From Candidatus Obscuribacterales bacterium (GTDB lineage Bacteria > Cyanobacteriota > Vampirovibrionia > Obscuribacterales > Obscuribacteraceae), in assembly GCA_031292355.1 (NCBI GenBank), contig JARLHI010000057.1:1-64000 (forward strand): DNA of 64,000 nt. The letters run 5' to 3'. Positions 1-64,000 of this stretch are shown one piece after another; position 1 is the stretch's first letter, and each line of letters begins with the position of its first letter. Made by a program: the position numbers and the translations under genes. The notes under the pieces were generated by a model. It made no database searches. It was not told the DNA's origin and worked only from the letters and a program-made list of their open reading frames with translations.

Positions 1-162
1 AACGGACTTGGCATTTAAATTTGCTGTTTTGCTCGAAGCTCCAGCCGTCGCCATTCTTTGCCAGATTGCGTTGGCATTCGGCTCGGCCTGTGCCTGTAGC
101 AAGTTAGCCTGCATCAGCGTTAAAGACACGCTCATTGCTAAACAAAACTTGGGCTTGTTCAT
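1..162 (-). CDS. Exported protein, N-terminal fragment (cut by window edge)
   Basis: The minus strand opens with ATG at 162-160 and stays open for 54 codons to the window edge. The product begins MNKPKFCLAMSVSLTLMQAN and continues to an Ala-rich LLQAQAEP stretch, which is a clear Sec signal peptide with a probable cleavage after AQA. A purine-rich ribosome binding site (GGGAGAGAGGA) sits directly upstream of the ATG. The mature part seen here (NANAIWQRMATAGASSKTANLN) is too short to assign a family. It is transcribed away from rpaB, so the region to 887 holds divergent promoters. Confidence 0.75.
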   Translation of the reverse strand, partial: MNKPKFCLAMSVSLTLMQANLLQAQAEPNANAIWQRMATAGASSKTANLNAKSV

Positions 163-887
163 TCCTCTCTCCCTTTTCTAGCTTCCAAAATGCCACCAAA
201 AACCTTGAGGAAGCCACGTCCGTGTTGGCCGCTATACCTCGGCTCGCGAGAAGCTTAACACGAGAACTAAACCTCTGCACGAATCTTTTCTTATGACCAG
301 CATGCGGTTTTACGAACTAATTACAAAGCAAACGCAAATCCGGAACAAACCGTCAGAACTAGCCAGATATCGAATCTTCCATGCCTTCGCCGAGCAGCCG
401 AGACGTCATTGACAACCACTACTGGTGCCACCATATTGCGCCTTAAAGCGGCTTGTCAAGGAAACCGACGAAGCTTGAAAATTTTGCTATTGGCAAGCTC
501 TGATTTTCAAACGGTGAAATACTTTTTTGCTGATCTTCTAATAATAAGTGCAAAAAAGAATCAAATTTAGAACGCGTGAATAGAATTCGGGGATCGCAAA
601 TTTATCAATGCAAACCAACTGCTGTGCCAGAAATAAGGATTAGCCTGCCAGCCTGGGAATGCCTCCAACCAGTAGATTCGCGATGTCAAGCTCCGAATCT
701 GTATATCGCCGCTCACATTTGCGACTCTAAGAATGGTATATACTCATTAATTGTCTACAGTGACCGATCTGAAGTGACCTATCGGTATGCTGTCCAGAGT
801 TTTGCAAGACTTTCAATCGAATCAATCTCGCATTAATATCGAATCAACTTCGAAATCAATTCGAAATCAATAAAGAAGAGAGAAACA
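163..887. other. Long non-coding region between divergent genes
   Basis: No convincing gene is seen in these 725 bases. An 86-codon open frame at 576-836 starts with GTG, has no good ribosome binding site and its product (many Cys, Arg and Ser, no motif) looks like chance. A perfect 9-bp inverted repeat, CTTTTTTGC at 522-530 and GCAAAAAAG at 550-558, could form a hairpin with a 19-base loop. The right end carries the TCGAATCAA-type repeats listed separately. The rest shows nothing recognisable. Confidence 0.6.
811..871 (+). promoter_or_regulatory. Four direct TCGAA(A)TCAA repeats upstream of rpaB
   Basis: Four related copies lie in the same direction: TCGAATCAAT at 817-826, TCGAATCAAC at 839-848, TCGAAATCAAT at 850-860 and TCGAAATCAAT at 861-871. 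The start points are 22, 11 and 11 bases apart, so they fall on one face of the helix. OmpR/PhoB-family regulators typically bind direct repeats about 11 bases apart, and the next gene encodes such a regulator, so autoregulation is a fair inference. A weak promoter-like pair, TTTCAA (811-816) and TAATAT (834-839) with a 17-base spacer, overlaps the first copy. The motif does not match the cyanobacterial HLR1 site as I know it. Confidence 0.5.
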
Positions 888-1616
888 GTGGCTGAAAACA
901 ATAGTGAACAAGAGAAGGTTCTTGTAGTAGACGATGAAGCGTCAATTCGTCGAATTCTTGAAACTCGGTTAAAGCTTGCGGGCTACAACGTAGCCACAGC
1001 AGCCGATGGTCAAGAAGCGCTTGAACAGTTCAACGCATTTCAACCTGACCTGGTAATACTGGATGTGATGCTGCCAAGAATGGATGGATATGAGGTCTGT
1101 CGAGAAATTCGTAAAACCTCTGATACACCAATCATAATGCTTACAGCAGTTGCCGACGTCTCGAACCGTATTCAAGGTTTGGAAATAGGGGCCGACGACT
1201 ACGTCGTCAAGCCTTTCAGCCCCAGCGAACTGGAAGCTCGAATAAAGGCAGTTTTGCGCCGGACCGTTGAACGTCATCAAGAAGCCGGACAAAGCAAGAG
1301 CACAAATGTAATTACTATTGGCAACCTGAAAATTGATCTCAACAAGCGCCAGGTCACCAGAAAGAATGAACGAATTCGTTTGACTGGCATGGAATTCAGT
1401 TTGCTCGAACTACTCGTCACCAATTCTGGCAAACCATATTCACGCGGTGAAATACTGCAACAGGTCTGGGCTTACCCACCCGATCACCGCATTGACACAC
1501 GTGTTGTCGACGTTCACATCAGCCGTTTGAGATCGAAACTGGAAGAAGACTCTTCCAATCCCGACCTCATTTTGACGGCTCGTGGTATCGGTTACATGTT
1601 TCAGAAAATCAATTAG
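888..1616 (+). CDS. rpaB: OmpR-family response regulator, RpaB-like
   Basis: This is a 242-residue two-domain transcription factor. The receiver domain (about residues 10-125) has the acidic pair D15-D16, the phosphoacceptor D59 in LVILDVMLPRMDGYEV and K108 in DDYVVKPFSP. A winged-helix domain follows (about 145-240) with the typical RVVDVHISRLRSKLEE recognition region and a C-terminal GIGYMF. The segments EASIRRILETRL and GADDYVVKPFSP.ELEARI match cyanobacterial and plastid RpaB (Ycf27) closely. Translation starts at GTG 888 after a purine-rich AAGAAGAGAG stretch. RpaB in cyanobacteria is partnered with the kinase NblS; no kinase is in this window. In a non-photosynthetic organism its regulon must differ from the high-light genes known in cyanobacteria. 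Confidence 0.92.
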   Translation: MAENNSEQEKVLVVDDEASIRRILETRLKLAGYNVATAADGQEALEQFNAFQPDLVILDVMLPRMDGYEVCREIRKTSDTPIIMLTAVADVSNRIQGLEIGADDYVVKPFSPSELEARIKAVLRRTVERHQEAGQSKSTNVITIGNLKIDLNKRQVTRKNERIRLTGMEFSLLELLVTNSGKPYSRGEILQQVWAYPPDHRIDTRVVDVHISRLRSKLEEDSSNPDLILTARGIGYMFQKIN

Positions 1617-1653
1617 ATTTCGTCGAAACAATGTGGAAACAATAAATAATGAA

Positions 1654-2460
1654 TTAACCGCGCATCTCCATGAGATTGCCTGATTCATAGCGCGCCAACC
1701 CAAATGCGAACATGGACACGCCCACAAAAAATACGGCTGCAGATCCAGCCAGAGTTTCGAGCGCGCTTACAACAGACAAATTGTGCAGAGCATCGACGGG
1801 CAAGTAGCTTACGTAAGCTGCCGGTATCACTGTGAACAACACAATCTTGAACCAGCCCTCAAAGAGACTGCGCGGAAAAGTGCTGAAAGTGATGAGAGAG
1901 CCTCTTAATTGCTCCGCTAAAATCTCAGCGTTTCCGATGAAAAAGGCCAGACTGCCAGTGAAAATACTGAAACCGATGTAAGCAAAGGCGACCGCAATGC
2001 TGAGCCCAACGAACAAAATGGCGTGCGTTAAGTCCGGACAAACCAAAACGAAATAAGTCGAAAATCCGAAAATCGCATCGCCTAATGAAGGCGCGCTCAT
2101 TTTTCCAAGAAGCAAATGCGGCAATAAACGACGCGGATACAGCATCCACGCATCAAGTTGCCCGCGCATGATTAGAACAGGCAGATGCAAAGCATTGCCG
2201 CAAAAGGCGTGCGCGATGCCGAAACCGGCGCAGGCAACTGCCCATAATGTCACTACATCCTTGATCGTCCAACCTTTTAATACAGCGTATTTGCCATAGA
2301 AAATGGTCCAGAAAAGCACCCAAACGCAATTATTGAAAAACATTGATAGCACTTGAGAAAGGAACGCACCACGATATTCCATCTGGCTTCTCAAATTGAC
2401 GACGCTATAGCAAATGACAAGCTTCAAGTAATTATTGAACTGTGCCAGTAATTTAGTCAT
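1654..2460 (-). CDS. ABC-2 type exporter permease subunit (second permease)
   Basis: The 268-residue product has about six hydrophobic segments, beginning near VVTLWAVACAGFGIAHAF, and no other domain. It belongs to the family of uncharacterised ABC-2 permeases often found as pairs with a DrrA-like ATPase (COG3694 type, by my recognition). It ends the three-gene minus-strand operon 4358-1654: ATPase, permease, permease, with gaps of 28 and 22 bases. The two permeases likely form a heterodimer in the inner membrane with the ATPase dimer below. The substrate cannot be told from sequence. Its stop lies 37 bases from the end of rpaB, with which it converges. Confidence 0.85.
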   Translation of the reverse strand: MTKLLAQFNNYLKLVICYSVVNLRSQMEYRGAFLSQVLSMFFNNCVWVLFWTIFYGKYAVLKGWTIKDVVTLWAVACAGFGIAHAFCGNALHLPVLIMRGQLDAWMLYPRRLLPHLLLGKMSAPSLGDAIFGFSTYFVLVCPDLTHAILFVGLSIAVAFAYIGFSIFTGSLAFFIGNAEILAEQLRGSLITFSTFPRSLFEGWFKIVLFTVIPAAYVSYLPVDALHNLSVVSALETLAGSAAVFFVGVSMFAFGLARYESGNLMEMRG

Positions 2461-2482
2461 GTTTAATCCTCACGAAAAAAAT

Positions 2483-3313
2483 TTAGCCGCCATGCGATGC
2501 CACCCGCCGCATGGCCAAGGAATAGATCAAAGTTGCCACCAGCATGAGTAAGGAAATAGTGAGAGTCTGAGCTGCCACCAGATAGAGTGCGGGTAGCAAT
2601 TGACCTTTCACTAGAATTTTCGCTACACCGTAGACGGTCCAAAAAGGCAAAGCATGTGCAAGCTTCTGCAAAATCTCTGGAAATAACTCAATGGGCATCA
2701 AAAGTCCACCGAGAATCATCGTTAAGCGGGAGTAGATCAAGAGAAGACCGCTCGTATCCTCCAACCAGAAGGCGCCTAGCCCTATACAAAACTGAGCAAG
2801 AAAATCGATCGCAAAAGCGAGCAATATCGTCAGTGTAGAGAGTGGAAGAATAAACCAGTCAATCGTGAGTGGTCCCACGAAGCTCAGAGAAACGATTGCA
2901 CCACACAAAAGATTGATGACAAATCGAACCACTCTTTCACCAATGTTGGTGCTCAATCTATATAAAGGATAAGAGAATGGTTTGAGAAGCTGCACTGCAA
3001 TGGCTCCTGTCCTTACATCCTCATCAACCAGTTGGCTGACTCGGGGTCCAGACATGGCTAAAGCTTCAGTGAAGGTCAAGTACCACAGCATCTGAGCAAC
3101 GGTCAGGCCGCCAAGCTCGGACGTGCCTAACTGAGCATATGTCATTTGCCACAAACGCAAAAAGATATAAAGGATGACAACGAGAAACAATAACCGGCTG
3201 ACAACTTCCGGCCAATAAGCCAGATTAGACTTTGCCGACAATAGACCTATCCAACAATATTTACGAAGGGAACCTTCGAGTTTGGAAATAAACATGGCAT
3301 TCCACGACCTCAA
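2483..3313 (-). CDS. ABC-2 type exporter permease subunit (first permease)
   Basis: This 276-residue membrane protein has about six transmembrane segments (for example WPEVVSRLLFLVVILYIFL near residue 35 and TLTISLLMLVATLIYSLAM near the end). It resembles the COG4587-type ABC-2 permeases that accompany COG4586 ATPases and a second permease. The order ATPase, this gene, then the second permease is the usual one for this exporter type. The start at 3313 (MRSWNAMFISKLEGSLRKYC) could also be the internal Met7. The cytoplasmic N-terminus is short and basic, as usual for the family. Function: probable export of an unknown lipid, polysaccharide or drug. Confidence 0.85.
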   Translation of the reverse strand: MRSWNAMFISKLEGSLRKYCWIGLLSAKSNLAYWPEVVSRLLFLVVILYIFLRLWQMTYAQLGTSELGGLTVAQMLWYLTFTEALAMSGPRVSQLVDEDVRTGAIAVQLLKPFSYPLYRLSTNIGERVVRFVINLLCGAIVSLSFVGPLTIDWFILPLSTLTILLAFAIDFLAQFCIGLGAFWLEDTSGLLLIYSRLTMILGGLLMPIELFPEILQKLAHALPFWTVYGVAKILVKGQLLPALYLVAAQTLTISLLMLVATLIYSLAMRRVASHGG

Positions 3314-3341
3314 AATTTTAGAATATAAGTAGCAAGATCAA

Positions 3342-4358
3342 TCAACAGGCTGCTGGCGCCGATAGATTCGGGTGATCAATCTGATCGCCACTTAAAGACG
3401 GAGCATGCGGCTTAAGTCCGTATATATGAGCGATAACATCTTCCAGCGGCGGGTCCTCAATGGTGAGATCTGCCACTACCCCTAATGTCATTACTTTCTG
3501 CAAAACCTGGTCGATCCCAATTACGTCGGTATCGATTTCTAGATGCAAACCATATTTCGAACCACTGAGAGATTTAACGCCCGGCAACTGGAAGGCTGCG
3601 GGGCTCTGATGAAAAAGTACATTCAAGATCTTTCGTGAAAGAAATTTCGAACAAACAGATTCAACAGAATCATCGAGAACGATGCGCCCGTGGTTAACAA
3701 CAACTACACGGTCAGCTACGCTTTCGATATCACCTGCGTCATGACTCGTCAAAAAAATGGTCATACCATCTTCTCGATTCCACTGCCGTAAAAGATCGCG
3801 CAGCTCCCGACGTGCCACCACATCCAGACCGATTGTTGGTTCATCCAAAAATAGCACCTGCGGTTTGTGCAATAGGCTCGCTGCGATTTCAGCACGCATA
3901 CGCTGTCCTAAAGACAACTTGCGGACCGGTATATGCAAAACATCCCCCAGCCCAAAACGCTCGATAAGCATGTCTTTTCTCTTTTTATATTCGACTGCTC
4001 CCAAGTCGTATATGCAAGCAAGAAGATCAAAGCTATCAATTGGTGGCAAATGATACCAGAGCTGCGACCTTTGTCCAAATACTGCAGCAATTTTGCAGGT
4101 AAGAGCGGCTCTATCCTGCCATGGCGTCAAACCAAGGACCTGAGCCGTTCCAGACGTCGGCCGTAAAATTCCAGTGAGCATTTTTATGGTTGTCGATTTC
4201 CCGGCACCATTAGGGCCAATAAAAGCGACTGACTCACCTTGCTCGACATGCAATGAGATACCTTGCACTGCTGGATACTCCAAACGCTCGCGTTTGAACC
4301 AGCGTCCTTTGGAGACGGTGAACGTTTTCCTTATATGGTTGAGGGTAACTGCCTTCAT
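3342..4358 (-). CDS. ABC transporter ATP-binding protein of an ABC-2 exporter
   Basis: The 338-residue protein is a complete nucleotide-binding subunit. The Walker A motif GPNGAGKSTT is near residue 48, the Q-loop near AAVFGQRSQLW, the signature LSLGQRMRAEIA near 148, Walker B VLFLDEPTIGLD near 170 and the H-loop TSHDAGDIE near 205. The signature reads LSLGQ instead of LSGGQ, as in COG4586-type exporters. A C-terminal extension of about 100 residues follows the core. It is the first gene of the exporter operon and lies 40 bases after a strong terminator (4399-4433) that is preceded by a structured leader, so its expression may be controlled by transcription attenuation. Confidence 0.9.
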   Translation of the reverse strand: MKAVTLNHIRKTFTVSKGRWFKRERLEYPAVQGISLHVEQGESVAFIGPNGAGKSTTIKMLTGILRPTSGTAQVLGLTPWQDRAALTCKIAAVFGQRSQLWYHLPPIDSFDLLACIYDLGAVEYKKRKDMLIERFGLGDVLHIPVRKLSLGQRMRAEIAASLLHKPQVLFLDEPTIGLDVVARRELRDLLRQWNREDGMTIFLTSHDAGDIESVADRVVVVNHGRIVLDDSVESVCSKFLSRKILNVLFHQSPAAFQLPGVKSLSGSKYGLHLEIDTDVIGIDQVLQKVMTLGVVADLTIEDPPLEDVIAHIYGLKPHAPSLSGDQIDHPNLSAPAAC

Positions 4359-4398
4359 AAATTAACTCCGACTGATTTGGTTTTTCAGCTGCGAGAGC

Positions 4399-4433
4399 AA
4401 AAAAAAGCCCTCCCAAATTATCTTTGGGAGGGC
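4399..4433 (-). terminator. Strong intrinsic terminator between ahcY and the exporter operon
   Basis: On the minus strand an 11-bp perfect stem (GCCCTCCCAAA at forward 4407-4417 with TTTGGGAGGGC at 4423-4433, five-base loop) is followed at once by a run of eight T. This is a textbook Rho-independent terminator. It can end ahcY transcription, or it can be the terminator of the structured leader RNA that starts near 4545, before the exporter ATPase gene at 4358. Confidence 0.9.
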
Positions 4434-4545
4434 TCTAAAAGTAGCTCTAGCAGCTTTGCTAGCTAATTTCGCACCTACCCACACACGTCCATCCACCGAA
4501 GGCGGAAAGAATCATTGTCACTTGTGGGTATTCGCAGAAATTCAT
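4406..4545 (-). ncRNA. Candidate structured leader RNA or small RNA of unknown class
   Basis: Read on the minus strand, the RNA predicted downstream of the 4552-4579 promoter folds into a rod. AATTTC (4542-4537) pairs with GAAATT (4470-4465), TACCCACA (4530-4523) pairs with TGTGGGTA (4483-4476), and CCGCC (4505-4501) pairs with GGTGG (4497-4493) around a TTC loop. A second hairpin uses TAGCA/TGCTA (4448-4461), and the terminator ends the unit. The 3' strand of the second stem (GTGGGTAGG) could pair instead with CCTCCC of the terminator, which is how attenuators and riboswitches work. No known aptamer consensus was recognised. A free-standing small RNA, such as a 6S-like rod, is the other reading, though at about 140 bases it would be short for 6S. 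Confidence 0.5.
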
Positions 4546-4551
4546 ATTTTC

Positions 4552-4579
4552 ATTATGCATGGAAAATTAGCAAAGTCAA
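4552..4579 (-). promoter_or_regulatory. Sigma-70-like promoter for the structured leader
   Basis: On the minus strand TTGACT (forward 4574-4579) and CATAAT (4552-4557) are separated by 16 bases. Five of six positions match the consensus in each box. The start of transcription would be near 4545, just after the ahcY stop codon at 4588. It therefore drives the structured RNA at 4545-4406 and, by read-through of the terminator, the ABC exporter operon. Confidence 0.6.
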
Positions 4580-4587
4580 CGAAATAA

Positions 4588-6280
<1,693 letters not shown>

Positions 6281-6928
6281 ATGATGCGCTCACAAAATTA
6301 TAAATCTGCATTGAGCTCCCTTGTGATCATCGGCGCCATATTTGGTGGCAACGCATCGTCAGTTCAAGCCACGACAATATCTGGTCATCTCGAACAAATA
6401 AGCACGGCAACCGCCAGTGGTACTACCAAATATCTTGGACTGAGCAGAACGGATTCTTTTCCCGACGCTTACGAAGGCCAATGGCAATGTGAAACCACGG
6501 TAGTGGATTCAGCTGTCGGAGAGGTCATCCCAGGCGTCAAGACTGTAAGCAGAGTGAATTTTACAAAAAATGCTTCGGGCGCTATCACAAGCTCTTGGCA
6601 ACAAGATGGATGGGCCGAAGGGCAATCCACTGTCACCGCTTTTAGTACCAACGAAGCGCAATTAGATCGCACCAGTTATTACATGGTAGGAAGCAATGCT
6701 GGGTTATGGGCCGCTCGAGCTCGCGGACAATACACTAAGGTAGCAGCGGACGCCATTGTCGCCAAGAGTGTTGTCGACCAGTATATGGACGGCCAATACG
6801 TCGGCCGGTATCGCACCACTTCGGTAATGAGACGATTGAGACCAGAAGTAGATATGGCGATACTAAAAGTACGCGAGCCCAACGATAACGATGGCCCCGC
6901 GTACCTTGACCCTTACGGTCTGAAGTAG
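6281..6928 (+). CDS. Exported protein of unknown function
   Basis: The 215-residue product has a signal peptide (MMRSQNYKSALSSLVIIGAI, then FGGNASSVQA with probable cleavage near VQA). The mature part is soluble, of mixed composition and rich in Ser, Thr and Val, with the phrase DAYEGQWQCETTVVDSAVG suggesting a beta-rich lipocalin- or calycin-like fold; this is only an impression. No family was recognised. Two adjacent ATG codons (6281 and 6284) lie after a weak AAGG. The upstream TCGAATCAAT repeats suggest co-regulation with rpaB. It converges with eno, the stop codons being 18 bases apart. Confidence 0.75.
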   Translation: MMRSQNYKSALSSLVIIGAIFGGNASSVQATTISGHLEQISTATASGTTKYLGLSRTDSFPDAYEGQWQCETTVVDSAVGEVIPGVKTVSRVNFTKNASGAITSSWQQDGWAEGQSTVTAFSTNEAQLDRTSYYMVGSNAGLWAARARGQYTKVAADAIVAKSVVDQYMDGQYVGRYRTTSVMRRLRPEVDMAILKVREPNDNDGPAYLDPYGLK

Positions 6929-6946
6929 TTTCGCTAACTCAGTTTC

Positions 6947-8425
<1,479 letters not shown>

Positions 8426-8466
8426 TCAGTGACGATTCATATCGAACCTAGAATTGGTGGACAGAC

Positions 8467-8844
8467 GTGAGTGCATTTCATGGCGGCAGCTTCCAGGCTA
8501 TCCAGGAATACTTCCAACAAAGATGCTGCAGGTATTGCGCTAACCCTTTTTCTTCAGAGGGCATTCAATTGCTTCGCGAAGAACCAGGAGTTCTCGTCGT
8601 ACGTGTAACTTGTAGCGCATGTAAGCAGCCGCTCGGAGTGGCTATTGTAGGAACCAATACGCGTCAACAAAATCTTCGCCCTAACTGCCCGCCAGACTGG
8701 ACGAAGAAAGACATTGATCGTTTTGCTAAACATCCAGTAATCAATTACGACGATGTCCTGCTTGCGCATGAGTTCTTCAGTACGCTTGGACCGGATTGGG
8801 CGAAACATTTGCCCAAATCGAAAAAGTCCCAAAAGAGCGCCTGA
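8467..8844 (+). CDS. Zinc-ribbon protein of unknown function
   Basis: The 125-residue protein starts at GTG 8467. Two cysteine pairs, C21-R-Y-C24 and C49-S-A-C52, lie 25 residues apart and look like a zinc ribbon. The spacer includes a strand-rich stretch GVLVVRV. The C-terminal half (RPNCPPDWTKKDIDRFAKHP and YDDVLLAHEFFSTLGPDW) looks helical, and the end is Lys-rich. The helical part, with DDVL..HEFF, resembles small proteins of unknown function in Gram-positive and cyanobacterial-type genomes, but I cannot name a family. It is followed after 90 bases by the radical SAM gene in the same direction and may be cotranscribed. Confidence 0.75.
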   Translation: MSAFHGGSFQAIQEYFQQRCCRYCANPFSSEGIQLLREEPGVLVVRVTCSACKQPLGVAIVGTNTRQQNLRPNCPPDWTKKDIDRFAKHPVINYDDVLLAHEFFSTLGPDWAKHLPKSKKSQKSA

Positions 8845-8934
8845 ATAAGGCGTTTGGGCATTCTGCGATAAATCTTAGACTGCGTAAACTGCGCCTGCAT
8901 AGCAAGTCTTCACCGTATCTGACAGAATGTCCCT

Positions 8935-10539
8935 ATGCTGGGAAAAGAAATTTGCTTGATACCGAGACCGTCCAAAGAGGGCGGTTTTTTTGGCGTCTCC
9001 TGGTTTTATCCTAATAGTTATCTCGTCGGCATGTCCGGGCTTGGGTACCAGTTAGTGTGGAGATTGCTCGACGCCGATCCTCAAACCGCGGTCCAGCGAG
9101 GCTTTACAGACAAAGAAGAAGATCAAGTAAAGGACTCCGAGTTATTCGGTTTCACTTTATCTTGGGAACTCGATTACATAAACGTTCTGGAAATACTGCA
9201 AAAGCACGACATCGAAAAACTGACAGCCGATCGGCAAGACAAGGCACCTATCGTCTTTGGCGGCGGTCCGGTGCTGACCGCTAACCCAGAGCCATTTGCC
9301 GATTTTTTCGATGTAATTCTTCTAGGAGACGCAGAAAATATCGTACCGACTTTCATTGCTGCATGGAAAGTGGCAAGAAAACTCGATTCAAGAGAGAAAC
9401 GACTTCGCTATCTGAGCACCATACCCGGTGTCTATGTTCCGAGGTTTTATGAATATCAGACAGATGGTATCACTGGTCCTATTCTATCTATCAAACCCAC
9501 TATCGCAGAAGCACCAGAACATCTGGCAAAACAGCTCTTTACTGCACCAGCCGACTATTTAGCCCACACGGTGGTGCTCAGTCATGATACCGCCTGGGGT
9601 GACAGATTCCTCGTTGAAATAGTTCGCTCATGCCCTCAAGAATGTCGTTTCTGTTTGGCCAGTTTTCTTACACGCCCTTTTCGTCCGGCTAAAGTAGACG
9701 CAATCATGCAAGCCATAGATCTTGGACTTCAACATACCAAGAAAATCGGCATCCTTGGACCATCAGTGACAGAGCACCCACACTTCGATCAAATAGCAGA
9801 AGCACTACTCGAGCGACCTGACATCGATATTTCAATTGCTTCCATTCGTGCTGATACCATCTCAGCATCTACTTTAAATATGCTGCGTAAACTCGGACAG
9901 AAATCCGTCACCATTGCCATTGAATCCGGCTCCGAAAAACTACGAGCCATCATGAAGAAGAATCTGAGCGAAGAAGAAATCGATAACGCTATAGATCTCA
10001 TAGACAAAGCCGGCTTTGAATCTGTCAAATTCTATGGAATCGCCGGCCTGCCTTATGAGCAGCAATTGGATCTCGATGAAACGATTCGTCTTCTAGCTAA
10101 GCTGAAAAAGAAACACAAGAGGCTACGCATCGTATTTGGTGTCAGTTCATTTGTGCCTAAAGCGCAAACTCCGTACCAATGGTTCGGTAGAGATCCAAAT
10201 TCTGGAGAGAAGCTTGAATATTTACGGAAGAATCTAGCGAAGCTGGGTATCGATGTTCGCCCCGAAAGCCACAATTGGAGCGATATTCAAGCAGTGCTTT
10301 CTCGAGGAGACAGACGTCTGACACCGCTTCTACTCGACGTCGCCGAGCAAGGAGGAAAACTGGGCGCGTGGAAAAAAGCATTCAAAAAATTCAAAGGAGT
10401 GGTGCCTGATTTTGACTACTACGCCTTTCGCAACATCGCCGAAGATGAATTCTTGCCCTGGACACATCTGACCGAATCAAGCAAAACAGATTATTTAGCC
10501 AAGCACTTGACAGCCGCCCGAGATCTAGCTCAGACTTAG
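8935..10539 (+). CDS. Radical SAM protein with N-terminal B12-binding-like region
   Basis: The 534-residue protein has an N-terminal region (about 1-200) resembling the B12-binding-type fold seen before many radical SAM domains (PNSYLVGMSGLGYQLVWRLL, IVFGGGPVLTANPEPFADFFD). The radical SAM core then starts with the cluster motif CPQECRFC (CX3CX2C), followed by GILGPSVTEHPHFDQI, IASIRADTIS, VTIAIESGSEKLR and KFYGIAGLPYE. The family has been found in cyanobacteria and clostridia without an assigned reaction. The start at 8935 has only a weak AGAATG site. It may act on tRNA, a protein or a lipid; the sequence does not decide. Confidence 0.88.
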   Translation: MLGKEICLIPRPSKEGGFFGVSWFYPNSYLVGMSGLGYQLVWRLLDADPQTAVQRGFTDKEEDQVKDSELFGFTLSWELDYINVLEILQKHDIEKLTADRQDKAPIVFGGGPVLTANPEPFADFFDVILLGDAENIVPTFIAAWKVARKLDSREKRLRYLSTIPGVYVPRFYEYQTDGITGPILSIKPTIAEAPEHLAKQLFTAPADYLAHTVVLSHDTAWGDRFLVEIVRSCPQECRFCLASFLTRPFRPAKVDAIMQAIDLGLQHTKKIGILGPSVTEHPHFDQIAEALLERPDIDISIASIRADTISASTLNMLRKLGQKSVTIAIESGSEKLRAIMKKNLSEEEIDNAIDLIDKAGFESVKFYGIAGLPYEQQLDLDETIRLLAKLKKKHKRLRIVFGVSSFVPKAQTPYQWFGRDPNSGEKLEYLRKNLAKLGIDVRPESHNWSDIQAVLSRGDRRLTPLLLDVAEQGGKLGAWKKAFKKFKGVVPDFDYYAFRNIAEDEFLPWTHLTESSKTDYLAKHLTAARDLAQT

Positions 10540-10623
10540 GTCAGACTTAGAAAAAGCGGGCATTGGCCACTCGGTTGAAAAGCCGATAGACTGGAGTCAC
10601 TGCCGATTCCAAAGGAGCTGTCA

Positions 10624-11607
10624 ATGGATAAGTCCAAAAGCAACGTCAACCAAAGCAAGCAATCAGAGCAGATCAAACAATTGGTTGAACCAATTCGCGA
10701 CGACCTCCTTTCTGGAGCTGCCGAAATCGCCCTGCGAGCCATCTCGATTTTTCAGAGCGTGCTTGCAACTTCGCAATCTCTGTCGGCAAAGGACTTGAAG
10801 GAACAGCTCCAAATTACCGCCGATGCGCTCATTGACGCTCAGCCAGCCATGGCTTCAGTCTTTCATTTATGCAACACAGTCCTTTTGACATCTAGCGCTG
10901 TCAAAAACGCCGACGACACAAAACAATGTGACCAAATCAGGCTCGATTGCGCGGCCGCATTAGAAAAATTCGAGAAAACTCTTTGCGACAGTGCCGCTGA
11001 AATCGCAGAGAAAACGATTTCATTGATTCCGCCTGGCGAATTGATATTTGCTTATTCGTTTAGCTCAACGGTTGTCAGCATGCTACTGCACGCCCGCGCC
11101 AAGGGTCGTTATTTCCGCGTTGTCTGCACTGAATCACGCCCAAGCATGGAAGGACGTAAATTAGCAACTCGCCTGGCTGCTGGCGGAATCGAAGTAATTT
11201 GCACTTTCGACAGTGCCATGGGTCTCGTCTTACCCAATTGCAGCACGGCCTTTATGGGATGCGACTGCCTCGGTCGCCCAGGTGTTGTCAACAAAGTTGG
11301 TTCGTATGTTCTGGCTCTAACTTGCAAAGAGCTAAAAATACCGCTCTATGCACTTGCTGGCACTGAAAAAATAGTTTCCGACGACCGTCTTTTTGAATTT
11401 GAAAAGCATGAACGACCGGGCGACGAGGTCTGGGAAAATCCACCTCATGGGGTGAAAGTTCTCAATCGTCAATTCGAGCTGGTACCACTTTCACTGATAA
11501 CAGGAATAGTCACTGAAAATGGTGTTTTGCACGAAAACGAAATCAATGACTATGTAGCTAAAACCGAAATTCATGAATCGCTTCGATTGGAAGCGGTCGC
11601 CTTTTAA
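10624..11607 (+). CDS. eIF-2B alpha/beta/delta-like protein (sugar-phosphate isomerase family)
   Basis: The 327-residue protein has a helical N-terminal half and a Rossmann-like C-terminal half typical of the eIF-2B/MtnA/ribose-1,5-bisphosphate isomerase superfamily. Visible motifs are FSSTVVSMLLHARAKG, VVCTESRPSMEGRKLA (the usual ESRP..EG), the MGCD segment and VVNKVGSYVLALTCKE. In bacteria these proteins are sugar-phosphate isomerases or of unknown role, not translation factors. The predicted substrate is therefore a phosphorylated sugar such as ribose 1,5-bisphosphate or methylthioribose 1-phosphate, but the specificity is not assigned. It has a good site (AAAGGAGCTGTCA) before ATG 10624 and overlaps the start of the next gene by one base (TAATG). 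Confidence 0.82.
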   Translation: MDKSKSNVNQSKQSEQIKQLVEPIRDDLLSGAAEIALRAISIFQSVLATSQSLSAKDLKEQLQITADALIDAQPAMASVFHLCNTVLLTSSAVKNADDTKQCDQIRLDCAAALEKFEKTLCDSAAEIAEKTISLIPPGELIFAYSFSSTVVSMLLHARAKGRYFRVVCTESRPSMEGRKLATRLAAGGIEVICTFDSAMGLVLPNCSTAFMGCDCLGRPGVVNKVGSYVLALTCKELKIPLYALAGTEKIVSDDRLFEFEKHERPGDEVWENPPHGVKVLNRQFELVPLSLITGIVTENGVLHENEINDYVAKTEIHESLRLEAVAF

Positions 11608-12134
11608 TGCTCAAGGTATTGTGTCTACTCGTTTTGCCGGTGACTTCTTTTTGTTTTGCTCAAGCGTGCGAGGCGAAGTTAGGCGAACCGTTTGGTGTTT
11701 TCCAGGCGCGAATTATCACTAACTACAAATTTCAAGCCCACTCAAAAAAAGAAGACCGCGATTATTATATGTATTCGATGATCACCGATGCCGATACTGA
11801 TATTGCAGCGCCAGGATTCGGAGGCGGGCTGACAATTACAGTCAGCAGCGGGCTGATTGTCGGACAGTCCATGCTTTTGCGCATTGGCAATAATGCTCAG
11901 GCAGGTAAGTCACTGGCAGCCTTGCATACTTTTGATTTCGCCTTCGAGTCACTAGGGCGTCCTACCCCACCATCGCAAACGGCTATTGAGCAGGAATTGC
12001 GCTCCTACACTAACGCTGTCAGCAAAGCCCTTGCCGGTGCTCCGCAGAATATCCGTTATCCAGGCGGCGGCGGTAAAATAACGATCGCCAAAAGGTCAGA
12101 CGGGGCCCTTGCGATTGCAGCAACACCTGAATGA
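11607..12134 (+). CDS. Exported protein of unknown function
   Basis: The 175-residue product starts with a signal peptide (MLKVLCLLVLPVTSFCFAQA, cleavage near ACEA). The mature part holds FGVFQARIITNYKFQAHSK, then a Gly-rich FGGGLTITVSSGLIVGQSML and a C-terminal YPGGGGKITIAKRSDGAL. No family was recognised. Its ATG overlaps the stop codon of the upstream eIF-2B-like gene, so translation is coupled. The GNAT gene follows after 36 bases on the same strand. Because an exported protein and a cytoplasmic isomerase share the message, the operon may be only a transcription unit, not a pathway. Confidence 0.75.
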   Translation: MLKVLCLLVLPVTSFCFAQACEAKLGEPFGVFQARIITNYKFQAHSKKEDRDYYMYSMITDADTDIAAPGFGGGLTITVSSGLIVGQSMLLRIGNNAQAGKSLAALHTFDFAFESLGRPTPPSQTAIEQELRSYTNAVSKALAGAPQNIRYPGGGGKITIAKRSDGALAIAATPE

Positions 12135-12170
12135 AGAATTACTGAAGAAGAAAAAAGCAAAAAAGCATAA

Positions 12171-12713
12171 ATGAATCTGACACACAGGCTGGCGGGCAAA
12201 AACGACATCGCCGAATTGCACAAACTGATTGAGTTATCCGTGCGATTTCTACAGAAAGATGATTACACGGCCGCGCAAATTGACGGGGCGTTAGGTACTG
12301 TTTTAGGGCTGGATACTCAATTAATCGAAGACGGCACTTACTTTGTCGTTGAGGATGAAAACCAGATAGTGGGCTGTGGCGGGTGGAGCTATCGACGTAC
12401 ACTTTTTGGCAGCGATCATGCCTCGGTAAGAGAAAGTGAATTGCTCGATCCTTTGGTTGATGCGGCCAAAATACGCGCCTTTTTTATCCACCCCGACTGG
12501 GCGCGTAAAGGCATCGGCAGTCAAATTTTGGGGCTTTGCGAGAACGCAGCGCGACAGTCCTCATTTAAAAGGTTTGAAATGGGAGCCACTCTGACTGGAG
12601 TTCCACTTTATCAGGCACGTGGATACAGTGAGTTCGCACGAGTCGAGGTGCCTTTGAGCAATGGCGAATTTTTGCAAGTGGTGAAAATGCAGAAAAATGC
12701 CGAGAGTGCGTGA
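12171..12713 (+). CDS. GNAT-family N-acetyltransferase
   Basis: The 180-residue protein has the GNAT fold. Acetyl-CoA is bound by the A motif HPDWARKGIGSQILGLCENA near residue 105, where the usual Q/RxxGxG/A reads ARKGIG. The B motif GVPLYQARGYSEF follows, and the N-terminus (NDIAELHKLIELSVRFL) matches the start of many such enzymes. The acceptor substrate is unknown. The gene starts at ATG 12171 without a strong ribosome binding site and is probably cotranscribed with the two genes before it. It converges with the glutamate-dehydrogenase-like gene. Confidence 0.85.
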   Translation: MNLTHRLAGKNDIAELHKLIELSVRFLQKDDYTAAQIDGALGTVLGLDTQLIEDGTYFVVEDENQIVGCGGWSYRRTLFGSDHASVRESELLDPLVDAAKIRAFFIHPDWARKGIGSQILGLCENAARQSSFKRFEMGATLTGVPLYQARGYSEFARVEVPLSNGEFLQVVKMQKNAESA

Positions 12714-12769
12714 CTGCCTTTGACAGCAGGTGACATTGAAAACTTGGTCCAAATGCAGTCTGGGCGCCT

Positions 12770-14065
12770 CTACGGAAAGAGACCACGCAAACGACGCGCT
12801 TCCATAATGCGCTCCAAGGCTATCGACATTGCAGCGTAACGCAGGCTGCATTTTTGCCGGTTGGCCGTGTCGTAAACGCGCTCGGAGGTCTTATTGAATA
12901 ATTCCGTCAATTGTTTGTGCACTTCAGCTTCTGTCCAGAACAAGCGCATCAAACCCTGCACCCACTCAAAATAACCGACAGTTACGCCTGCTGAATTAGC
13001 CAGAATGTCAGGAACGACAGTGACACCATTGGCTTCGAGTATATCGTCTGCCTCTGGAGTAGTTGGTGCGTTTGCCCCTTCTACGACAAATCGCGCTTTT
13101 ATTTTTGAAGCGTTGTCCTTAGTTAAAACATTTGCCACTGCGCATGGTGCAAGCAAATCGCACGGCAATTCGAGCAATTCTTCGTTGCTTACAGAAGAAG
13201 CCTCTTTGAAGCCTATGATCGACCCGTTATTTTTAATGTACTCACTGAGAAGCTGCATATTAATGCCTTTTGCATTGTGCAAGCCGCCCGAGGTAACGGA
13301 AACGCCAGTTATGCGGAAACCTTCCTGGCTCAAAGTATTGGCTACGTGCATACCGACTGAACCCAACCCCTGCACAACAATAGCTGGGGAATCATCAGGA
13401 TTAGGCATGTGGCAGACCACATTGCGAATCGCCAGAGCGACGCCAAAACCGGTTGCTTCAAGCAAGCTGAGAGAACCGCCGATTGAGCGCGGTTTACCGG
13501 TCACGATTGAAGGGACCGTATGACCAACGTTGACGCTGTAGGTATCCATCATCCATGACATCGTCTGTTCATTCGTGTTCAAATCTGGACCAGTAATATC
13601 TTCAGCAGGACCGATCATGTCCATGATTTCAGAGGTGTAGCGCCTGGTTATCCGCTCTAATTCTCCCTGACTGAGTTCAGCAGCATTTAATCGAATGCCG
13701 CCGTGAGCGCCGCCAAAAGGCAAATTGAGCAAGCCGCACTTCCAGGTCATCAACATGGCCATAGCCGAAACTTCACCCAGATTTACTTGAGGATGGTATC
13801 TCAGTCCGCCCTTTCCGGGTCCAAGTGATAAATCGTGATGAACGCGATAACCAGTGAATGTTTTAACCGAACCATCATCCATTCTTGCAGGCACAACCAC
13901 TGACAATGACCGCTTGGGATGCTTAAGAGGCTCGAACATATTGGGTTCAAGCTTCATGAGACTGGCGCACTTGCTCAGACGCTGCTGAGCCATTAGAAAG
14001 TCGCCGTTTTCCCATTCTTTGCCGCTGTTGTGCTGTACGCCCTTGCTTTCTGATGCAGTTGCCAT
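12770..14065 (-). CDS. Glutamate dehydrogenase family protein with His in place of the catalytic Lys
   Basis: The 431-residue protein is a full Glu/Leu/Phe/Val dehydrogenase by length and motif: GPGKGGLRYHPQVNLGEV (K85), MTWKCGLLNLPFGG (K109), DITGPDLNTNEQTMSW, and the NAD(P) region VVQGLGSVGMHVANTLSQ. The active-site pattern GGAKGG reads GGAHGG: His121 stands where the family has the catalytic lysine, encoded by CAC (forward 13703-13705). The enzyme may therefore be inactive as a dehydrogenase or use another chemistry. It sits beside the histidine-degradation enzyme FtcD, which yields glutamate. It could be a paralogue of an intact gdhA elsewhere. Confidence 0.88.
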   Translation of the reverse strand: MATASESKGVQHNSGKEWENGDFLMAQQRLSKCASLMKLEPNMFEPLKHPKRSLSVVVPARMDDGSVKTFTGYRVHHDLSLGPGKGGLRYHPQVNLGEVSAMAMLMTWKCGLLNLPFGGAHGGIRLNAAELSQGELERITRRYTSEIMDMIGPAEDITGPDLNTNEQTMSWMMDTYSVNVGHTVPSIVTGKPRSIGGSLSLLEATGFGVALAIRNVVCHMPNPDDSPAIVVQGLGSVGMHVANTLSQEGFRITGVSVTSGGLHNAKGINMQLLSEYIKNNGSIIGFKEASSVSNEELLELPCDLLAPCAVANVLTKDNASKIKARFVVEGANAPTTPEADDILEANGVTVVPDILANSAGVTVGYFEWVQGLMRLFWTEAEVHKQLTELFNKTSERVYDTANRQKCSLRYAAMSIALERIMEARRLRGLFP

Positions 14066-14169
14066 CTCACCCTCGCTTGGATTTCACATTATGGGAGCCG
14101 CTAATCGTTTCAATGAACTATGGTCTTCCCAGAATTGCCAACCATTATAAACGCTAAAAGGCTCTAGAA

Positions 14170-15891
14170 TCACGAAACCGTCGAGAGCACAAGGTCATCT
14201 TCAAGCCTTCCTAAGATGGTCACTTTCAATGAGGAAGAAGTTTGCCGGACGGAGGCAATAGCCAGAGCCGCAGTTCGTCCGGATTGATCACGAAAAAGCC
14301 CCTCGTCGCCATCTTTGGCAAATCCGGCCAGATTGATCAAGACGTTCATGAACGCACCTTCTGCCGCTGCCACCGCATTCAATACTGCGCAACCAGCATC
14401 ACTCAATGAGTTTTGATTACCGTCCTTAACTACAACGCTAGCTAAATCAATCAATTCGGAACAGTCTTGCAAAACCTGCAAAGGTACATTCACGGCCTCT
14501 TTGTTCGCAGCAAAAAGAGCGCTGCCTCGAGCTTCGATTTCCTCTGGGGTTGCCTTTGGTAAGCGACGCGCATCGATGATTTTATTGAAAGCTTGCATAT
14601 CATTGTCTACAGCACGAGCCAGCTTTTGCTTCAACTCCTGGGCTCTTACTGCTGTCGCCTGCATGTGGGGACGATATTTCTCCAATCCTTTCTTTTCGTA
14701 AGAAAGATTGGCAACCATAGCTGTCAGTGACGCTGAAAGAGCTCCACAGAGCGCAGACACGCTGCCGCCCCCCGGAGCAGGAGATTCGCTTGCTAATTCA
14801 TCGAGAAAATCAGCGACTGTCTTTTTGATGAGAAGCGTTTCTGCCGTGCGTACTTTATATTCAATTATTTTGTTTTGGGGATCGAATGGTGCCAAATCGG
14901 CTAAACCTAGCGATTGGATAGCTGTAGTCACCAGTTCTTGCTCGGAAACTCCAGTCGAGCGGCCTTGCCTTGCAAGGTAGTGACGTCCAGCGTCTAGCAT
15001 AGCCGAAAGTGGTACCAGTCCGACAATTTCGCTTCCAGTCACTCTGAGTCCCAGTTCTTCAGCCTGTTTACAGCAGGCGTCAAAAGCATGATGCATTGAA
15101 GTGACACTCGAATCGATTAGATTTATTGAAATCTGCGCTCGCTCGTACTCGTCAACGTACCAGCCAACTGCTCTACAGGCTTTGAGCAAGCCCGGTTTTT
15201 TGACAGAAACACCATCTTTATCTTTAAGAATAGCGCCGTCGGGGCCTTTTTCAGCGCGTCCAGCCTCGCGAATATTTAGCGCAATTTCGTTGGCTAGCTT
15301 TTTTGATTTAGTGTTCAAATTGACATTGTATGCGATCAAAAACGGACGGGCACCAATGACAGTGGCACCAGATTGAGCGTTAAATTGGACTGGTCCAAAA
15401 TCCGGTTTAAAGTTTGGATCTTCCATTTTTTGTGGCAGTGCTTCATACTCGCCCTTGCGAATATCAGCCAGGCTCTGGCGATCGCTGCGTCTGGCTGAAT
15501 TAGCGTAAAGGTACACAGGAATTTTCAACTCTTCGCCGACTCTTTGTCCCAGTCGCTCGGCTAGCTTTGTGCATTCTGCCATCGTCACGCCAGACACTGG
15601 CACAAACGGACAAACATCGGTTGCTCCCATTCGGGGATGCACCCCAGAATGCTTACGCATGTCAATAAGCTGCTGAGCCGTTTTTATCGCCTGAAAGGCA
15701 GCCTCCAGAGCAGCCTCCGGCTCGCCGACAAAAGTAACGACCGTACGATTCGTGCTAACGCCAGGATCAACATCCAGTAATTTAACGCCGCCGACGGACT
15801 TAATGGCATCAGTAATGGCGGAAATGACTTTGTCATCGCGGCCTTCACTAAAATTGGGGACACACTCTATCAGACGCATTTCCATATTCAT
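14170..15891 (-). CDS. ftcD: Formiminotransferase-cyclodeaminase, fused
   Basis: The 573-residue protein joins two enzymes. The N-terminal glutamate formiminotransferase (about 1-325) has LIECVPNFSEGRD, the segment SGVHPRMGATDVCPFVPV with conserved His and Arg, and a C-terminal subdomain. The C-terminal cyclodeaminase (about 365-565) begins VADFLDELASESPAPGGGSV and continues MVANLSYEKKGLEKY. Together they move the formimino group from formiminoglutamate to tetrahydrofolate and release ammonia, giving glutamate and 5,10-methenyl-THF. Length agrees with the mammalian fused enzyme (about 540), and bacteria usually split the two. Start codons at ATG 15891 or 15885 are both possible. No other hut gene is in the window. 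Confidence 0.92.
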   Translation of the reverse strand: MNMEMRLIECVPNFSEGRDDKVISAITDAIKSVGGVKLLDVDPGVSTNRTVVTFVGEPEAALEAAFQAIKTAQQLIDMRKHSGVHPRMGATDVCPFVPVSGVTMAECTKLAERLGQRVGEELKIPVYLYANSARRSDRQSLADIRKGEYEALPQKMEDPNFKPDFGPVQFNAQSGATVIGARPFLIAYNVNLNTKSKKLANEIALNIREAGRAEKGPDGAILKDKDGVSVKKPGLLKACRAVGWYVDEYERAQISINLIDSSVTSMHHAFDACCKQAEELGLRVTGSEIVGLVPLSAMLDAGRHYLARQGRSTGVSEQELVTTAIQSLGLADLAPFDPQNKIIEYKVRTAETLLIKKTVADFLDELASESPAPGGGSVSALCGALSASLTAMVANLSYEKKGLEKYRPHMQATAVRAQELKQKLARAVDNDMQAFNKIIDARRLPKATPEEIEARGSALFAANKEAVNVPLQVLQDCSELIDLASVVVKDGNQNSLSDAGCAVLNAVAAAEGAFMNVLINLAGFAKDGDEGLFRDQSGRTAALAIASVRQTSSSLKVTILGRLEDDLVLSTVS

Positions 15892-16146
15892 TTATCTTCT
15901 TGTCGTCGGTGCAGCAGTCGTTACTTGGGTGGGCGTTGTCGGCTTTCGTGCCAGATCGCGAAAATACTAGAGCGGCAGTAGAAAGAGCAGTAATTTTACA
16001 ACGTCTATAAGTGATTCGACTGCTCCTGCCCACGGAGGAACGCAAGATTCGTGAAGCAGGTAAGTAGACGCTCCTGCACATGGCAGTCAATAGGTTAGAA
16101 TTGGGCGACTGACCATTGTCTATTTAAGACATCACAGGAGAAGCAA

Positions 16147-16731
16147 ATGTCATTGAAGCTACCGACTGCGGCAACCTATTTCGCCACCCTTACATGTTTG
16201 TTATTGGGTGCGAGCACCGGGATGCTTGTTCCAAATGCGCAAGCTCAAACCGCTACGAATAAAACTATCGCTCCTGGCGATAAGGCTCCAGATTTCGAAC
16301 TGCCTTCCGAAGAAGGCAAAAAAGTGAAACCAAGCGATTTTAAAGGAAAAGTACTGGTGATTTTTTTCTATGACAAGGACAATTCTCCTGTCACCGAACA
16401 AGAATCAAAGAGAATCAAAGAGACCTATAAAAAATTGAAATTAGCAAATGCTGATGTACTGGGTGTTGGAACAGATCCTGTAGCCGCGCACAAAGCAATG
16501 CACACAAATCTGAGTCTTCAATATCATTTACTCACGGATAAAGACGACTCTGTCCGTAAAATGTACGGTCTACCAAGCAATGCAAGCGGTGCACGCGGAC
16601 GTTATGGCGTAGTCATCGATAAATCTGGCGTAGTGAAAAAAGTCGCTGGCGGCGAGCAAGGCATGTCGGACGACGACTGGAATGGCATGCTCGACTTTAT
16701 CGGCAGCATGGCTGGTGGCGCAGGTATCTAG
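16147..16731 (+). CDS. Exported peroxiredoxin-fold protein lacking the catalytic cysteine
   Basis: The 194-residue product has a signal peptide ending near PNAQA (residues 30-33) and then an AhpC/TSA-type thioredoxin fold: APGDKAPDFELPSEEGKKV, VLVIFFYDKD, LGVGTDPVAAHKAM and YHLLTDKDDSVRKMYG. In BCP-type peroxiredoxins the segment after YPKDN is TPGCT; here it is SPVT (residues 80-83, forward 16384-16395), so the peroxidatic Cys is absent. The only Cys (residue 17) is in the signal peptide. RYGVVIDKSG retains the Arg-rich strand. The protein cannot act by the normal peroxide-reducing route; it may be a structural or binding relative. A terminator at 16799-16829 ends it. Confidence 0.85.
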   Translation: MSLKLPTAATYFATLTCLLLGASTGMLVPNAQAQTATNKTIAPGDKAPDFELPSEEGKKVKPSDFKGKVLVIFFYDKDNSPVTEQESKRIKETYKKLKLANADVLGVGTDPVAAHKAMHTNLSLQYHLLTDKDDSVRKMYGLPSNASGARGRYGVVIDKSGVVKKVAGGEQGMSDDDWNGMLDFIGSMAGGAGI

Positions 16732-16798
16732 AAGCTCCTGCTCAAGCCAAGTTATTGTGCTTGTCTTGCATCAGAGTTTTCGATTAGTTCACGCTCAG

Positions 16799-16829
16799 AG
16801 GGAGAAGCACTCGTTGCAACTCCCTTTTT
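16799..16829 (+). terminator. Intrinsic terminator after the peroxiredoxin-like gene
   Basis: AGGGAG (16799-16804) pairs with CTCCCT (16820-16825) and is followed by TTTTT. The 15-base interior AAGCACTCGTTGCAA has a possible weak inner pairing. The hairpin ends the transcript from 16147 and lies just before the convergent stop of the transposase-derived gene at 16848. Confidence 0.7.
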
Positions 16830-16847
16830 GCATGTCGATTTGGTAGA

Positions 16848-17906
16848 TCAAGCAGCAGAATCTAATCTGCCAACCTTGACAAACAGCGGAGTGACAAAAG
16901 CCTCAATCTCCGACAAATAAATGGGCTTTGAACGACGACATGCTGAAAGTATTGAGCCTACGCCCCACTTCCTTCGATTTGCAAAGCACAAATATACAGC
17001 AATATATAACTGCAAATATTTTCGAGCAATTCCATGCATTGAAGATTGGACAAAAGCGACCACTGAATGCGAATAGATTTCTTCCTCAGGAGGACAGTCT
17101 CTGTTACCAAATAGAGCTGGGACGAATATTTTGTGCTGAGGACGGACATAATTGTCTCCACTGGTGCGTTCAATTAAGCCAGCCAACTCAAGCGACGATA
17201 CGGCAGCAGAGATAACTCTAGTCTCCATGTTTAGTTGCACTTCTAGAGCGTCTAGATGTTGCGGGGATGAACTCAAGTGGTTATACACCGTCGTTTCTAT
17301 ACTCGAGAGTCCACTTAGAAGCTCATTGTGAGCGGCTATTTGTACTTCAGGAGAATTAGCAACATACTCCTCCTCGGCACATCTTTGTTCGGCACGAGGA
17401 TGTTCAAGCGCTGGTGTGCAAAGACTCCGCCTGATAAAAATTTTTGCAAATTCAGAAGAATTGAGCGTATCTTCAGCATCATTCATAGTGCGGTAGATAA
17501 GCAGTGCTACCTTTTTTACCATGCCCGTTGCGGTAGATTTAGCGATGCCAGCTAATTCTGCAAAGTGACAGGCACTGAACCTCACGCCATTTCCCAAAAG
17601 CCAAATTGCGCCCATCAGAGCTCGGATATGTCGTACATGATCGAAAAAAGATCCTGCTGTGAAGAAGAAATATTTCTTGCAGTCATTGCATTTAAATGAC
17701 CGCAGATCGACTTTTTGTGTTTTGGAGCTATTGCAGAAGTGACAAACAATAAGACCATCTTCAGCAAAACTCATAAGCAATTCTTGTATACACTCAACTT
17801 CTGTAGGGAAACGCGTTTCAAAGGCTCCCCAGAAAGAAATTGTATTAGCTCTGTCTGCGAGCCTTTCTTGTTTCTTACTTCCAGCATCCGATGCCATTCT
17901 ACTCAT
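16848..17906 (-). CDS. Transposase-derived protein: IS1595-type ends around a DprA-like winged helix
   Basis: The 352-residue protein has three recognisable parts. Residues 50-140 contain a zinc ribbon (C55xxC58 and C73xxC76) and a helical HTH (HFAELAGIAKSTATGMVKKV) as at the start of IS1595/ISXO2 transposases. Residues 197-255 (LSSIETTVYNHL, LDALEVQLNMETRVISAAVSS, LELAGLIERTSGDNYVRP) match the winged helix at the end of DprA. Residues 279-325 (HGIARKYLQLYIAVYLCFANRR) resemble the end of IS1595 transposases. The DDE catalytic core is absent; a short acidic linker replaces it. I infer a domesticated DNA-binding protein, not a mobile element. Palindromes upstream (17975-18210) are likely targets. 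No transposon ends were found. Confidence 0.7.
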   Translation of the reverse strand: MSRMASDAGSKKQERLADRANTISFWGAFETRFPTEVECIQELLMSFAEDGLIVCHFCNSSKTQKVDLRSFKCNDCKKYFFFTAGSFFDHVRHIRALMGAIWLLGNGVRFSACHFAELAGIAKSTATGMVKKVALLIYRTMNDAEDTLNSSEFAKIFIRRSLCTPALEHPRAEQRCAEEEYVANSPEVQIAAHNELLSGLSSIETTVYNHLSSSPQHLDALEVQLNMETRVISAAVSSLELAGLIERTSGDNYVRPQHKIFVPALFGNRDCPPEEEIYSHSVVAFVQSSMHGIARKYLQLYIAVYLCFANRRKWGVGSILSACRRSKPIYLSEIEAFVTPLFVKVGRLDSAA

Positions 17907-17974
17907 GATGTCTTCTCCAACTTCCTATAAAAGAAAACGGAAAATCAAAGGAATTAGTTCAAGTTTTTGCATTA

Positions 17975-17992
17975 GATTTTAGGACTAAAATC
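17975..17992. promoter_or_regulatory. 18-bp perfect palindrome before the transposase-derived gene
   Basis: GATTTTAG-GA-CTAAAATC is a perfect 8-2-8 palindrome 69 bases upstream of the ATG at 17906. The right half with its neighbour (GACTAAAATCG) differs by one base from GACTAAATCG, the half-site of the array at 18121-18210. It may be an operator of the same protein. Confidence 0.55.
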
Positions 17993-18120
17993 GTGAAAGA
18001 TTGGCGACTAGAAGTATTTCAACTTTTCCTAAATGAGACGAGCATACGCACAATCAGAACAGACGAAAAAGGCGCCTGAATGGCATCAAGCATGTTTTGC
18101 GACCGCCTCATTCGGATAAC

Positions 18121-18210
18121 TAGATCGAACTCGATTTAGCAGCAAAATTCTTCGACTAAATCGAACTCGATTTAACAAACGGATTCCGAAACTAAGTCGA
18201 ACTCGATTTA
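18121..18210. repeat. Three 18-bp palindromes at exactly 36-bp spacing
   Basis: The core is TAAATCGA-AC-TCGATTTA, a perfect 8-2-8 palindrome in copy 2. Copies are at 18121-18138 (TAGATCGAACTCGATTTA), 18157-18174 (perfect) and 18193-18210 (TAAGTCGAACTCGATTTA). The starts are exactly 36 bases apart; the spaces between show only loose similarity. A fourth, very degraded unit may begin near 18228. Each palindrome is preceded by AC or AAC. The constant phase, near 3.5 helical turns, suggests a multi-site binding region and not chance. It is too short and too variable in its spacers to be a CRISPR array. Confidence 0.75.
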
Positions 18211-18318
18211 GAAACACGCATTGCAACTAAACCAAAATTGAAAAAAGAAAAAAAATGTCAGGCATAGCAGTCAGAGCCCCATGTAACTCCACGCGTAATG
18301 CGCACTCTGACAAAGGTA

Positions 18319-18984
18319 CTATTGCGAACACAACAAAAAAATTCTGATTAATTCGTCGAGTACTCGTTTGAATTCAAACGGAAACAATTTCTTACCATGC
18401 AGAATATGTTGTTGCACGCAATAATGTATTATTGCCCCAGCGAATACCCGCGCAAAAGCCTCTGGATCGGGCAAATGAATATCAGGATGATTACTCAAAT
18501 AATCAATTAGTAACTTACATCCGGGTTTGATAGTTGCCTCCGTGTAAAGCTCCGCCAACTTAGGAAACCGCCCGGATTCACCAATGGTCGTCCGAAAAAG
18601 TTTGGTGAAACCAGCATCAAATTGTCTGGATGCAAGCGCATCTGCAAAAGACCGCAACACCTGCTCGGGTGTCTGCTTTGCCACTTCTTCCTTTGTGAAG
18701 ATATGTTGGACATGGTCGATAGTAATTGATCCAATTACACTGACAAATAGGTCCTCTTTATCTCGAAAATGACTGTAGATGGTTTGCTTAATAACACCCG
18801 CTCGTTGCGCCACGAGATTCATAGTCGTCCTCTCATAGCCAAGCTCTAAAAAGGCTTCCAGGGCAGCATTAATGATCTGTTCCCGCTTTCTCTTCGAGAA
18901 TTCAGATAGAGAGGGCTCTTCGGATTGAAGAGCTATCTTTTTCACCCGCGTGCTCAGCTGGATTGATGCTTTCTTAGACGACAT
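18319..18984 (-). CDS. TetR-family transcriptional repressor
   Basis: The 221-residue protein has the TetR helix-turn-helix near the N-terminus: FSKRKREQIINAALEAFLEL, then NLVAQRAGVIKQTIYSHFRDKEDLF (about residues 28-82). The C-terminal ligand-binding part is diverse, as usual, with a segment similar to the AefR-like C-terminal domain (LYTEATIKPGCKLLIDYL). A Lys-rich 25-residue extension precedes the HTH. It is divergent from the five-gene efflux operon, 79 bases away, with a perfect palindrome between them, so it most likely represses the exporter and itself and is relieved by the exported compound. Confidence 0.92.
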   Translation of the reverse strand: MSSKKASIQLSTRVKKIALQSEEPSLSEFSKRKREQIINAALEAFLELGYERTTMNLVAQRAGVIKQTIYSHFRDKEDLFVSVIGSITIDHVQHIFTKEEVAKQTPEQVLRSFADALASRQFDAGFTKLFRTTIGESGRFPKLAELYTEATIKPGCKLLIDYLSNHPDIHLPDPEAFARVFAGAIIHYCVQQHILHGKKLFPFEFKRVLDELIRIFLLCSQ

Positions 18985-19010
18985 TAAGTCTGCGCACTCC
19001 CTGAATTACT

Positions 19011-19028
19011 TCATACCAGTTGGTATGA
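19011..19028. promoter_or_regulatory. 18-bp perfect palindromic operator between TetR and efflux operon
   Basis: TCATACCAGTTGGTATGA is a perfect 8-2-8 palindrome 26 bases before the tetR start codon and 35 bases before the hlyD-like start codon. Its place between divergent repressor and target genes makes it the likely TetR operator for both directions. Confidence 0.82.
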
Positions 19029-19063
19029 TACAACTTTAGCTCGCATTGTAAGGAAGTGGATCA

Positions 19064-20587
19064 ATGTCTGATAGTGCAAATACCCCAGGTCAAAGGGGCG
19101 CACAGTCTGGGAAGCAGGATGGTATCACTGATAACACTGAGCAAGATAAAAACAACCAAACACAAAGTAAGTCACCTCAGCAATTGCCGCAGCAACCGGC
19201 CCAAATCCAGTCAGCCGAATCGGCTAAGCAAACTCAACTCTCGGCCCAATCTCAAACAGGCGTTGTCGATTCACCCCCAAAGAGAGAATCTGATGCGTCA
19301 AGCGAACATGCACAAACCAAGAAAAAAAAGGAGGGAGACGGCGGCAACAAAGCAAACGGCGCAAGCAAAACGAAATCGCCAAAACCAATAATCATTTTAG
19401 TTGTAGTTATAGCTCTCGTTGCACTAGTTGCATTTCAATTGTTCCGCAATAAGCCTGAAGGAAAAGCTGGCTGGCTCCGCATTAATGGGCGTATCGAAGG
19501 TTACGAAGTAAACGTGGGTGCAAAAATTGCCGGCCGAGTAGAATTCATCTCCAATCGCGAAGGCGATGAAGTGAAATACCAGCAGCCGCTCGTCAAGTTG
19601 AGCGACGAGGACATCAGAGCCCAGCTCAGAGGCGCAAAAGCTCGTTACGAAGGTGCTCTCAATGCAGTGCAGGAAGCAGAAGCCCTGGTCAACGTCTCGA
19701 GAGAACAGGTAGAACAGGCAAAGCTCAACGTCACTCAATCGCAAGAGGATGCTCGAGGAAGAATAGATCAAGCCGATGCCAACCTTGCTTCTCAAAAGGC
19801 TCAATTGAGCCAAGCCATTGCACAAGAAGTGCAAGCGAAGGCTGATCTGGCACTAGCAGCGGTGCGTCAAAAACGTTACGACGAACTTGTTGTTAAAGGA
19901 GCAGTAACCCAAGACGAAGACGATCAGGCGCACAGCACTTTCGAAAGCACCAAAGCGACTGTTGATGCTCGTACTGCCGCAGTAGTCTCGGCCAGACGCC
20001 AGGTGTCGGCGGCTGAAGCTGCCCTGGTGCAGGCAAAAAGCAACGCTTTCAATCCACCAATTAGGATGAGCCAGCAAGTTTCCAGTTCGCGCACTGTGTC
20101 TCAAAACGAAGCGGCTTTGATGCGTGCTCGCCACGACGTCAAGAACGCCAAAGCATCGATAGAGGAGATTGAATCCAATATTGCCTATCTCAATATCAAC
20201 AGTCCTATTCATGGTGTTGTAACAGCACGCACAGTCGAGCCAGGCGCGGTTGTTGCTGCCGGACAAACGGTAATTTCGCTGATTAATTTAGATACAGTCT
20301 ATCTAAGAGCATATGTTCCAGATAGTGAAATTGGCAAAGTACGCCTTCGTCAAAAGGCACTTATTTACTACGATTCCGACCACACCCATGGAATATCCGG
20401 AAAAGTAATTGAAATTGACCCAGAGGCTAGTTTCACTCCGGAAAATATCTACTTCAGAGATGACCGGGTCAAACAAGTTTTCGGCATCAAGATTCTCATC
20501 GACAATCCCTCCAATTATGCAAAGCCCGGCATGCCAGCCGACGCCGATATCGATATTTCGGAAAAATCAGGAGCAACGAATTCTTGA
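19064..20587 (+). CDS. HlyD/EmrA-like periplasmic adaptor of an ABC efflux pump
   Basis: The 507-residue protein has a Gln/Ser/Lys-rich cytoplasmic N-terminus (about 1-105), a single membrane segment PIIILVVVIALVALVAFQLF (about 107-128), then an adaptor body. The barrel half INGRIEGYEVNVGAKIAGRV and the biotinyl-lipoyl half NINSPIHGVVTARTVEPGAV bracket a long Ala/Gln-rich coiled coil (about 165-350). The coiled coil has ASLEQAI-like repeats and DEDDQAHSTFESTKATVD. It begins at ATG 19064 after AAGGAAG. In the five-gene operon it should link the inner-membrane ABC unit to the TolC-like channel. The long disordered N-terminus is unusual for this family. Confidence 0.93.
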   Translation: MSDSANTPGQRGAQSGKQDGITDNTEQDKNNQTQSKSPQQLPQQPAQIQSAESAKQTQLSAQSQTGVVDSPPKRESDASSEHAQTKKKKEGDGGNKANGASKTKSPKPIIILVVVIALVALVAFQLFRNKPEGKAGWLRINGRIEGYEVNVGAKIAGRVEFISNREGDEVKYQQPLVKLSDEDIRAQLRGAKARYEGALNAVQEAEALVNVSREQVEQAKLNVTQSQEDARGRIDQADANLASQKAQLSQAIAQEVQAKADLALAAVRQKRYDELVVKGAVTQDEDDQAHSTFESTKATVDARTAAVVSARRQVSAAEAALVQAKSNAFNPPIRMSQQVSSSRTVSQNEAALMRARHDVKNAKASIEEIESNIAYLNINSPIHGVVTARTVEPGAVVAAGQTVISLINLDTVYLRAYVPDSEIGKVRLRQKALIYYDSDHTHGISGKVIEIDPEASFTPENIYFRDDRVKQVFGIKILIDNPSNYAKPGMPADADIDISEKSGATNS

Positions 20588-22563
20588 ACGGTGTCGACAT
20601 GCCGAATACAGCAAGCCAAGATAATGTCTCATCAACTGCAGCCGATGATGAGTCGAATATTGTCATACATGTTGACGGCTTCAAAAAGAATTACGGTGAA
20701 TTTGAAGCCGTCAAAGGTATTTCTTTCGAAGTAAAAAAGGGCGAAATCTTTGGTCTGATCGGACCAGATGGTGCCGGCAAAACGAGCACATTCCATGTCC
20801 TTGGCGGAGTTATGAATGCCACCGCTGGCAATATTACCATTCTCAATCAATCTCCACGTGATGCGCGAAAACAACTGGGCTATTTGACGCAGCAATTTTC
20901 TCTCCATTTAGATTTGAGTATTCAGGAAAACCTCGAATATAGCGCTGGCGTTCGCGAAGTTTCAACGGAAAAATTTCAAGAAAGAAGCGAGCGCTACTTA
21001 AAGCTAATGGATCTCGCAAAATTCAGACAGAGGCTTGCCGGTCAGCTGTCGGGAGGGATGAAACAAAAGCTCGCATTATGTTGCGCCCTCGTATCTGCGC
21101 CCAATATTTTACTTCTTGACGAACCAACAACTGGAGTCGATCCTGTCTCGCGCCGCGAATTCTGGGATGTTCTTGCAGAAGTTTCTGCCGAGGGCGTGAC
21201 GACGGCTGTAGCCACTCCATATTTGGATGAAGCGGAAAGATGCAACCGAGTAGCCCTCATGTACGAAGGGACAATCACGGAGCTTGGCACACCAAAAGAA
21301 TTGATAGCCAAATTGCACATGCACAGATTGGAAATTCGCTCGAACAGAATTGAACTGCTTGAGACGGCGCTAAACAAGAGCGCCAAGCAAAACCAAGCGA
21401 TAATTAATGACATTCAGGAATTCGGCGACCGGCTTGATGTACTGGTCTCAGAGGTAGAGTCTGGCAAAGCCGCTGTCTTAAAATCGGCTGCAGAAAACAA
21501 TATAGAGCCACCGGAAATTGAAGTTTCCGAACCCAATCTGGAAAACGTATTTGTCAGCAAGCTCAAAGGGACAGCAAGTGAAAAGGGCGGAGAAAAGCAA
21601 TTTCACTTTCAAAAACACGCTCAGACACCGGGTACAGTGGCTATCGGCGCGGATCAGATTGCTATTCACTTCGGAGATTTTCAGGCGGTCAAATCCGTCA
21701 GTCTGAAAGTCGAATACGGAGAAATTTATGGATTGCTAGGCGCAAATGGTGCAGGCAAAACCACAACTATCAAAATGCTTTGCGGTTTACTAACGCCAAG
21801 TTCTGGCTCGATGACGTTGGCCGGCTCAAAAAGTGATTTGCGCAGCTCGCAACTGCGCAAAAAGATCGGCTACATGAGCCAAAAATTCACACTCTACGAC
21901 GATCTTAGCATCAAGGAAAATCTCGAATTTTATTGTGGTGTCTATGATGTTCCTCGCGATCAACGTCAGGAAAAAATGGATTGGGTTCTGGAGACATGTG
22001 GTCTCAAGGGACAAGAAGCATTGCTGACTAGGTCTTTGCCTGGCGGCTGGAAGCAGCGACTATCGTTTGGTGCATCGGTAATGCATCAACCGGAGATTCT
22101 ATTTTTAGATGAACCGACTTCAGGCGTCGACCCGCTAGCGCGGCGACAACTATGGCGCTTAATCAGGCAGTTTGCTCGAAATGGCACTGCGGTATTAGTA
22201 ACCACGCACTTTTTAGAAGAAGCAGAGCATTGCCAGAAACTGGCCTTCATGGTGGCAGGAGAAATCGTCGCCGAAGGAACGCCGTCAGAAATTAAAACCA
22301 GTCAACCAGGCAAGTTAATTGAAATTTCTACAGATAACACGCGAAAAGCAGCACAAGTCGTTCGGCAGACTCTGGATGCCTGGAAAGTAGCTATCTTCGC
22401 AGATAATCTGCATCTCAATCTTGAAAATCCCGATCAAGAATTACCAAAAATTCAACAACAGCTGCAGCTGGCTGGAGTCCGCTTGAATTCGCAACGACAA
22501 ATTCCATTTTCACTTGAAGATGCATTCATTGGTATTGTGCAAAGAGCGAGCGCAGACGACTGA
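20584..22563 (+). CDS. Double ABC ATPase of the efflux pump (YbhF-like)
   Basis: The 659-residue protein carries two ATPase domains in tandem. Domain 1 (about 15-330) has Walker A GPDGAGKTST, signature LSGGMKQKLA and Walker B ILLLDEPTTGVD, but its H-loop is ATPYLDEAE, with Pro where His is expected. Domain 2 (about 355-655) has GANGAGKTTT, signature LPGGWKQRL, Walker B ILFLDEPTSGVD and a normal TTHFLEEAEHC. So domain 1 is likely less active and domain 2 the main hydrolysing site, as in the YbhF-type exporters. The start (TTG or GTG region before MNGVDMPNTAS at 20584) overlaps the adaptor gene by 4 bases and the product is made from one message. Confidence 0.94.
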   Translation: MNGVDMPNTASQDNVSSTAADDESNIVIHVDGFKKNYGEFEAVKGISFEVKKGEIFGLIGPDGAGKTSTFHVLGGVMNATAGNITILNQSPRDARKQLGYLTQQFSLHLDLSIQENLEYSAGVREVSTEKFQERSERYLKLMDLAKFRQRLAGQLSGGMKQKLALCCALVSAPNILLLDEPTTGVDPVSRREFWDVLAEVSAEGVTTAVATPYLDEAERCNRVALMYEGTITELGTPKELIAKLHMHRLEIRSNRIELLETALNKSAKQNQAIINDIQEFGDRLDVLVSEVESGKAAVLKSAAENNIEPPEIEVSEPNLENVFVSKLKGTASEKGGEKQFHFQKHAQTPGTVAIGADQIAIHFGDFQAVKSVSLKVEYGEIYGLLGANGAGKTTTIKMLCGLLTPSSGSMTLAGSKSDLRSSQLRKKIGYMSQKFTLYDDLSIKENLEFYCGVYDVPRDQRQEKMDWVLETCGLKGQEALLTRSLPGGWKQRLSFGASVMHQPEILFLDEPTSGVDPLARRQLWRLIRQFARNGTAVLVTTHFLEEAEHCQKLAFMVAGEIVAEGTPSEIKTSQPGKLIEISTDNTRKAAQVVRQTLDAWKVAIFADNLHLNLENPDQELPKIQQQLQLAGVRLNSQRQIPFSLEDAFIGIVQRASADD

Positions 22564-23669
22564 TGAAAAAGATTCTGGCACAATGCAAAAAGGAACTGAA
22601 CCAGTTTGTCAGGGATAAGCTCACTTTGGCTTTAGCCTTTGTTCTTCCACTTCTCAGTCTCTTATTGTTTGGCTTTGGTGTCAGGCTGGAAATCAAACAC
22701 ATTCCACTCGTTGTGCAAAATTTTGATCAAGGAAGTTTAAGTCTTGATCTTGCCGATCGATTATTCAACAACGCCCAGTTCGATCCGCATCAGTGGTCGG
22801 GCGGTCATCCCCTCGAGAATGCCTTGGATCAAGGCTTTGCTAAAGCAGGTGTGATCATTCCGCCTGATTTTTCTCGCAACCTCAGGCAGGGGCATCAAGC
22901 TCACTTTCAAGTGTTTGTTGACGCCACTGATGTTAATAATGCTCGCGTTATGAAAAACGGCATCATTGGCACAACCGACGGCTTTTTGAAAGCTAACAAC
23001 TTAGTTTCCTCGAAAACTATGATCGAACCTAATATCAGGTTGTGGTTCAATCCTGGCCGTAAGGAATCACTATATGTGGTCCCAGGAGCGCTTGGCGTAG
23101 TACTGTGGATCTTCCCGTCACTACTAGCTGCGCTAGCCATGGTCCGAGAAAAGGAATCGGGCACAATTTTACAGGTCTATGCCTCCAGTATTACCGCAGT
23201 CGAGTTTCTCGGCGGCAAAATTCTAGCCTATTTGATCATCGCTGGCGTCATGGCTGCCTTCCTCATACTCAATGCCAACATCTTCTTCAATATAGGTTTT
23301 GTCAACGACCCCACACCATATCTATTCGGCGTCATATTCTTTCTTTTTAGTGCGGTATCGTTTGGCACAATGATTGGCACCAGGACTAATTCTCAAAGTG
23401 CGGCAGTGCAAGCGGTTGCAACCGGTGGCTTCACAACGTCATTGTTGCTTTCTGGTTATCTTTATCCAATTCGCAACATCGTTTTTCCTCTGTCCTATTT
23501 GACAATTCTCGTACCGGCACGATGGTTCGTACAGCTGTCTCGAGACAGCTTTGTCAGAGGAGGCGGCTGGTCCTACGACTGGTACTTGCCAATTTTTCTG
23601 GCACTAGGTGGTCTTTTCTTTTTCCGAATCGCTCACAAAAACCTGAGCACAATGCAGCTCAAGGTTTAA
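22563..23669 (+). CDS. ABC-2 efflux permease (YbhS-like)
   Basis: The 368-residue membrane protein starts with a cytoplasmic QFVRDKLTLALAFVLPLLSL segment, a first helix, a large external domain (about 45-165, NFDQGSLSLDLADRLFNN) and five C-terminal helices, including the family box FPSLLAALAMVREKESGTILQVYASS and AILIVPARWFVQLSRDSF. This is the DrrB/YbhR-S layout. ATG 22563 overlaps the stop of the ATPase gene by one base (TGATG). With the next gene it forms the heterodimeric membrane core of the pump. Confidence 0.92.
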   Translation: MKKILAQCKKELNQFVRDKLTLALAFVLPLLSLLLFGFGVRLEIKHIPLVVQNFDQGSLSLDLADRLFNNAQFDPHQWSGGHPLENALDQGFAKAGVIIPPDFSRNLRQGHQAHFQVFVDATDVNNARVMKNGIIGTTDGFLKANNLVSSKTMIEPNIRLWFNPGRKESLYVVPGALGVVLWIFPSLLAALAMVREKESGTILQVYASSITAVEFLGGKILAYLIIAGVMAAFLILNANIFFNIGFVNDPTPYLFGVIFFLFSAVSFGTMIGTRTNSQSAAVQAVATGGFTTSLLLSGYLYPIRNIVFPLSYLTILVPARWFVQLSRDSFVRGGGWSYDWYLPIFLALGGLFFFRIAHKNLSTMQLKV

Positions 23670-23680
23670 GGAAGGCGAAA

Positions 23681-24814
23681 ATGAAAATACTTATTTTATT
23701 AGAAAATTTAGTCGGAGCCAGGCTTTACGCCCTCATGACTAAAGAAACCCGACAAATATTGCGAGACAAACAGCAGTTATTTTTGCTGCTGTTTCCACCT
23801 GTCATTCAAATTTGTCTCTACGGATTCGCCCTCAGCCCAGACGTTCAAGACTTGCGGCTGGCTGTAACCGACGAGTGCCACTCGAACAAAAGTCGTGAAT
23901 TGACATCAGCTCTTGTCGAAAATCGAGTCTTCAAAATCGGCAAGTCGCCACTGAACTTGGCAGACATGATGAAGGGCATTGAGCGAGGCAACATTGATGC
24001 AGGCGTTGTCATCCCGCCTGACTTCGATCGTAAAATAAGCCAGGGTGGACCAGCCTCAATACAACTAATAATTGACGCTGTCGATGCCAACACCGCAGGC
24101 ATCACCCAGGGCTACGCCACACAGATGATCAGTTCATACGGTCGCACACTAGCTAGCACCAAGCACGCTCGTCCGGTCCAGAGTGAAGTCACCTATGTCT
24201 ACAATCCTGGTCTAATTTCCGCTTGGTTCTTTGTTCCGGGGGTTCTGGGGCTCGTCTTAACTTTGACAGGCTCGCTGGTATCATCAGTGACGCTGGTCAA
24301 AGAAAAAGATTCAGGCACACTCGAACAATTGCTGATGACACCAGCTGATTCGTGGGAAATTCTCGTTGCCAAAATCGTCCCCTTGCTCGTAATGCTCAAC
24401 GGCACAGTGCTGCTTGCTCTTTGTGTCGGCAAAGTGATGTTTAACTTGCCATTTCGCGGTAACTTCTTTCTCTATATGTTTGTTTCAAACATATACATTT
24501 TTGTGGTCATTTCAATTGGCATCATCCTTGCCACCATCTCCACGAATCAGCGCCAGGCCATTCTTACGTCGTTCTTTTTCAATCTTCCTCTAATTCAGCT
24601 CTCAGGAGCGCTTTCGCCAATCGAAAGCATGCCTGATTTCTTCCGTACGCTCAGCTATTTGAATCCTCTACGGTATTACATTCAGTGCATTCGCAACATC
24701 CTTCTCAAAGGGGTTGGGTTTGATGTGATATGGAAAGACATTTCAGTGCTTGCTGCGCTCGCCGTCCTTTTACTTCTGTCCAGTGCCGCTCGTTTCAGGA
24801 AACAATTGGGCTAA
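23681..24814 (+). CDS. ABC-2 efflux permease (YbhR-like)
   Basis: The 377-residue protein is similar in layout to the permease before it: N-terminal MTKETRQILRDKQQLFLLLF and a helix, an external domain with AVTDECHSNKSRELTSALVE, then SSVTLVKEKDSGTLEQLLMT and five helices. The frame is open upstream to 23522, but that part overlaps the preceding gene; ATG 23681 follows a strong AAGGAAGG site with 6-base spacing and I take it as the start. It is 11 bases from the previous stop. The proteins MLTP.SWEIL and SPIESMPDFF are typical ends. Confidence 0.92.
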   Translation: MKILILLENLVGARLYALMTKETRQILRDKQQLFLLLFPPVIQICLYGFALSPDVQDLRLAVTDECHSNKSRELTSALVENRVFKIGKSPLNLADMMKGIERGNIDAGVVIPPDFDRKISQGGPASIQLIIDAVDANTAGITQGYATQMISSYGRTLASTKHARPVQSEVTYVYNPGLISAWFFVPGVLGLVLTLTGSLVSSVTLVKEKDSGTLEQLLMTPADSWEILVAKIVPLLVMLNGTVLLALCVGKVMFNLPFRGNFFLYMFVSNIYIFVVISIGIILATISTNQRQAILTSFFFNLPLIQLSGALSPIESMPDFFRTLSYLNPLRYYIQCIRNILLKGVGFDVIWKDISVLAALAVLLLLSSAARFRKQLG

Positions 24815-24817
24815 ATA

Positions 24818-26683
24818 ATGAGAAGAATATCCACGACAAAGTTTCAACTCTATTTTAAAACCTGCTCTCTTGCTTTCTCTCTGTTTGCAGGATTTATGCA
24901 AGGCTTTCTGCCTGGCGTCGCGCAAGATAACGTGCCATTGAGACCACGTCAGTCGACGTCATCAGAACAGGTACCAGCTGATAGTCCAGCCGCCATCAAC
25001 CAAAGTGGTCAATCTCTAGATGCGCGCACTTCAGACATTTCGAGCGCTCGCAGCTCAATCAATGTGGATTTCTTAAAGCACAAGAATTCCACGATTATGC
25101 AGCAGACGAACACTCCCCACCCGGTTGCAAGCGGTGCCTCTGGTAGTCCAATCAAAGCTGTTCTGACAAAAAGCAGCCAAGTCGAGGCTGGACCGTCGCA
25201 AGCTAACGGTACTGGCGCACCTATGGACGAGATACAGTTGACTAAACCAGCTCTGAAGTCGCTCGTCAGCGTCAACGATTACATCAGTCCATTTAGATTT
25301 GACGCCACTGCCGAAAGTACCATTAATTTGCAACAGGCGCTCAACATCGCTCTTGACCAGAACCTGGACTTAGCTATTTCGCGAACAAATACCAAACAAA
25401 GAGAATTTGCCTACTATTCTTCGCTAGGAAATTTTTTGCCAGATCCGACATTTGGCTATAGTGACTATCTCACCAAGGGTCACATAGGCTTGCCTGGTTC
25501 GTTTGGGGCGTTACTTGGCGCAAGCAGTGCTGCAGCATTGTCGGGTACGACTGCAAGCAGTGCAACCTCACTGGCCGCATTGAGCACCGCCAGCAATTCC
25601 AGCACCACAATCAGGATCCATCATCCCTTTGAAGTCATGCATGCGGGACTCGACTACTACGCTTATCGAGGCGGCAGTGTTTTGTTTGGTGCCCTGCAGT
25701 CCAAACACAACCTCAAAGCCGCCAAGCATCAAGAGAGTGCCAGTCTCAGTGACACTTTGATGACTATCACTCAAAATTACTATAATTTGATGCTCGCAGA
25801 AACTCTTTTGCAGATTCGCGTAGATGCAGTCCAAGTTTCAGAAGAACAGTTGCGACGCAACCAGGATCGTTTCCACTCAGGACTAGCCACAAATCTCGAT
25901 GTCCTCCAATCAAAAACTCAATTGTCGAGAGATCGTCAGGCGTTACTAGATCAGCAAGTCAACCGACGTTCAGCATCTATTGCTCTGGCTGATTCATTGA
26001 ACATCAATCTCAGCGGAGACCTAATTCCAATTGAAGTAAATGTCAAAAAGGTTCGTCTTATTGATTCACGCATGAATATCTCCGACATACTGCAATTAGC
26101 GTTAGACAATCGTCCAGAGTTGAAGCAGTACGAAGAGCTTCGCCTGGCCGCAAAAAAAGCAATTATGGTGGCAGCAGCGAATCTACAGCCGACGGTGCTT
26201 ATCTCTGGTGCCGCTTACGGTATTGGACCGCCCAATAATGTGCAGGCTCTTGGAGTGCTAGCAATTAACGCTAACTGGAGGCTGCGAGGCGCTGGCACGG
26301 TTGACGCATTCGATATTCAGCAAGCCCGCTGGCAAGCGCGGCAAGCGTCTCTCAACTCTCAAAAAGAGTTGCAAACTGTTCTCAGCCAGGTGCGCAATTC
26401 ATATCTGCAGATTTTAGACAAAGAAAAAAACATTGAAGAGGCCTCAAACGAAGTGGAATCCTCATTGGAAGAATTGCGCTTAGCCGAATTGAGAAAAAGC
26501 AGTGGACTCGGCATCAACCTCGACATCATCACCGCACAACGAGATTACACGCAAGCGAGGGTGGATAAAGCTCAGGCGATTATCAATTTCAATATTGCGC
26601 AAGCTCAACTCTTGCACGACACTGGTCTGATTTCGGTGGATGCGCTAACGGCTGGACGCCTTCTCAGTAAGTCGGGCAAATAA
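24818..26683 (+). CDS. TolC-like outer membrane efflux protein
   Basis: The 621-residue product has a signal peptide (after MRRISTTKFQLYF, hydrophobic SLAFSLFAGFMQGFLPGVA) and then a Ser/Gln-rich low-complexity stretch to about residue 160. Two TolC repeats follow: INLQQALNIALDQNLDLAIS near 170 and NISDILQLALDNRPELKQYEEL near 425, each with long helices and heptad-like Gln/Ala segments. It is 3 bases after the permease gene and completes the pump: ABC core, HlyD adaptor, outer-membrane channel. The N-terminal linker of about 150 residues is longer than in proteobacterial TolC. Its presence shows a diderm envelope. Confidence 0.93.
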   Translation: MRRISTTKFQLYFKTCSLAFSLFAGFMQGFLPGVAQDNVPLRPRQSTSSEQVPADSPAAINQSGQSLDARTSDISSARSSINVDFLKHKNSTIMQQTNTPHPVASGASGSPIKAVLTKSSQVEAGPSQANGTGAPMDEIQLTKPALKSLVSVNDYISPFRFDATAESTINLQQALNIALDQNLDLAISRTNTKQREFAYYSSLGNFLPDPTFGYSDYLTKGHIGLPGSFGALLGASSAAALSGTTASSATSLAALSTASNSSTTIRIHHPFEVMHAGLDYYAYRGGSVLFGALQSKHNLKAAKHQESASLSDTLMTITQNYYNLMLAETLLQIRVDAVQVSEEQLRRNQDRFHSGLATNLDVLQSKTQLSRDRQALLDQQVNRRSASIALADSLNINLSGDLIPIEVNVKKVRLIDSRMNISDILQLALDNRPELKQYEELRLAAKKAIMVAAANLQPTVLISGAAYGIGPPNNVQALGVLAINANWRLRGAGTVDAFDIQQARWQARQASLNSQKELQTVLSQVRNSYLQILDKEKNIEEASNEVESSLEELRLAELRKSSGLGINLDIITAQRDYTQARVDKAQAIINFNIAQAQLLHDTGLISVDALTAGRLLSKSGK

Positions 26684-26753
26684 TTAGGGTCTGCTTTCAG
26701 CGCCTCTCAAGTTGAAGTGCCTTATAAGACGTCTACATGCCAGGAAGTTCCCA

Positions 26754-27728
26754 TCAGGCGATGGTTTTCTTATTCGAAACTTTGAAAATTCTCTTGCCGT
26801 ACGTATGCCAGATCGTAAACGTCAAAAGGGCAACCGAACTAAGGAACCAGAAAAGGCTCCAGACAACAGCTGGAATATATGGTGGCATGCTCGCCATGTT
26901 ACTTGCATCAGACCAGGCACCACCCGATGGTGACAAGCCAAGGCCCAATTGCACCAGATACAAAATGCCGGTGAAGCTGTTTAGAGCTGTTTGTATGGCA
27001 AGAAAGAGCAACAACAAATTTGCAGTATGCGGCTTCAATTTTATGCCAGCAAAAATGAGAAATGCACTCATAACAATGCCCCAGAGAAAACTGCCAACAC
27101 CGGCCAAGCCAGTTGAAAGAACATTGCCACCAATCAGAAAAAGGCTTGCCGCAGCCATTGCCGTGCCAAGGAAAATCAAAATGAATTTGGACAAACGAGG
27201 ATACTGTCCCACAAATATGAGCAGACTTCCAAAAATAGCAGTACCTAGATATCCAGCTTGAGTGTAGAAAAATGGCATGCCACCGATGCAGTTGGTCAAA
27301 CCGCCATGTCCAGCACCATCGCTGACGATGGTTAATCCGGTAATGTATCCACCTGTGGCGATGCAAACAAGAGCATGACTGAGTTCGTGCACCATCGTCG
27401 TAAATTGAGTGACAGGTGCAAAGAGCAAACTGATGATGGGCGTCTGCGCGAGAAACAAACTGAGGACGGTCAAAATCCAAAAACTAATGGCGTTAAACGA
27501 ACTACTAAATCCAGCTGTTTTGCCGTCGTCCTTGGAAGGGAGGCTCAGAGCGCTTGTTCCACTGACCGCTAAACTGTTGTTTGTGTTGGCTCCAGCTTTG
27601 ACGATATTGCCAAACAAGGATTTTTTGGCTTCCTTGATCTTGATTTTTTCTTTGTCGAGCAGACCGTCTGCTTTTTTATCTGGTTGGGGCTTTAACGGCA
27701 CGGCGAAGGACCTCAGTAATGAGAACAA
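26754..27728 (-). CDS. M50-like membrane metalloprotease
   Basis: The 324-residue protein has a charged cytoplasmic N-terminus of about 80 residues (Lys-rich), then seven or so membrane helices. The zinc motif H114-E115-L-S-H118 lies in MVHELSHALVC, within a helix, as in the M50B/site-2 protease group (PF13398-like). A later conserved Asp in GGAWSDASNMA could be the third metal ligand. Members of this group are often sporulation or stress-signal proteases or of unknown role. Its start overlaps nothing; the TPR protein gene lies two bases upstream, and both are on the minus strand. Confidence 0.85.
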   Translation of the reverse strand: MFSLLRSFAVPLKPQPDKKADGLLDKEKIKIKEAKKSLFGNIVKAGANTNNSLAVSGTSALSLPSKDDGKTAGFSSSFNAISFWILTVLSLFLAQTPIISLLFAPVTQFTTMVHELSHALVCIATGGYITGLTIVSDGAGHGGLTNCIGGMPFFYTQAGYLGTAIFGSLLIFVGQYPRLSKFILIFLGTAMAAASLFLIGGNVLSTGLAGVGSFLWGIVMSAFLIFAGIKLKPHTANLLLLFLAIQTALNSFTGILYLVQLGLGLSPSGGAWSDASNMASMPPYIPAVVWSLFWFLSSVALLTFTIWHTYGKRIFKVSNKKTIA

Positions 27729-27730
27729 GT

Positions 27731-28138
27731 CTACACTGCTGTTATTGTAAAGCCTTGGGATTGCTTCGAATGCTCTAGTTGCTTCTTCAACGCAACTAGT
27801 GTTCCAGCATGTAGGCCATTTGGCGATCTTTTTTTGGCCAAGTCCGGCCTGTTAATAAGCTCGTAGGCGTCGGCCCGTTTGCAATAAGCTAGGGATTTCT
27901 TGGGTTCTAATTCGATCACCCTGTTAAAGTCCTTGATTGCAGCATTGGCATCCAACAAATAATAATGGTCCTGCCCCAGCTTGAGTAGCGCGTCACAGTT
28001 GGTTGCGTCACTGGCCAAAACATCCATTTGGCGCTTTTGCTCGTCTGCCACAAAGTGCTGCACGGGAATCCAAACTAATATCAGCAGTAGGATGGTTATC
28101 CCAATCCCATAGACTATCACCCCATTTCTAAGCCACAT
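27731..28138 (-). CDS. Membrane-anchored TPR protein
   Basis: The 135-residue product has one N-terminal helix (NGVIVYGIGITILLLILVWI) and then about 1.5 tetratricopeptide repeats: CDALLKLGQDHYYLLDANAAIKDFNRVIELEP and KSLAYCKRADAYELINRPDLA. The last 35 residues are Lys/Gln-rich. It is two bases upstream of the M50-like gene and presumably cotranscribed, perhaps as its membrane partner. It could also be a short scaffold of no relation. Confidence 0.75.
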   Translation of the reverse strand: MWLRNGVIVYGIGITILLLILVWIPVQHFVADEQKRQMDVLASDATNCDALLKLGQDHYYLLDANAAIKDFNRVIELEPKKSLAYCKRADAYELINRPDLAKKRSPNGLHAGTLVALKKQLEHSKQSQGFTITAV

Positions 28139-28285
28139 CTTTTGCTCCTGTGCTGCTCACATCCGGTTTTTACCTTGTTAAAAAGACGCTGAGACAATCT
28201 TCTCTACATACCAAACACTCGATATGACTACCCCAGGCGTTTCAAGTTCAGCCCTGACACCTGCCTGATACCACTATCTGCCCAC

Positions 28286-28312
28286 AAAAATGCCTACCCA
28301 TAAAGGATAGGC
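28286..28312 (-). terminator. Intrinsic terminator after tRNA-Ser
   Basis: On the minus strand an eight-pair stem (GCCTATCC from 28312-28305, loop TTTAT, GGGTAGGC from 28299-28292; one G-T pair) is followed by a run of five T (28290-28286). It lies 19 bases after the 3' end of the tRNA. Confidence 0.8.
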
Positions 28313-28330
28313 AAAATGCTTATAAAAATT

Positions 28331-28420
28331 CGGAGAGGGAGAGATTCGAACTCTCGGTACAGCTTTTGACCGTACAACTTCTTAGCAGGAAGCCGCTTTC
28401 GACCACTCAGCCACCTCTCC
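28331..28420 (-). tRNA. tRNA-Ser (GCT)
   Basis: The 90-base sequence folds as a class II tRNA. The acceptor stem is GGAGAGG/CCTCTCC with discriminator G, the D arm contains TGGCTGAGTGGTCGAAAGCG, and the anticodon loop CTGCTAA (stem CTTC/GAAG) has GCT at positions 34-36. A long variable arm and the T arm GAGAGTTCGAATCTCTC follow. CCA is not encoded. It reads AGC and AGU codons. Confidence 0.96.
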
Positions 28421-28438
28421 AAAAGTTGATGAAAGAAC

Positions 28439-28444
28439 ATTATA
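28439..28444 (-). promoter_or_regulatory. -10 box for tRNA-Ser
   Basis: A perfect TATAAT on the minus strand (forward 28444-28439) lies about 18 bases before the 5' end of the tRNA. No strong -35 box was seen. Confidence 0.5.
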
Positions 28445-28625
28445 ACAGTGGAAACCGCCGCTAGCTGATTATCAGGACTGATTTTACGATCTCTCAATGT
28501 CACTCAACAAAGCCAGCCTGTAAGCAATAGCTGCTGTGCTTGGTAGTTTCAGAAGATTTGACGAACAGATGTCATTATGTTGACAGCCGCACATGCGGCA
28601 AAACTTCTGCCTGGACTCGAGCCTT

Positions 28626-29522
28626 TTACAAAATGCCCAAGACCACCAAGCAAATCCAGTAATAGCAAATGGCGCTGCCAAACAGCAAACTGTCGCCGCG
28701 GTCGAGAAAACCACCATGACCGGGAATGATTGTGCTCGAGTCCTTCATACCTGCGTCACGCTTGAGCAGCGATTCACACAAATCACCCAATTGCGCTCCA
28801 ATTGAAACAATGCCGCCCATCAGGGGCGCCTGCCATAATTTTCCTAAAAATGGATGACAGGCAAAGGCGTAATGATCAGCTGTATAGACGACGAATGTGG
28901 CCCAGAAGATAGACATCAAGAAACCGCCAAGCGCGCCTTCTACAGTCTTTTTAGGACTGACCTGGGGATAGAGAAGGCGCTTGCCAAATTTTTTGCCGAA
29001 ATAATAAGCAAAGACGTCTGTCGCCCAGATGATAAATAAACTCACCCAAACATAAGCGAGTCCGGGCTGCATCAGAGGATTGCTCTGGTAAGTGAAAAAT
29101 TCTGGCGGACAGAGATTGCGTAACAAGACAAGGTGACTGGGCAAAAAGCCAACATAGATAAAACCAAGAATGGTACTTGCTATATCGGCGATGGTGGCCG
29201 GTGGATTTTCGCCGCGAAAAAGCAGACGAAAGAATGAACTACAAATGCCAACGGTGAGCAAAATGGGAAAGTGCTCCACCCCAAAATTCCAGGGCAATTT
29301 CAGCCCAGGCACACCACTGAGACCGGCCACGACAAAAAAAGCGATGATCATCGAACGAATAATCCGAGGCGACGGATTCATGCCCTTGGCCTTGGCCATT
29401 GAAATAAATTCGTTACCGCCAACTACACAAGCAGCTCCCAGCACAAGAGGCAGCCAGATTCCGCCAGCCATGATGCTGGCGGTGGCAATACTGAAAAGAA
29501 GCCAACCGTAGAAAACTCTCAA
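28626..29522 (-). CDS. cdsA: Phosphatidate cytidylyltransferase
   Basis: The 298-residue membrane protein makes CDP-diacylglycerol from phosphatidic acid and CTP, the branch point of phospholipid synthesis. The family signature S..KR....KD...(I)PGHGG..DR is complete as SLLKRDAGMKDSSTIIPGHG followed by GFLDR. Eight or so membrane helices cover most of the chain. It is transcribed with yibE/F and ruvB in the same direction, with a 127-base gap, so it may have its own promoter. There is nothing unusual in length (family 265-300). Confidence 0.95.
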   Translation of the reverse strand: MRVFYGWLLFSIATASIMAGGIWLPLVLGAACVVGGNEFISMAKAKGMNPSPRIIRSMIIAFFVVAGLSGVPGLKLPWNFGVEHFPILLTVGICSSFFRLLFRGENPPATIADIASTILGFIYVGFLPSHLVLLRNLCPPEFFTYQSNPLMQPGLAYVWVSLFIIWATDVFAYYFGKKFGKRLLYPQVSPKKTVEGALGGFLMSIFWATFVVYTADHYAFACHPFLGKLWQAPLMGGIVSIGAQLGDLCESLLKRDAGMKDSSTIIPGHGGFLDRGDSLLFGSAICYYWICLVVLGIL

Positions 29523-29649
29523 ATGAGTGAGCCTCGAACCCCTTATATCGGGTAGTCACTACCTGCAAGAACTCAGGCGCGAACTCTTGCCTGCTTCAAC
29601 GAGTAAAGATCGAATAGGCAGCAACTGACGATATGGTATCGCATAACGG

Positions 29650-30822
29650 TCAATTCGCTAACTTTTTGGCAGACATCAATTTAGACGCCGCAAACGCCGT
29701 CAGAGGAATCGTACAAACCAACCCCAAACTGCCGCTTAGGGCAGATGCAATCTCAGTTGCCACGAGATCGAGATTAAGCAGTTTTGCGCTCGGCGTTTGA
29801 GAAGCAAGAAGTAGCAAAGGCAAAGCGCTGCCAGTGTAGGCGAGAATCAAAGTATTGGTCATCGTGCCCATAATGTCTCGGCCGACATTCATGCCAGATT
29901 CGTAGAGTTCGCTCGCGGTAAGGACCTGCCCCGTTTTTGCTACCTCTGAAACGGCTGAAGCAATCGAGACGCCAACGTCCATAATTACTCCAAGCGCTCC
30001 TATCAGCATGCCAGCCGCAAGCAAACCACTAAAGAAACTGAGCGGTTGCCCAATCATCGAGCCACGCAAGATTTGCGCTTCCTCGCTAGAAAGACCAGTC
30101 AAGGGAGCCATTTGAATGACAATTTGAGCGGCGATGCCGGCAACGATGACACCGCCTACAGTGCCAATCACCGCAGCTAGTGCTTTTTTAGAGAAACCAG
30201 CAATAAAAAGCATGCTCGCTGTTGTAGAAGCCAGGCAGATAAGTACAGCAGCGAGCAATGGGCTAAAACCGCTCAGACTTAAAGGCAACAAAACAAACGC
30301 TATAAGTAAGACACTGGACACAAGTCCGGCGAGACTCTTTAGACCGTGTTTGCCACCAAAAAATAAAAATACCGCAAGAAAAATCAGTCCTAACCCGTAA
30401 ATAACTGGTGCGCGATTGTAGTCTGAAATATTTACTTCGGGCTTTGCTCCGCTTTCCGTCACTACAGACAAAACGACGTCGCTGCCGGGTTTGACGACTA
30501 CATTGTAGGCGGGATTATCACCAAGTTCATTTGTAATGGCAAAACGCTTACCCTTAAGCGGTCCCTCGGTCACTTCCACTGTCATTTGCTGCTGGTTGCT
30601 AACCATACCGGTGCCATTGAGCAGAGATTTGTTGATTGTGGTATCACCAAGAAAAATTACATGTCCAGTGACAAATTGTTCGTCAATTTTGTTATTGATG
30701 CCAACCGTTGTGTGCGCAGCTTTTAATTGCGCATTTGTATCTGAATGAGCAGCCCGAGCCGATCCAAGAGATGAGATCAGCAACAAAAAAAGCAAAACTA
30801 AACCGGAGCGCGTCTCTTTCAT
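29650..30822 (-). CDS. YibE/F-like membrane protein
   Basis: The 390-residue product has a signal-like N-terminus (LVLLFLLLISSLGSARAA), a soluble domain (about 25-135) and eight or so membrane helices: YGLGLIFLAVFLFFGGKHGL, SLAGLVSSVLLIAFVLLPL, IGTVGGVIVAGIAAQIVIQM and LLAAGMLIGALGVIMDVGVS. The latter two boxes are typical of the YibE/F family of unknown function. Its start codon overlaps the ruvB stop by 4 bases (ATGA), so translation is coupled. Why a DNA repair helicase should be coupled to a membrane protein is not clear from sequence. Confidence 0.87.
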   Translation of the reverse strand: MKETRSGLVLLFLLLISSLGSARAAHSDTNAQLKAAHTTVGINNKIDEQFVTGHVIFLGDTTINKSLLNGTGMVSNQQQMTVEVTEGPLKGKRFAITNELGDNPAYNVVVKPGSDVVLSVVTESGAKPEVNISDYNRAPVIYGLGLIFLAVFLFFGGKHGLKSLAGLVSSVLLIAFVLLPLSLSGFSPLLAAVLICLASTTASMLFIAGFSKKALAAVIGTVGGVIVAGIAAQIVIQMAPLTGLSSEEAQILRGSMIGQPLSFFSGLLAAGMLIGALGVIMDVGVSIASAVSEVAKTGQVLTASELYESGMNVGRDIMGTMTNTLILAYTGSALPLLLLASQTPSAKLLNLDLVATEIASALSGSLGLVCTIPLTAFAASKLMSAKKLAN

Positions 30823-32042
30823 TTATCGTCGCTATTCAAATCTAAATTCAGCTGCAGTGCTTGCATAGCCTGCAGTGCGGCAGGCACAGTTCGATTGAGA
30901 TGACTATATGCAAGAGGTGTCACAGCTCGTCCCCGCGGCGTACGCTGTAAAAAACCATTTTGAATCAAGAAGGGCTCATAAACATCTTCGAGTGTGTCGC
31001 TATCCTCGCCCAGAGTAGCTGCAATTGTTTCGATGCCGACCGGACCGCCATTATAATGGTCGATTAAAATCTGCAAAAAGCGGCGGTCTGTTGGATCGAG
31101 CCCTGATGAATCAATTTGATAAGAAGTCAAAGCCGCAGCTGCAAGCTCCCTATCGACAATCTCTTTGCCCGAATAATGAGCATAATCGCGCACAAGGCGC
31201 ACCAGACGATTAGCGATACGCGGTGTACCTCGAGCACGAGAAGCAACGACTTGCACCGCTTCATCGGTCAACTGAATTCCGAGGATTCCAGCCGTTCTAG
31301 CAACAATCAATCCCAATTCTTCGTGGGTATAAAATTCTAGTCGACAAACAAAACCAAAACGATCTCTCAACGCATTAGAAATCATTCCCGCTTTAGTGGT
31401 TGCGCCAATTAAGGTAAACTTCGGCAAATCCAGACGCATCGTCCGTGTGGCGTGCCCTTTACCAGATGTTAGATCGATAGCAAAATCTTCAATGGCCGGA
31501 TAAAGCAATTCCTCGGCAACGCGGCTCAAGCGATGAATTTCGTCGATAAACAAAACATCATGCGCTTCCAATTGATGCACCAAACCAATAATGTCGCGCG
31601 GTCTTTCAAGACTGGGACCAGAGGTTAGATGAATTTTGGCATTCATTTCATTGGCGATAACACGCGACAGCGTAGTTTTTCCCAATCCCGGTGGTCCATA
31701 AAAAAGCACGTGGTCAAGCGCTTCACCGCGGGATTTGGCAGCTGCAATCGACATTTGCATCATCGCTTTTAAGCGGGTTTGACCGATATATTCCTTAAGA
31801 GTTGATGGTCTTAAAGCGGCGTCATTGCGCAGATCGGCTGCCGTTTCTCCGGCTGACAGAACTGTCGAACGTTTGGCAGATCGTCGCTGCGCATCAGATT
31901 GCTCAAGGCGTGGCTCGGAATCTTTGTTTGAACTCGCTTGCGATTCGGCAACCCTAGCTGTTTCTTCGCGCTCTGAATCTGCGCCCCGCTTTTTTCGGGA
32001 CGTCTTACTACTTTCTTCGCCAAAACTAGGAATAATTGCCAT
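30819..32042 (-). CDS. ruvB: Holliday junction branch-migration helicase RuvB
   Basis: RuvB is the AAA+ motor that with RuvA moves Holliday junctions. The protein has LRPSTLKEYIGQTRLK, Walker A FYGPPGLGKTTLS, Walker B VLFIDEIHRLSR, sensor LIGATTKAGMISNALRDRFG, the arginine finger region TPRIANRLVRLVRDYA and C-terminal winged helix YEPFLIQNGFLQRTPRGR. The N-terminus before the core has about 75 extra residues rich in Ser, Lys, Arg and Glu, compared with 20-30 in E. coli. ATG 32042 (MAIIPSFGEE) is my choice over ATG 32084 because of a GGAG 12 bases before it; the site is not ideal. ruvA is 13 kb away. Confidence 0.95.
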   Translation of the reverse strand: MAIIPSFGEESSKTSRKKRGADSEREETARVAESQASSNKDSEPRLEQSDAQRRSAKRSTVLSAGETAADLRNDAALRPSTLKEYIGQTRLKAMMQMSIAAAKSRGEALDHVLFYGPPGLGKTTLSRVIANEMNAKIHLTSGPSLERPRDIIGLVHQLEAHDVLFIDEIHRLSRVAEELLYPAIEDFAIDLTSGKGHATRTMRLDLPKFTLIGATTKAGMISNALRDRFGFVCRLEFYTHEELGLIVARTAGILGIQLTDEAVQVVASRARGTPRIANRLVRLVRDYAHYSGKEIVDRELAAAALTSYQIDSSGLDPTDRRFLQILIDHYNGGPVGIETIAATLGEDSDTLEDVYEPFLIQNGFLQRTPRGRAVTPLAYSHLNRTVPAALQAMQALQLNLDLNSDDK

Positions 32043-32202
32043 CTCTCTAATTATCTCCAGAATTTCTCGTTTTTCAGCATACATTACGGCTTGAAACGTC
32101 TTAAATGAGAAGGCTTAAATAAGATCAAGGACGGTGTCAGAGAAATCGACGTACCCCTTCAATAATCGAAAAAGTCCGGCCATAGGGCATAATAGGATCG
32201 TT

Positions 32203-34671
32203 ATGGAAAACCAGTCTTCTCAGCAGCCAATACCTCAAATATCCTCGCCAACCGCGATTGCTGCTCCAATTAACAGCGCAGACACCGAACATCATGCTGC
32301 TGTTTTTCAATCCGGCGCGGCTCTTTTAACTTGGTTGTGCATTTGCATAGTCGGCTTCGTGTCACTGGGACTGGCTTTGACCGCCAGACACATATTTGCT
32401 CCTGGTCTAAGAGTCGGAGATAAAATCAGTCACAATCTTCTGGCAACTCATTCCACAATGATTGTGGATGAGATAGCCACGCAGCACGAAATTGAGAAAG
32501 CAAAAACATCCCTGATACCAGTTTTCCGCAAAAACGAAACTCGCAACATTGAATCAGTGACCGCTCTGACAAAAAAGCTGGACTCCATCGCCGAACTGCA
32601 AAAAGCGGGTCTTGTACCACTGCCAGAAACATATGGCCTAACTCCAAACGAGCACCTGCTACTACTTAATTTGGAGCCGTCAGATTTTACAATCATCAAT
32701 TCCAGCGAAAGCGACTCCACTTTCGAACCACTGAAAATTCGCATCTTCAAACAGGGCAGTCAAGGCAATGCAAAAAGCACAAAGCAAGCCATCTTAAAAA
32801 CGATACTTGGACAAAGAAAATATCTCTCTTCACTGCCAGCTGGTAGTTTGCAAAACGAAGAAAAGCTCCTGGCGATCACTTTAAAGCCCTCTGACATTAA
32901 CGCATTTGTCAATCGCGTAAAAATCTCTCAGACGAAACTATGCAAAGTTGTTTCTCGCCTGCCGCTTGAAGAAAGCCAATCTGTGCTGGAAGAAACGGCC
33001 GCTGAATTTCTACCGGATGATATGCCTGTAGCGCTTAAAGCGCCAGCCTCTATTTTGATGGCGCGATCAGCCAAACCGAATCTAGAGATAGATAGCAACG
33101 CTACCTCGTTGAAGGCAGAAAAGCTGACCTCTCAAGTTAAGCCAGTGATGAAACACATTAACGTCGGTCAAGTAATAGTACCCAAAGATCACGTTCTCAC
33201 AGCCAAGGACATCGAAGCAATCGACAGTGTCGGCTTGTCGGACGTCAACCACTGGCCATTAATTCTCAGCCTGTGGTTATCGCTGACAGCAGCGGTGGCT
33301 CTCGTTAGCCTATTTTTATACGCTTATGAGCCAAAACATCTTTTTTCCGCGCCGTCCGTGGCTCTCGTGTTCACTGTTGCTGTTCTCACGTGTCTGGCTG
33401 CAACCACTGTAGGAAGAGTCTACCCGATGTTGGTGCCACTTCCAGCGGTAGCACTTGTGTTGACGATATTTTTCGATCAACGCTTGGCTGTGGCAGTGGT
33501 TGCACCGCTAACGATATTTATGGCCGTTGACAGTCTTGTCGACTTCAACAGCCTCATTGCTTTAGGATTTGGTGCAGGAGCTGCAATCGGTACATATTCA
33601 AGACACCGTCATGCGTTAATGACCTCTGGGATTTTAACTGCATGTGCTCAAGCATTAGGCTATCTCTTGGCAGTCACTGCATTTCCACACGATCCGACAG
33701 TGGTTCTACATTGGAAAATGGTGGCAATGCAATTTGGTGGTGGCATGCTGTCGGCCCTTCTAGCCATCGGCTGTTTGCCATTCTTAGAAAATATCTTCGG
33801 CATGGTCACTCCCTTTAGATTAGCCGAGCTCACTGACGCCGATCAGCCACTATTGAGAAGACTGGAAGAAAATGCACCAGGCACCTATCAACATAGCCTG
33901 GCTGTAGCCAATCTTGCCGAAGCTGGCGCTCGAGCCATTAACGTAGATGTCAATCTAGTACGAGCTGGCGCTTTTTATCACGATATAGGCAAAATGGTTC
34001 GACCGCGTTTTTTCATCGAGAATCAATTAGGAGATAAAAATCCTCACGACACCATGACGCCTGAAGAAAGTCGAGAACGCGTGCTTGCTCATGTTACTGA
34101 TGGCCTCGACCTGGCCAAAGAATATAATCTACCCAAAGCCGTTCAGGACTTCATTCCTATGCACCAGGGAACCTCTTTGATGGCCTACTTCTATCACAAA
34201 GCCTGCGTCAGAGACGGCGTAGATAAAGTAGATCCCAATTTTTATCGTTATCCTGGGCCAAAACCACAGTCCAAAGAAACATCGATTGTTATGCTGGCTG
34301 ATGTTTCAGAAGCGGTGACTCATAGTATGCACGATCCGTCGCAAGCAGAAGTCGAAGCAGCTATCAGTAAAGTATTTACCAATAGATGGGAAGACGGACA
34401 ATTCTCGGAAGCAACGCTCACTTTTGTCGAGTTGGAGAAGGTCAAGATGGCGTTCGTTCATGTATGGAGAACCCTTCACCACGAGCGTCTCAAATATCCA
34501 TCAACGACAACTGGCAAAATGGCTGTGCCTCCCCAGCAAGTACCGCCGACAGTACCTACAAACAGCACGATGGCAACCGTATCAACGACTGGCACCACTC
34601 CATCACCACCATCGAGCGGCGTGCCCGCTTACGATCCAGTAATTAGTCCGCCGACTGACTCGTGCTGTTAG
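32203..34671 (+). CDS. PgpH-like 7TM-HD phosphodiesterase (probable c-di-AMP hydrolase)
   Basis: The 822-residue protein has one N-terminal helix, a large external domain (to about 360, with LKPVMKHINVGQVIV), seven membrane helices and a cytoplasmic HD domain. HD residues are H593-D594 in AFYHDIGKM, further His in HSLAVANLAE and HVTDGLDLAK, and D in MLADVSEAV. This layout (7TMR-HDED, 7TM, HDIG) is that of PgpH, which hydrolyses c-di-AMP in Firmicutes; cyanobacteria have homologues. I chose ATG 32203 (AGGA site five bases away) over GTG 32134. A Pro/Thr-rich tail ends the protein. The gene overlaps rsmD tail to tail by 29 bases. Confidence 0.92.
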   Translation: MENQSSQQPIPQISSPTAIAAPINSADTEHHAAVFQSGAALLTWLCICIVGFVSLGLALTARHIFAPGLRVGDKISHNLLATHSTMIVDEIATQHEIEKAKTSLIPVFRKNETRNIESVTALTKKLDSIAELQKAGLVPLPETYGLTPNEHLLLLNLEPSDFTIINSSESDSTFEPLKIRIFKQGSQGNAKSTKQAILKTILGQRKYLSSLPAGSLQNEEKLLAITLKPSDINAFVNRVKISQTKLCKVVSRLPLEESQSVLEETAAEFLPDDMPVALKAPASILMARSAKPNLEIDSNATSLKAEKLTSQVKPVMKHINVGQVIVPKDHVLTAKDIEAIDSVGLSDVNHWPLILSLWLSLTAAVALVSLFLYAYEPKHLFSAPSVALVFTVAVLTCLAATTVGRVYPMLVPLPAVALVLTIFFDQRLAVAVVAPLTIFMAVDSLVDFNSLIALGFGAGAAIGTYSRHRHALMTSGILTACAQALGYLLAVTAFPHDPTVVLHWKMVAMQFGGGMLSALLAIGCLPFLENIFGMVTPFRLAELTDADQPLLRRLEENAPGTYQHSLAVANLAEAGARAINVDVNLVRAGAFYHDIGKMVRPRFFIENQLGDKNPHDTMTPEESRERVLAHVTDGLDLAKEYNLPKAVQDFIPMHQGTSLMAYFYHKACVRDGVDKVDPNFYRYPGPKPQSKETSIVMLADVSEAVTHSMHDPSQAEVEAAISKVFTNRWEDGQFSEATLTFVELEKVKMAFVHVWRTLHHERLKYPSTTTGKMAVPPQQVPPTVPTNSTMATVSTTGTTPSPPSSGVPAYDPVISPPTDSCC

Positions 34672-35227
34672 GATCGTCGCTTGGTGATGTCTTCAACCGA
34701 AAAAAAGTAAGTCCCGAAGAGCCGTAATAACGCTGGTCATATTGCTCCAAACGCTTTAAGTCTTTGGGAAAATCATAACCGCGCAAATGCTCGACGATGA
34801 GAACGCCGTCGTCGGCGAGAAGATCGTATTTGTCGACAATCTCTACAGTGTTGCGGCCAAAAGGACTCTTATAGGGCGGGTCGGCGTAAATAATGTCAAA
34901 AGATTTAGGCTGCATCTTTGGCAATGTCACTCTGAAATTGCCGACTTCAAAAACCGCTCTATACTTGAGTTTACGGAGGTTGGTCTCGATTGTCCGAATT
35001 TGCTTAATGGCCTCTTCAACAATCGTAAGACTTTTGGCGCCTCGACTAATTGCCTCTATTCCCATCAGCCCGCTTCCGGCAAACACGTCTAAAAAGCGAG
35101 CATCCTCGACTTTATGTCCCAAAATGTTAAAAAATGCCTGTCGCATTTTTGAAGCTGTTGGTCTGACCGCCGGGTCATCTGAAACACTAATAATTCTGCC
35201 GCGGTCTTGGCCGCCTGTAATTTTCAT
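34643..35227 (-). CDS. rsmD: 16S rRNA (guanine966-N2)-methyltransferase RsmD
   Basis: The 194-residue protein is a class I methyltransferase. It begins MKITGGQDRGRII, has RPTASKMRQAFFNILG (RNA binding), the SAM motif FLDVFAGSGLMGIEAIS and the catalytic DPPY box in DIIYADPPYKS. It modifies the small-subunit rRNA and is a common housekeeping enzyme. The C-terminal 15 residues (SDDPNSTSQSAD) are disordered and lie in the overlap with the convergent phosphodiesterase gene. Confidence 0.95.
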   Translation of the reverse strand: MKITGGQDRGRIISVSDDPAVRPTASKMRQAFFNILGHKVEDARFLDVFAGSGLMGIEAISRGAKSLTIVEEAIKQIRTIETNLRKLKYRAVFEVGNFRVTLPKMQPKSFDIIYADPPYKSPFGRNTVEIVDKYDLLADDGVLIVEHLRGYDFPKDLKRLEQYDQRYYGSSGLTFFRLKTSPSDDPNSTSQSAD

Positions 35228-35383
35228 AAGCTAAACGTTGAATAGGCTGGGGTTCTTGAGCTTTATCAGAGAGCGCCTACTGCCTTATAGAACAATAATT
35301 TGTCTCGGGGAAAGCGTAATACACTGTCTTTTGGCAGGAAACGAGCATGGTACCATGAGGTTTCCCGCTTTTTAGAGAAATAT

Positions 35384-36205
35384 ATGTCTGCCAGACGAAT
35401 TGCCCGCGAATTAGCTGTGATCGTCATGCCTCAGCTGCCCAAGAGTCCAGAGAAGTTATCGGCGATCGATTTAGAAGAATTAGCTGCTAAAGCTGTTCAC
35501 ATGCTGCGTGATAATGCCAAACATGTTCTGGCCGACGTTGATTCGTTCCTCGCCAAGGGCTCGACCGAATTGAACGAAATCGAATTCGACCATCCCGCTA
35601 ACGCGAAAAACGTCCACTCAGAAGACATGGTTCCGGTAAAACTAACTACCGGCCAATTGAAAGAACAGATTGAAAATTTAGAACGCGCATTAAATATGGT
35701 GGCAGAAGCCCTGGACATACCAGACATGGTATTAAGCACAGGACGCACAGCCTTTGATATTAACTGCAGACATTGCGGTCAAAATACGACTGCTTACATG
35801 GATCGTCCAGAGAAATCTGATGTGCAGGAGTTCTTTGTCAGGCTCGTCAGCACATACAACGAACATCGAAGTGAAATCGATGAATTTATAAAAAATGCCA
35901 GAGCCAAATGGAATGTCGACAGAATGGTTTCAATCGATCGCGACATCCTGCGTCTTGCATGTGCTGAAGCGCTCTATATGACAGATGTTCCGTTGCGAGT
36001 CTGTTTCAGTGAAGCCGTTGAATTGTGTCATCGCTTTGCCGACGAAAAAGCAGCCAAGTTCATTAATGGAATTCTCGGCGATTTGTCGAAGCAGGCTGGT
36101 TATTTCAGAGCAAACGGTAAATTTGCCGAAAATCTCGATGCACTTCCTGAAATCGAAGATTTTGAAAATGTCGAAGAGACAGATAGTAAGCCAGTTAAAC
36201 GCTAG
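35384..36205 (+). CDS. nusB: Transcription antitermination protein NusB with extended ends
   Basis: NusB binds boxA RNA with S10 for rRNA antitermination. The N-terminal MSARRIARELAVIVMPQLPK and the C-terminal IDRDILRLACAEALYMTDVP, INGILGDL match NusB. The frame is open from ATG 35300, but the conserved protein begins at M29, ATG 35384, so I place the start there (273 residues). Between the two NusB halves lies an insert (about residues 45-155) with C128-R-H-C131, a lone CxxC pair. Cyanobacterial NusB is usually about 200-210 residues. The tail (Glu/Asp-rich, about 35 residues) is extra too. ftsY follows after 41 bases. Confidence 0.9.
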   Translation: MSARRIARELAVIVMPQLPKSPEKLSAIDLEELAAKAVHMLRDNAKHVLADVDSFLAKGSTELNEIEFDHPANAKNVHSEDMVPVKLTTGQLKEQIENLERALNMVAEALDIPDMVLSTGRTAFDINCRHCGQNTTAYMDRPEKSDVQEFFVRLVSTYNEHRSEIDEFIKNARAKWNVDRMVSIDRDILRLACAEALYMTDVPLRVCFSEAVELCHRFADEKAAKFINGILGDLSKQAGYFRANGKFAENLDALPEIEDFENVEETDSKPVKR

Positions 36206-36246
36206 GTAGTCAGTACCGATAACGTTTTTAGGAGTGGCGTTCAACC

Positions 36247-37311
36247 ATGAGTGAAGACAGTCCAAACGAAAATCAAAGACCCGGATTCTGGGGGTCGACG
36301 ATCAATCGCCTCAAAGCTGCGCTTGATAAAACAAAAACGGCAGTGGTTGGCGGTGTTCTGGAAGAAACGGCTGCGACAACTGAGAATCAATCACTATCGC
36401 CAACCGAAAGTGTCGTCGACAACTTGGCTCAAAGCGCAAGCTCGATTGCAAGTAAAACTGTAGTTGCCACTAAGGCGCCTCCCGTCGATATAGACGAGGA
36501 TTATCTCGAAAATTTAGAAGAAAAACTGATTCGCGCCGATCTCGGGCTTGCCACCGCCGAATCACTTGTTCAGCACCTGCGCAAAGAATCAAAGACAAAA
36601 AAGTGGACCTCATGGGACGTCGAAGATTTCTTGAAAAAGGAGTTTGCAGCGACCCTTGCTTCTGAAGCTGATTCGAAATTGAAATTCGAAAACGGTAAAT
36701 TGAATATCTATATGGTCGTCGGCGTCAATGGTACCGGCAAGACAACGAGCATCGGCAAATTGTCGTGGCGCTTCAAATCAGAAGGACGCAAGGTTCTAAT
36801 GGCAGCGGCCGACACATTTAGAGCAGCCGCCGAGTCACAACTGGAAATCTGGTCCGAGCGCGCTGGCGTTGACATTGTCCGATTGCCTGACGGCTCAGAT
36901 CCTGGCGCCGTCGTTTTTCAAGCGATCAAGAGAGCTAAAGAAGAAGGATACGACAGCCTTGTCATTGATACAGCCGGTCGCTTGCACAACAAAGCAAACC
37001 TGATGGCGGAATTGAAAAAGGTCCGCTCTGTCATTGAAAAAAATGCTCCAGGAGTGCCTCTGGAGGCGCTACTAGTGCTGGATGCGTCGACCGGTCAAAA
37101 CGGTTTGCAGCAAGCCAAAGTTTTTACTGAAGCCTGTCCATTAACTGGCGTGATACTGACGAAGCTCGATGGCTCTGCCAAAGGTGGTGTCGTATTCAGT
37201 ATCGCTCGCGAACTACAAATTCCAGTCAAACTAATTGGGCTGGGCGAAAAAATCGATGATTTGCGTGATTTTGAGCCGGCCTTGTTTGTTGAAGCACTGT
37301 TTCAACATTGA
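36247..37311 (+). CDS. ftsY: Signal recognition particle receptor FtsY
   Basis: The 354-residue GTPase receives ribosome-SRP complexes at the membrane. It has a short acidic/variable A domain (1-75), then N domain (about 78-140), and G domain motifs [60 protein letters not shown] and [11 protein letters not shown]. The A domain is much shorter than in E. coli (about 200) but similar to Gram-positive forms. It follows nusB on one transcript, an arrangement known from cyanobacteria. Confidence 0.97.
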
Positions 37312-37315
37312 GCCA

Positions 37316-38032
37316 TTACGCACGATGAAATGCAGCGATGGAGGCTTGGCGCAAACGGGCGTCCGCACCGTCGCCCTCGTCAGTCCAATAGCCGTCAGGA
37401 AAAACCAAAGGTGTAGGAGTATCGAGCGCCTCCACAATACGCCCCACTTCCTGTCTGAGACTATTCACTTCGTCCTGCATTCCAATTGCGTCGCCAGCGT
37501 GCTGCAACATCACTTCAAATGAGTCAAAATCAGATGAGACATCGTGACCTGGATGAAAACACGTGAGGTTCCCGAAATCAAACGGGAACAAAGTTCGAAC
37601 GGCCGCAATGTCGTAAACAGTGCCAGCAATGAGCTCTGGTAGTTGGCTATCATTGTATTCACGCACGGACGTAGCCAGGCAAACGCGAAAAGCCCCAGCG
37701 GCATTGCGTGCCGAGGGGGCGATCTTGAGTCCACATATCGATTGCTCTATTGCCCTGTTCCGAAGAAAGCTAATGGCTGTGTCGATTTCGTTCCGCCGAG
37801 CCTTAACGTGCCTTAAACTTCCACACCTCCACCCATTCATTTTTTCAAAGGCACCTGCAATAGCGGCGAGGTCGGCGTCCCGTTTTTGTAATGGATGCAG
37901 CGAACGCTCTGCAAAGACGCGTATTGCTCCTTCGCAAAACGGCTGAAGCGTGTGCACTTGACCAAAAAGTATCGCCCAAAGAGCGTCAACGCGTTGACCC
38001 ACTAGACTGCGGGTGATTTCCAATTTAGTCAC
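37316..38032 (-). CDS. Uncharacterised protein
   Basis: This 238-residue product has no recognised domain or signal peptide. It is mostly helical in appearance: ALWAILFGQVHTLQPFCEGAIRVF near the N-terminus and DEVNSLRQEVGRIVEALDTP near the end. Cys residues are scattered, without metal-site spacing, and His are few. It converges with ftsY (5-base gap) and lies 25 bases before the acyl-CoA synthetase stop on the same strand. The frame is long and open with no overlapping gene, so it is likely real, but I cannot name its role. The residues YNDSQLPELIAGTVYDIAAV look conserved in style. Confidence 0.6.
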   Translation of the reverse strand: MTKLEITRSLVGQRVDALWAILFGQVHTLQPFCEGAIRVFAERSLHPLQKRDADLAAIAGAFEKMNGWRCGSLRHVKARRNEIDTAISFLRNRAIEQSICGLKIAPSARNAAGAFRVCLATSVREYNDSQLPELIAGTVYDIAAVRTLFPFDFGNLTCFHPGHDVSSDFDSFEVMLQHAGDAIGMQDEVNSLRQEVGRIVEALDTPTPLVFPDGYWTDEGDGADARLRQASIAAFHRA

Positions 38033-38057
38033 AATCTTTAAGGTCTCCGCCTGTCGA

Positions 38058-40037
38058 TTAAACAGTCGCAGTTGGTGCCTGTATAAAATTTAGAGCATCT
38101 GGATTTTCAATCGACGATGTATCGCCAACTGCCTGCCCCAGATAAGCCCTGCGGATTGAACCGCGCACGATTTTGCCAGAACGCGTCTTGGGTAGAGCTG
38201 GCAGTTGATGAATTTTTTCTGGCTTCAAGACGGCACCAAGTCGTTGACCAACCAGAGCTTTCAATTCAGCTTCAATTGTGTCGTTGTATTGTTCATTTGG
38301 GCCAAGCACAATAAAGCAGATTAGCCCCTCACCTTTAATTTCGTGGGGCACGCCGATAACAGCAGCCTCTGCGACTCTTACGTGTTCGACCAGAATAGAC
38401 TCGACTTCGCCTGGCCCCACTCTCTTGCCGGCGACTTTAATTGTGTCATCCGAACGACCAAACAAAAACCATGAACCATCTTCGTCAATTTTTGCCCAGT
38501 CTCCGTGATACCAAACACCAGGAAATTTGCTGAAATAAGTATCGATGTATCGCTCGGAGTCTCCGAGAAAGCCCTTCGTCATCGAGGGTGAGGGCTTTTT
38601 GCAGACAAGATGACCAATTGAATTGTGAACAGAATTGCCGGCTTCGTCAAAGACATCAATAGCCATACCAAGTCCTGGAGCACCCAGAGAACAAGCTTTC
38701 AACGGCATCACTGGCAGTGGCAACAGTAAGCAACCAACTACTTCGGTGCCACCAGATATATTGATAATCGGACAGCGCTTACCACCTACTTTATCGAAGA
38801 ACCACATATAACTTTCCTGGTCCCACGGCTCGCCAGTTGAGCCAAGCATACGCAAGGTACTCAAATCATGTTTTTTCACCCATGACTCATCTTCTGCCTT
38901 AAGCACACGAATGGCCGTTGGGCTCACACCTAATGTACTGACTTTATGCTTTTCAACGATTTCCCAGATTCTATCTGGATTTGGATAAGTCGGTGCACCT
39001 TCGAAAATTACCATTGTGCCGCCCCAGAAAGAGACACCCATCATTTCCCATGGACCCATCATCCAGCCAATATCAGTTACCCAGAAAAATACGTCTTCTG
39101 GTTGCACGTCAAAAGAAAAACCAAGTTCTTTGGCAATCTGGGCCATGGCGCCTGCGTGCGTATGAACACAACCTTTTGGTTTACCAGTTGTGCCTGATGT
39201 ATATAAGTACATGGAAGGATGTTCAGCGGGCAAATCCATTCGAGTTGGCAAAGGCTCGACCGATTCCATGATTTCGTGGAACCAGATATCGCGTTTGTCA
39301 TCCCATTTAACGTCTGCATTGCAATGTTTCAAAACAACCACATGCTCAAGCATTGGTAGTGCGGCTGCGGCAATATCGGCGTCACCTTTAATATTGATTT
39401 TCTTGCCCTTGCGCAAACCAGCGTCTGACGTAAACAGAACGCGAGCCTTGGCGTCGTCCATACGGCTAGTCAATGCCTGAGCGCCAAAACCACTGAATAC
39501 CGGCACTGCGACCGCGCCATATTTAAGGCAGCCAAATAATACTGCTACCACTTCTGGTACCATTGGCATATAGATGCCAACTGCGTCCCCAGCTTTCACT
39601 CCAAGTTTTGCGAGCACACCTGCCACTCGCCCCGCCATATCATTCAATTCGCCATAAGTTAGTGACCGACTCGAAGACTGCTCGCCTTCCCAGATTAAGG
39701 CAATATGGTCACGACCAACAGAACGACGCGCTCCCGCTTGCTTGCCAGCTTCCAGATGCCAGTCCAGGCAATTATAGGCGGCGTTAAATTCGCCTCCTAC
39801 AAACCACTTCGTCCAGGGAAAACCTTGAGTTGTGTCCTGCAGAGTGTCATATGGTTTGTTCCACTGGAAACCCATAAACTCCAGAGCATTCTGCCAAAAC
39901 CAATCGGTGTCTTCAGTTGAGCGTGTGATCAACTCTTTCCAGTCTTTCACACCCACTTTTTTCATGAAGTCGACGATCCGACAATTGAGATATTCACCGC
40001 TGGGTTGCCAAATAACGTCAGTCATGGTCGTATTCAT
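38058..40037 (-). CDS. Acyl-CoA synthetase, AMP-forming (acetate/propionate-like)
   Basis: The 659-residue adenylating enzyme activates a carboxylic acid to its CoA ester. It has the P-loop-like YTSGTTGKPKGCVHTHAG, the A5/A8 boxes YHGDWAKIDEDGSWFLFGRS and TIKVAGKRVGPGEVES, and the acetylatable lysine in LPKTRSGKIVRGSIRRAYLG. The N-terminal FNAAYNCLDWHLEAG resembles acetyl-CoA synthetase, but the A5 region reads SGGTEVVGC, not YWQTETGG as in true Acs. So the acyl group is likely acetate, propionate or a similar short acid, but is uncertain. It is divergent from the permease gene at 40171. Confidence 0.85.
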   Translation of the reverse strand: MNTTMTDVIWQPSGEYLNCRIVDFMKKVGVKDWKELITRSTEDTDWFWQNALEFMGFQWNKPYDTLQDTTQGFPWTKWFVGGEFNAAYNCLDWHLEAGKQAGARRSVGRDHIALIWEGEQSSSRSLTYGELNDMAGRVAGVLAKLGVKAGDAVGIYMPMVPEVVAVLFGCLKYGAVAVPVFSGFGAQALTSRMDDAKARVLFTSDAGLRKGKKINIKGDADIAAAALPMLEHVVVLKHCNADVKWDDKRDIWFHEIMESVEPLPTRMDLPAEHPSMYLYTSGTTGKPKGCVHTHAGAMAQIAKELGFSFDVQPEDVFFWVTDIGWMMGPWEMMGVSFWGGTMVIFEGAPTYPNPDRIWEIVEKHKVSTLGVSPTAIRVLKAEDESWVKKHDLSTLRMLGSTGEPWDQESYMWFFDKVGGKRCPIINISGGTEVVGCLLLPLPVMPLKACSLGAPGLGMAIDVFDEAGNSVHNSIGHLVCKKPSPSMTKGFLGDSERYIDTYFSKFPGVWYHGDWAKIDEDGSWFLFGRSDDTIKVAGKRVGPGEVESILVEHVRVAEAAVIGVPHEIKGEGLICFIVLGPNEQYNDTIEAELKALVGQRLGAVLKPEKIHQLPALPKTRSGKIVRGSIRRAYLGQAVGDTSSIENPDALNFIQAPTATV

Positions 40038-40170
40038 TTACCATTTACTCGCATGTTGTGGGAATGAGATATCGATTCTACTACCTTGACACCGCGCTTG
40101 AGACGTTCGATCATTTCGAAGCCTGCCTTTTTGCCCGGTTTTGAATGAAATATAAGCAGAAATTTTCGCA

Positions 40171-41577
40171 ATGCTGATTGGCGTCGCTTGCCTACTAGTC
40201 TTTTTATTGATGGCTCTCCTTATGTACTCAAGGAGGCTGTCAGCGTTACTGGCACTGCCTTTGATGGCCGTTGTCATCGCCGTTATTGCTCAAATTCCAG
40301 CTCCAGAGATTGTTTCCAAGGTGTTAAATGAAGGCGCGTTAAAGTTGAACGCAACTTACACGACCACCATGTTCGGGGCGATGCTTGCCGAATTGATGAA
40401 CAAACAAGGCATCGCCAAGTCACTCGTGCGCTGGGTAGCAGAATTTGCTGGAGACAATCCGTTCCTGTTAGCGGTCATTTTGACACTCACTACAGCGCTT
40501 CTATTCTCGACTCTGGGCGGACTCGGAGCAGTGATCATGGTCGGTACCATCGTATTGCCTGTGATGCTTTCATTAGGAATTGCTAATATCGTCGCCGGTT
40601 CACTATTCCTTTTTGGTATTAGCCTTGGTGGCTTGTTCAATATCTCCGGCTGGCAACTCTATTCAGACGTTCTCAAAATCCAACCAGCCGCGATTATCGC
40701 GTTCGTCGTGCCGCTTTCGCTGATTACAGCTTTTACGATTTTGTGTCTTCTTACGCTCGAACTACGCAGCTGGAAAAACTGGAAATACCTGGTTTCTTTC
40801 ACCTCACTACTGGCTGCGGCCGGATTTTGGATTTACAAAAATCACAGTCAGGAAAGTGCGTCTACCGCGGCCGCCGTATGTGATAACAATTCGGTCATTG
40901 GTTTTGGCATTTTGCTCTTAGTTCTTGCGGCGATTGCTCTGTATCGACAAAAAGCGGATGCTCAAAGCAATCCTGGCATAGCTTTGATCACTCCGCTTGT
41001 GCCATTGTTTCTGGTGCTTTGTTTTCACTGGGCTTTTATACCGGCTTTCATGGCAGGACTGGCTTTTGGCACTCTGGTTACTTGGAAGCGCAATTCTATA
41101 AATGTCCTCACTCGCTCCATTATCGATGGAATCACAGCTGTAATTCCTGCCGTATGCTTGATGATGGGAATTGGCATGTTGATAAACGCAGTCAGTCATA
41201 AAGCTGTGACAGCGTCGATACAGCCAATTCTGACCCAGGTGATTCCCACACACGCTTTGCCTTATGTGATCGTTTTTTCTTTGATTGCACCCCTTGCACT
41301 CTATCGGGGGCCTTTGAGTCTCTGGGGCATGGGCTCGGGACTGGTATCACTGGTGCAAAAAGCGACCACTTTAACAAGTCCAGCCATAATGGCTATGCTT
41401 TTATCTGTGGGTACATTGCAGGGTGTCTGCGACCCCACTAACACCCAAAACATCTGGGTCGCTACGTATCTTGGTACCGACACTCAAGTAATTTTGAAAA
41501 AAACTATCCCCTACGCCTGGGTAATTGCAGTTGGTGGTTTGATTCTGGCGGTAGCGTTTGGCTATGTGCCAATTTGA
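40171..41577 (+). CDS. Ion-transporter-superfamily permease, substrate unknown
   Basis: The 468-residue protein has about 12 membrane helices in two halves. Each half has a re-entrant-like Gly-rich loop: TALLFSTLGGLGAVIMVG near residue 110 and the C-terminal LSVGTLQGVCDPTNTQNIW, typical of the IT/GntP-CitMHS group of organic anion carriers. The GVCDPTNTQN box near the end may contribute to substrate or ion binding. It is 11 bases before the hydantoinase-like gene and likely in one operon, so a cyclic amide or organic acid such as 5-oxoproline is a possible substrate (inference only). Confidence 0.75.
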   Translation: MLIGVACLLVFLLMALLMYSRRLSALLALPLMAVVIAVIAQIPAPEIVSKVLNEGALKLNATYTTTMFGAMLAELMNKQGIAKSLVRWVAEFAGDNPFLLAVILTLTTALLFSTLGGLGAVIMVGTIVLPVMLSLGIANIVAGSLFLFGISLGGLFNISGWQLYSDVLKIQPAAIIAFVVPLSLITAFTILCLLTLELRSWKNWKYLVSFTSLLAAAGFWIYKNHSQESASTAAAVCDNNSVIGFGILLLVLAAIALYRQKADAQSNPGIALITPLVPLFLVLCFHWAFIPAFMAGLAFGTLVTWKRNSINVLTRSIIDGITAVIPAVCLMMGIGMLINAVSHKAVTASIQPILTQVIPTHALPYVIVFSLIAPLALYRGPLSLWGMGSGLVSLVQKATTLTSPAIMAMLLSVGTLQGVCDPTNTQNIWVATYLGTDTQVILKKTIPYAWVIAVGGLILAVAFGYVPI

Positions 41578-41588
41578 GATAACGGAAA

Positions 41589-43769
41589 ATGTCATCAGCA
41601 GAAAGCTCAATCGAAAAAAAAGTACGAATCGGCATTGACGTCGGGGGCACATTTACACACGCTGTTGCTCTCGACTCGCTTACTTTGACACTGCTCGGTC
41701 ATATCAAAGTGCCAACGACCCATCAAGCAAAAGAAGGAGTGGCTCTTGGTATTGTGCAATCTCTGGAGCAATTATTGGCTCAGACAAAAATCCAGCCATC
41801 TCAAGTTTCATTCATTGCCCACAGCACAACACAAGCGACCAACGCCTTGCTTGAAGGAGACGTAGCTAAAGTTGGCATCATCGCTCTAGGCAACGGTGCA
41901 AGCGCTCTGATGGTGAAACAGGCAAGCAATCTAGGTAAAGTCGAAATAGCAGCTGGCAAATTCATTGAAACACTTTTTCGATTCATTGATACCAAAGATT
42001 CCAAAACTTCGCTCGACGATGACTCGATTAAAAAGACGCTGAGCGAACTAACAGAACAAGGATGCAAAGCAATAGCCGTAACGGAAGGTTTTTCTGTTGA
42101 CGATCCAGCCAATGAAAATAAAGTTCTAAACATTGCGCGCTCAATGGGATTGTTAGCAACTTCAGGCGCTGAAGTCAGCCAGCTCTACGGTCTCAAAGTA
42201 CGTACAAGAACTGCAGTAATCAATGCTTCTATGCTCCCCAAAATGCTCGAAAGCGCCAATATGACTGAAAGCAGTGTACGAGCAGCAGGCATTTCCGCAC
42301 CATTAATGATTATGCGCTCGGATGGCGGAGTCATGGACATTGAAGCCATGCGCAAACGACCGATTTTAACCATGCTGTCTGGACCAGCGGCAGGCGTTGC
42401 CGCGGCAACGATGTTCTTGCGCATCTCGGATGGCATTTTCGTAGAAGTGGGCGGCACGAGCACCGATATTTCGGCTATAGCGAATGGCCGAGCGCTCGTC
42501 AAAGGCGGTGAGATAGGCGGTAATAAAGTCTATATGCGCACTCTCGATGTGCGCACACTTGGTGTTGCCGGTGGTTCTATGCTCAGAGTCAAGGAGCAAA
42601 AAATCATCGATGTCGGGCCACGCAGCGCTCACATCGCCGGTCTTGGTTATGTCTCGTTCGTCGAGAGTCTCAAGTCGCCGTCTCTAGAAAACGTACAGCC
42701 ACTGAATTCCGGTCCATCTGACTATGTTGCAATCAAGTCCGATTCTGAAATTCCAAATTTGTGCCTAACTCCTACGTGCGCCGCAAATTTATTAGATTTA
42801 GTTCCAGCCGACAATTGCGCTATCGGCAACAAAACAGCTATCACCGAAGCTTTTGACTTGCTCGGCAAAAAGCTCTCTAAATCAGGCAAAGAAACCGCCG
42901 AGGAAATTTTACATATTGCTGCGCAAAAATGTATTCCGACCATAAAAGCGATGCTGAAAGAATACAAACTAGATAAAGAGATGGTCACATTAGTAGGCGG
43001 CGGCGGCGGAGCTGCAGCCATTGTTCCAGCGGTTGCCAAAGAGCTTGAAATGAAATTCGAAATTGCTCAGCATGCAGACGTCATCTCAGCTATTGGCGTC
43101 GCTTTAGCGTTGATTCGCGAAACGGTTGAACGACAGATTGCCAATCCCACTAAAGAAGATATATTGCGTTTAAGACACGAGGCCGGCGAAGCCGTGATGA
43201 AGATGGGAGCAGAGCCGTCGACAGTAGAAGTGCATTTAGAAATTGATAATCGAACAAACATTGTGCGCGCCACCGCTTATGGTGCGACAAAGATTTCGCA
43301 AACCGACACACAGGCTCGAACTCTCGCTGATGAGCAGATGCTCGAAATAGCGGCAGGCTCGCTAAAAACGCAGCCTACCGCGGTAAAAAAAGAAGCTGAT
43401 TCCAGTTTCTACCACGTCTTTTCGGCAAAAAAAGAAATAAAACAATTGCTTGGTCTATTGAAACGAGAAGTGACAGCTTATCGAGTAATTGATCAAGCCG
43501 GCAGCGTCCGACTGCAAAGTCAAAACGGTCAAGTTGCACAATGCAGTGTCGGTCAAGCCGAAGACAGCATCGTCTCATTGATAGAAAAATACGCCCACTG
43601 GGGCGATGCTGGAAAAGTCATTCCAAACATACTTTTGCTGCAAGGCGCCAAGATCATCGACTTGTCAGGGTTGCTGGATACAGAACAAGTGTTGGCAGTG
43701 GCGAAAACAGAATTGGAAAGTTTACCGGCCGATGAAAAAATCGTCGTACTTGCTCAGTTGAATCACTAA
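41589..43769 (+). CDS. Hydantoinase/oxoprolinase HyuA-like ATPase
   Basis: The 726-residue protein has the ATP-grasp-like HyuA layout: N-terminal RIGIDVGGTFTHAVALDS, HSTTQATNALLEGDVAKVG, the central FVEVGGTSTDISAIANGRAL and GGEIGGNKVYMRTLDVRTLG, then VGGGGGAAAIVPAVA. After about residue 510 an extra region of 210 residues is not of the usual N-methylhydantoinase type. No hyuB gene (the usual partner) is adjacent; the next gene is a DUF309 protein. It may hydrolyse a cyclic amide with ATP, or have another role such as acetone-carboxylase-like activation. The permease directly upstream suggests a nutrient pathway. Confidence 0.82.
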   Translation: MSSAESSIEKKVRIGIDVGGTFTHAVALDSLTLTLLGHIKVPTTHQAKEGVALGIVQSLEQLLAQTKIQPSQVSFIAHSTTQATNALLEGDVAKVGIIALGNGASALMVKQASNLGKVEIAAGKFIETLFRFIDTKDSKTSLDDDSIKKTLSELTEQGCKAIAVTEGFSVDDPANENKVLNIARSMGLLATSGAEVSQLYGLKVRTRTAVINASMLPKMLESANMTESSVRAAGISAPLMIMRSDGGVMDIEAMRKRPILTMLSGPAAGVAAATMFLRISDGIFVEVGGTSTDISAIANGRALVKGGEIGGNKVYMRTLDVRTLGVAGGSMLRVKEQKIIDVGPRSAHIAGLGYVSFVESLKSPSLENVQPLNSGPSDYVAIKSDSEIPNLCLTPTCAANLLDLVPADNCAIGNKTAITEAFDLLGKKLSKSGKETAEEILHIAAQKCIPTIKAMLKEYKLDKEMVTLVGGGGGAAAIVPAVAKELEMKFEIAQHADVISAIGVALALIRETVERQIANPTKEDILRLRHEAGEAVMKMGAEPSTVEVHLEIDNRTNIVRATAYGATKISQTDTQARTLADEQMLEIAAGSLKTQPTAVKKEADSSFYHVFSAKKEIKQLLGLLKREVTAYRVIDQAGSVRLQSQNGQVAQCSVGQAEDSIVSLIEKYAHWGDAGKVIPNILLLQGAKIIDLSGLLDTEQVLAVAKTELESLPADEKIVVLAQLNH

Positions 43770-43773
43770 TGAC

Positions 43774-44187
43774 ATGGAATTTTGCTTGATGAAAGACTTC
43801 CAAACAGATTTCCAAGAACAATTTGCAAAAGGTATCACTGAATTCAACTCAGGCCACTTTTTTGATTGCCATGAAACGCTCGAAGCACTATGGATGACTT
43901 TTGCAGGTGCCGAGCGAGAACTTATTCAAGGATTGATCCAGATATCAGTAGGCTATTTTCATCTATCCAGAAATAACCAGGTAGGTGCCTTGAAACTCTT
44001 TAAAAGGGGTCTTGCGAGAATCGACAAATATCCTGACAAAACCCTATCAATTGGGGTGGATGAACTTAGTCAAGCAGTACAAAAAACAGTAAAAGCGCTA
44101 AACTCGCAAGACAATTTGCAAAAAAGCGGGCACATAGTTGACACTAAGAGCATTGACTACCCGGTTATCAAATTTGACTGGGCATAA
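43774..44187 (+). CDS. DUF309 protein
   Basis: The 137-residue product contains the DUF309 helical domain: FNSGHFFDCHETLEALWMTFAGAERELIQGL and YFHLSRNNQVGALKLFKRGLARI. The conserved HE and the GL-Q motif (LIQGLIQISVGYFH) may form a metal or RNA-binding site; the family's function is unknown, although it is widespread in cyanobacteria and plants. The gene follows the HyuA-like gene by 4 bases. The start could be ATG 43774 or ATG 43789, the latter removing MEFCL. Confidence 0.83.
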   Translation: MEFCLMKDFQTDFQEQFAKGITEFNSGHFFDCHETLEALWMTFAGAERELIQGLIQISVGYFHLSRNNQVGALKLFKRGLARIDKYPDKTLSIGVDELSQAVQKTVKALNSQDNLQKSGHIVDTKSIDYPVIKFDWA

Positions 44188-44291
44188 AGTTGTTCAAAAG
44201 CTTTGAAGCAGTTATTATCTCAGGGCTTGCTAAACTGCAAAAACAATAGTCTCGAAACGAGCCCGGACCAGTCTCAAGAAAGTCAGAACCA

Positions 44292-45209
44292 TTGAAAACC
44301 AGCCACAATATTTTAGTAGTTGACGATGAACAAGCACACACAATGCTTATCTCCGAACTACTTCGCAAAGCAGGCTACGCCGTAGCTTCAGCCACCGACC
44401 CATTTAAAGCGCTGGCTGCGGCGAAAGTACGCACACCAGATCTAGTCGTACTCGACCTGCATATGCCACTCATGGGTGGAATGGACGTTTTTGACCGACT
44501 CAGAGCAGAAGAGCGCACACGTCACATTCCGATAATATTTCTAGGTGGAAAAGATAAAGAAATCCCGCCCTTTAGACTTGACGAGCCTAATAGCGAAGAC
44601 GTTCTCTTCAAGCCCTTCGAGCCCAATGAGCTGCTATCTCGGGTACGCAGCCTACTCAAAGTAAAAGCGCTCAGAGACGAACTCAGACGTAAAGAGGAAC
44701 AAATCAACGAATTGAGCCTCGTTGATCCCCTGACCAATTTAAAAACGCCAAGGTATTTAGAAGAATACATGCGCAGTGGCTTGAAACAAGCCAGACGCTA
44801 CAACTTGCCACTGAGCGTGGTGGTACTTGAAATCGATCAACTGCACGAAATTGTTGGCGCTATTGGGCAAACGGCCACGGACGCAATCATCTCCAATCTG
44901 GCCAAACTTTTGAATCAACAGATGCGTGATTCAGACATTATTGTCAGGACCGGACTGTTCGAATTTACAATTGTTTTGCCGGCGACCAATGTGCAAGGTT
45001 GCATTGAAGTTGCCGAGCGCCTGCGCAATCGTATAGCCATGAACGATTTTCACGGTGCCAAGCAAGAGCTGGCCATTACTGTCAGTCTGGGTATTTGTGA
45101 ATTCAAACGCGAAATGGATGACGAGGGCCGAACTCTCATGTCGCACGCTCGAGCAGCGCTGACTCAAGCCCATCAAAGTGGCGGCAATCTCACCCTTAAG
45201 GCCGAATAG
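44292..45209 (+). CDS. Response regulator with degenerate GGDEF domain
   Basis: The 305-residue protein has an N-terminal receiver (D55 phosphoacceptor in LVVLDLHMPLMGGMDVF; K107 in LFKPFEP) and a C-terminal GGDEF domain (about 142-300). The active-site motif reads G221-L-F-E-F225, not GGDEF, and the first metal-binding Asp is Glu180. The inhibitory RxxD site R212-D-S-D215, five residues before, is intact. Such proteins are usually inactive as cyclases and can bind c-di-GMP. Translation seems to start at TTG 44292, the only possible codon for a full receiver domain. It is followed by tRNA-Pro. Confidence 0.87.
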   Translation: MKTSHNILVVDDEQAHTMLISELLRKAGYAVASATDPFKALAAAKVRTPDLVVLDLHMPLMGGMDVFDRLRAEERTRHIPIIFLGGKDKEIPPFRLDEPNSEDVLFKPFEPNELLSRVRSLLKVKALRDELRRKEEQINELSLVDPLTNLKTPRYLEEYMRSGLKQARRYNLPLSVVVLEIDQLHEIVGAIGQTATDAIISNLAKLLNQQMRDSDIIVRTGLFEFTIVLPATNVQGCIEVAERLRNRIAMNDFHGAKQELAITVSLGICEFKREMDDEGRTLMSHARAALTQAHQSGGNLTLKAE

Positions 45210-45246
45210 TTTTTGAACTTCCTACATGCTAAAATTTCTGGCAGAT

Positions 45247-45320
45247 CGGGGCGTAGCGCAGCTTGGTAGCGTGTCCGTTTCGGGTGCGGAAGGCCGGAGG
45301 TTCAAATCCTCTCGCCCCGA
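45247..45320 (+). tRNA. tRNA-Pro (CGG)
   Basis: The 74-base sequence folds into a cloverleaf. The acceptor stem is CGGGGCG/CGCCCCG with discriminator A, the D arm is GTAGCGCAGCTTGGTAGCG, the anticodon stem-loop TCCGT-TTCGGGT-GCGGA places CGG at positions 34-36, and the T arm is GGAGGTTCAAATCCTCT. CCA is not encoded. It reads CCG codons. Confidence 0.96.
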
Positions 45321-45368
45321 TTTTCCTCACTGAATCAAAGTTCCATATAAAGACCTTTTGGCAGGCTA

Positions 45369-45998
45369 ATGCTCTCTTATCTGCGCGGCAAGATTCATTC
45401 TAAAGAGATAAGTGGTGGTCCTGTCGATAAATTAGTCATGGAAGTCGGCGATATCGGCTTCGAACTGTCGGTTTCGCGACGCACTTTAACATTGCTTGGT
45501 CAGCCGGGTGACGAGGCAACGATTTACACGGCTTTAAGCATTCGCGAAACAGAATGGAATATTTTCGGTTTCGCTTCAATTGACGAAAAGCAGATGTTCA
45601 CTCTGTTGCAGTCAGTGACTGGCATTGGTCCAAAGTCAGCGATTGCTCTGGTTGGAACACTGGGGCCTCAACAACTGGCAGCAGCCATTCTCAGCGAAGA
45701 CCAAAAAATGATTACCCAGGCTCCAGGAGTCGGAGCCAAAGTGGCTCAACGCATTATTCTGGAATTGAAGACAAAAGTCGAAGAGTGGCAAAGTCAAAAA
45801 GGTGTCGAAGGTATTCCTAAAGGATCCGCTTATAGCGCTGCGACTGAGGAGGTGCGCTCCATATTAGAAGGGCTTGGATATACGCCTTCTGAGATAGCGG
45901 GCGCTTTGAAAAAGGCTCAAGATGAAGCTGTCGACAACGATGTTGAACTGCTGGTGCGATTCAGTCTGAAGACACTTGGAGCGGCCGCTAAGTCTTGA
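45369..45998 (+). CDS. ruvA: Holliday junction DNA helicase subunit RuvA
   Basis: The 209-residue protein tetramerises on Holliday junctions and loads RuvB. It starts MLSYLRGKIHSKEIS (oligonucleotide-binding domain), has the two helix-hairpin-helix motifs in LLQSVTGIGPKSAIALVG and ITQAPGVGAKVAQRIILELK, and the C-terminal RuvB-contact domain EEVRSILEGLGYTPSEIAGALKKA. It is near normal length (about 200). ruvB lies 13 kb away on the other strand. Confidence 0.97.
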   Translation: MLSYLRGKIHSKEISGGPVDKLVMEVGDIGFELSVSRRTLTLLGQPGDEATIYTALSIRETEWNIFGFASIDEKQMFTLLQSVTGIGPKSAIALVGTLGPQQLAAAILSEDQKMITQAPGVGAKVAQRIILELKTKVEEWQSQKGVEGIPKGSAYSAATEEVRSILEGLGYTPSEIAGALKKAQDEAVDNDVELLVRFSLKTLGAAAKS

Positions 45999-46034
45999 AA
46001 TATTGTTTGCAACAGCAGCAATTGGACTAATCTT

Positions 46035-46817
46035 GTGAAAGCATCAGAGCAATTTTCAAAAGCTTTAAAGCCAGGTCTGACCAAAGCTTTCTTTATATTT
46101 GCCATTCTTTCTATTCCTGTATTTGGTATCAAATGGGGTGTCAGTCACAGAGACTTTGGCTGGCTCCATTTCTTTCAAAAAGTGGTCCACGTCAAGTTCT
46201 CACCAGAATCGAGCATCTGGGCGGATACTTTTAGTATCAGAGTACCGTGGCAAGAAAAAGCAGCGCTTTTAGTTTGCACATTTTTTGCTGCATACATCTC
46301 TATTCAATTAGCAGCCAATATATTCAACGAAGAAAAAATGGCATTTACTAAAAGAGATTACTGGCAAAAACCCGAACACATTTTCACAGTGGCAAGCTAT
46401 ACCTTTCTCTTTTTATACGTGGCCGCTTGCGCTTTGTGCGAACGAACAAACCTGGGAGTGATCACCGTCGAATACAGTATCGCTTCAATTTACAGAGACA
46501 TTGGAGTAGCAATATTGGTCACCGTAATGGCTTTTTTGAGTCGCTTCTTAGTTAAGCAAGCGAGCTTCAATGGCATGTTAACGCGCGATGCTCTCGCCCA
46601 TGCTTACCGTTATCTGGTCGCCGCTCTTGGCGCAATAGCCATGTGCTTTGCCACGTGGTTGCCTTTCTTTGCCCTGCCTGGAGCCTTGATAATGGTTCGC
46701 TTTGCCCTTGGTCGAATCAAAGAGATCGATTATTTGCGGACTCTATTTGCCGAGACGAACTACGGCGATAGTGAAGACGTTGACGAAAAAGCTGATTCGC
46801 CTGAGACAAACTCTTAA
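46035..46817 (+). CDS. Multispan membrane protein of unknown function
   Basis: The 260-residue product starts at GTG 46035, 36 bases after ruvA. It has five or six hydrophobic segments: TKAFFIFAILSIPVFGI, AALLVCTFFAAYISIQLAA, VASYTFLFLYVAACALCE, IYRDIGVAILVTVMAFLS, and LVAALGAIAMCFATWLPFF. The last 30 residues are acidic (DSEDVDEKADSPE), so the C-terminus is likely in the cytoplasm. No family recognised. The Trp/Phe-rich loop GVSHRDFGWLHFFQKVVHVKF near 40-60 is notable. It converges with the pilin-like gene. Confidence 0.7.
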   Translation: MKASEQFSKALKPGLTKAFFIFAILSIPVFGIKWGVSHRDFGWLHFFQKVVHVKFSPESSIWADTFSIRVPWQEKAALLVCTFFAAYISIQLAANIFNEEKMAFTKRDYWQKPEHIFTVASYTFLFLYVAACALCERTNLGVITVEYSIASIYRDIGVAILVTVMAFLSRFLVKQASFNGMLTRDALAHAYRYLVAALGAIAMCFATWLPFFALPGALIMVRFALGRIKEIDYLRTLFAETNYGDSEDVDEKADSPETNS

Positions 46818-46833
46818 ACTTATTCTCTTAGAA

Positions 46834-47466
46834 TTATTCATTCACATAGAAATTCTTGCTGACAGGATTGCGTCCTAGATTTTCCCAACTAGCAGAAGCC
46901 GCCACCGTCAATGGCACGGGGCCGTTTAAGCCGGGTACTTTGCCCTTGTTAGGATGGTCGGGATCGTCGATGCCTGGCAAACGTACGAGGAACATCGGCT
47001 GAATCTCACAGTCGACTGAAACTTGCATGACGTAACTAATTGGCGCATTGCGTCCATTGGGCAACCAATCGTTCGTCAATTCACCTGGTTTTTCAGCGAT
47101 GAACTCCATTTTCGGTATGGCTCGAACGGTGCTTGCAATCAAACGGCACTTCATATTCAGTGGCTTAACGCCACCGATGCGAATAAGCTTCGTTTCTAAT
47201 GAAGGGTCCGCCTGCAATTTGGCAAGGGCCTGACTATAAGTTTCACACAGTGATAATTGCCTGGCATAGCTTTGAATCAATTCTTGCGCGAGCAACCAGC
47301 GAATAGGCAAAATTCCCAAATCCATCAATGGCACGAAAAAGCACATGAATAAAAGCGCCAGAGCTGCCGCAAACTCAGTCATCTGTGCGCCACGCTGTCC
47401 TCTTTTATACGATTTTTTCACGGCTTGCCTTACCTTCAGGTACAATGAAATGAGCAAATTCGCCAA
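46834..47466 (-). CDS. TadE-like pseudopilin protein
   Basis: The 210-residue protein has a basic N-terminus (KSYKRGQRGAQ) and a prepilin-like helix MTEFAAALALLFMCFFVPLM with the Glu at position 5, then a soluble region with Pro-rich MFLVRLPGIDDPDHP. This is the TadE/TadF layout, with the RGA..xEFA pattern typical of flp pilus accessory proteins. It is transcribed away from a similar gene (47498), which has the same layout. Other tad genes are not in this window. Confidence 0.65.
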   Translation of the reverse strand: MANLLISLYLKVRQAVKKSYKRGQRGAQMTEFAAALALLFMCFFVPLMDLGILPIRWLLAQELIQSYARQLSLCETYSQALAKLQADPSLETKLIRIGGVKPLNMKCRLIASTVRAIPKMEFIAEKPGELTNDWLPNGRNAPISYVMQVSVDCEIQPMFLVRLPGIDDPDHPNKGKVPGLNGPVPLTVAASASWENLGRNPVSKNFYVNE

Positions 47467-47497
47467 GCATTATTATGCCTCAGAATAGCATGGTGCC

Positions 47498-48397
47498 ATG
47501 AAAAGCTCGAACAATCGCCGCAGAAATAGTACTGGTAGTATTTTCAGCATGATTGCCATGCTTGCAGGCCTCGGTGTGTTTGCCTGCATGTGCGCATTTG
47601 CCTGGTATATGCTTTTTGCGCAACAAAAAAGTGGGCAGTCAGACACTGATAACGTCTCATTGAGTAGTGCCAAGCTTCTCAATGAAGGAGACAGAATTGG
47701 TCAGATGAACAATGTGGTGGAACGTTGTCGCGAATTAGTCTTCATTTCGCGCACCAATAAAGCGGCCGCCGACAACTTAGGTGTGGAGATGTATCAGCCT
47801 CTGGCCCAGCAACTGCTGGACGAATCTCGAGCAAATTCCAGTCTTGTCGAAGCTGAGCGCCAAAATCAAACTAAGCTCGCTATAAAGAATGTGCAGACTT
47901 ATGTTTCTCAATACAATATGACTCAACGCACAGGTAACAAATTGAAATTACCCTGGGTGCAGACGGCTTTTCCAGAAATCACTGCCGTCTACATGGGCTC
48001 GATTTCCGGTATCGAATGCAATGTCGAAAATTTGCAAGTTTTTCCCGGTCTGCGCGAATTTGACGTGCAAATGCAATACATTCAACCTGGTAGCAATCTT
48101 TATCGGGGCAATCTAGATGCAAAATTACCAGCCCCCGACAATGATTTGACCTTCAAACTATCCTCTTTGCCAACTGACGTCGGCGGCACTGTCACTCCTG
48201 TGCGTCTGACTAATCCAGATGTCTTTATCAATCCAACTCAAGTTATGACAACTATGCAAGAAACCGGACAGCGTCCCGAGCAATTGCCAGGCGCCTTGCA
48301 AATTGTCGAATCTATGGACGTAGCTTCAAACGGTAATAAATCATCAATTCGCCTTAGCTCAACTGCCACCGCTGACGGTGCTTTGCCGCCGCCTTAA
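47498..48397 (+). CDS. TadG-like/type IV-like membrane protein
   Basis: The 299-residue product begins with basic RRRNSTG, one helix SMIAMLAGLGVFACMCAFAW, then an external domain with no signature (VEMYQPLAQQLLDESRANSS, VQTAFPEITAVYMGSISGIEC). The tail is Ser/Thr-rich. The arrangement of a short Arg-rich leader and a helix starting with GSI resembles pilin-like proteins of Tad systems. It is divergent from the TadE-like gene, which has the same features, so the two may act in one surface structure. The similarity is structural, not sequence-proven. Confidence 0.6.
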   Translation: MKSSNNRRRNSTGSIFSMIAMLAGLGVFACMCAFAWYMLFAQQKSGQSDTDNVSLSSAKLLNEGDRIGQMNNVVERCRELVFISRTNKAAADNLGVEMYQPLAQQLLDESRANSSLVEAERQNQTKLAIKNVQTYVSQYNMTQRTGNKLKLPWVQTAFPEITAVYMGSISGIECNVENLQVFPGLREFDVQMQYIQPGSNLYRGNLDAKLPAPDNDLTFKLSSLPTDVGGTVTPVRLTNPDVFINPTQVMTTMQETGQRPEQLPGALQIVESMDVASNGNKSSIRLSSTATADGALPPP

Positions 48398-48592
48398 TAC
48401 CCGAGTGACTTAAAACACGCAAGACCTGGAATAATCAGTGAATGGTCCCGCTACACGGAAAAATCACAATCTCTTGCTAGGCTGTCAAGGGGAGGCTACA
48501 ATAAGTTCATATGACCGGGAAAAGGTTCTTTTTCGAACAGGGCAATTCTTTCAATGGTTAGCAATGGCTGGCAAAATCAGAGGCAAGGCACA

Positions 48593-49879
48593 ATGAATGA
48601 CAAAATCGAAAAGCAAAACCGCTTGGAGAGAATCACGGGAGCAGGGCAAAAGATTGCCACTGTCGCTTTTCTGGTCAGCTCAATCGGCCTGCTATCGCCT
48701 TTGAGCGCTCTGGCTCAAGTGAGCGGAGCACCGGCGCCATCGCGAGGAACCGAGCCTGGTGGTCCAAATATCAAGCCTGATCAAGCAATTTTATTCATCA
48801 ACCCCAAAGCCAAGCCGCTTCCCTTACAAAAGTCGCTGAAAAAGCTCGGTGCGACCAAGTTAGACACTATGGGCAACATTTGGCTGGTGCATGTAGGTAG
48901 CGCTGAAGCAGCAGTTGCTCTGGCTCCCAAAGACCCAAATTTTCTCGGCGCCCAGGTCAATCACGTCTACTACCCTCAGCAATTTACATCCAAGCCTAAT
49001 GATCCAGGTTTTGCTTATGGTCAACAGAGCTACCTGCAGCAAATGAATGTACCAGCCTCGTGGGGCGAGGGTGCAGCGGGCGGTGGGGTGAAGGTAGGAA
49101 TTCTCGATACTGGCATCGACAGTAATAGTCCTGAGATGGCCAATCGTTTGGCAGATCCAGGGATGAACGTGCCATTGAAAAAAATAGGTGGTGAAGAAAC
49201 ATCCACATCGTTTGGTCATGGCACCTTTGTTGCAGCTTTGCTTGGCTGTGCCACGAACAACGGCAAAGATTTTGCCTCTCCTGCTTTTGAATCCGGACTC
49301 ATTCCTGTAGTAGTCACAGACAGCACGGGCAATGCCACTGAGTGGAACATTGTCCGCGGTTTGCGCTATATCAAGAAAAAAGGATGCGCAATAGCCAATC
49401 TCAGTTACAACGCCAATCCGCCAAACTCAATTTCGGACCCAGGTCCTAGCTTCTTGCATCATGCTCTCAAGCATTTTGGTGGTCTCGTGTTCGTCGCTGT
49501 TGGTAATGGCGGAATGCAAGATGAAAAGGCAGAACCAAGAGAAGGCCTTGTGCCGATTGGCGGCGTAGATCCCAACTCCAATCCATCGTCTTTTTCAAAT
49601 TATGGCAGCCACGTTATGTTCTCGGCGCCGGCTGAAAATATCAATAACACTGGCATTGGTGGCGCTGTTTACGTGGGTGCCTCGGGCACTTCCTTTGCCG
49701 CTCCACTGGTTGCAGGCATCTTTGCTCAGCTCGTAGCAGCCAATCCTAAACAACCGCTTACAACGGTCTTGCAACTGATGCAGAGCACAGCCAAGCATCC
49801 ATCAGGCTTTGATACAACAAAGTACGGCGCAGGCATACCGGATGCCGGAGCCGCTATCGCCAAAAGCGACATAAGATAA
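48593..49879 (+). CDS. Exported subtilisin-like serine protease
   Basis: The 428-residue protein has a signal peptide (LSPLSALA near residue 40) and an inhibitor-like propeptide region with NPKAKPLPLQKSLKKLG. The catalytic triad is D172 in VGILDTGIDSNS, H209 in FGHGTFVAALLG and S367 in YVGASGTSFAAPLVAG, with Asn in FVAVGNGG for the oxyanion hole. This is a full S8 peptidase. I chose ATG 48593, with a GAGG nearby, over ATG 48554. It is next to two pilin-like genes; it may process surface proteins. Confidence 0.9.
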   Translation: MNDKIEKQNRLERITGAGQKIATVAFLVSSIGLLSPLSALAQVSGAPAPSRGTEPGGPNIKPDQAILFINPKAKPLPLQKSLKKLGATKLDTMGNIWLVHVGSAEAAVALAPKDPNFLGAQVNHVYYPQQFTSKPNDPGFAYGQQSYLQQMNVPASWGEGAAGGGVKVGILDTGIDSNSPEMANRLADPGMNVPLKKIGGEETSTSFGHGTFVAALLGCATNNGKDFASPAFESGLIPVVVTDSTGNATEWNIVRGLRYIKKKGCAIANLSYNANPPNSISDPGPSFLHHALKHFGGLVFVAVGNGGMQDEKAEPREGLVPIGGVDPNSNPSSFSNYGSHVMFSAPAENINNTGIGGAVYVGASGTSFAAPLVAGIFAQLVAANPKQPLTTVLQLMQSTAKHPSGFDTTKYGAGIPDAGAAIAKSDIR

Positions 49880-50289
49880 GCGCTGGAACCTCACTTTGAA
49901 TCAGTAGTTTGATGAGAAATTCTCAGAAAAGTCCTACTTTTCTTAACTGCTGGTCATTATGAGAATTTTGGTCAACAAAGGTTTAATCGCGAAGATGCGC
50001 ACCTATAGCCGCTTTTAACCAGATGAACGATCTGTAATAAATTATTTACAGATGCCAAGGGGTGCGCCCACTTGGGAAGCCCCTACAATAAATCCATCGG
50101 CACCGCAGGCAATAGAACTGCCGGTGGTGCATCTAGATGGCGGGTTGCCGGCACTCTGTATAGAAGCCGTCCGTAGACACCGCTCGACATAAGCCCCAAG
50201 CCCTAAACAGCTGCAAAGCATTTAAATCTGATTTCCAGATTTATACAGTTAGCAAGCCTGGGTCAAATCAACAAGAGGAATAGCTACGA
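49880..50289. other. Intergenic region with hairpins and a palindrome
   Basis: This 410-base region between the subtilisin gene and a small protein gene holds no protein gene. It contains a near-palindromic 24-bp segment at 50030-50053 (arms ATCTGTAA and TTACAGAT), the candidate structured RNA (50054-50200) and an 8-bp hairpin at 50223-50243 (TAAATCTG/CAGATTTA). Confidence 0.6.
50054..50200 (+). ncRNA. Candidate structured RNA of unknown class
   Basis: The plus strand can fold into three elements. CCATC (50094-50098) pairs with GATGG (50136-50140) around a hairpin whose stem is 50100-50111 with 50119-50130, 12 positions with one G-U pair and one A-G mismatch, and a seven-base loop. GGGG (50059-50062) pairs with CCCC (50080-50083) and encloses CCC/GGG. 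CTTGGG (50071-50076) can instead pair with CCCAAG (50195-50200), closing the whole. CGGC/GCCG (50149-50169) is a further hairpin. The GGGAAGCC phrase is reminiscent of cobalamin riboswitches, but no B12 box follows. Strand is not certain, since most stems work on both. Confidence 0.4.
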
Positions 50290-50505
50290 ATGAATGAGAC
50301 CACGCTGACCAACGACGAACGCGAATGTCTTCGCACCTGGATGCGGCAGGCAATTGCTCAAATCGAAACTCAAGAAGCCACCGCTCGTTTTATCCAAAGT
50401 CGTAAAATCCTGGAAGGAGCACCGCAGGTGCATCGCGAATCAGTTACTCGCAGACGCGGCCGTCGGACGATCGTAACCACCCACGACAAAGAACTTGTCA
50501 ACTAG
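50290..50505 (+). CDS. Small basic protein of unknown function
   Basis: The 71-residue product begins MNETTLTNDERECLRTWMRQ and ends in an Arg-rich region RRRGRRTIVT. It has a good AGAGGA site 10 bases before the ATG. The first half looks like a helix pair, the second a nucleic-acid-binding tail; that is an impression. The gene follows the candidate structured RNA by 90 bases and is ended by a strong terminator at 50553-50579, so the RNA may be its leader. Confidence 0.65.
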   Translation: MNETTLTNDERECLRTWMRQAIAQIETQEATARFIQSRKILEGAPQVHRESVTRRRGRRTIVTTHDKELVN

Positions 50506-50552
50506 ACCGGAACCATTTCGAAACTAGCTCAGTACAATCTATTTTGTTTTGA

Positions 50553-50579
50553 AAAGACCAGCGTTTATCGCTGGTCTTT
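50553..50579 (+). terminator. Intrinsic terminator after the small protein gene
   Basis: AAAGACCAGCG (50553-50563) pairs perfectly with CGCTGGTCTTT (50569-50579) around a five-base loop, followed by the T-rich GTCTTTTCTC. It isolates the small gene from dnaE. Confidence 0.85.
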
Positions 50580-50772
50580 GTCTTTTCTCGAGTAATTTGC
50601 CTCCATGTATATATCTTTGTTCAAAAAGACGTATAGACAATTGAACTTTGGGCTATTAAAGGGCGTCTTTTAATGGGTAGAAAGTTAGAATGAAGATTGA
50701 AGATTTGCCTTGAAGCATCGAGGTCGTTTGACAACGAACCGGCGCTCAAGCAATCGATAGAGGAAATTTTCG

Positions 50773-53700
50773 ATGCCGCCAAGACCATTTGTCCCACTAC
50801 ATCTGCACACCGAGTACAGCTTGCTCGACGGAGCAACTGGCGTAAAGGAACTCGTCAAAAAAGCCAAAGCGGAAAATATGCCCGCTGTTGCAATAACAGA
50901 TCATGGTGTCATGTATGGTGCGGTAGAACTGACCAAAACTTGCCATGAAATGGGTGGTGTCAAGCCAATTATTGGCTGCGAAGGTTACATCATTGATGGC
51001 AATATCAAAGATAAAACAGCGCGTCAACATCTGCACCACATTACGATGCTCGCCCAGAATAAAACTGGATACAGCAATCTGGTTCGCTTAAATTCACGGG
51101 CACATATCGAGGGATATTATTACAAGCCACGTATCAACAAAGAGATGCTGGCCGAGCAAAAAGAAGGCTTGATTATTCTATCCGGCTGTCTGGGAGCCGA
51201 ACTTAGTCAATTCATTCTCAAAGATAATTATGAAAAGGCCAAGGAATCGGCTAAATGGTACAAGGAAGTTCTCGGTGATAATTATTACTTAGAAATTCAA
51301 GACCACGGCTACGCAGAAGATCGAAAAGTCAACCGCTACCTGGTGCAGCTCAGCAAAGAGCTTGGCATCAAGTTGGTTGCCACGAATGACAGTCACTTTA
51401 CAGATAAAGATGACGCAGTCGCTCATGATTGCTTACTTTGCATTCAAATGGGCAAACTTGTCACCGATGCCAATCGCATGAAGTTCTCTGGCTGGGAATA
51501 CATCAAAAATGGCGATGAGATGAGTTACTTGTTTCGCGACCATTTAGACACAGAGCATATCGAAGAAGCACTGCGCAACACTTTAGAAATTGCCGACAAA
51601 ATCGAAACTATAAAACTAGCTGGCGATCCGAGACTGCCTGTTTTTCCGATGCCACCAGGACACTCGGCGGAGACCTTTTTGAATGAGCTGGTTTTTGAAG
51701 GTCTAAAAAAACGTTACGACGGAGTAATTACCGACGAACACTCGAAGCGTGCTCATGTCGAATTGAAAGTGATCGAAGACATGAATTTTGCTTCGTACTT
51801 CTTGATCGTCTCAGATTTTATTCAACACGCTAGAGACAAGGGTATTCCCGTTGGCCCAGGTCGTGGATCTGCTGCCGGCAGTCTCGTTGCTTATGCGCTC
51901 GGCATCACAAACATCGACCCGATCAAATACAATCTGCTCTTCGAACGATTTCTTAATCCCGAACGTAAGTCGATGCCAGATATTGATACAGACTTTTGTA
52001 TCGAAAGGCGCGATGAAATCATCAAATATACAGCAGAAAAATATGGTGCTGATCGCGTTGCTCAGATCATCACCTTCAATAGAATGACCAGTAAAGCCGT
52101 TCTTAAAGATGTCTCGCGCGTACTCGAATATCCTTTTGCTGAATCGACTAAATTAGCAAAAATGGTGCCAGTTGTTCGCGGTAAGCCGTGCCCATTAGAT
52201 GAGATGGTCTCCGACAATCCAGAATTCAAAAAAGTCTACGAAACGAGCGTGGAAGCGCGGCAAGTCATTGACCTTGCAAGAAAACTAGAAGGCACGAACA
52301 AAACTTTTGGCATGCACGCAGCCGGTGTAGTGATTTCTGACGTGCCTTTGGAAGAGTTGGTGCCTGTGCAAAAGAACAATGACGGTACAGTCATTGCTCA
52401 ATATTATATGGAAGACATAGCCTACATTGGGCTAGTCAAAATGGACTTCCTCGGTCTGCGCAACCTGACGATGATCGACAAAGCCGTCAAAATCATCAAA
52501 AAGGTTCACGGCATTGAAATCGTGCCCGATTTGATTCCTTTAGATGATGCGCCGACTTTCCAGACTGTCTGCAACGGCGATCTCTCGGGAATTTTCCAGC
52601 TAGAAACATCTTCTGGCATGCGTCAAGTCGCTCGCGACATGAAGCCCACGAACCTGGAAGACTTATCGGCTCTGATTGCCCTTTATCGTCCAGGTCCACT
52701 GGATTCGGGCATGATCGACAAATTTATCGATTGCAAAAACGGCAAAACCAAAATTACATATGTAACGCCTTTGCTGGAGCTTATCCTCAAAGACACGTAC
52801 GGGCAAATTGTCTATCAAGAACAGATTATGCAAATCGCTCAGAGATTGGGCGGTTATAGTCTCGGTCAAGCCGACTTACTTAGACGAGCAATGGGTAAGA
52901 AAAAACCCGAAGAGATGGAGAAGCAGCGCGAAATCTTCGTCGCAGGCTCGATTAAGAACGGAGTCAGTGCCGAAATCGCGAACAACCTTTTCGACGTCAT
53001 GGTGCAATTTGCCGAATACTGCTTCAACAAATCGCACAGTCAAGCGTATGCCATGCTCACCTACCAGACGGCGTACCTAAAAACTCACTATCCAACCGAA
53101 TATATGACGGCGCTTCTTTCCAGCGTCTCAGGCGATCAAGAAAAGGTGCAAGGCTATATCGCCGAATGTCAGATGATGAACATTCCCATCTTGCCACCCG
53201 ACGTCAGTGTCTCTGGAGCCGACTTTACCGCCGACGGCAAAGCCATTCGTTTTGGTATGTCTGCCGTCAAAAATGTGGGCGAGGCAGCCGTCGAGGAAAT
53301 CGTCAGAAAGAGAGAAAGCGGTGGCCCCTATACATCGATTCAAGATTTCATCAAACGACTGGACCTCAAAACGGTTAACAAGAGAACTCTTGAAGCCCTG
53401 ATCAAATGCGGAGCTTGCACAAGCCTTGGTATCAGTCGCAAACAAGCGCTGGAGAATCTTGATTCACTCGTTGACTCGGCCAGTCGCGCCCAGAGTGCTG
53501 AAGCAAGCGGACAGATTTCTCTGTTCAGCATGGCTGCCGAAACCGGTGTGACCATGGACCACACACTCAGAGGTGATAGTTCTGAGTATTCCGAAGCGCA
53601 GCTGCAAACGATGGAGCACGAGTTGCTCGGATTCTATGTCACGAGCCATCCTCTCAAACGCGTTTCGCATCGCTTGCGTTTTCTGACGACTCACAATCTC

Positions 53701-54222
53701 AAGGAAATCAAAGAAGCCAAAGAAGGTTCGACCGTGATCATCGGCGGACTGGCGACGAGTATAGAAAAGAAACTGACAAAGACGAACAAGCTGTTGTGCA
53801 TAGTGCATCTCGAAGATCTGCATGGCAAGGGTGAAATCGTCATTTACAGTGAGTTGATGGAGAAGCTACCCCCGGATGTATTGCTGCCGCGTTCGCTTCT
53901 ACTTATCAAGGGGAAAGCAAAGAAAAACGAAGACAATATGTCGATCATGGCCAATTCAGTGCGGAAGATTTCCGATGCCTCGCTTGTCGATATTGAATTC
54001 AACAGCCACCAGTCATTCGCTGAGCTGCACAGATTGAAGGACATCCTAAATCAACACAAAGGCGAAGATCCAGTCTTACTGCACTTTCCTCATGGAGAGA
54101 AGAGTCAAATCATTCTGGTTGGCTCGCAATTTTGGGTTTCTGCGTCAGCGGATTTTGCTACAAACATCTCGACCAACTTTTCCGACAACGTCAAAGTTTC
54201 GGTCAGAAAAGTTTTGGTGTAG
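50773..54222 (+). CDS. dnaE: DNA polymerase III alpha subunit
   Basis: The 1149-residue protein is the replicative polymerase subunit. It begins with a PHP domain (PLHLHTEYSLLDGA near 8, AITDHGVMYGAVE near 40). The C-family polymerase core has GPGRGSAAGSLVAYALG, the catalytic PDIDTDFC (D405, D407), and D558 in GLVKMDFLGL. HhH and OB-fold regions follow (VIIGGLATSIEKKLTKTNKL), then a C-terminal domain. The chain is continuous: there is no split, and no intein, whereas many cyanobacteria have a split DnaE intein. A GAGG site precedes ATG 50773 by about 10 bases. The 8-bp inverted repeat AAAAGACG (50624-50631)/CGTCTTTT (50664-50671) lies upstream. Confidence 0.97.
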   Translation: MPPRPFVPLHLHTEYSLLDGATGVKELVKKAKAENMPAVAITDHGVMYGAVELTKTCHEMGGVKPIIGCEGYIIDGNIKDKTARQHLHHITMLAQNKTGYSNLVRLNSRAHIEGYYYKPRINKEMLAEQKEGLIILSGCLGAELSQFILKDNYEKAKESAKWYKEVLGDNYYLEIQDHGYAEDRKVNRYLVQLSKELGIKLVATNDSHFTDKDDAVAHDCLLCIQMGKLVTDANRMKFSGWEYIKNGDEMSYLFRDHLDTEHIEEALRNTLEIADKIETIKLAGDPRLPVFPMPPGHSAETFLNELVFEGLKKRYDGVITDEHSKRAHVELKVIEDMNFASYFLIVSDFIQHARDKGIPVGPGRGSAAGSLVAYALGITNIDPIKYNLLFERFLNPERKSMPDIDTDFCIERRDEIIKYTAEKYGADRVAQIITFNRMTSKAVLKDVSRVLEYPFAESTKLAKMVPVVRGKPCPLDEMVSDNPEFKKVYETSVEARQVIDLARKLEGTNKTFGMHAAGVVISDVPLEELVPVQKNNDGTVIAQYYMEDIAYIGLVKMDFLGLRNLTMIDKAVKIIKKVHGIEIVPDLIPLDDAPTFQTVCNGDLSGIFQLETSSGMRQVARDMKPTNLEDLSALIALYRPGPLDSGMIDKFIDCKNGKTKITYVTPLLELILKDTYGQIVYQEQIMQIAQRLGGYSLGQADLLRRAMGKKKPEEMEKQREIFVAGSIKNGVSAEIANNLFDVMVQFAEYCFNKSHSQAYAMLTYQTAYLKTHYPTEYMTALLSSVSGDQEKVQGYIAECQMMNIPILPPDVSVSGADFTADGKAIRFGMSAVKNVGEAAVEEIVRKRESGGPYTSIQDFIKRLDLKTVNKRTLEALIKCGACTSLGISRKQALENLDSLVDSASRAQSAEASGQISLFSMAAETGVTMDHTLRGDSSEYSEAQLQTMEHELLGFYVTSHPLKRVSHRLRFLTTHNLKEIKEAKEGSTVIIGGLATSIEKKLTKTNKLLCIVHLEDLHGKGEIVIYSELMEKLPPDVLLPRSLLLIKGKAKKNEDNMSIMANSVRKISDASLVDIEFNSHQSFAELHRLKDILNQHKGEDPVLLHFPHGEKSQIILVGSQFWVSASADFATNISTNFSDNVKVSVRKVLV

Positions 54223-54687
54223 AGAAAATCGTTCACGACTGAGAAACATTTCGAGACCATTTCGCGCAAGCGTTTTGCCCGCAATTGCTTACGGGCAGAG
54301 ACATTGCCGGATCGCGAAATCGCAAAACAGCCTGCAATGCCATTCTTGAACGACACCAACTAAGAAACAGGCGCTGATTGCGGGCTCTGGAATTTCTCGC
54401 CTATACAGGGCGGGCGCCTAAAAATAAATACTTTTCAGCTAGCCCTTTTTTTCTTTCAAAAAGTAGTTTTAATGTACAATTATGCACCGAGATTTCCACT
54501 ACGGAGGTTGACTCAATCGCACAACGCCCAACTCCCAGGACCGGAGTAGTCCAACACTGGTGTAAGTAAGCGTTTCGTGTACCCCGCAAGACTGACAGAC
54601 AGAGACCATCTGACTATTAGTTTTGTTTTTACCTGGAGCCCACAACAATTAGCTCGTCACACCAGACGAGCGACAGGGGGAAGAAAC
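54223..54687 (+). other. Long leader upstream of speD
   Basis: No gene is supported in the 465 bases between dnaE and speD. TGCCCG/CGGGCA near 54277-54297 and GGCGC/GCGCC near 54370-54418 are possible hairpins after dnaE, neither with a T run directly after. Just before the speD ribosome binding site a perfect 7-bp hairpin (GCTCGTC 54652-54658, GACGAGC 54665-54671, six-base loop) is placed to affect translation. A TACAAT box at 54475-54480 could be the promoter. Confidence 0.5.
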
Positions 54688-55116
54688 ATGTTTGGACCAC
54701 ATCTTATCCTAGAAGCCTATGGCTGCCCTCAGAACCTGCTGGCAGACCTGGGTTTAGTTAGTCAAACCCTAGACTCTTATCCAGAGCAACTAGATATGAC
54801 AAAAATCATGCCACCATACGTTTTCAGATATCAAGGAACCGTACCGGATGATTGGGGAGTGAGCGGAGTTGTTCTGATCGCTGAGTCCCACATCTCAATC
54901 CATACTTTTCCAGAAAAAGGATTCGTCACACTAGATATTTTCTCGTGTCGCGAATTCGATGTTGACGAAGCAATAAATTACTTCGCTGGCATCTTCAAAC
55001 CAGAAAGCTGGGAAAAGCAAGTACTCATGCGTGGACGCGAATTTCCACGCAGCCTCGGCCGTGCAACCAGCATTGTCGAAGCAGAACGCACACGTCTGGC
55101 TGTCGCTTCACGATAA
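54688..55116 (+). CDS. speD: S-adenosylmethionine decarboxylase proenzyme
   Basis: The 142-residue pyruvoyl enzyme makes decarboxylated SAM, the aminopropyl donor for spermidine. The self-cleavage site is E66-S67 in LIAESHISIHTFPEKGF, S67 becoming the pyruvoyl group, with H72 and C87 (IFSCREF) at the spacing of T. maritima SpeD (63, 68, 83). The frame is open to 54577, but ATG 54688 follows GGGGGAAG and gives the normal class 1B length. It stands alone with a long 5' leader. The next gene is convergent and a terminator hairpin lies between. Confidence 0.95.
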   Translation: MFGPHLILEAYGCPQNLLADLGLVSQTLDSYPEQLDMTKIMPPYVFRYQGTVPDDWGVSGVVLIAESHISIHTFPEKGFVTLDIFSCREFDVDEAINYFAGIFKPESWEKQVLMRGREFPRSLGRATSIVEAERTRLAVASR

Positions 55117-55144
55117 TCAGAACGTCTGTTGTTCGAATGAAATT

Positions 55145-55176
55145 GAAAGGAGAAGTCTTCACTGACTTCTCCTTTC
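55145..55176. terminator. Hairpin between convergent speD and the large surface protein
   Basis: A perfect 13-bp stem, GAAAGGAGAAGTC (55145-55157) with GACTTCTCCTTTC (55164-55176), has a six-base loop. There is no long T run on either side, so termination is likely but not certain. It lies just after the speD stop and before the stop of the minus-strand gene at 55189. Confidence 0.7.
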
Positions 55177-55188
55177 CGTTTACGGTTA

Positions 55189-58100
55189 CTACGGATTCGT
55201 CTTGTAAACGTCACCGGTTAAATCAGCGAGGATGGTGGCATTTTTGATCATTTTCCAGGCGGTTTTTCTTTGAACGGAATTGTCAGACCTCAACAGATTG
55301 CGAATAACTGGAACATTCATCAAGCCGTGAGCAATGGAAAAGTCACAAACAAATGCTTTTGTGCCATCACCAAGTTCACTTGATTTGACGTTGCGATAGC
55401 CAATCGTTTTCCCCGGATTCAACGAATCAAAATTATTGCTGCCATCTTTAGCCAGCACCATTTGTTTACCTGGAGACAGTATGAATTGCTTGCCATTCGC
55501 CACCACTTTTATGCCACCAGTCATCATTGAATCATGGAAGTCATAAATAGCAGTCTCTTTACCGGTTTCCATAATCCATGCCACAGCACCTTTAGGTATA
55601 TAGGCTGAGCCGTAGCGAGAATGGACAACTATGTCGTCTTGAGGCGTAAACAGCGCATTGCCTTTAAGCAGCTCAAGCACGTTGCCTTTGCTGGAAGGTC
55701 CTGCTTCCACCCCTTGCTGCGACAGGCTACTAAGTTCATTAGCCGTGAACTCAGTGCTGGAAAATAGAGCAGCGGCCAGTCCAATTTGCTCCATCGTGAT
55801 ATTGCCTTGGAGCGGAAACTGGGGATCCACAGGCAATCTGACAGGCGTGTAATCGGTGGCAATGCGCGTACCTAATTGCTCATTCAAACGAGCATTTTTT
55901 TCTTCGAAGGCAATGAGTTCCAACAGCGCAAAAGCCAGATTAAACTGAGCGCGTTGCAGCAAAAGTTCATCGTCTGCAGTCACAGCCTGCGCAGATGCCT
56001 GCAGTGGATTTAAGAGTCCCGGTCGTGTCGGCGCAAAAGAGGGCACAGGCACTACACGCGAAGTCGAGATATTGATTACATCACTGATTGAACCTTGCTG
56101 AATGGAAATATTGCCCAACGTAAAACTGCCACTGAAAGATGGAAGAGTTATGTATGGTCCAATCATCTGCAAGGTAACTGAATTCAAATTTCCAAAATTA
56201 ACGACGTCTGACGCAACAGTGCCTCTCCCGCTAAGTTGTATAGCGCCCGTACTGCCGCCATTGAAACCAATCACAGTAGAATTGCCAGCAGCTTCAATCA
56301 GTCCATTGTTTACAACATTTACTGCGCCGCCGGGTATCGATGAAGCCAGTTGAATGTTGCCACCATTGTGGTTTGCAAGGACGCTGGCATTATTTCCAAC
56401 TATCACAGTTGGCGCAAAAAGACCAATATTACCGGTGGTGCTAGATACAGAGCCAAAAATGTTGGCGTTGTTTGTGGCATGGGCGGTAATTGAGTCCTGA
56501 CTGATAAGCGAAAAACCCGGGGCAATGCTGAGACTGCCTATTGGTTGCTGGGCCTCTGGAACGCTGACTGGAGGTGTCGTCCCAGGGAATCCAATGTTGA
56601 CAGGAGCGCCAGTAATATTCAATTTTCCGATTAAGGCCGTGCCACCAGTTACGAAAGCGACGTTACCAGGTGCAAAAGATGGAAGGTTGGTGTTGAAATT
56701 GACGGCATTGACATTATTCAGAGTCAAATTTGCATTGGAAACAGCTCCAGGACCATTTAACTGAATCTGGCGAGTATAAAAATTGGCATAGCTGCCTGCG
56801 TTGAGACTAGTAATATGCACATTACTGTTGTTGGCAAAACCGACGTCAACGAAGTCATTGAAAACGGTGTTTCCAGGCGTCGCTCCAGCCTGCAGAAAAG
56901 TGCCATTACCCGCCAGGTTAAAATTGGCAAAAAGATTCTGTGTCAAAAGCGAGTAAAACATTGAACCACCGAGTGGATCCGGAAACGGAGAATCACTGGC
57001 AGTGGTCTTGAGAGTGCCGTTTAAAGTGAAGGTCTGATTACCAGCCGTACTATTCATATTGATCTGAATCGGGCTAACACTTGCTACTGTGACGCCGAAG
57101 GGAATGGTGATATTGCCAAGCCCGTGCATATCCAGGATTCCAGAGCCCGATGTATTGAAATTCAAAGTTGTCGCAGCCAGACCCGAACTTGAGAAATTCA
57201 AATTTCCTAAGCCTGTTGGACTAACGTCGACGGTACCGCCATTGGTTGTGAGAGTGCCACTAAATCCACTAGGACCAGTGATTGAAAGGTCGACATCGTG
57301 CGCAGAATTGCCAGCATCAATGAATATAGATGAACTACCCGTGGCCGTTATAGAAGGGCTTGCTGTAGTCGCAGCAAAAACCAAATTTGGTGTACGAATA
57401 TCAATCTCATTGCCACCACCAATAGTTAAGGCCGTCCCGTTTGCAATTGTCAAATGACCGCCAGCGGACATCGCGAGCAACGACACAGTGCCACCAGTAG
57501 TGGATAAACTGCCACTTCCTGCAAGCGTCAAATCGGCAGGGCTTTGAATAGTAATTGTGCTCGCAGTCTTGATTGCGCTAACACTGCTGTCAATGGTGAC
57601 GGTATTGGCGGAGGTCATACTGATGTTGCCGCTGCTAGTAACAGCTGCGTTTACTACTATGGATGCAGCATTTGTACTGCCGCTTGCGACAAAGTTGTTC
57701 AGTGCAGCAATACTGCCATTAGTATTTATGGTTACGGGATTTGGACTAGGAACAGGTTGAGAAGTTTGGATTGTTATATTGCCGCCAGCACCAGCGCCTC
57801 CAGTGGTAATGAGACTTCCAGTTGTAACGGCGGTTCCACCAGTCGCGCCGGCAATAATAGAAATATTGCCATTGGCTCCTGTGCCTGAGCCGCCCGAATT
57901 TATAGATGTTCCGGACGAAAGCAAGACTTGCCCACCATTTGTACCGCCAGCATTTGCAAATGCGATGACATTTACGTCACCACCTGAGTTATTACCTGAA
58001 ACTGCCGCTGACGATATCGTCATGTTGTTGCCAGAAAAACTGACGTTGCCGCCTGTTGCACTGGGTCCGTCAATAGTGATAGCACTTGTTGCAGGTGTAC

Positions 58101-59760
58101 CAATACCACTTGTGGTGTACGGACCAACTATCGGGCTGCTAGTGCCGCCAGCTGTTATATGAGCACCGGCGATTAAGTTGATTTGAAAGCCGGCCGCACC
58201 ATTGTTAGCGGTGATACTGTAGTTACCTGTCGACAAAATGTCCTGACTGGCAACAATTGATAAGGCCTGACCGACTGCAATATTTCCACCAATAGTGATA
58301 TTACCTGCGGTGTTATAGAAAGTTGGATCGCCAGACAATGTCAGATTGCCGAGCCGCAAAGTATCCGCTGCCACCAGCGTATGAGCCTGACCGGCATTGA
58401 TATTCAGCAGTCCACTGATTTGATTGACTGATGTAGTGGCCGTTCCGGTACCGGAGTAAAGGCTCAAATTCTGAGAAAGATAATTTCCACCTGTTAAATT
58501 GATATTGCCTGGTCCTGTATAAGTCGCATCACGAACGTTAATGGCACCGCCAGCCGCCTGGAATGTACCGCCAGTGGCGATAACATTAACGTCATGGGAT
58601 GGGGAACTGGAGCCTATATTTATGTCGCCAGAAACCGACTTAATCAGTCCACTATTGGTCAGGCCACCACCGCCAGCTAAAAGACTGACGGTCCCACTGC
58701 TAATAATCGTGCCCGCGTTAGTCAGATTATTTTGGGCGGTCAGGCTCAAGCTGGCATTTTGTGAGACATCAGTACTGTGCAAAATTCCTGCCGGCAAGAC
58801 ATCCGAAATCAAACCATGCGCCTGAACACTAATGTTATTGGCATCAATTACGACATGATTAGTGGCATTATTTCCAGTGACATAAAGCGTACCGGCATCA
58901 GTCAAATTGCCTGACAAATTGAGCGAACCAGATTTGGTCACATCGATGACAGTTACACCTTTTGGTATCACAAGATTGCCAAGTTCTTGACTCAAATGTG
59001 AATTCAGAATGACGGTGCCACCACTTGCACTACCTTGAGAATCTAAAACGATGGATTGCTGTCCAGTGCTGACCACTTGATACACTGCGAGACGTTCGGC
59101 CGGCGTCAATTGGGTCGTCGATGAAACACTTAGCTGCGTGCCACCAACGTTAATGCTCACACTGCCCGTTTGACCAAGATGACCGGTATTACCGACAGTC
59201 GAGCCGGCTGTTGTGGATGAAAGATCCAGGTTGACAGTTTTTGATGTGGGAGTATTTCCACCCTGAGTGGATTCTGAGGATATACCGCTGGCCAGATTTG
59301 TGACTGATTTACCGCTGTGTATGGCAGTGCTCGCCTGAGCGCCCGAAGAATTCTGGCTGCTTGACGAACTCTGGCTACTTGAAGAACTCTGACTATTTGA
59401 AGAGCCCTGAGTACCCGAGGAGCCTGAACTATTTGAAGAATTTTGACTGCTCGAGGAATTCTGAGAAGAATTCGAATGATTCGACGTGCTGACGCCACTA
59501 TTTGTAGAGCCAAACAAGTGATGAAAATTGAGTACATGACTTCCTGCAGAATTTCCGCTGTGCAGATTATTGACAGCTGCACCGGAGTTACTGGTGGCAT
59601 CTAGAGCTGGCGTCTGCAATGGGTGCTGAAAGACGTGTTGCCCCGCTAGTGGCGACTGCACCAACATATGAGAGTTAAACTGTGGCTGCCCTTGAGCCCA
59701 TGAGGGTGCTGCTAACAGTGACAAAGTTGTTGCCACAAAAATATGATGCTTTCTCAACAA
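55189..59760 (-). CDS. Large surface repeat protein with C-terminal FecR-like domain
   Basis: The 1523-residue product starts with a signal peptide (MLRKHHIFVATTLSLLAAP, cleavage near SWA). A Ser/Asn/Gln-rich stretch at residues 94-142 is low complexity. The bulk (about 180-1250) consists of Gly, Asn, Thr, Val-rich beta-helix-like segments such as GNLTDAGTLYVTGNNATNHV and NLTNAGTIISSGTVSLLAGG, similar to filamentous haemagglutinins. The last 170 residues (DDIVVHSRYGSAYIPKGAVA, PGKQMVLAKDG) resemble the FecR domain. No TpsB-like partner gene or anchor domain was seen. It may be a secreted adhesin or a large sensing scaffold. Confidence 0.82.
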   Translation of the reverse strand: MLRKHHIFVATTLSLLAAPSWAQGQPQFNSHMLVQSPLAGQHVFQHPLQTPALDATSNSGAAVNNLHSGNSAGSHVLNFHHLFGSTNSGVSTSNHSNSSQNSSSSQNSSNSSGSSGTQGSSNSQSSSSSQSSSSSQNSSGAQASTAIHSGKSVTNLASGISSESTQGGNTPTSKTVNLDLSSTTAGSTVGNTGHLGQTGSVSINVGGTQLSVSSTTQLTPAERLAVYQVVSTGQQSIVLDSQGSASGGTVILNSHLSQELGNLVIPKGVTVIDVTKSGSLNLSGNLTDAGTLYVTGNNATNHVVIDANNISVQAHGLISDVLPAGILHSTDVSQNASLSLTAQNNLTNAGTIISSGTVSLLAGGGGLTNSGLIKSVSGDINIGSSSPSHDVNVIATGGTFQAAGGAINVRDATYTGPGNINLTGGNYLSQNLSLYSGTGTATTSVNQISGLLNINAGQAHTLVAADTLRLGNLTLSGDPTFYNTAGNITIGGNIAVGQALSIVASQDILSTGNYSITANNGAAGFQINLIAGAHITAGGTSSPIVGPYTTSGIGTPATSAITIDGPSATGGNVSFSGNNMTISSAAVSGNNSGGDVNVIAFANAGGTNGGQVLLSSGTSINSGGSGTGANGNISIIAGATGGTAVTTGSLITTGGAGAGGNITIQTSQPVPSPNPVTINTNGSIAALNNFVASGSTNAASIVVNAAVTSSGNISMTSANTVTIDSSVSAIKTASTITIQSPADLTLAGSGSLSTTGGTVSLLAMSAGGHLTIANGTALTIGGGNEIDIRTPNLVFAATTASPSITATGSSSIFIDAGNSAHDVDLSITGPSGFSGTLTTNGGTVDVSPTGLGNLNFSSSGLAATTLNFNTSGSGILDMHGLGNITIPFGVTVASVSPIQINMNSTAGNQTFTLNGTLKTTASDSPFPDPLGGSMFYSLLTQNLFANFNLAGNGTFLQAGATPGNTVFNDFVDVGFANNSNVHITSLNAGSYANFYTRQIQLNGPGAVSNANLTLNNVNAVNFNTNLPSFAPGNVAFVTGGTALIGKLNITGAPVNIGFPGTTPPVSVPEAQQPIGSLSIAPGFSLISQDSITAHATNNANIFGSVSSTTGNIGLFAPTVIVGNNASVLANHNGGNIQLASSIPGGAVNVVNNGLIEAAGNSTVIGFNGGSTGAIQLSGRGTVASDVVNFGNLNSVTLQMIGPYITLPSFSGSFTLGNISIQQGSISDVINISTSRVVPVPSFAPTRPGLLNPLQASAQAVTADDELLLQRAQFNLAFALLELIAFEEKNARLNEQLGTRIATDYTPVRLPVDPQFPLQGNITMEQIGLAAALFSSTEFTANELSSLSQQGVEAGPSSKGNVLELLKGNALFTPQDDIVVHSRYGSAYIPKGAVAWIMETGKETAIYDFHDSMMTGGIKVVANGKQFILSPGKQMVLAKDGSNNFDSLNPGKTIGYRNVKSSELGDGTKAFVCDFSIAHGLMNVPVIRNLLRSDNSVQRKTAWKMIKNATILADLTGDVYKTNP
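59335..59481 (-). repeat. Ser/Asn/Gln-rich coding repeat
   Basis: The DNA coding residues 94-142 of the large surface protein repeats a short theme (SSSQ, SSSQNSS) built on near-identical 12-24 base units with synonymous variation. Such tracts can change length by slippage. Confidence 0.7.
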
Positions 59761-59819
59761 CCGCTTTCAACTCCCAGAGCATTGATATTAGTACCAATAT
59801 AGCTCAGGTAACTTCTGCC

Positions 59820-60611
59820 TCACAAGGCTTCATTAGATGTTTTCTGGAGTGCATCCAGGTTGCGACCATTAAAAGTGCCTTGCTTGGGGAACCCTAGATC
59901 ACGAACTATTTTTTCCCACTCAGCGCGTCTGGCAGGGTCTTCGATATCTTCGATGTTATATCTAAGCATCGTCAAACTCTGATTGTGACCGTGACGCACT
60001 ACCATCAAATTGACCGGATCTCCTTCCCTACCTACAGACACAGACCATAAAGGAACGGTCGGATCTGCTTTAGCCTCATTGTCAGACGCATCCTGAATGA
60101 TCGTTTCGCCAACTCTAAGGCCCGCTTTTGCAGCCGGTGAGTTTTTATAGACGTCAGTTATCGTTCCTTTGTTCTGGAAGAAAGTCCGAGTCGACTCATA
60201 TCCTATACAACCGATTCCCAAACTGCGGTATTCATCAGCAGTTAGATCAAAGCCTTGAGAAAGTTTTTTATAGGCTGCTGCTTTCAATCGCACATTCGCT
60301 TCAGTCGCACTTCCGGTTTGCAAGTCGACGTAGACGTTAGCATTTGCAGAAATTGCATCTGCACCGCCATCGAAGTCTCTGTTTCGTTGTTTGACCCGAC
60401 CATATAAAAACGTTGATGAGGAAGCAGACGCTGGCAGTGCTGAAGAAGCTTCCTGCTGGCTAGATACAGGAGCTGTATCTATCGACGGTGTCTCTGATAA
60501 AAGGGCAACGCTGTCCTTAGCCCAAGCTGTTGATGGCACGAATAAGCAGGTACTGACAGCCAGCAAGGTTTTCATCGTCCTGGCTATTGGATGATTCCTT
60601 AGATATCGCAT
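59820..60611 (-). CDS. Exported PDZ-domain protein
   Basis: The 263-residue product has a signal peptide (MKTLLAVSTCLFVPSTAWA from an inner Met, reaching AWA). A Ser/Ala-rich linker (about 20-55) is followed by a region with DFDGGADAISANANVYVDLQ and AAAYKKLSQGFDLTADEYRS, then a PDZ-like domain (about 150-230): SPAAKAGLRVGETIIQDASD, with the usual GL..GD pattern replaced by GLRVGE. I start it at ATG 60611 after GAGG; 60626 or 60575 is possible. It precedes the large surface protein on the same strand by 59 bases and may be cotranscribed. Confidence 0.75.
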   Translation of the reverse strand: MRYLRNHPIARTMKTLLAVSTCLFVPSTAWAKDSVALLSETPSIDTAPVSSQQEASSALPASASSSTFLYGRVKQRNRDFDGGADAISANANVYVDLQTGSATEANVRLKAAAYKKLSQGFDLTADEYRSLGIGCIGYESTRTFFQNKGTITDVYKNSPAAKAGLRVGETIIQDASDNEAKADPTVPLWSVSVGREGDPVNLMVVRHGHNQSLTMLRYNIEDIEDPARRAEWEKIVRDLGFPKQGTFNGRNLDALQKTSNEAL

Positions 60612-60806
60612 TTCAGGCAGCCTCATTGACCATCATTCACCCCAGATGTTTACCTGACTGATCAGGCTATATTGTTAGGCGCAAAATGCAAAAATTTTTT
60701 GCTCATCAATACAGAGCTGCTCTACTTTCTTATATGCTTCCCTGGCGAAAGATTTTAAGCGGTGGTAGACTCTCAAAAATTCGTATTCGCAGACTTTGAG
60801 GGACCT

Positions 60807-61475
60807 ATGCTGAAACCAATGGCGCTAGTAAATTTATTGGCAACAACACTTTCTTTTGTATCCGTGAGTTCTGCTACTCTTTTTTGTCCGCCAACGTATG
60901 CCGATGCCGTTCAATCAACTGCAATCAGCAATAGCAGAATTGAATCCAAAGCGGTAGAAAAAGAAGCCTGCGCAATGGGGCAGCATCTTGTGCCGTTGAC
61001 CAAGGTCGGCATGTACCTCGACGGCTATCACTCGCCCAAGAAAGACGCCAGTTTGCCCGCAGAAAAACAGCAACAAATTAGAACTGCGCACTATTGCAAG
61101 CAGGTTAATCCAGATTTGTTCCAATGCCTGCTTTACGATGGAAATGGTGCGGACGCACGGGTCATCGGCATTGAATATGTAATCACAGACAAGCTTTTCA
61201 AAACTCTGTCTGTTTCTGAACAGAAATATTGGCACCCGCACACTGGCGAAGTCGATACTGGCCTTCTAGTTATGCCTGGTCTGGCTAAAGACAAAGAGAA
61301 AGAAGTGTTGGCCTCACTGCGCAGCACGCATGGAAAAACCTGGCAAGTGTGGCCAAATCTAGCCGACAAAGTGCCCCTGGGTGAGCCAGAATTGATGTGG
61401 AGTGTTGATCCAGAAAAAATTGCTCCTCTGACAAGACAAAGTGCGCTATCGAGAGCTGTCGATCCAACTTTTTAA
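60807..61475 (+). CDS. OBAP-like (DUF1264) protein, exported
   Basis: The 222-residue product resembles the oil-body-associated protein family (DUF1264), known from plants and bacteria. Conserved pieces are HLVPLTKVGMYLDGYH, AHYCKQVNPDLFQCLLYDG, ARVIGIEYVITDKLFKTL and LLVMPGLAKDKE. A signal peptide precedes them (LVNLLATTLSFVSVSSATLF). ATG 60807 follows GAGGG, whereas the longer frame from GTG 60762 lacks such a site. The function is unknown. A gene for a monooxygenase-fold protein follows at 61571. Confidence 0.8.
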   Translation: MLKPMALVNLLATTLSFVSVSSATLFCPPTYADAVQSTAISNSRIESKAVEKEACAMGQHLVPLTKVGMYLDGYHSPKKDASLPAEKQQQIRTAHYCKQVNPDLFQCLLYDGNGADARVIGIEYVITDKLFKTLSVSEQKYWHPHTGEVDTGLLVMPGLAKDKEKEVLASLRSTHGKTWQVWPNLADKVPLGEPELMWSVDPEKIAPLTRQSALSRAVDPTF

Positions 61476-61570
61476 GACAGCGAATATGAAAGAGCACAAT
61501 TTGCGCACCGCCTATGGTGCCGATCAAAAAGCAATTTTCCCCCAGTGCGTATGAGCAGGAGCAACTTAAA

Positions 61571-61948
61571 ATGTACGTGTCAATCAATCACATTCCCGTG
61601 GTCAAAGAGCGCGCCGAGGATTTCGAGAATTTATTTCGAAACAGAGAGGGTTCAGTCGACACTCAACCGGGTTTTCTCAGTCTCGATGTTTTGCGACCGG
61701 CTCCAAAAATGGCGATGGGGAAACCCTTTGAGGAAAACGCTCCAGAGCCAAACGAGTATCAAGTTGTGACACGTTGGGTAGACGAAGAATCCTTCAAGAA
61801 CTGGATTCGCAGTGATGCCTTTAAAAAATCACATTCACGCGGTTCCGATCCGACAATTTTTGTAGGACGCAGTTATCAAACAACACATCATGTTGTCGAC
61901 GGTGCCAGCGCATGTGCAAACAACCCGCGCAAACCTCAGTCAGACTGA
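61571..61948 (+). CDS. Antibiotic-biosynthesis-monooxygenase-fold protein (IsdG-like)
   Basis: The 125-residue protein has the ABM ferredoxin-like fold: MYVSINHIPVVKERAEDFENLFRNR, then SVDTQPGFLSLDVLRP, YQVVTRWVDEESFKNWIRS and HSRGSD. This layout (N..PV..., FE..F, pGF....vLrp, W.s...F..W) is that of HmoA/IsdG-type heme-degrading enzymes and related small oxygenases. A tail of about 20 residues follows. ATG 61571 has a GGAG nine bases before; the frame is open from 61514. Heme or quinone chemistry is inference. Confidence 0.8.
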   Translation: MYVSINHIPVVKERAEDFENLFRNREGSVDTQPGFLSLDVLRPAPKMAMGKPFEENAPEPNEYQVVTRWVDEESFKNWIRSDAFKKSHSRGSDPTIFVGRSYQTTHHVVDGASACANNPRKPQSD

Positions 61949-61976
61949 AGGTCACTTGGTACGCAGGGTAACAGCG

Positions 61977-63179
61977 TTATTGGGCGACGGTGGATTGTGT
62001 GCTAGCTGTTTGAGCTTCAGCGGGCTTAATCTCGCTGGACTTTTTGCCACCCATAAATGGAATCTTAGGCATCTTGGGCATGATACTCAAAGTTTTGCCC
62101 ATAATTCCTTTCCCATTTTTGTCGGTCTTTTTGGAATTTGCAGAGACGCCTGGAGCTTTCACTTCGCCAGGCTGCTCGACAGCGTTCGAGGAAATCTTTT
62201 CAGTTTGCTCGCTGGCGGCCTTTTGATTGAGTTCGTAAGCGCTCAAAGTTTCTTTGCTCTTGTTTTGAGCATGCTTATCGAATGCCACTGGTTTTGCGAC
62301 TTTAGCTTTAGCTGCGGCTTCTTTCTCTTTCTGTTTTTCAGCAGCTTGTTTTTGCCTTTCGGCAGCTTGCTTTTCAGCTGCATCTTTCTTAGCTAACTTT
62401 TCTTGGCCAGACTCTTTCTCTTTGTCAGAGCCTTTGATCTTTTTGGGCATTTCTGCCATTTTCTCGCCGACAGACTGTGTGCCGTCTTTCAGCTTATCGC
62501 CTGTAGACTTCATTCCACTGCCAAGAGCCTTTGCCCCTTTCATAAAGAATGTACCGGAGGCTTTAGCACCACTGGCAATTCCTTCACCCATTTTCTTCGT
62601 TCCATTGACCAGTTTTTCATTGGCAGCTTTCGTGCCATCCATCAAACCATTGTCCTTGGCTTTGGCCGTTTTGGGTGCATTCTTTGCATCAGCAGAGGCG
62701 GCCGTTGTGTCGGCGTCATCTTTACTGGCGACTTTAGTGTCTTTCTGCTCTTTAGCTTTCGGCGCTTTTGCTACCTTAGCTTTCGGCTTTTTGATTTCTT
62801 GGACAATTTTAGGCAATTTGAGCTTGGAGTCTTTGGGCACTTTCGCCACCTTCGACGGCTCTTTTTCACCGGCTTCGGCAGCTTCTGGAGCAACGTCCTT
62901 GCCAGCTTTCGGCTCTTTGGAAGCTTTGGCGGCTTTGACTGGCTTATTAGCCTTCAGTTGTTTGAACTCGTTGTTCTCACCCACTGTGACATAAGTTGTG
63001 GATGTTTCTACTGCTTCAGGCTCAGGGGCAACAGATCTGGTTCGAACACTGGGTGCAGGTTGGGCATACGGATCGAGAGGAGAAGTTTGAGGCGCGGCTA
63101 TGGCAACAGAACCAGCCAGGAGAAGCCCACAGATCAAACTCACAGTCGCAAAACTCTTTGACTGTTTAATGGCGTCCAT
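61977..63179 (-). CDS. Exported Lys/Ala-rich protein of unknown function
   Basis: The 400-residue product has a signal peptide (SFATVSLICGLLLAGSVAIA, cleavage near AIAA) followed by low-complexity Lys/Ala/Glu/Pro sequence. The segment 190-265 has GLMDGTKAANEKLVNGTKKM, then a repeating GxxxxG-like amphipathic pattern. About residues 265-310 form a Glu/Lys/Gln coiled coil (AAEKQKEKEAAAKAKVAK). The end has a basic GKGIMGKTLSIMPKMPKIPF. The charge suggests binding to nucleic acid or the cell wall. No family was recognised. Confidence 0.65.
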   Translation of the reverse strand: MDAIKQSKSFATVSLICGLLLAGSVAIAAPQTSPLDPYAQPAPSVRTRSVAPEPEAVETSTTYVTVGENNEFKQLKANKPVKAAKASKEPKAGKDVAPEAAEAGEKEPSKVAKVPKDSKLKLPKIVQEIKKPKAKVAKAPKAKEQKDTKVASKDDADTTAASADAKNAPKTAKAKDNGLMDGTKAANEKLVNGTKKMGEGIASGAKASGTFFMKGAKALGSGMKSTGDKLKDGTQSVGEKMAEMPKKIKGSDKEKESGQEKLAKKDAAEKQAAERQKQAAEKQKEKEAAAKAKVAKPVAFDKHAQNKSKETLSAYELNQKAASEQTEKISSNAVEQPGEVKAPGVSANSKKTDKNGKGIMGKTLSIMPKMPKIPFMGGKKSSEIKPAEAQTASTQSTVAQ

Positions 63180-63334
63180 AAAACAAACACTCCCTTGTCC
63201 ACCGAATCAACGCCTTTTATAGCACAAACTTGGAAGTGGTCATGAGCCTCTTTAAATGCATGGCTAGGCACATTTGGCCTCATACCAAGAGGAGATGGGC
63301 ATCGGTGCCTTGCCGAAGGTGACTCTCAAATGTT

Positions 63335-63340
63335 TATAAT
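63335..63340 (+). promoter_or_regulatory. -10 box before the small membrane protein
   Basis: A perfect TATAAT at 63335-63340 lies 77 bases before ATG 63418. The best -35 candidate (TTGCCG, 19 bases upstream) is too far, so the -10 is the main evidence. Confidence 0.4.
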
Positions 63341-63417
63341 GTGAGGATGATATTGCGTGATTTTGAAAGATGTTGGTCAGCATTATCTACCGCTCATCCA
63401 AAAAGGAAAAAACTGGC

Positions 63418-63582
63418 ATGCAAAGCTTTCAAACAACCTGGCCCTTGTTTCTGACAATTCTCATCGGCTATCTGGCTCTATCGCTGGTCATTGGCGCGAA
63501 GAGCATCTACTTTGAGCCATTCAACGGTAAAGAAGACGAAAAACCGGAAACTCCTAAAGTTCCAGACGTTGTCTCTGAATAA
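63418..63582 (+). CDS. Small one-helix membrane protein
   Basis: The 54-residue product has one hydrophobic helix (WPLFLTILIGYLALSLVIGA) and a soluble acidic tail ending in EDEKPETPKVPDVVSE. The open frame starts at 63370, but ATG 63418 follows AAGGA and begins at the helix. It could be a small subunit of a larger complex or a membrane anchor; no family was recognised. It is convergent with the stress-protein gene by ten bases. Confidence 0.55.
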   Translation: MQSFQTTWPLFLTILIGYLALSLVIGAKSIYFEPFNGKEDEKPETPKVPDVVSE

Positions 63583-63592
63583 CCATTCAGCT

Positions 63593-64000
63593 TCAATTCA
63601 AAGAGTCTTCGACTGATGAAGCAGCCTGCCCGGCATGACCGGCAGAGGCATTCTCTTTGAGCCTTACTATCTCAACTGAGCAATTAGCGTGCGAAGCAAT
63701 CGCTTCGGAGACGCTACCGAGCAAAAATTTAGTGAATCCACGTCTTCCGTGCGAACCAACGACGATAAGGTCGGCTGGCCATTCGCGGGACACTTCGAGA
63801 ATGCGCTCTTTTATATAGCCTTCGTGCACTTCACCCAGAACATTATCAGCACCAAAAGTTTTGCTCAAAGCCGCCTTGGCTTCTTCAATTAGTAGATTAG
63901 AACTTTGCGAAATGGCCTTTTGAGCCTCCATTGCCAGTGGCACATAGTTCGTCTGCCAGCCAGCGTACTCAGGGTGGAATGGCTCGACTACCGTAATCAC
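63593..64000 (-). CDS. Universal stress protein, C-terminal part (cut by window edge)
   Basis: At least 135 residues of a UspA-fold protein are visible. The ATP-binding loop G-x2-G-x9-G-S is present in [20 protein letters not shown], followed by [16 protein letters not shown], the usual last strand. The first codon at the edge is GTG, in the middle of the first strand ([11 protein letters not shown]), so the true start lies beyond 64000. The last 20 residues ([18 protein letters not shown]) are a disordered tail. Confidence 0.9.

Follow-up and report, generated by a model that had tools for sequence, protein, structure and literature searches.

What does a protein that begins and ends like an IS1595 transposase do when a winged helix stands where the catalytic domain belongs? 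This question is raised by a gene in the window, by which we mean the whole stretch of 64,000 nucleotides that was analysed, itself part of contig C9 in a 6.6 Mb genome. A sequence-only reading had seen here a domesticated transposase turned into a DNA-binding regulator; it gave no strand for 16848-17906, and it noted neither the palindromes nor the expansion of paralogs, nor that the host DprA is the likely source of the winged helix. A plus-strand reading of these positions contains 16 stops and was ruled out; the gene lies on the minus strand (Table 1).

Table 1. Coordinates of the gene, its protein parts, its convergent neighbour and its presumed sites
Feature	Position in window	Strand	Remarks
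CDS, IS1595-derived protein with DprA-type winged helix	16848..17906	-	352 aa
Zinc ribbon, residues 53-89	17640..17750	-	C55, C58, C73, C76; R69 invariant across family
IS1595 helix-turn-helix region, residues 94-140	17487..17627	-	profile comparison with IS1595
Junction segment, residues 142-197	17316..17483	-	family motif S..F...f.kRS..T...HP..E, then variable linker
DprA-type winged helix, residues 198-256	17139..17315	-	Pfam PF17782 and host DprA match
IS1595 C-terminal end, residues 279-338	16893..17072	-	motif GISRKYLQ.YLA..W....W....LL..C....P
AhpC/TSA peroxiredoxin, convergent neighbour	16147..16731	+	117 bp tail to tail; arrangement typical of family
Palindrome 1, CTAGATCGAACTCGATTTAG, presumed binding site (no binding data)	18120..18139	.	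3 sites vs 0.05 expected
Palindrome 2, CTAAATCGAACTCGATTTAA, presumed binding site (no binding data)	18156..18175	.	
Palindrome 3, CTAAGTCGAACTCGATTTAG, presumed binding site (no binding data)	18192..18211	.	

Transposase ends around a DprA-type winged helix

The Pfam domain DprA_WH (PF17782) matched residues 198-250 of the protein above the curated cut-off (E 9.6e-10), whereas single-sequence matches to the two ends were weak and below the cut-off, namely Zn_ribbon_IS1595 of Pfam (residues 35-78, E 0.029) and transpos_IS1595 of NCBIfam (residues 284-312, E 0.056). Pfam searches found neither the DDE/RNase-H core (PF12762) nor the DNA_processg_A Rossmann domain (PF02481), and gave no HUH/Y1 transposase, ParB or MatP match. 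PADLOC returned nothing for the protein, and a defence system was set aside. In contrast to the weak single-sequence matches, a family profile built from 43 relatives and then run on intact IS1595 transposases made the identity of the ends unambiguous. The SAR324 transposase L145 was matched in two collinear pieces, at about 24-137 (E 7e-20) and 286-344 (E 3.5e-11); L146 gave the same two pieces (profile positions 24-137 and 286-344), and a two-piece match was likewise seen for many other IS1595 transposases from the bacterial class of the window genome. Both elements (SAR324, deltaproteobacterial) carry PF12760 and PF12762. Segment by segment, hhalign aligned the N-terminal end of the family with the zinc ribbon and helix-turn-helix (HTH) of IS1595 at 99.8% (E 5e-28) and its C-terminal end with the part that follows the core at 98.4% (E 1e-14); the comparison of the family middle with the DDE core gave 0.4%, i.e. 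nothing, and no similarity to the core was detectable in the junction segment either. The architecture proposed from the letters alone, transposase ends with a DprA-like winged helix in the place of the core, is thus observed; the likeness attributed to the first 140 residues holds from about residue 25 onwards, the residues before it being a variable extension foreign to the transposase.

The same combination of likeness and loss appears when the protein is set beside its two presumed parents. It shares with IS1595 transposases (ISCsp2/ISKpn3-like; PF12760 and PF12762) the N-terminal zinc ribbon and HTH and a C-terminal H-G-[VI]-S-R-K-Y-L-Q block, and differs from them by the absent DDE/RNase-H core; it shares with DprA (Smf), the DNA recombination-mediator protein A, the C-terminal winged helix but not the Rossmann domain. 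An AlphaFold (AF2) model of the window protein (mean pLDDT 93.6, pTM 0.86) confined strands to the zinc ribbon, the wing and short segments, and the RNase-H fold was missing. Foldseek against the PDB gave no match at E<=0.001 and no whole-chain match, only partial winged-helix ones, and a single known fold over the whole chain was dismissed. An intact IS1595 transposase of the window genome, at a contig end (G000:C28:7355-7813, L047), is related to the family only distantly.

The winged helix of the family is close to that of DprA from its own host lineage (E about 1e-23 to 1e-29): it scores at least 71 bits with DprA of the same bacterial family, vs 28-60 bits with DprA outside. In a winged-helix tree, DprA of this bacterial family formed a near-clade (0.88), the domain being too short for resolution. 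The true DprA of the window genome, L007, has its DNA_processg_A Rossmann domain. Judging from these sequence comparisons, the host's own DprA is likely to be the source. A DprA winged helix also forms the C-terminal part of HigA-like or XRE-type HTH proteins in related genomes (L260:1175-1753, L261:1262-1816, L263:878-1441, L262:780-1379), and these fusions support the use of the winged helix as a module of DNA-binding proteins; no HigB toxin was seen among the few neighbours inspected. We also noted half versions, with the winged helix and IS1595 C-terminal end only or with the gene split between its N and C parts (L264:931-1422, L265:961-1476, L266:805-1657).

Distribution and vertical inheritance of the family

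The same architecture was sought in other genomes and found in at least 122 distinct proteins from many of them. A recently decayed IS1595 pseudogene or a chimeric assembly artefact, for which nothing speaks but the hybrid domain make-up, is excluded as a chance event by this number, and the conserved synteny and low dN/dS described below leave it with virtually no standing. The proteins form an undescribed family confined to Obscuribacteraceae: no paper on it was found in a literature search. It is present in most large Obscuribacteraceae genomes, with up to 23 matches per genome and about 20 divergent paralogs in Candidatus Obscuribacter. Weak matches elsewhere in the class stayed at the level expected of DprA or IS1595 alone, and a phylum sample of 386 genomes held none at 1e-25 except in the window's own genome. 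When 84,980 species genomes were scanned for the pattern, nearly all records retrieved were from Obscuribacterales, apart from two intact IS1595 transposases and one short Chloroflexi-labelled contig. That contig, 3.7 kb long and from a MAG, holds a family member (L123), and a binning error is likely. The genomes are mostly MAGs and the gene calls are mechanical.

Between the congeneric Obscuribacter genomes G027 and G035, nearly all paralogs of G027 have a one-to-one ortholog with 65-80% identity and kept neighbours, while paralogs inside that genome are mostly 27-40% identical; the window gene and its best paralog in the same genome share 40%. Seventeen ortholog pairs with dS below about 1.1 gave dN/dS values of 0.13-0.27, and conservation between orthologs was highest in the HTH (identity 0.92) and zinc ribbon (0.89), with free linkers. 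Vertical inheritance and purifying selection are therefore observed, and together with the absence of a terminal-repeat pair they indicate that the family is domesticated, as had been suspected, and not mobile. Around the window gene the best terminal inverted repeat matched at 15 of 20 positions, against a random expectation of 14 (maximum 16), while intact IS1595 elements reached 16-19 in several cases. No near-identical dispersed copies were found, and mobility was rejected on both grounds. Fixed syntenic positions without repeats or such copies set the family apart from IS1595 transposases; the one exception among ten family genes is L124, which has its own palindrome on both sides. The sequence-only reading had named two results that would refute it, one continuous known fold in a structure model and homologues with an intact DDE core and inverted repeats on both sides, and neither was obtained.

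Family genes mostly stand tail to tail with their neighbour (58/65 vs 133/407 other genes; on more genomes 79/97 vs 50% for non-operonic genes), in counts that are not phylogenetically independent. A conserved operon partner was rejected, as neighbours recur solely through orthologous synteny. One family gene of G027 (L234:6038-8410, contig C2) is broken into two ORFs, of 131 and 253 aa, with about 1.2 kb between them, and its G035 ortholog L240 is intact.

Palindromes upstream of the genes and at a distance

The three palindromes of the window, CTAAATCGANNTCGATTTAG, lie 36 bp apart and 214 bp upstream of the start codon. Within one mismatch, the genome holds two more at C9:76776-76866 (about 12776-12866 of L151), where a third copy has two mismatches, and a single one on contig C32. 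This second triplet is 58 kb away between convergent genes, and six of the seven best genome sites fall in the two triplets on C9. A gene reading like rsmG adjoins it. In the window the half-site reads TCGATTTAG, in keeping with TCGGTTTAG for the family. When all positions of the window are ranked with the family matrix, two of the three sites come second and fourth, with absolute scores no higher than the best of shuffled windows; the window sites score only moderately, and their centre is imperfect. Upstream site pairs 36-38 bp apart also occur at L152 and L153, two of this genome's three other full-length paralogs, and L154, the remaining one of the four family genes there, has no upstream site. 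The window triplet lies at the 3' end of an adjoining TetR-family gene, and TetR is not excluded as its binder; no tetR is found among the genes beside the second triplet. The region 18319-22563 reads as a TetR regulator (AefR-like), an HlyD-like membrane fusion protein and a double ABC ATPase, probably an export operon, and similar ABC genes occur near family members in L089, L104 and L108.

Across the family, palindromes of 28-36 bp, often perfect, lie upstream of the genes at a median position of -97. By a fixed criterion such a palindrome precedes 74 of 122 family genes, vs 13 of 401 other genes and 1 of 122 shuffled regions; about 40% of the family genes showed no clear dyad by this criterion. 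The association of family genes with upstream palindromes, which is new in this analysis, is directly observed. The consensus combines the core ACCGATATCGGT with gene-specific arms, each half reading A-T-C-G-G-T-T-n-A-n-n-T-T-[TC]. Arms differ between paralogs and agree between orthologs (e.g. L217/L237 and L225/L247), and changes in the arms of L115, L116 and L125 are symmetrical, i.e. compensated. When protein columns were compared with the half-site for covariation, the signal did not cluster in the HTH or the winged helix, an uninformative result with only 54 effective sequences.

The core occurs in 78 and 77 copies in two Obscuribacter genomes, vs 0 and 1 for a reversed control, in 27 copies in G005 and in 11 in G006, where 8 of the 11 are just upstream of family genes. 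Of nine genomes with family members that were checked, eight had 4-78 sites and the ninth (G012) a single one despite its family genes; three genomes without family members had 0, 1 and 0. If the palindromes acted as RNA between genes, as bidirectional terminators or hairpins, their link with the family would be incidental; the A-run/stem/T-run shape of some sites, their place at gene ends and the tail-to-tail arrangement of the family genes are compatible with this. Such an explanation is nevertheless very improbable in view of the shared core with gene-specific arms, the near absence from the three related genomes without the family and the sites about 100 bp upstream of starts, divergent intergenic regions included.

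Copies with the same arms recur at 2-60 kb from a family gene; an exact second copy of one 28-bp palindrome lies at a distance of 16.5 kb, and that of another at 19 kb. For ten family genes of G027 and the 25 non-self sites up to 60 kb from them, the arms matched those of the nearest family gene best (mean rank 0.86 vs 4.5 by chance), and a label permutation gave P = 5e-5, the smallest value that the test could give. Arm matching is thus observed to be specific to the paralog. Of 117 strong dyads at 96 loci, 60 are found no more than 250 bp upstream of the family gene and about 50 elsewhere, whereas control loci totalling 161 kb contained none. Since upstream sites had served to train the matrix, independent evidence comes only from the distant sites and the control. 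We also observed a tandem array of the core with a 40-bp period, in which one arm is unpaired (GGTTGAAATC...) and part of the sequence is masked as N (L314:6280-6500, G027:C1:478761-478993), and three palindromes 90 bp apart that fall within a predicted ORF and may represent a coding tandem repeat (L375:18591-18771).

Palindromes tied to a stably inherited transposase relative, some of them flanking its gene, are known from RAYT/TnpA-REP, as far as the accessible parts of the sources tell (PMC8266576, PMC8049555). By analogy, the palindromes could be dispersed repeats once spread by the transposase lineage, and the protein a relic that maintains or represses them without regulatory role. Family and palindromes do co-occur, the palindromes are dispersed, intergenic and like IS1595 terminal repeats, and some family genes have them on both sides. 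However, the family derives from IS1595 and not from HUH/Y1 enzymes, no catalytic domain is detectable in it, the sites are few per paralog, with gene-specific arms in which symmetrical changes are kept, and their spread is local rather than genome-wide. We regard a relic of this kind as improbable.

The position of the sites raises a more serious objection to a regulator. Most of them are intergenic, since predicted genes contain 28% of the sites vs 82% of positions, and convergent intergenic regions are over-represented (7 of 39 sites vs 2.9% of sampled positions). This distribution speaks against an exclusive role at promoters; several of the distant sites, being placed between convergent genes or within predicted ORFs, are not in ordinary promoters. 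Each paralog might instead bind clustered palindromes over about 40-60 kb and structure that domain in the manner of ParB/parS or MatP/matS, with no promoter switching. Sparse cognate sites that flank the gene on either side and form pairs or triplets with a spacing of 36-40 bp would suit such a chromosome-organising or segregation-type protein, and the convergent and distant sites make chromosome-domain organisation the main rival. It remains unlikely in our judgement: most strong dyads are directly upstream of family genes, copy number is highly variable among genomes, and no conserved partner gene was seen beside family genes, although ParA/SMC-like partners were not specifically sought.

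Possible roles of the protein-palindrome pairs

We propose, with a probability of roughly 60%, that the family consists of paralog-specific DNA-binding autoregulators derived from an IS1595 transposase and provided with local site sets, binding and regulation both being inferred. The transposase would have lost its RNase-H/DDE core, the winged helix of the host DprA filling the gap, and would have retained the C-terminal helices and the zinc ribbon and HTH that bind transposon ends. Duplication within Obscuribacteraceae may then have turned it into a whole family of sequence-specific DNA binders. Each paralog is inferred to bind its own palindrome directly, probably as a dimer on two head-to-head half-sites, TATCGGTTTAGCT, resembling an old terminal inverted repeat; binding about 100 bp upstream of its own gene would result in autoregulation, and further cognate sites within tens of kb would form a local site set or regulon. 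For the window gene, the presumed sites are the upstream palindromes and the distant triplet. Of the regulator first suggested, DNA binding is well supported, indirectly, by the cognate palindromes, while control of transcription and its outcome are only inferred. As in one-component regulators (MarR/XRE-like), a protein of winged helix/HTH type is paired here with a palindrome that precedes its gene, and XRE/HigA-like proteins of these bacteria can carry the same winged helix; unlike one-component regulators, the family has a transposase-derived scaffold, unusually long (28-36 bp) perfect palindromes and many parallel paralog-site pairs.

The half-site resembles the terminal repeats of some IS1595 elements, which read, from the outer end inward, TATCNNNTTAGCTCC in L387, L388 and L396, with variants in L146, L386, L390 and L398. 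The ends of L146 score 13.2 and 10.5 bits, as high as family half-sites (median 12.3), and ISCsp2-type ends up to 7.5 bits, vs 5.9 and 8.7 bits for the 95% and 99% levels of random 36-mers; the terminal repeats of other IS1595 elements showed no match to the half-site, so only some match well. In intact elements the left end is 26-108 bp upstream of the gene. From this likeness, the gene-proximal half of the palindrome may be seen as the old left end, and the whole palindrome as two ends abutted by their outer sides, which is suggestive and not proven. One could go further and imagine that each genome holds about 20 mutually orthogonal pairs of protein and palindrome, the outcome of a radiation of catalytically dead transposases, and that every pair labels a chromosomal neighbourhood of its own, 40-60 kb in extent, through sites made of two outward-joined fossil transposon ends, so that an insertion sequence would have provided an address system for chromosomal domains; we consider this a doubtful speculation.

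Domesticated transposases that became DNA-binding proteins are familiar in eukaryotes. The bacterial example found in the literature, RAYT, retains a catalytic domain, whereas here the core is gone and a winged helix of the host stands in its place. For Obscuribacter, about which little regulation is described in the literature found, the family offers candidate regulators together with their site sets. It also offers a directly testable case of a transposon end turned operator, and its radiated paralogs, with readable paralog-specific DNA sites, would constitute a rare natural series on how protein-DNA specificity splits after duplication.
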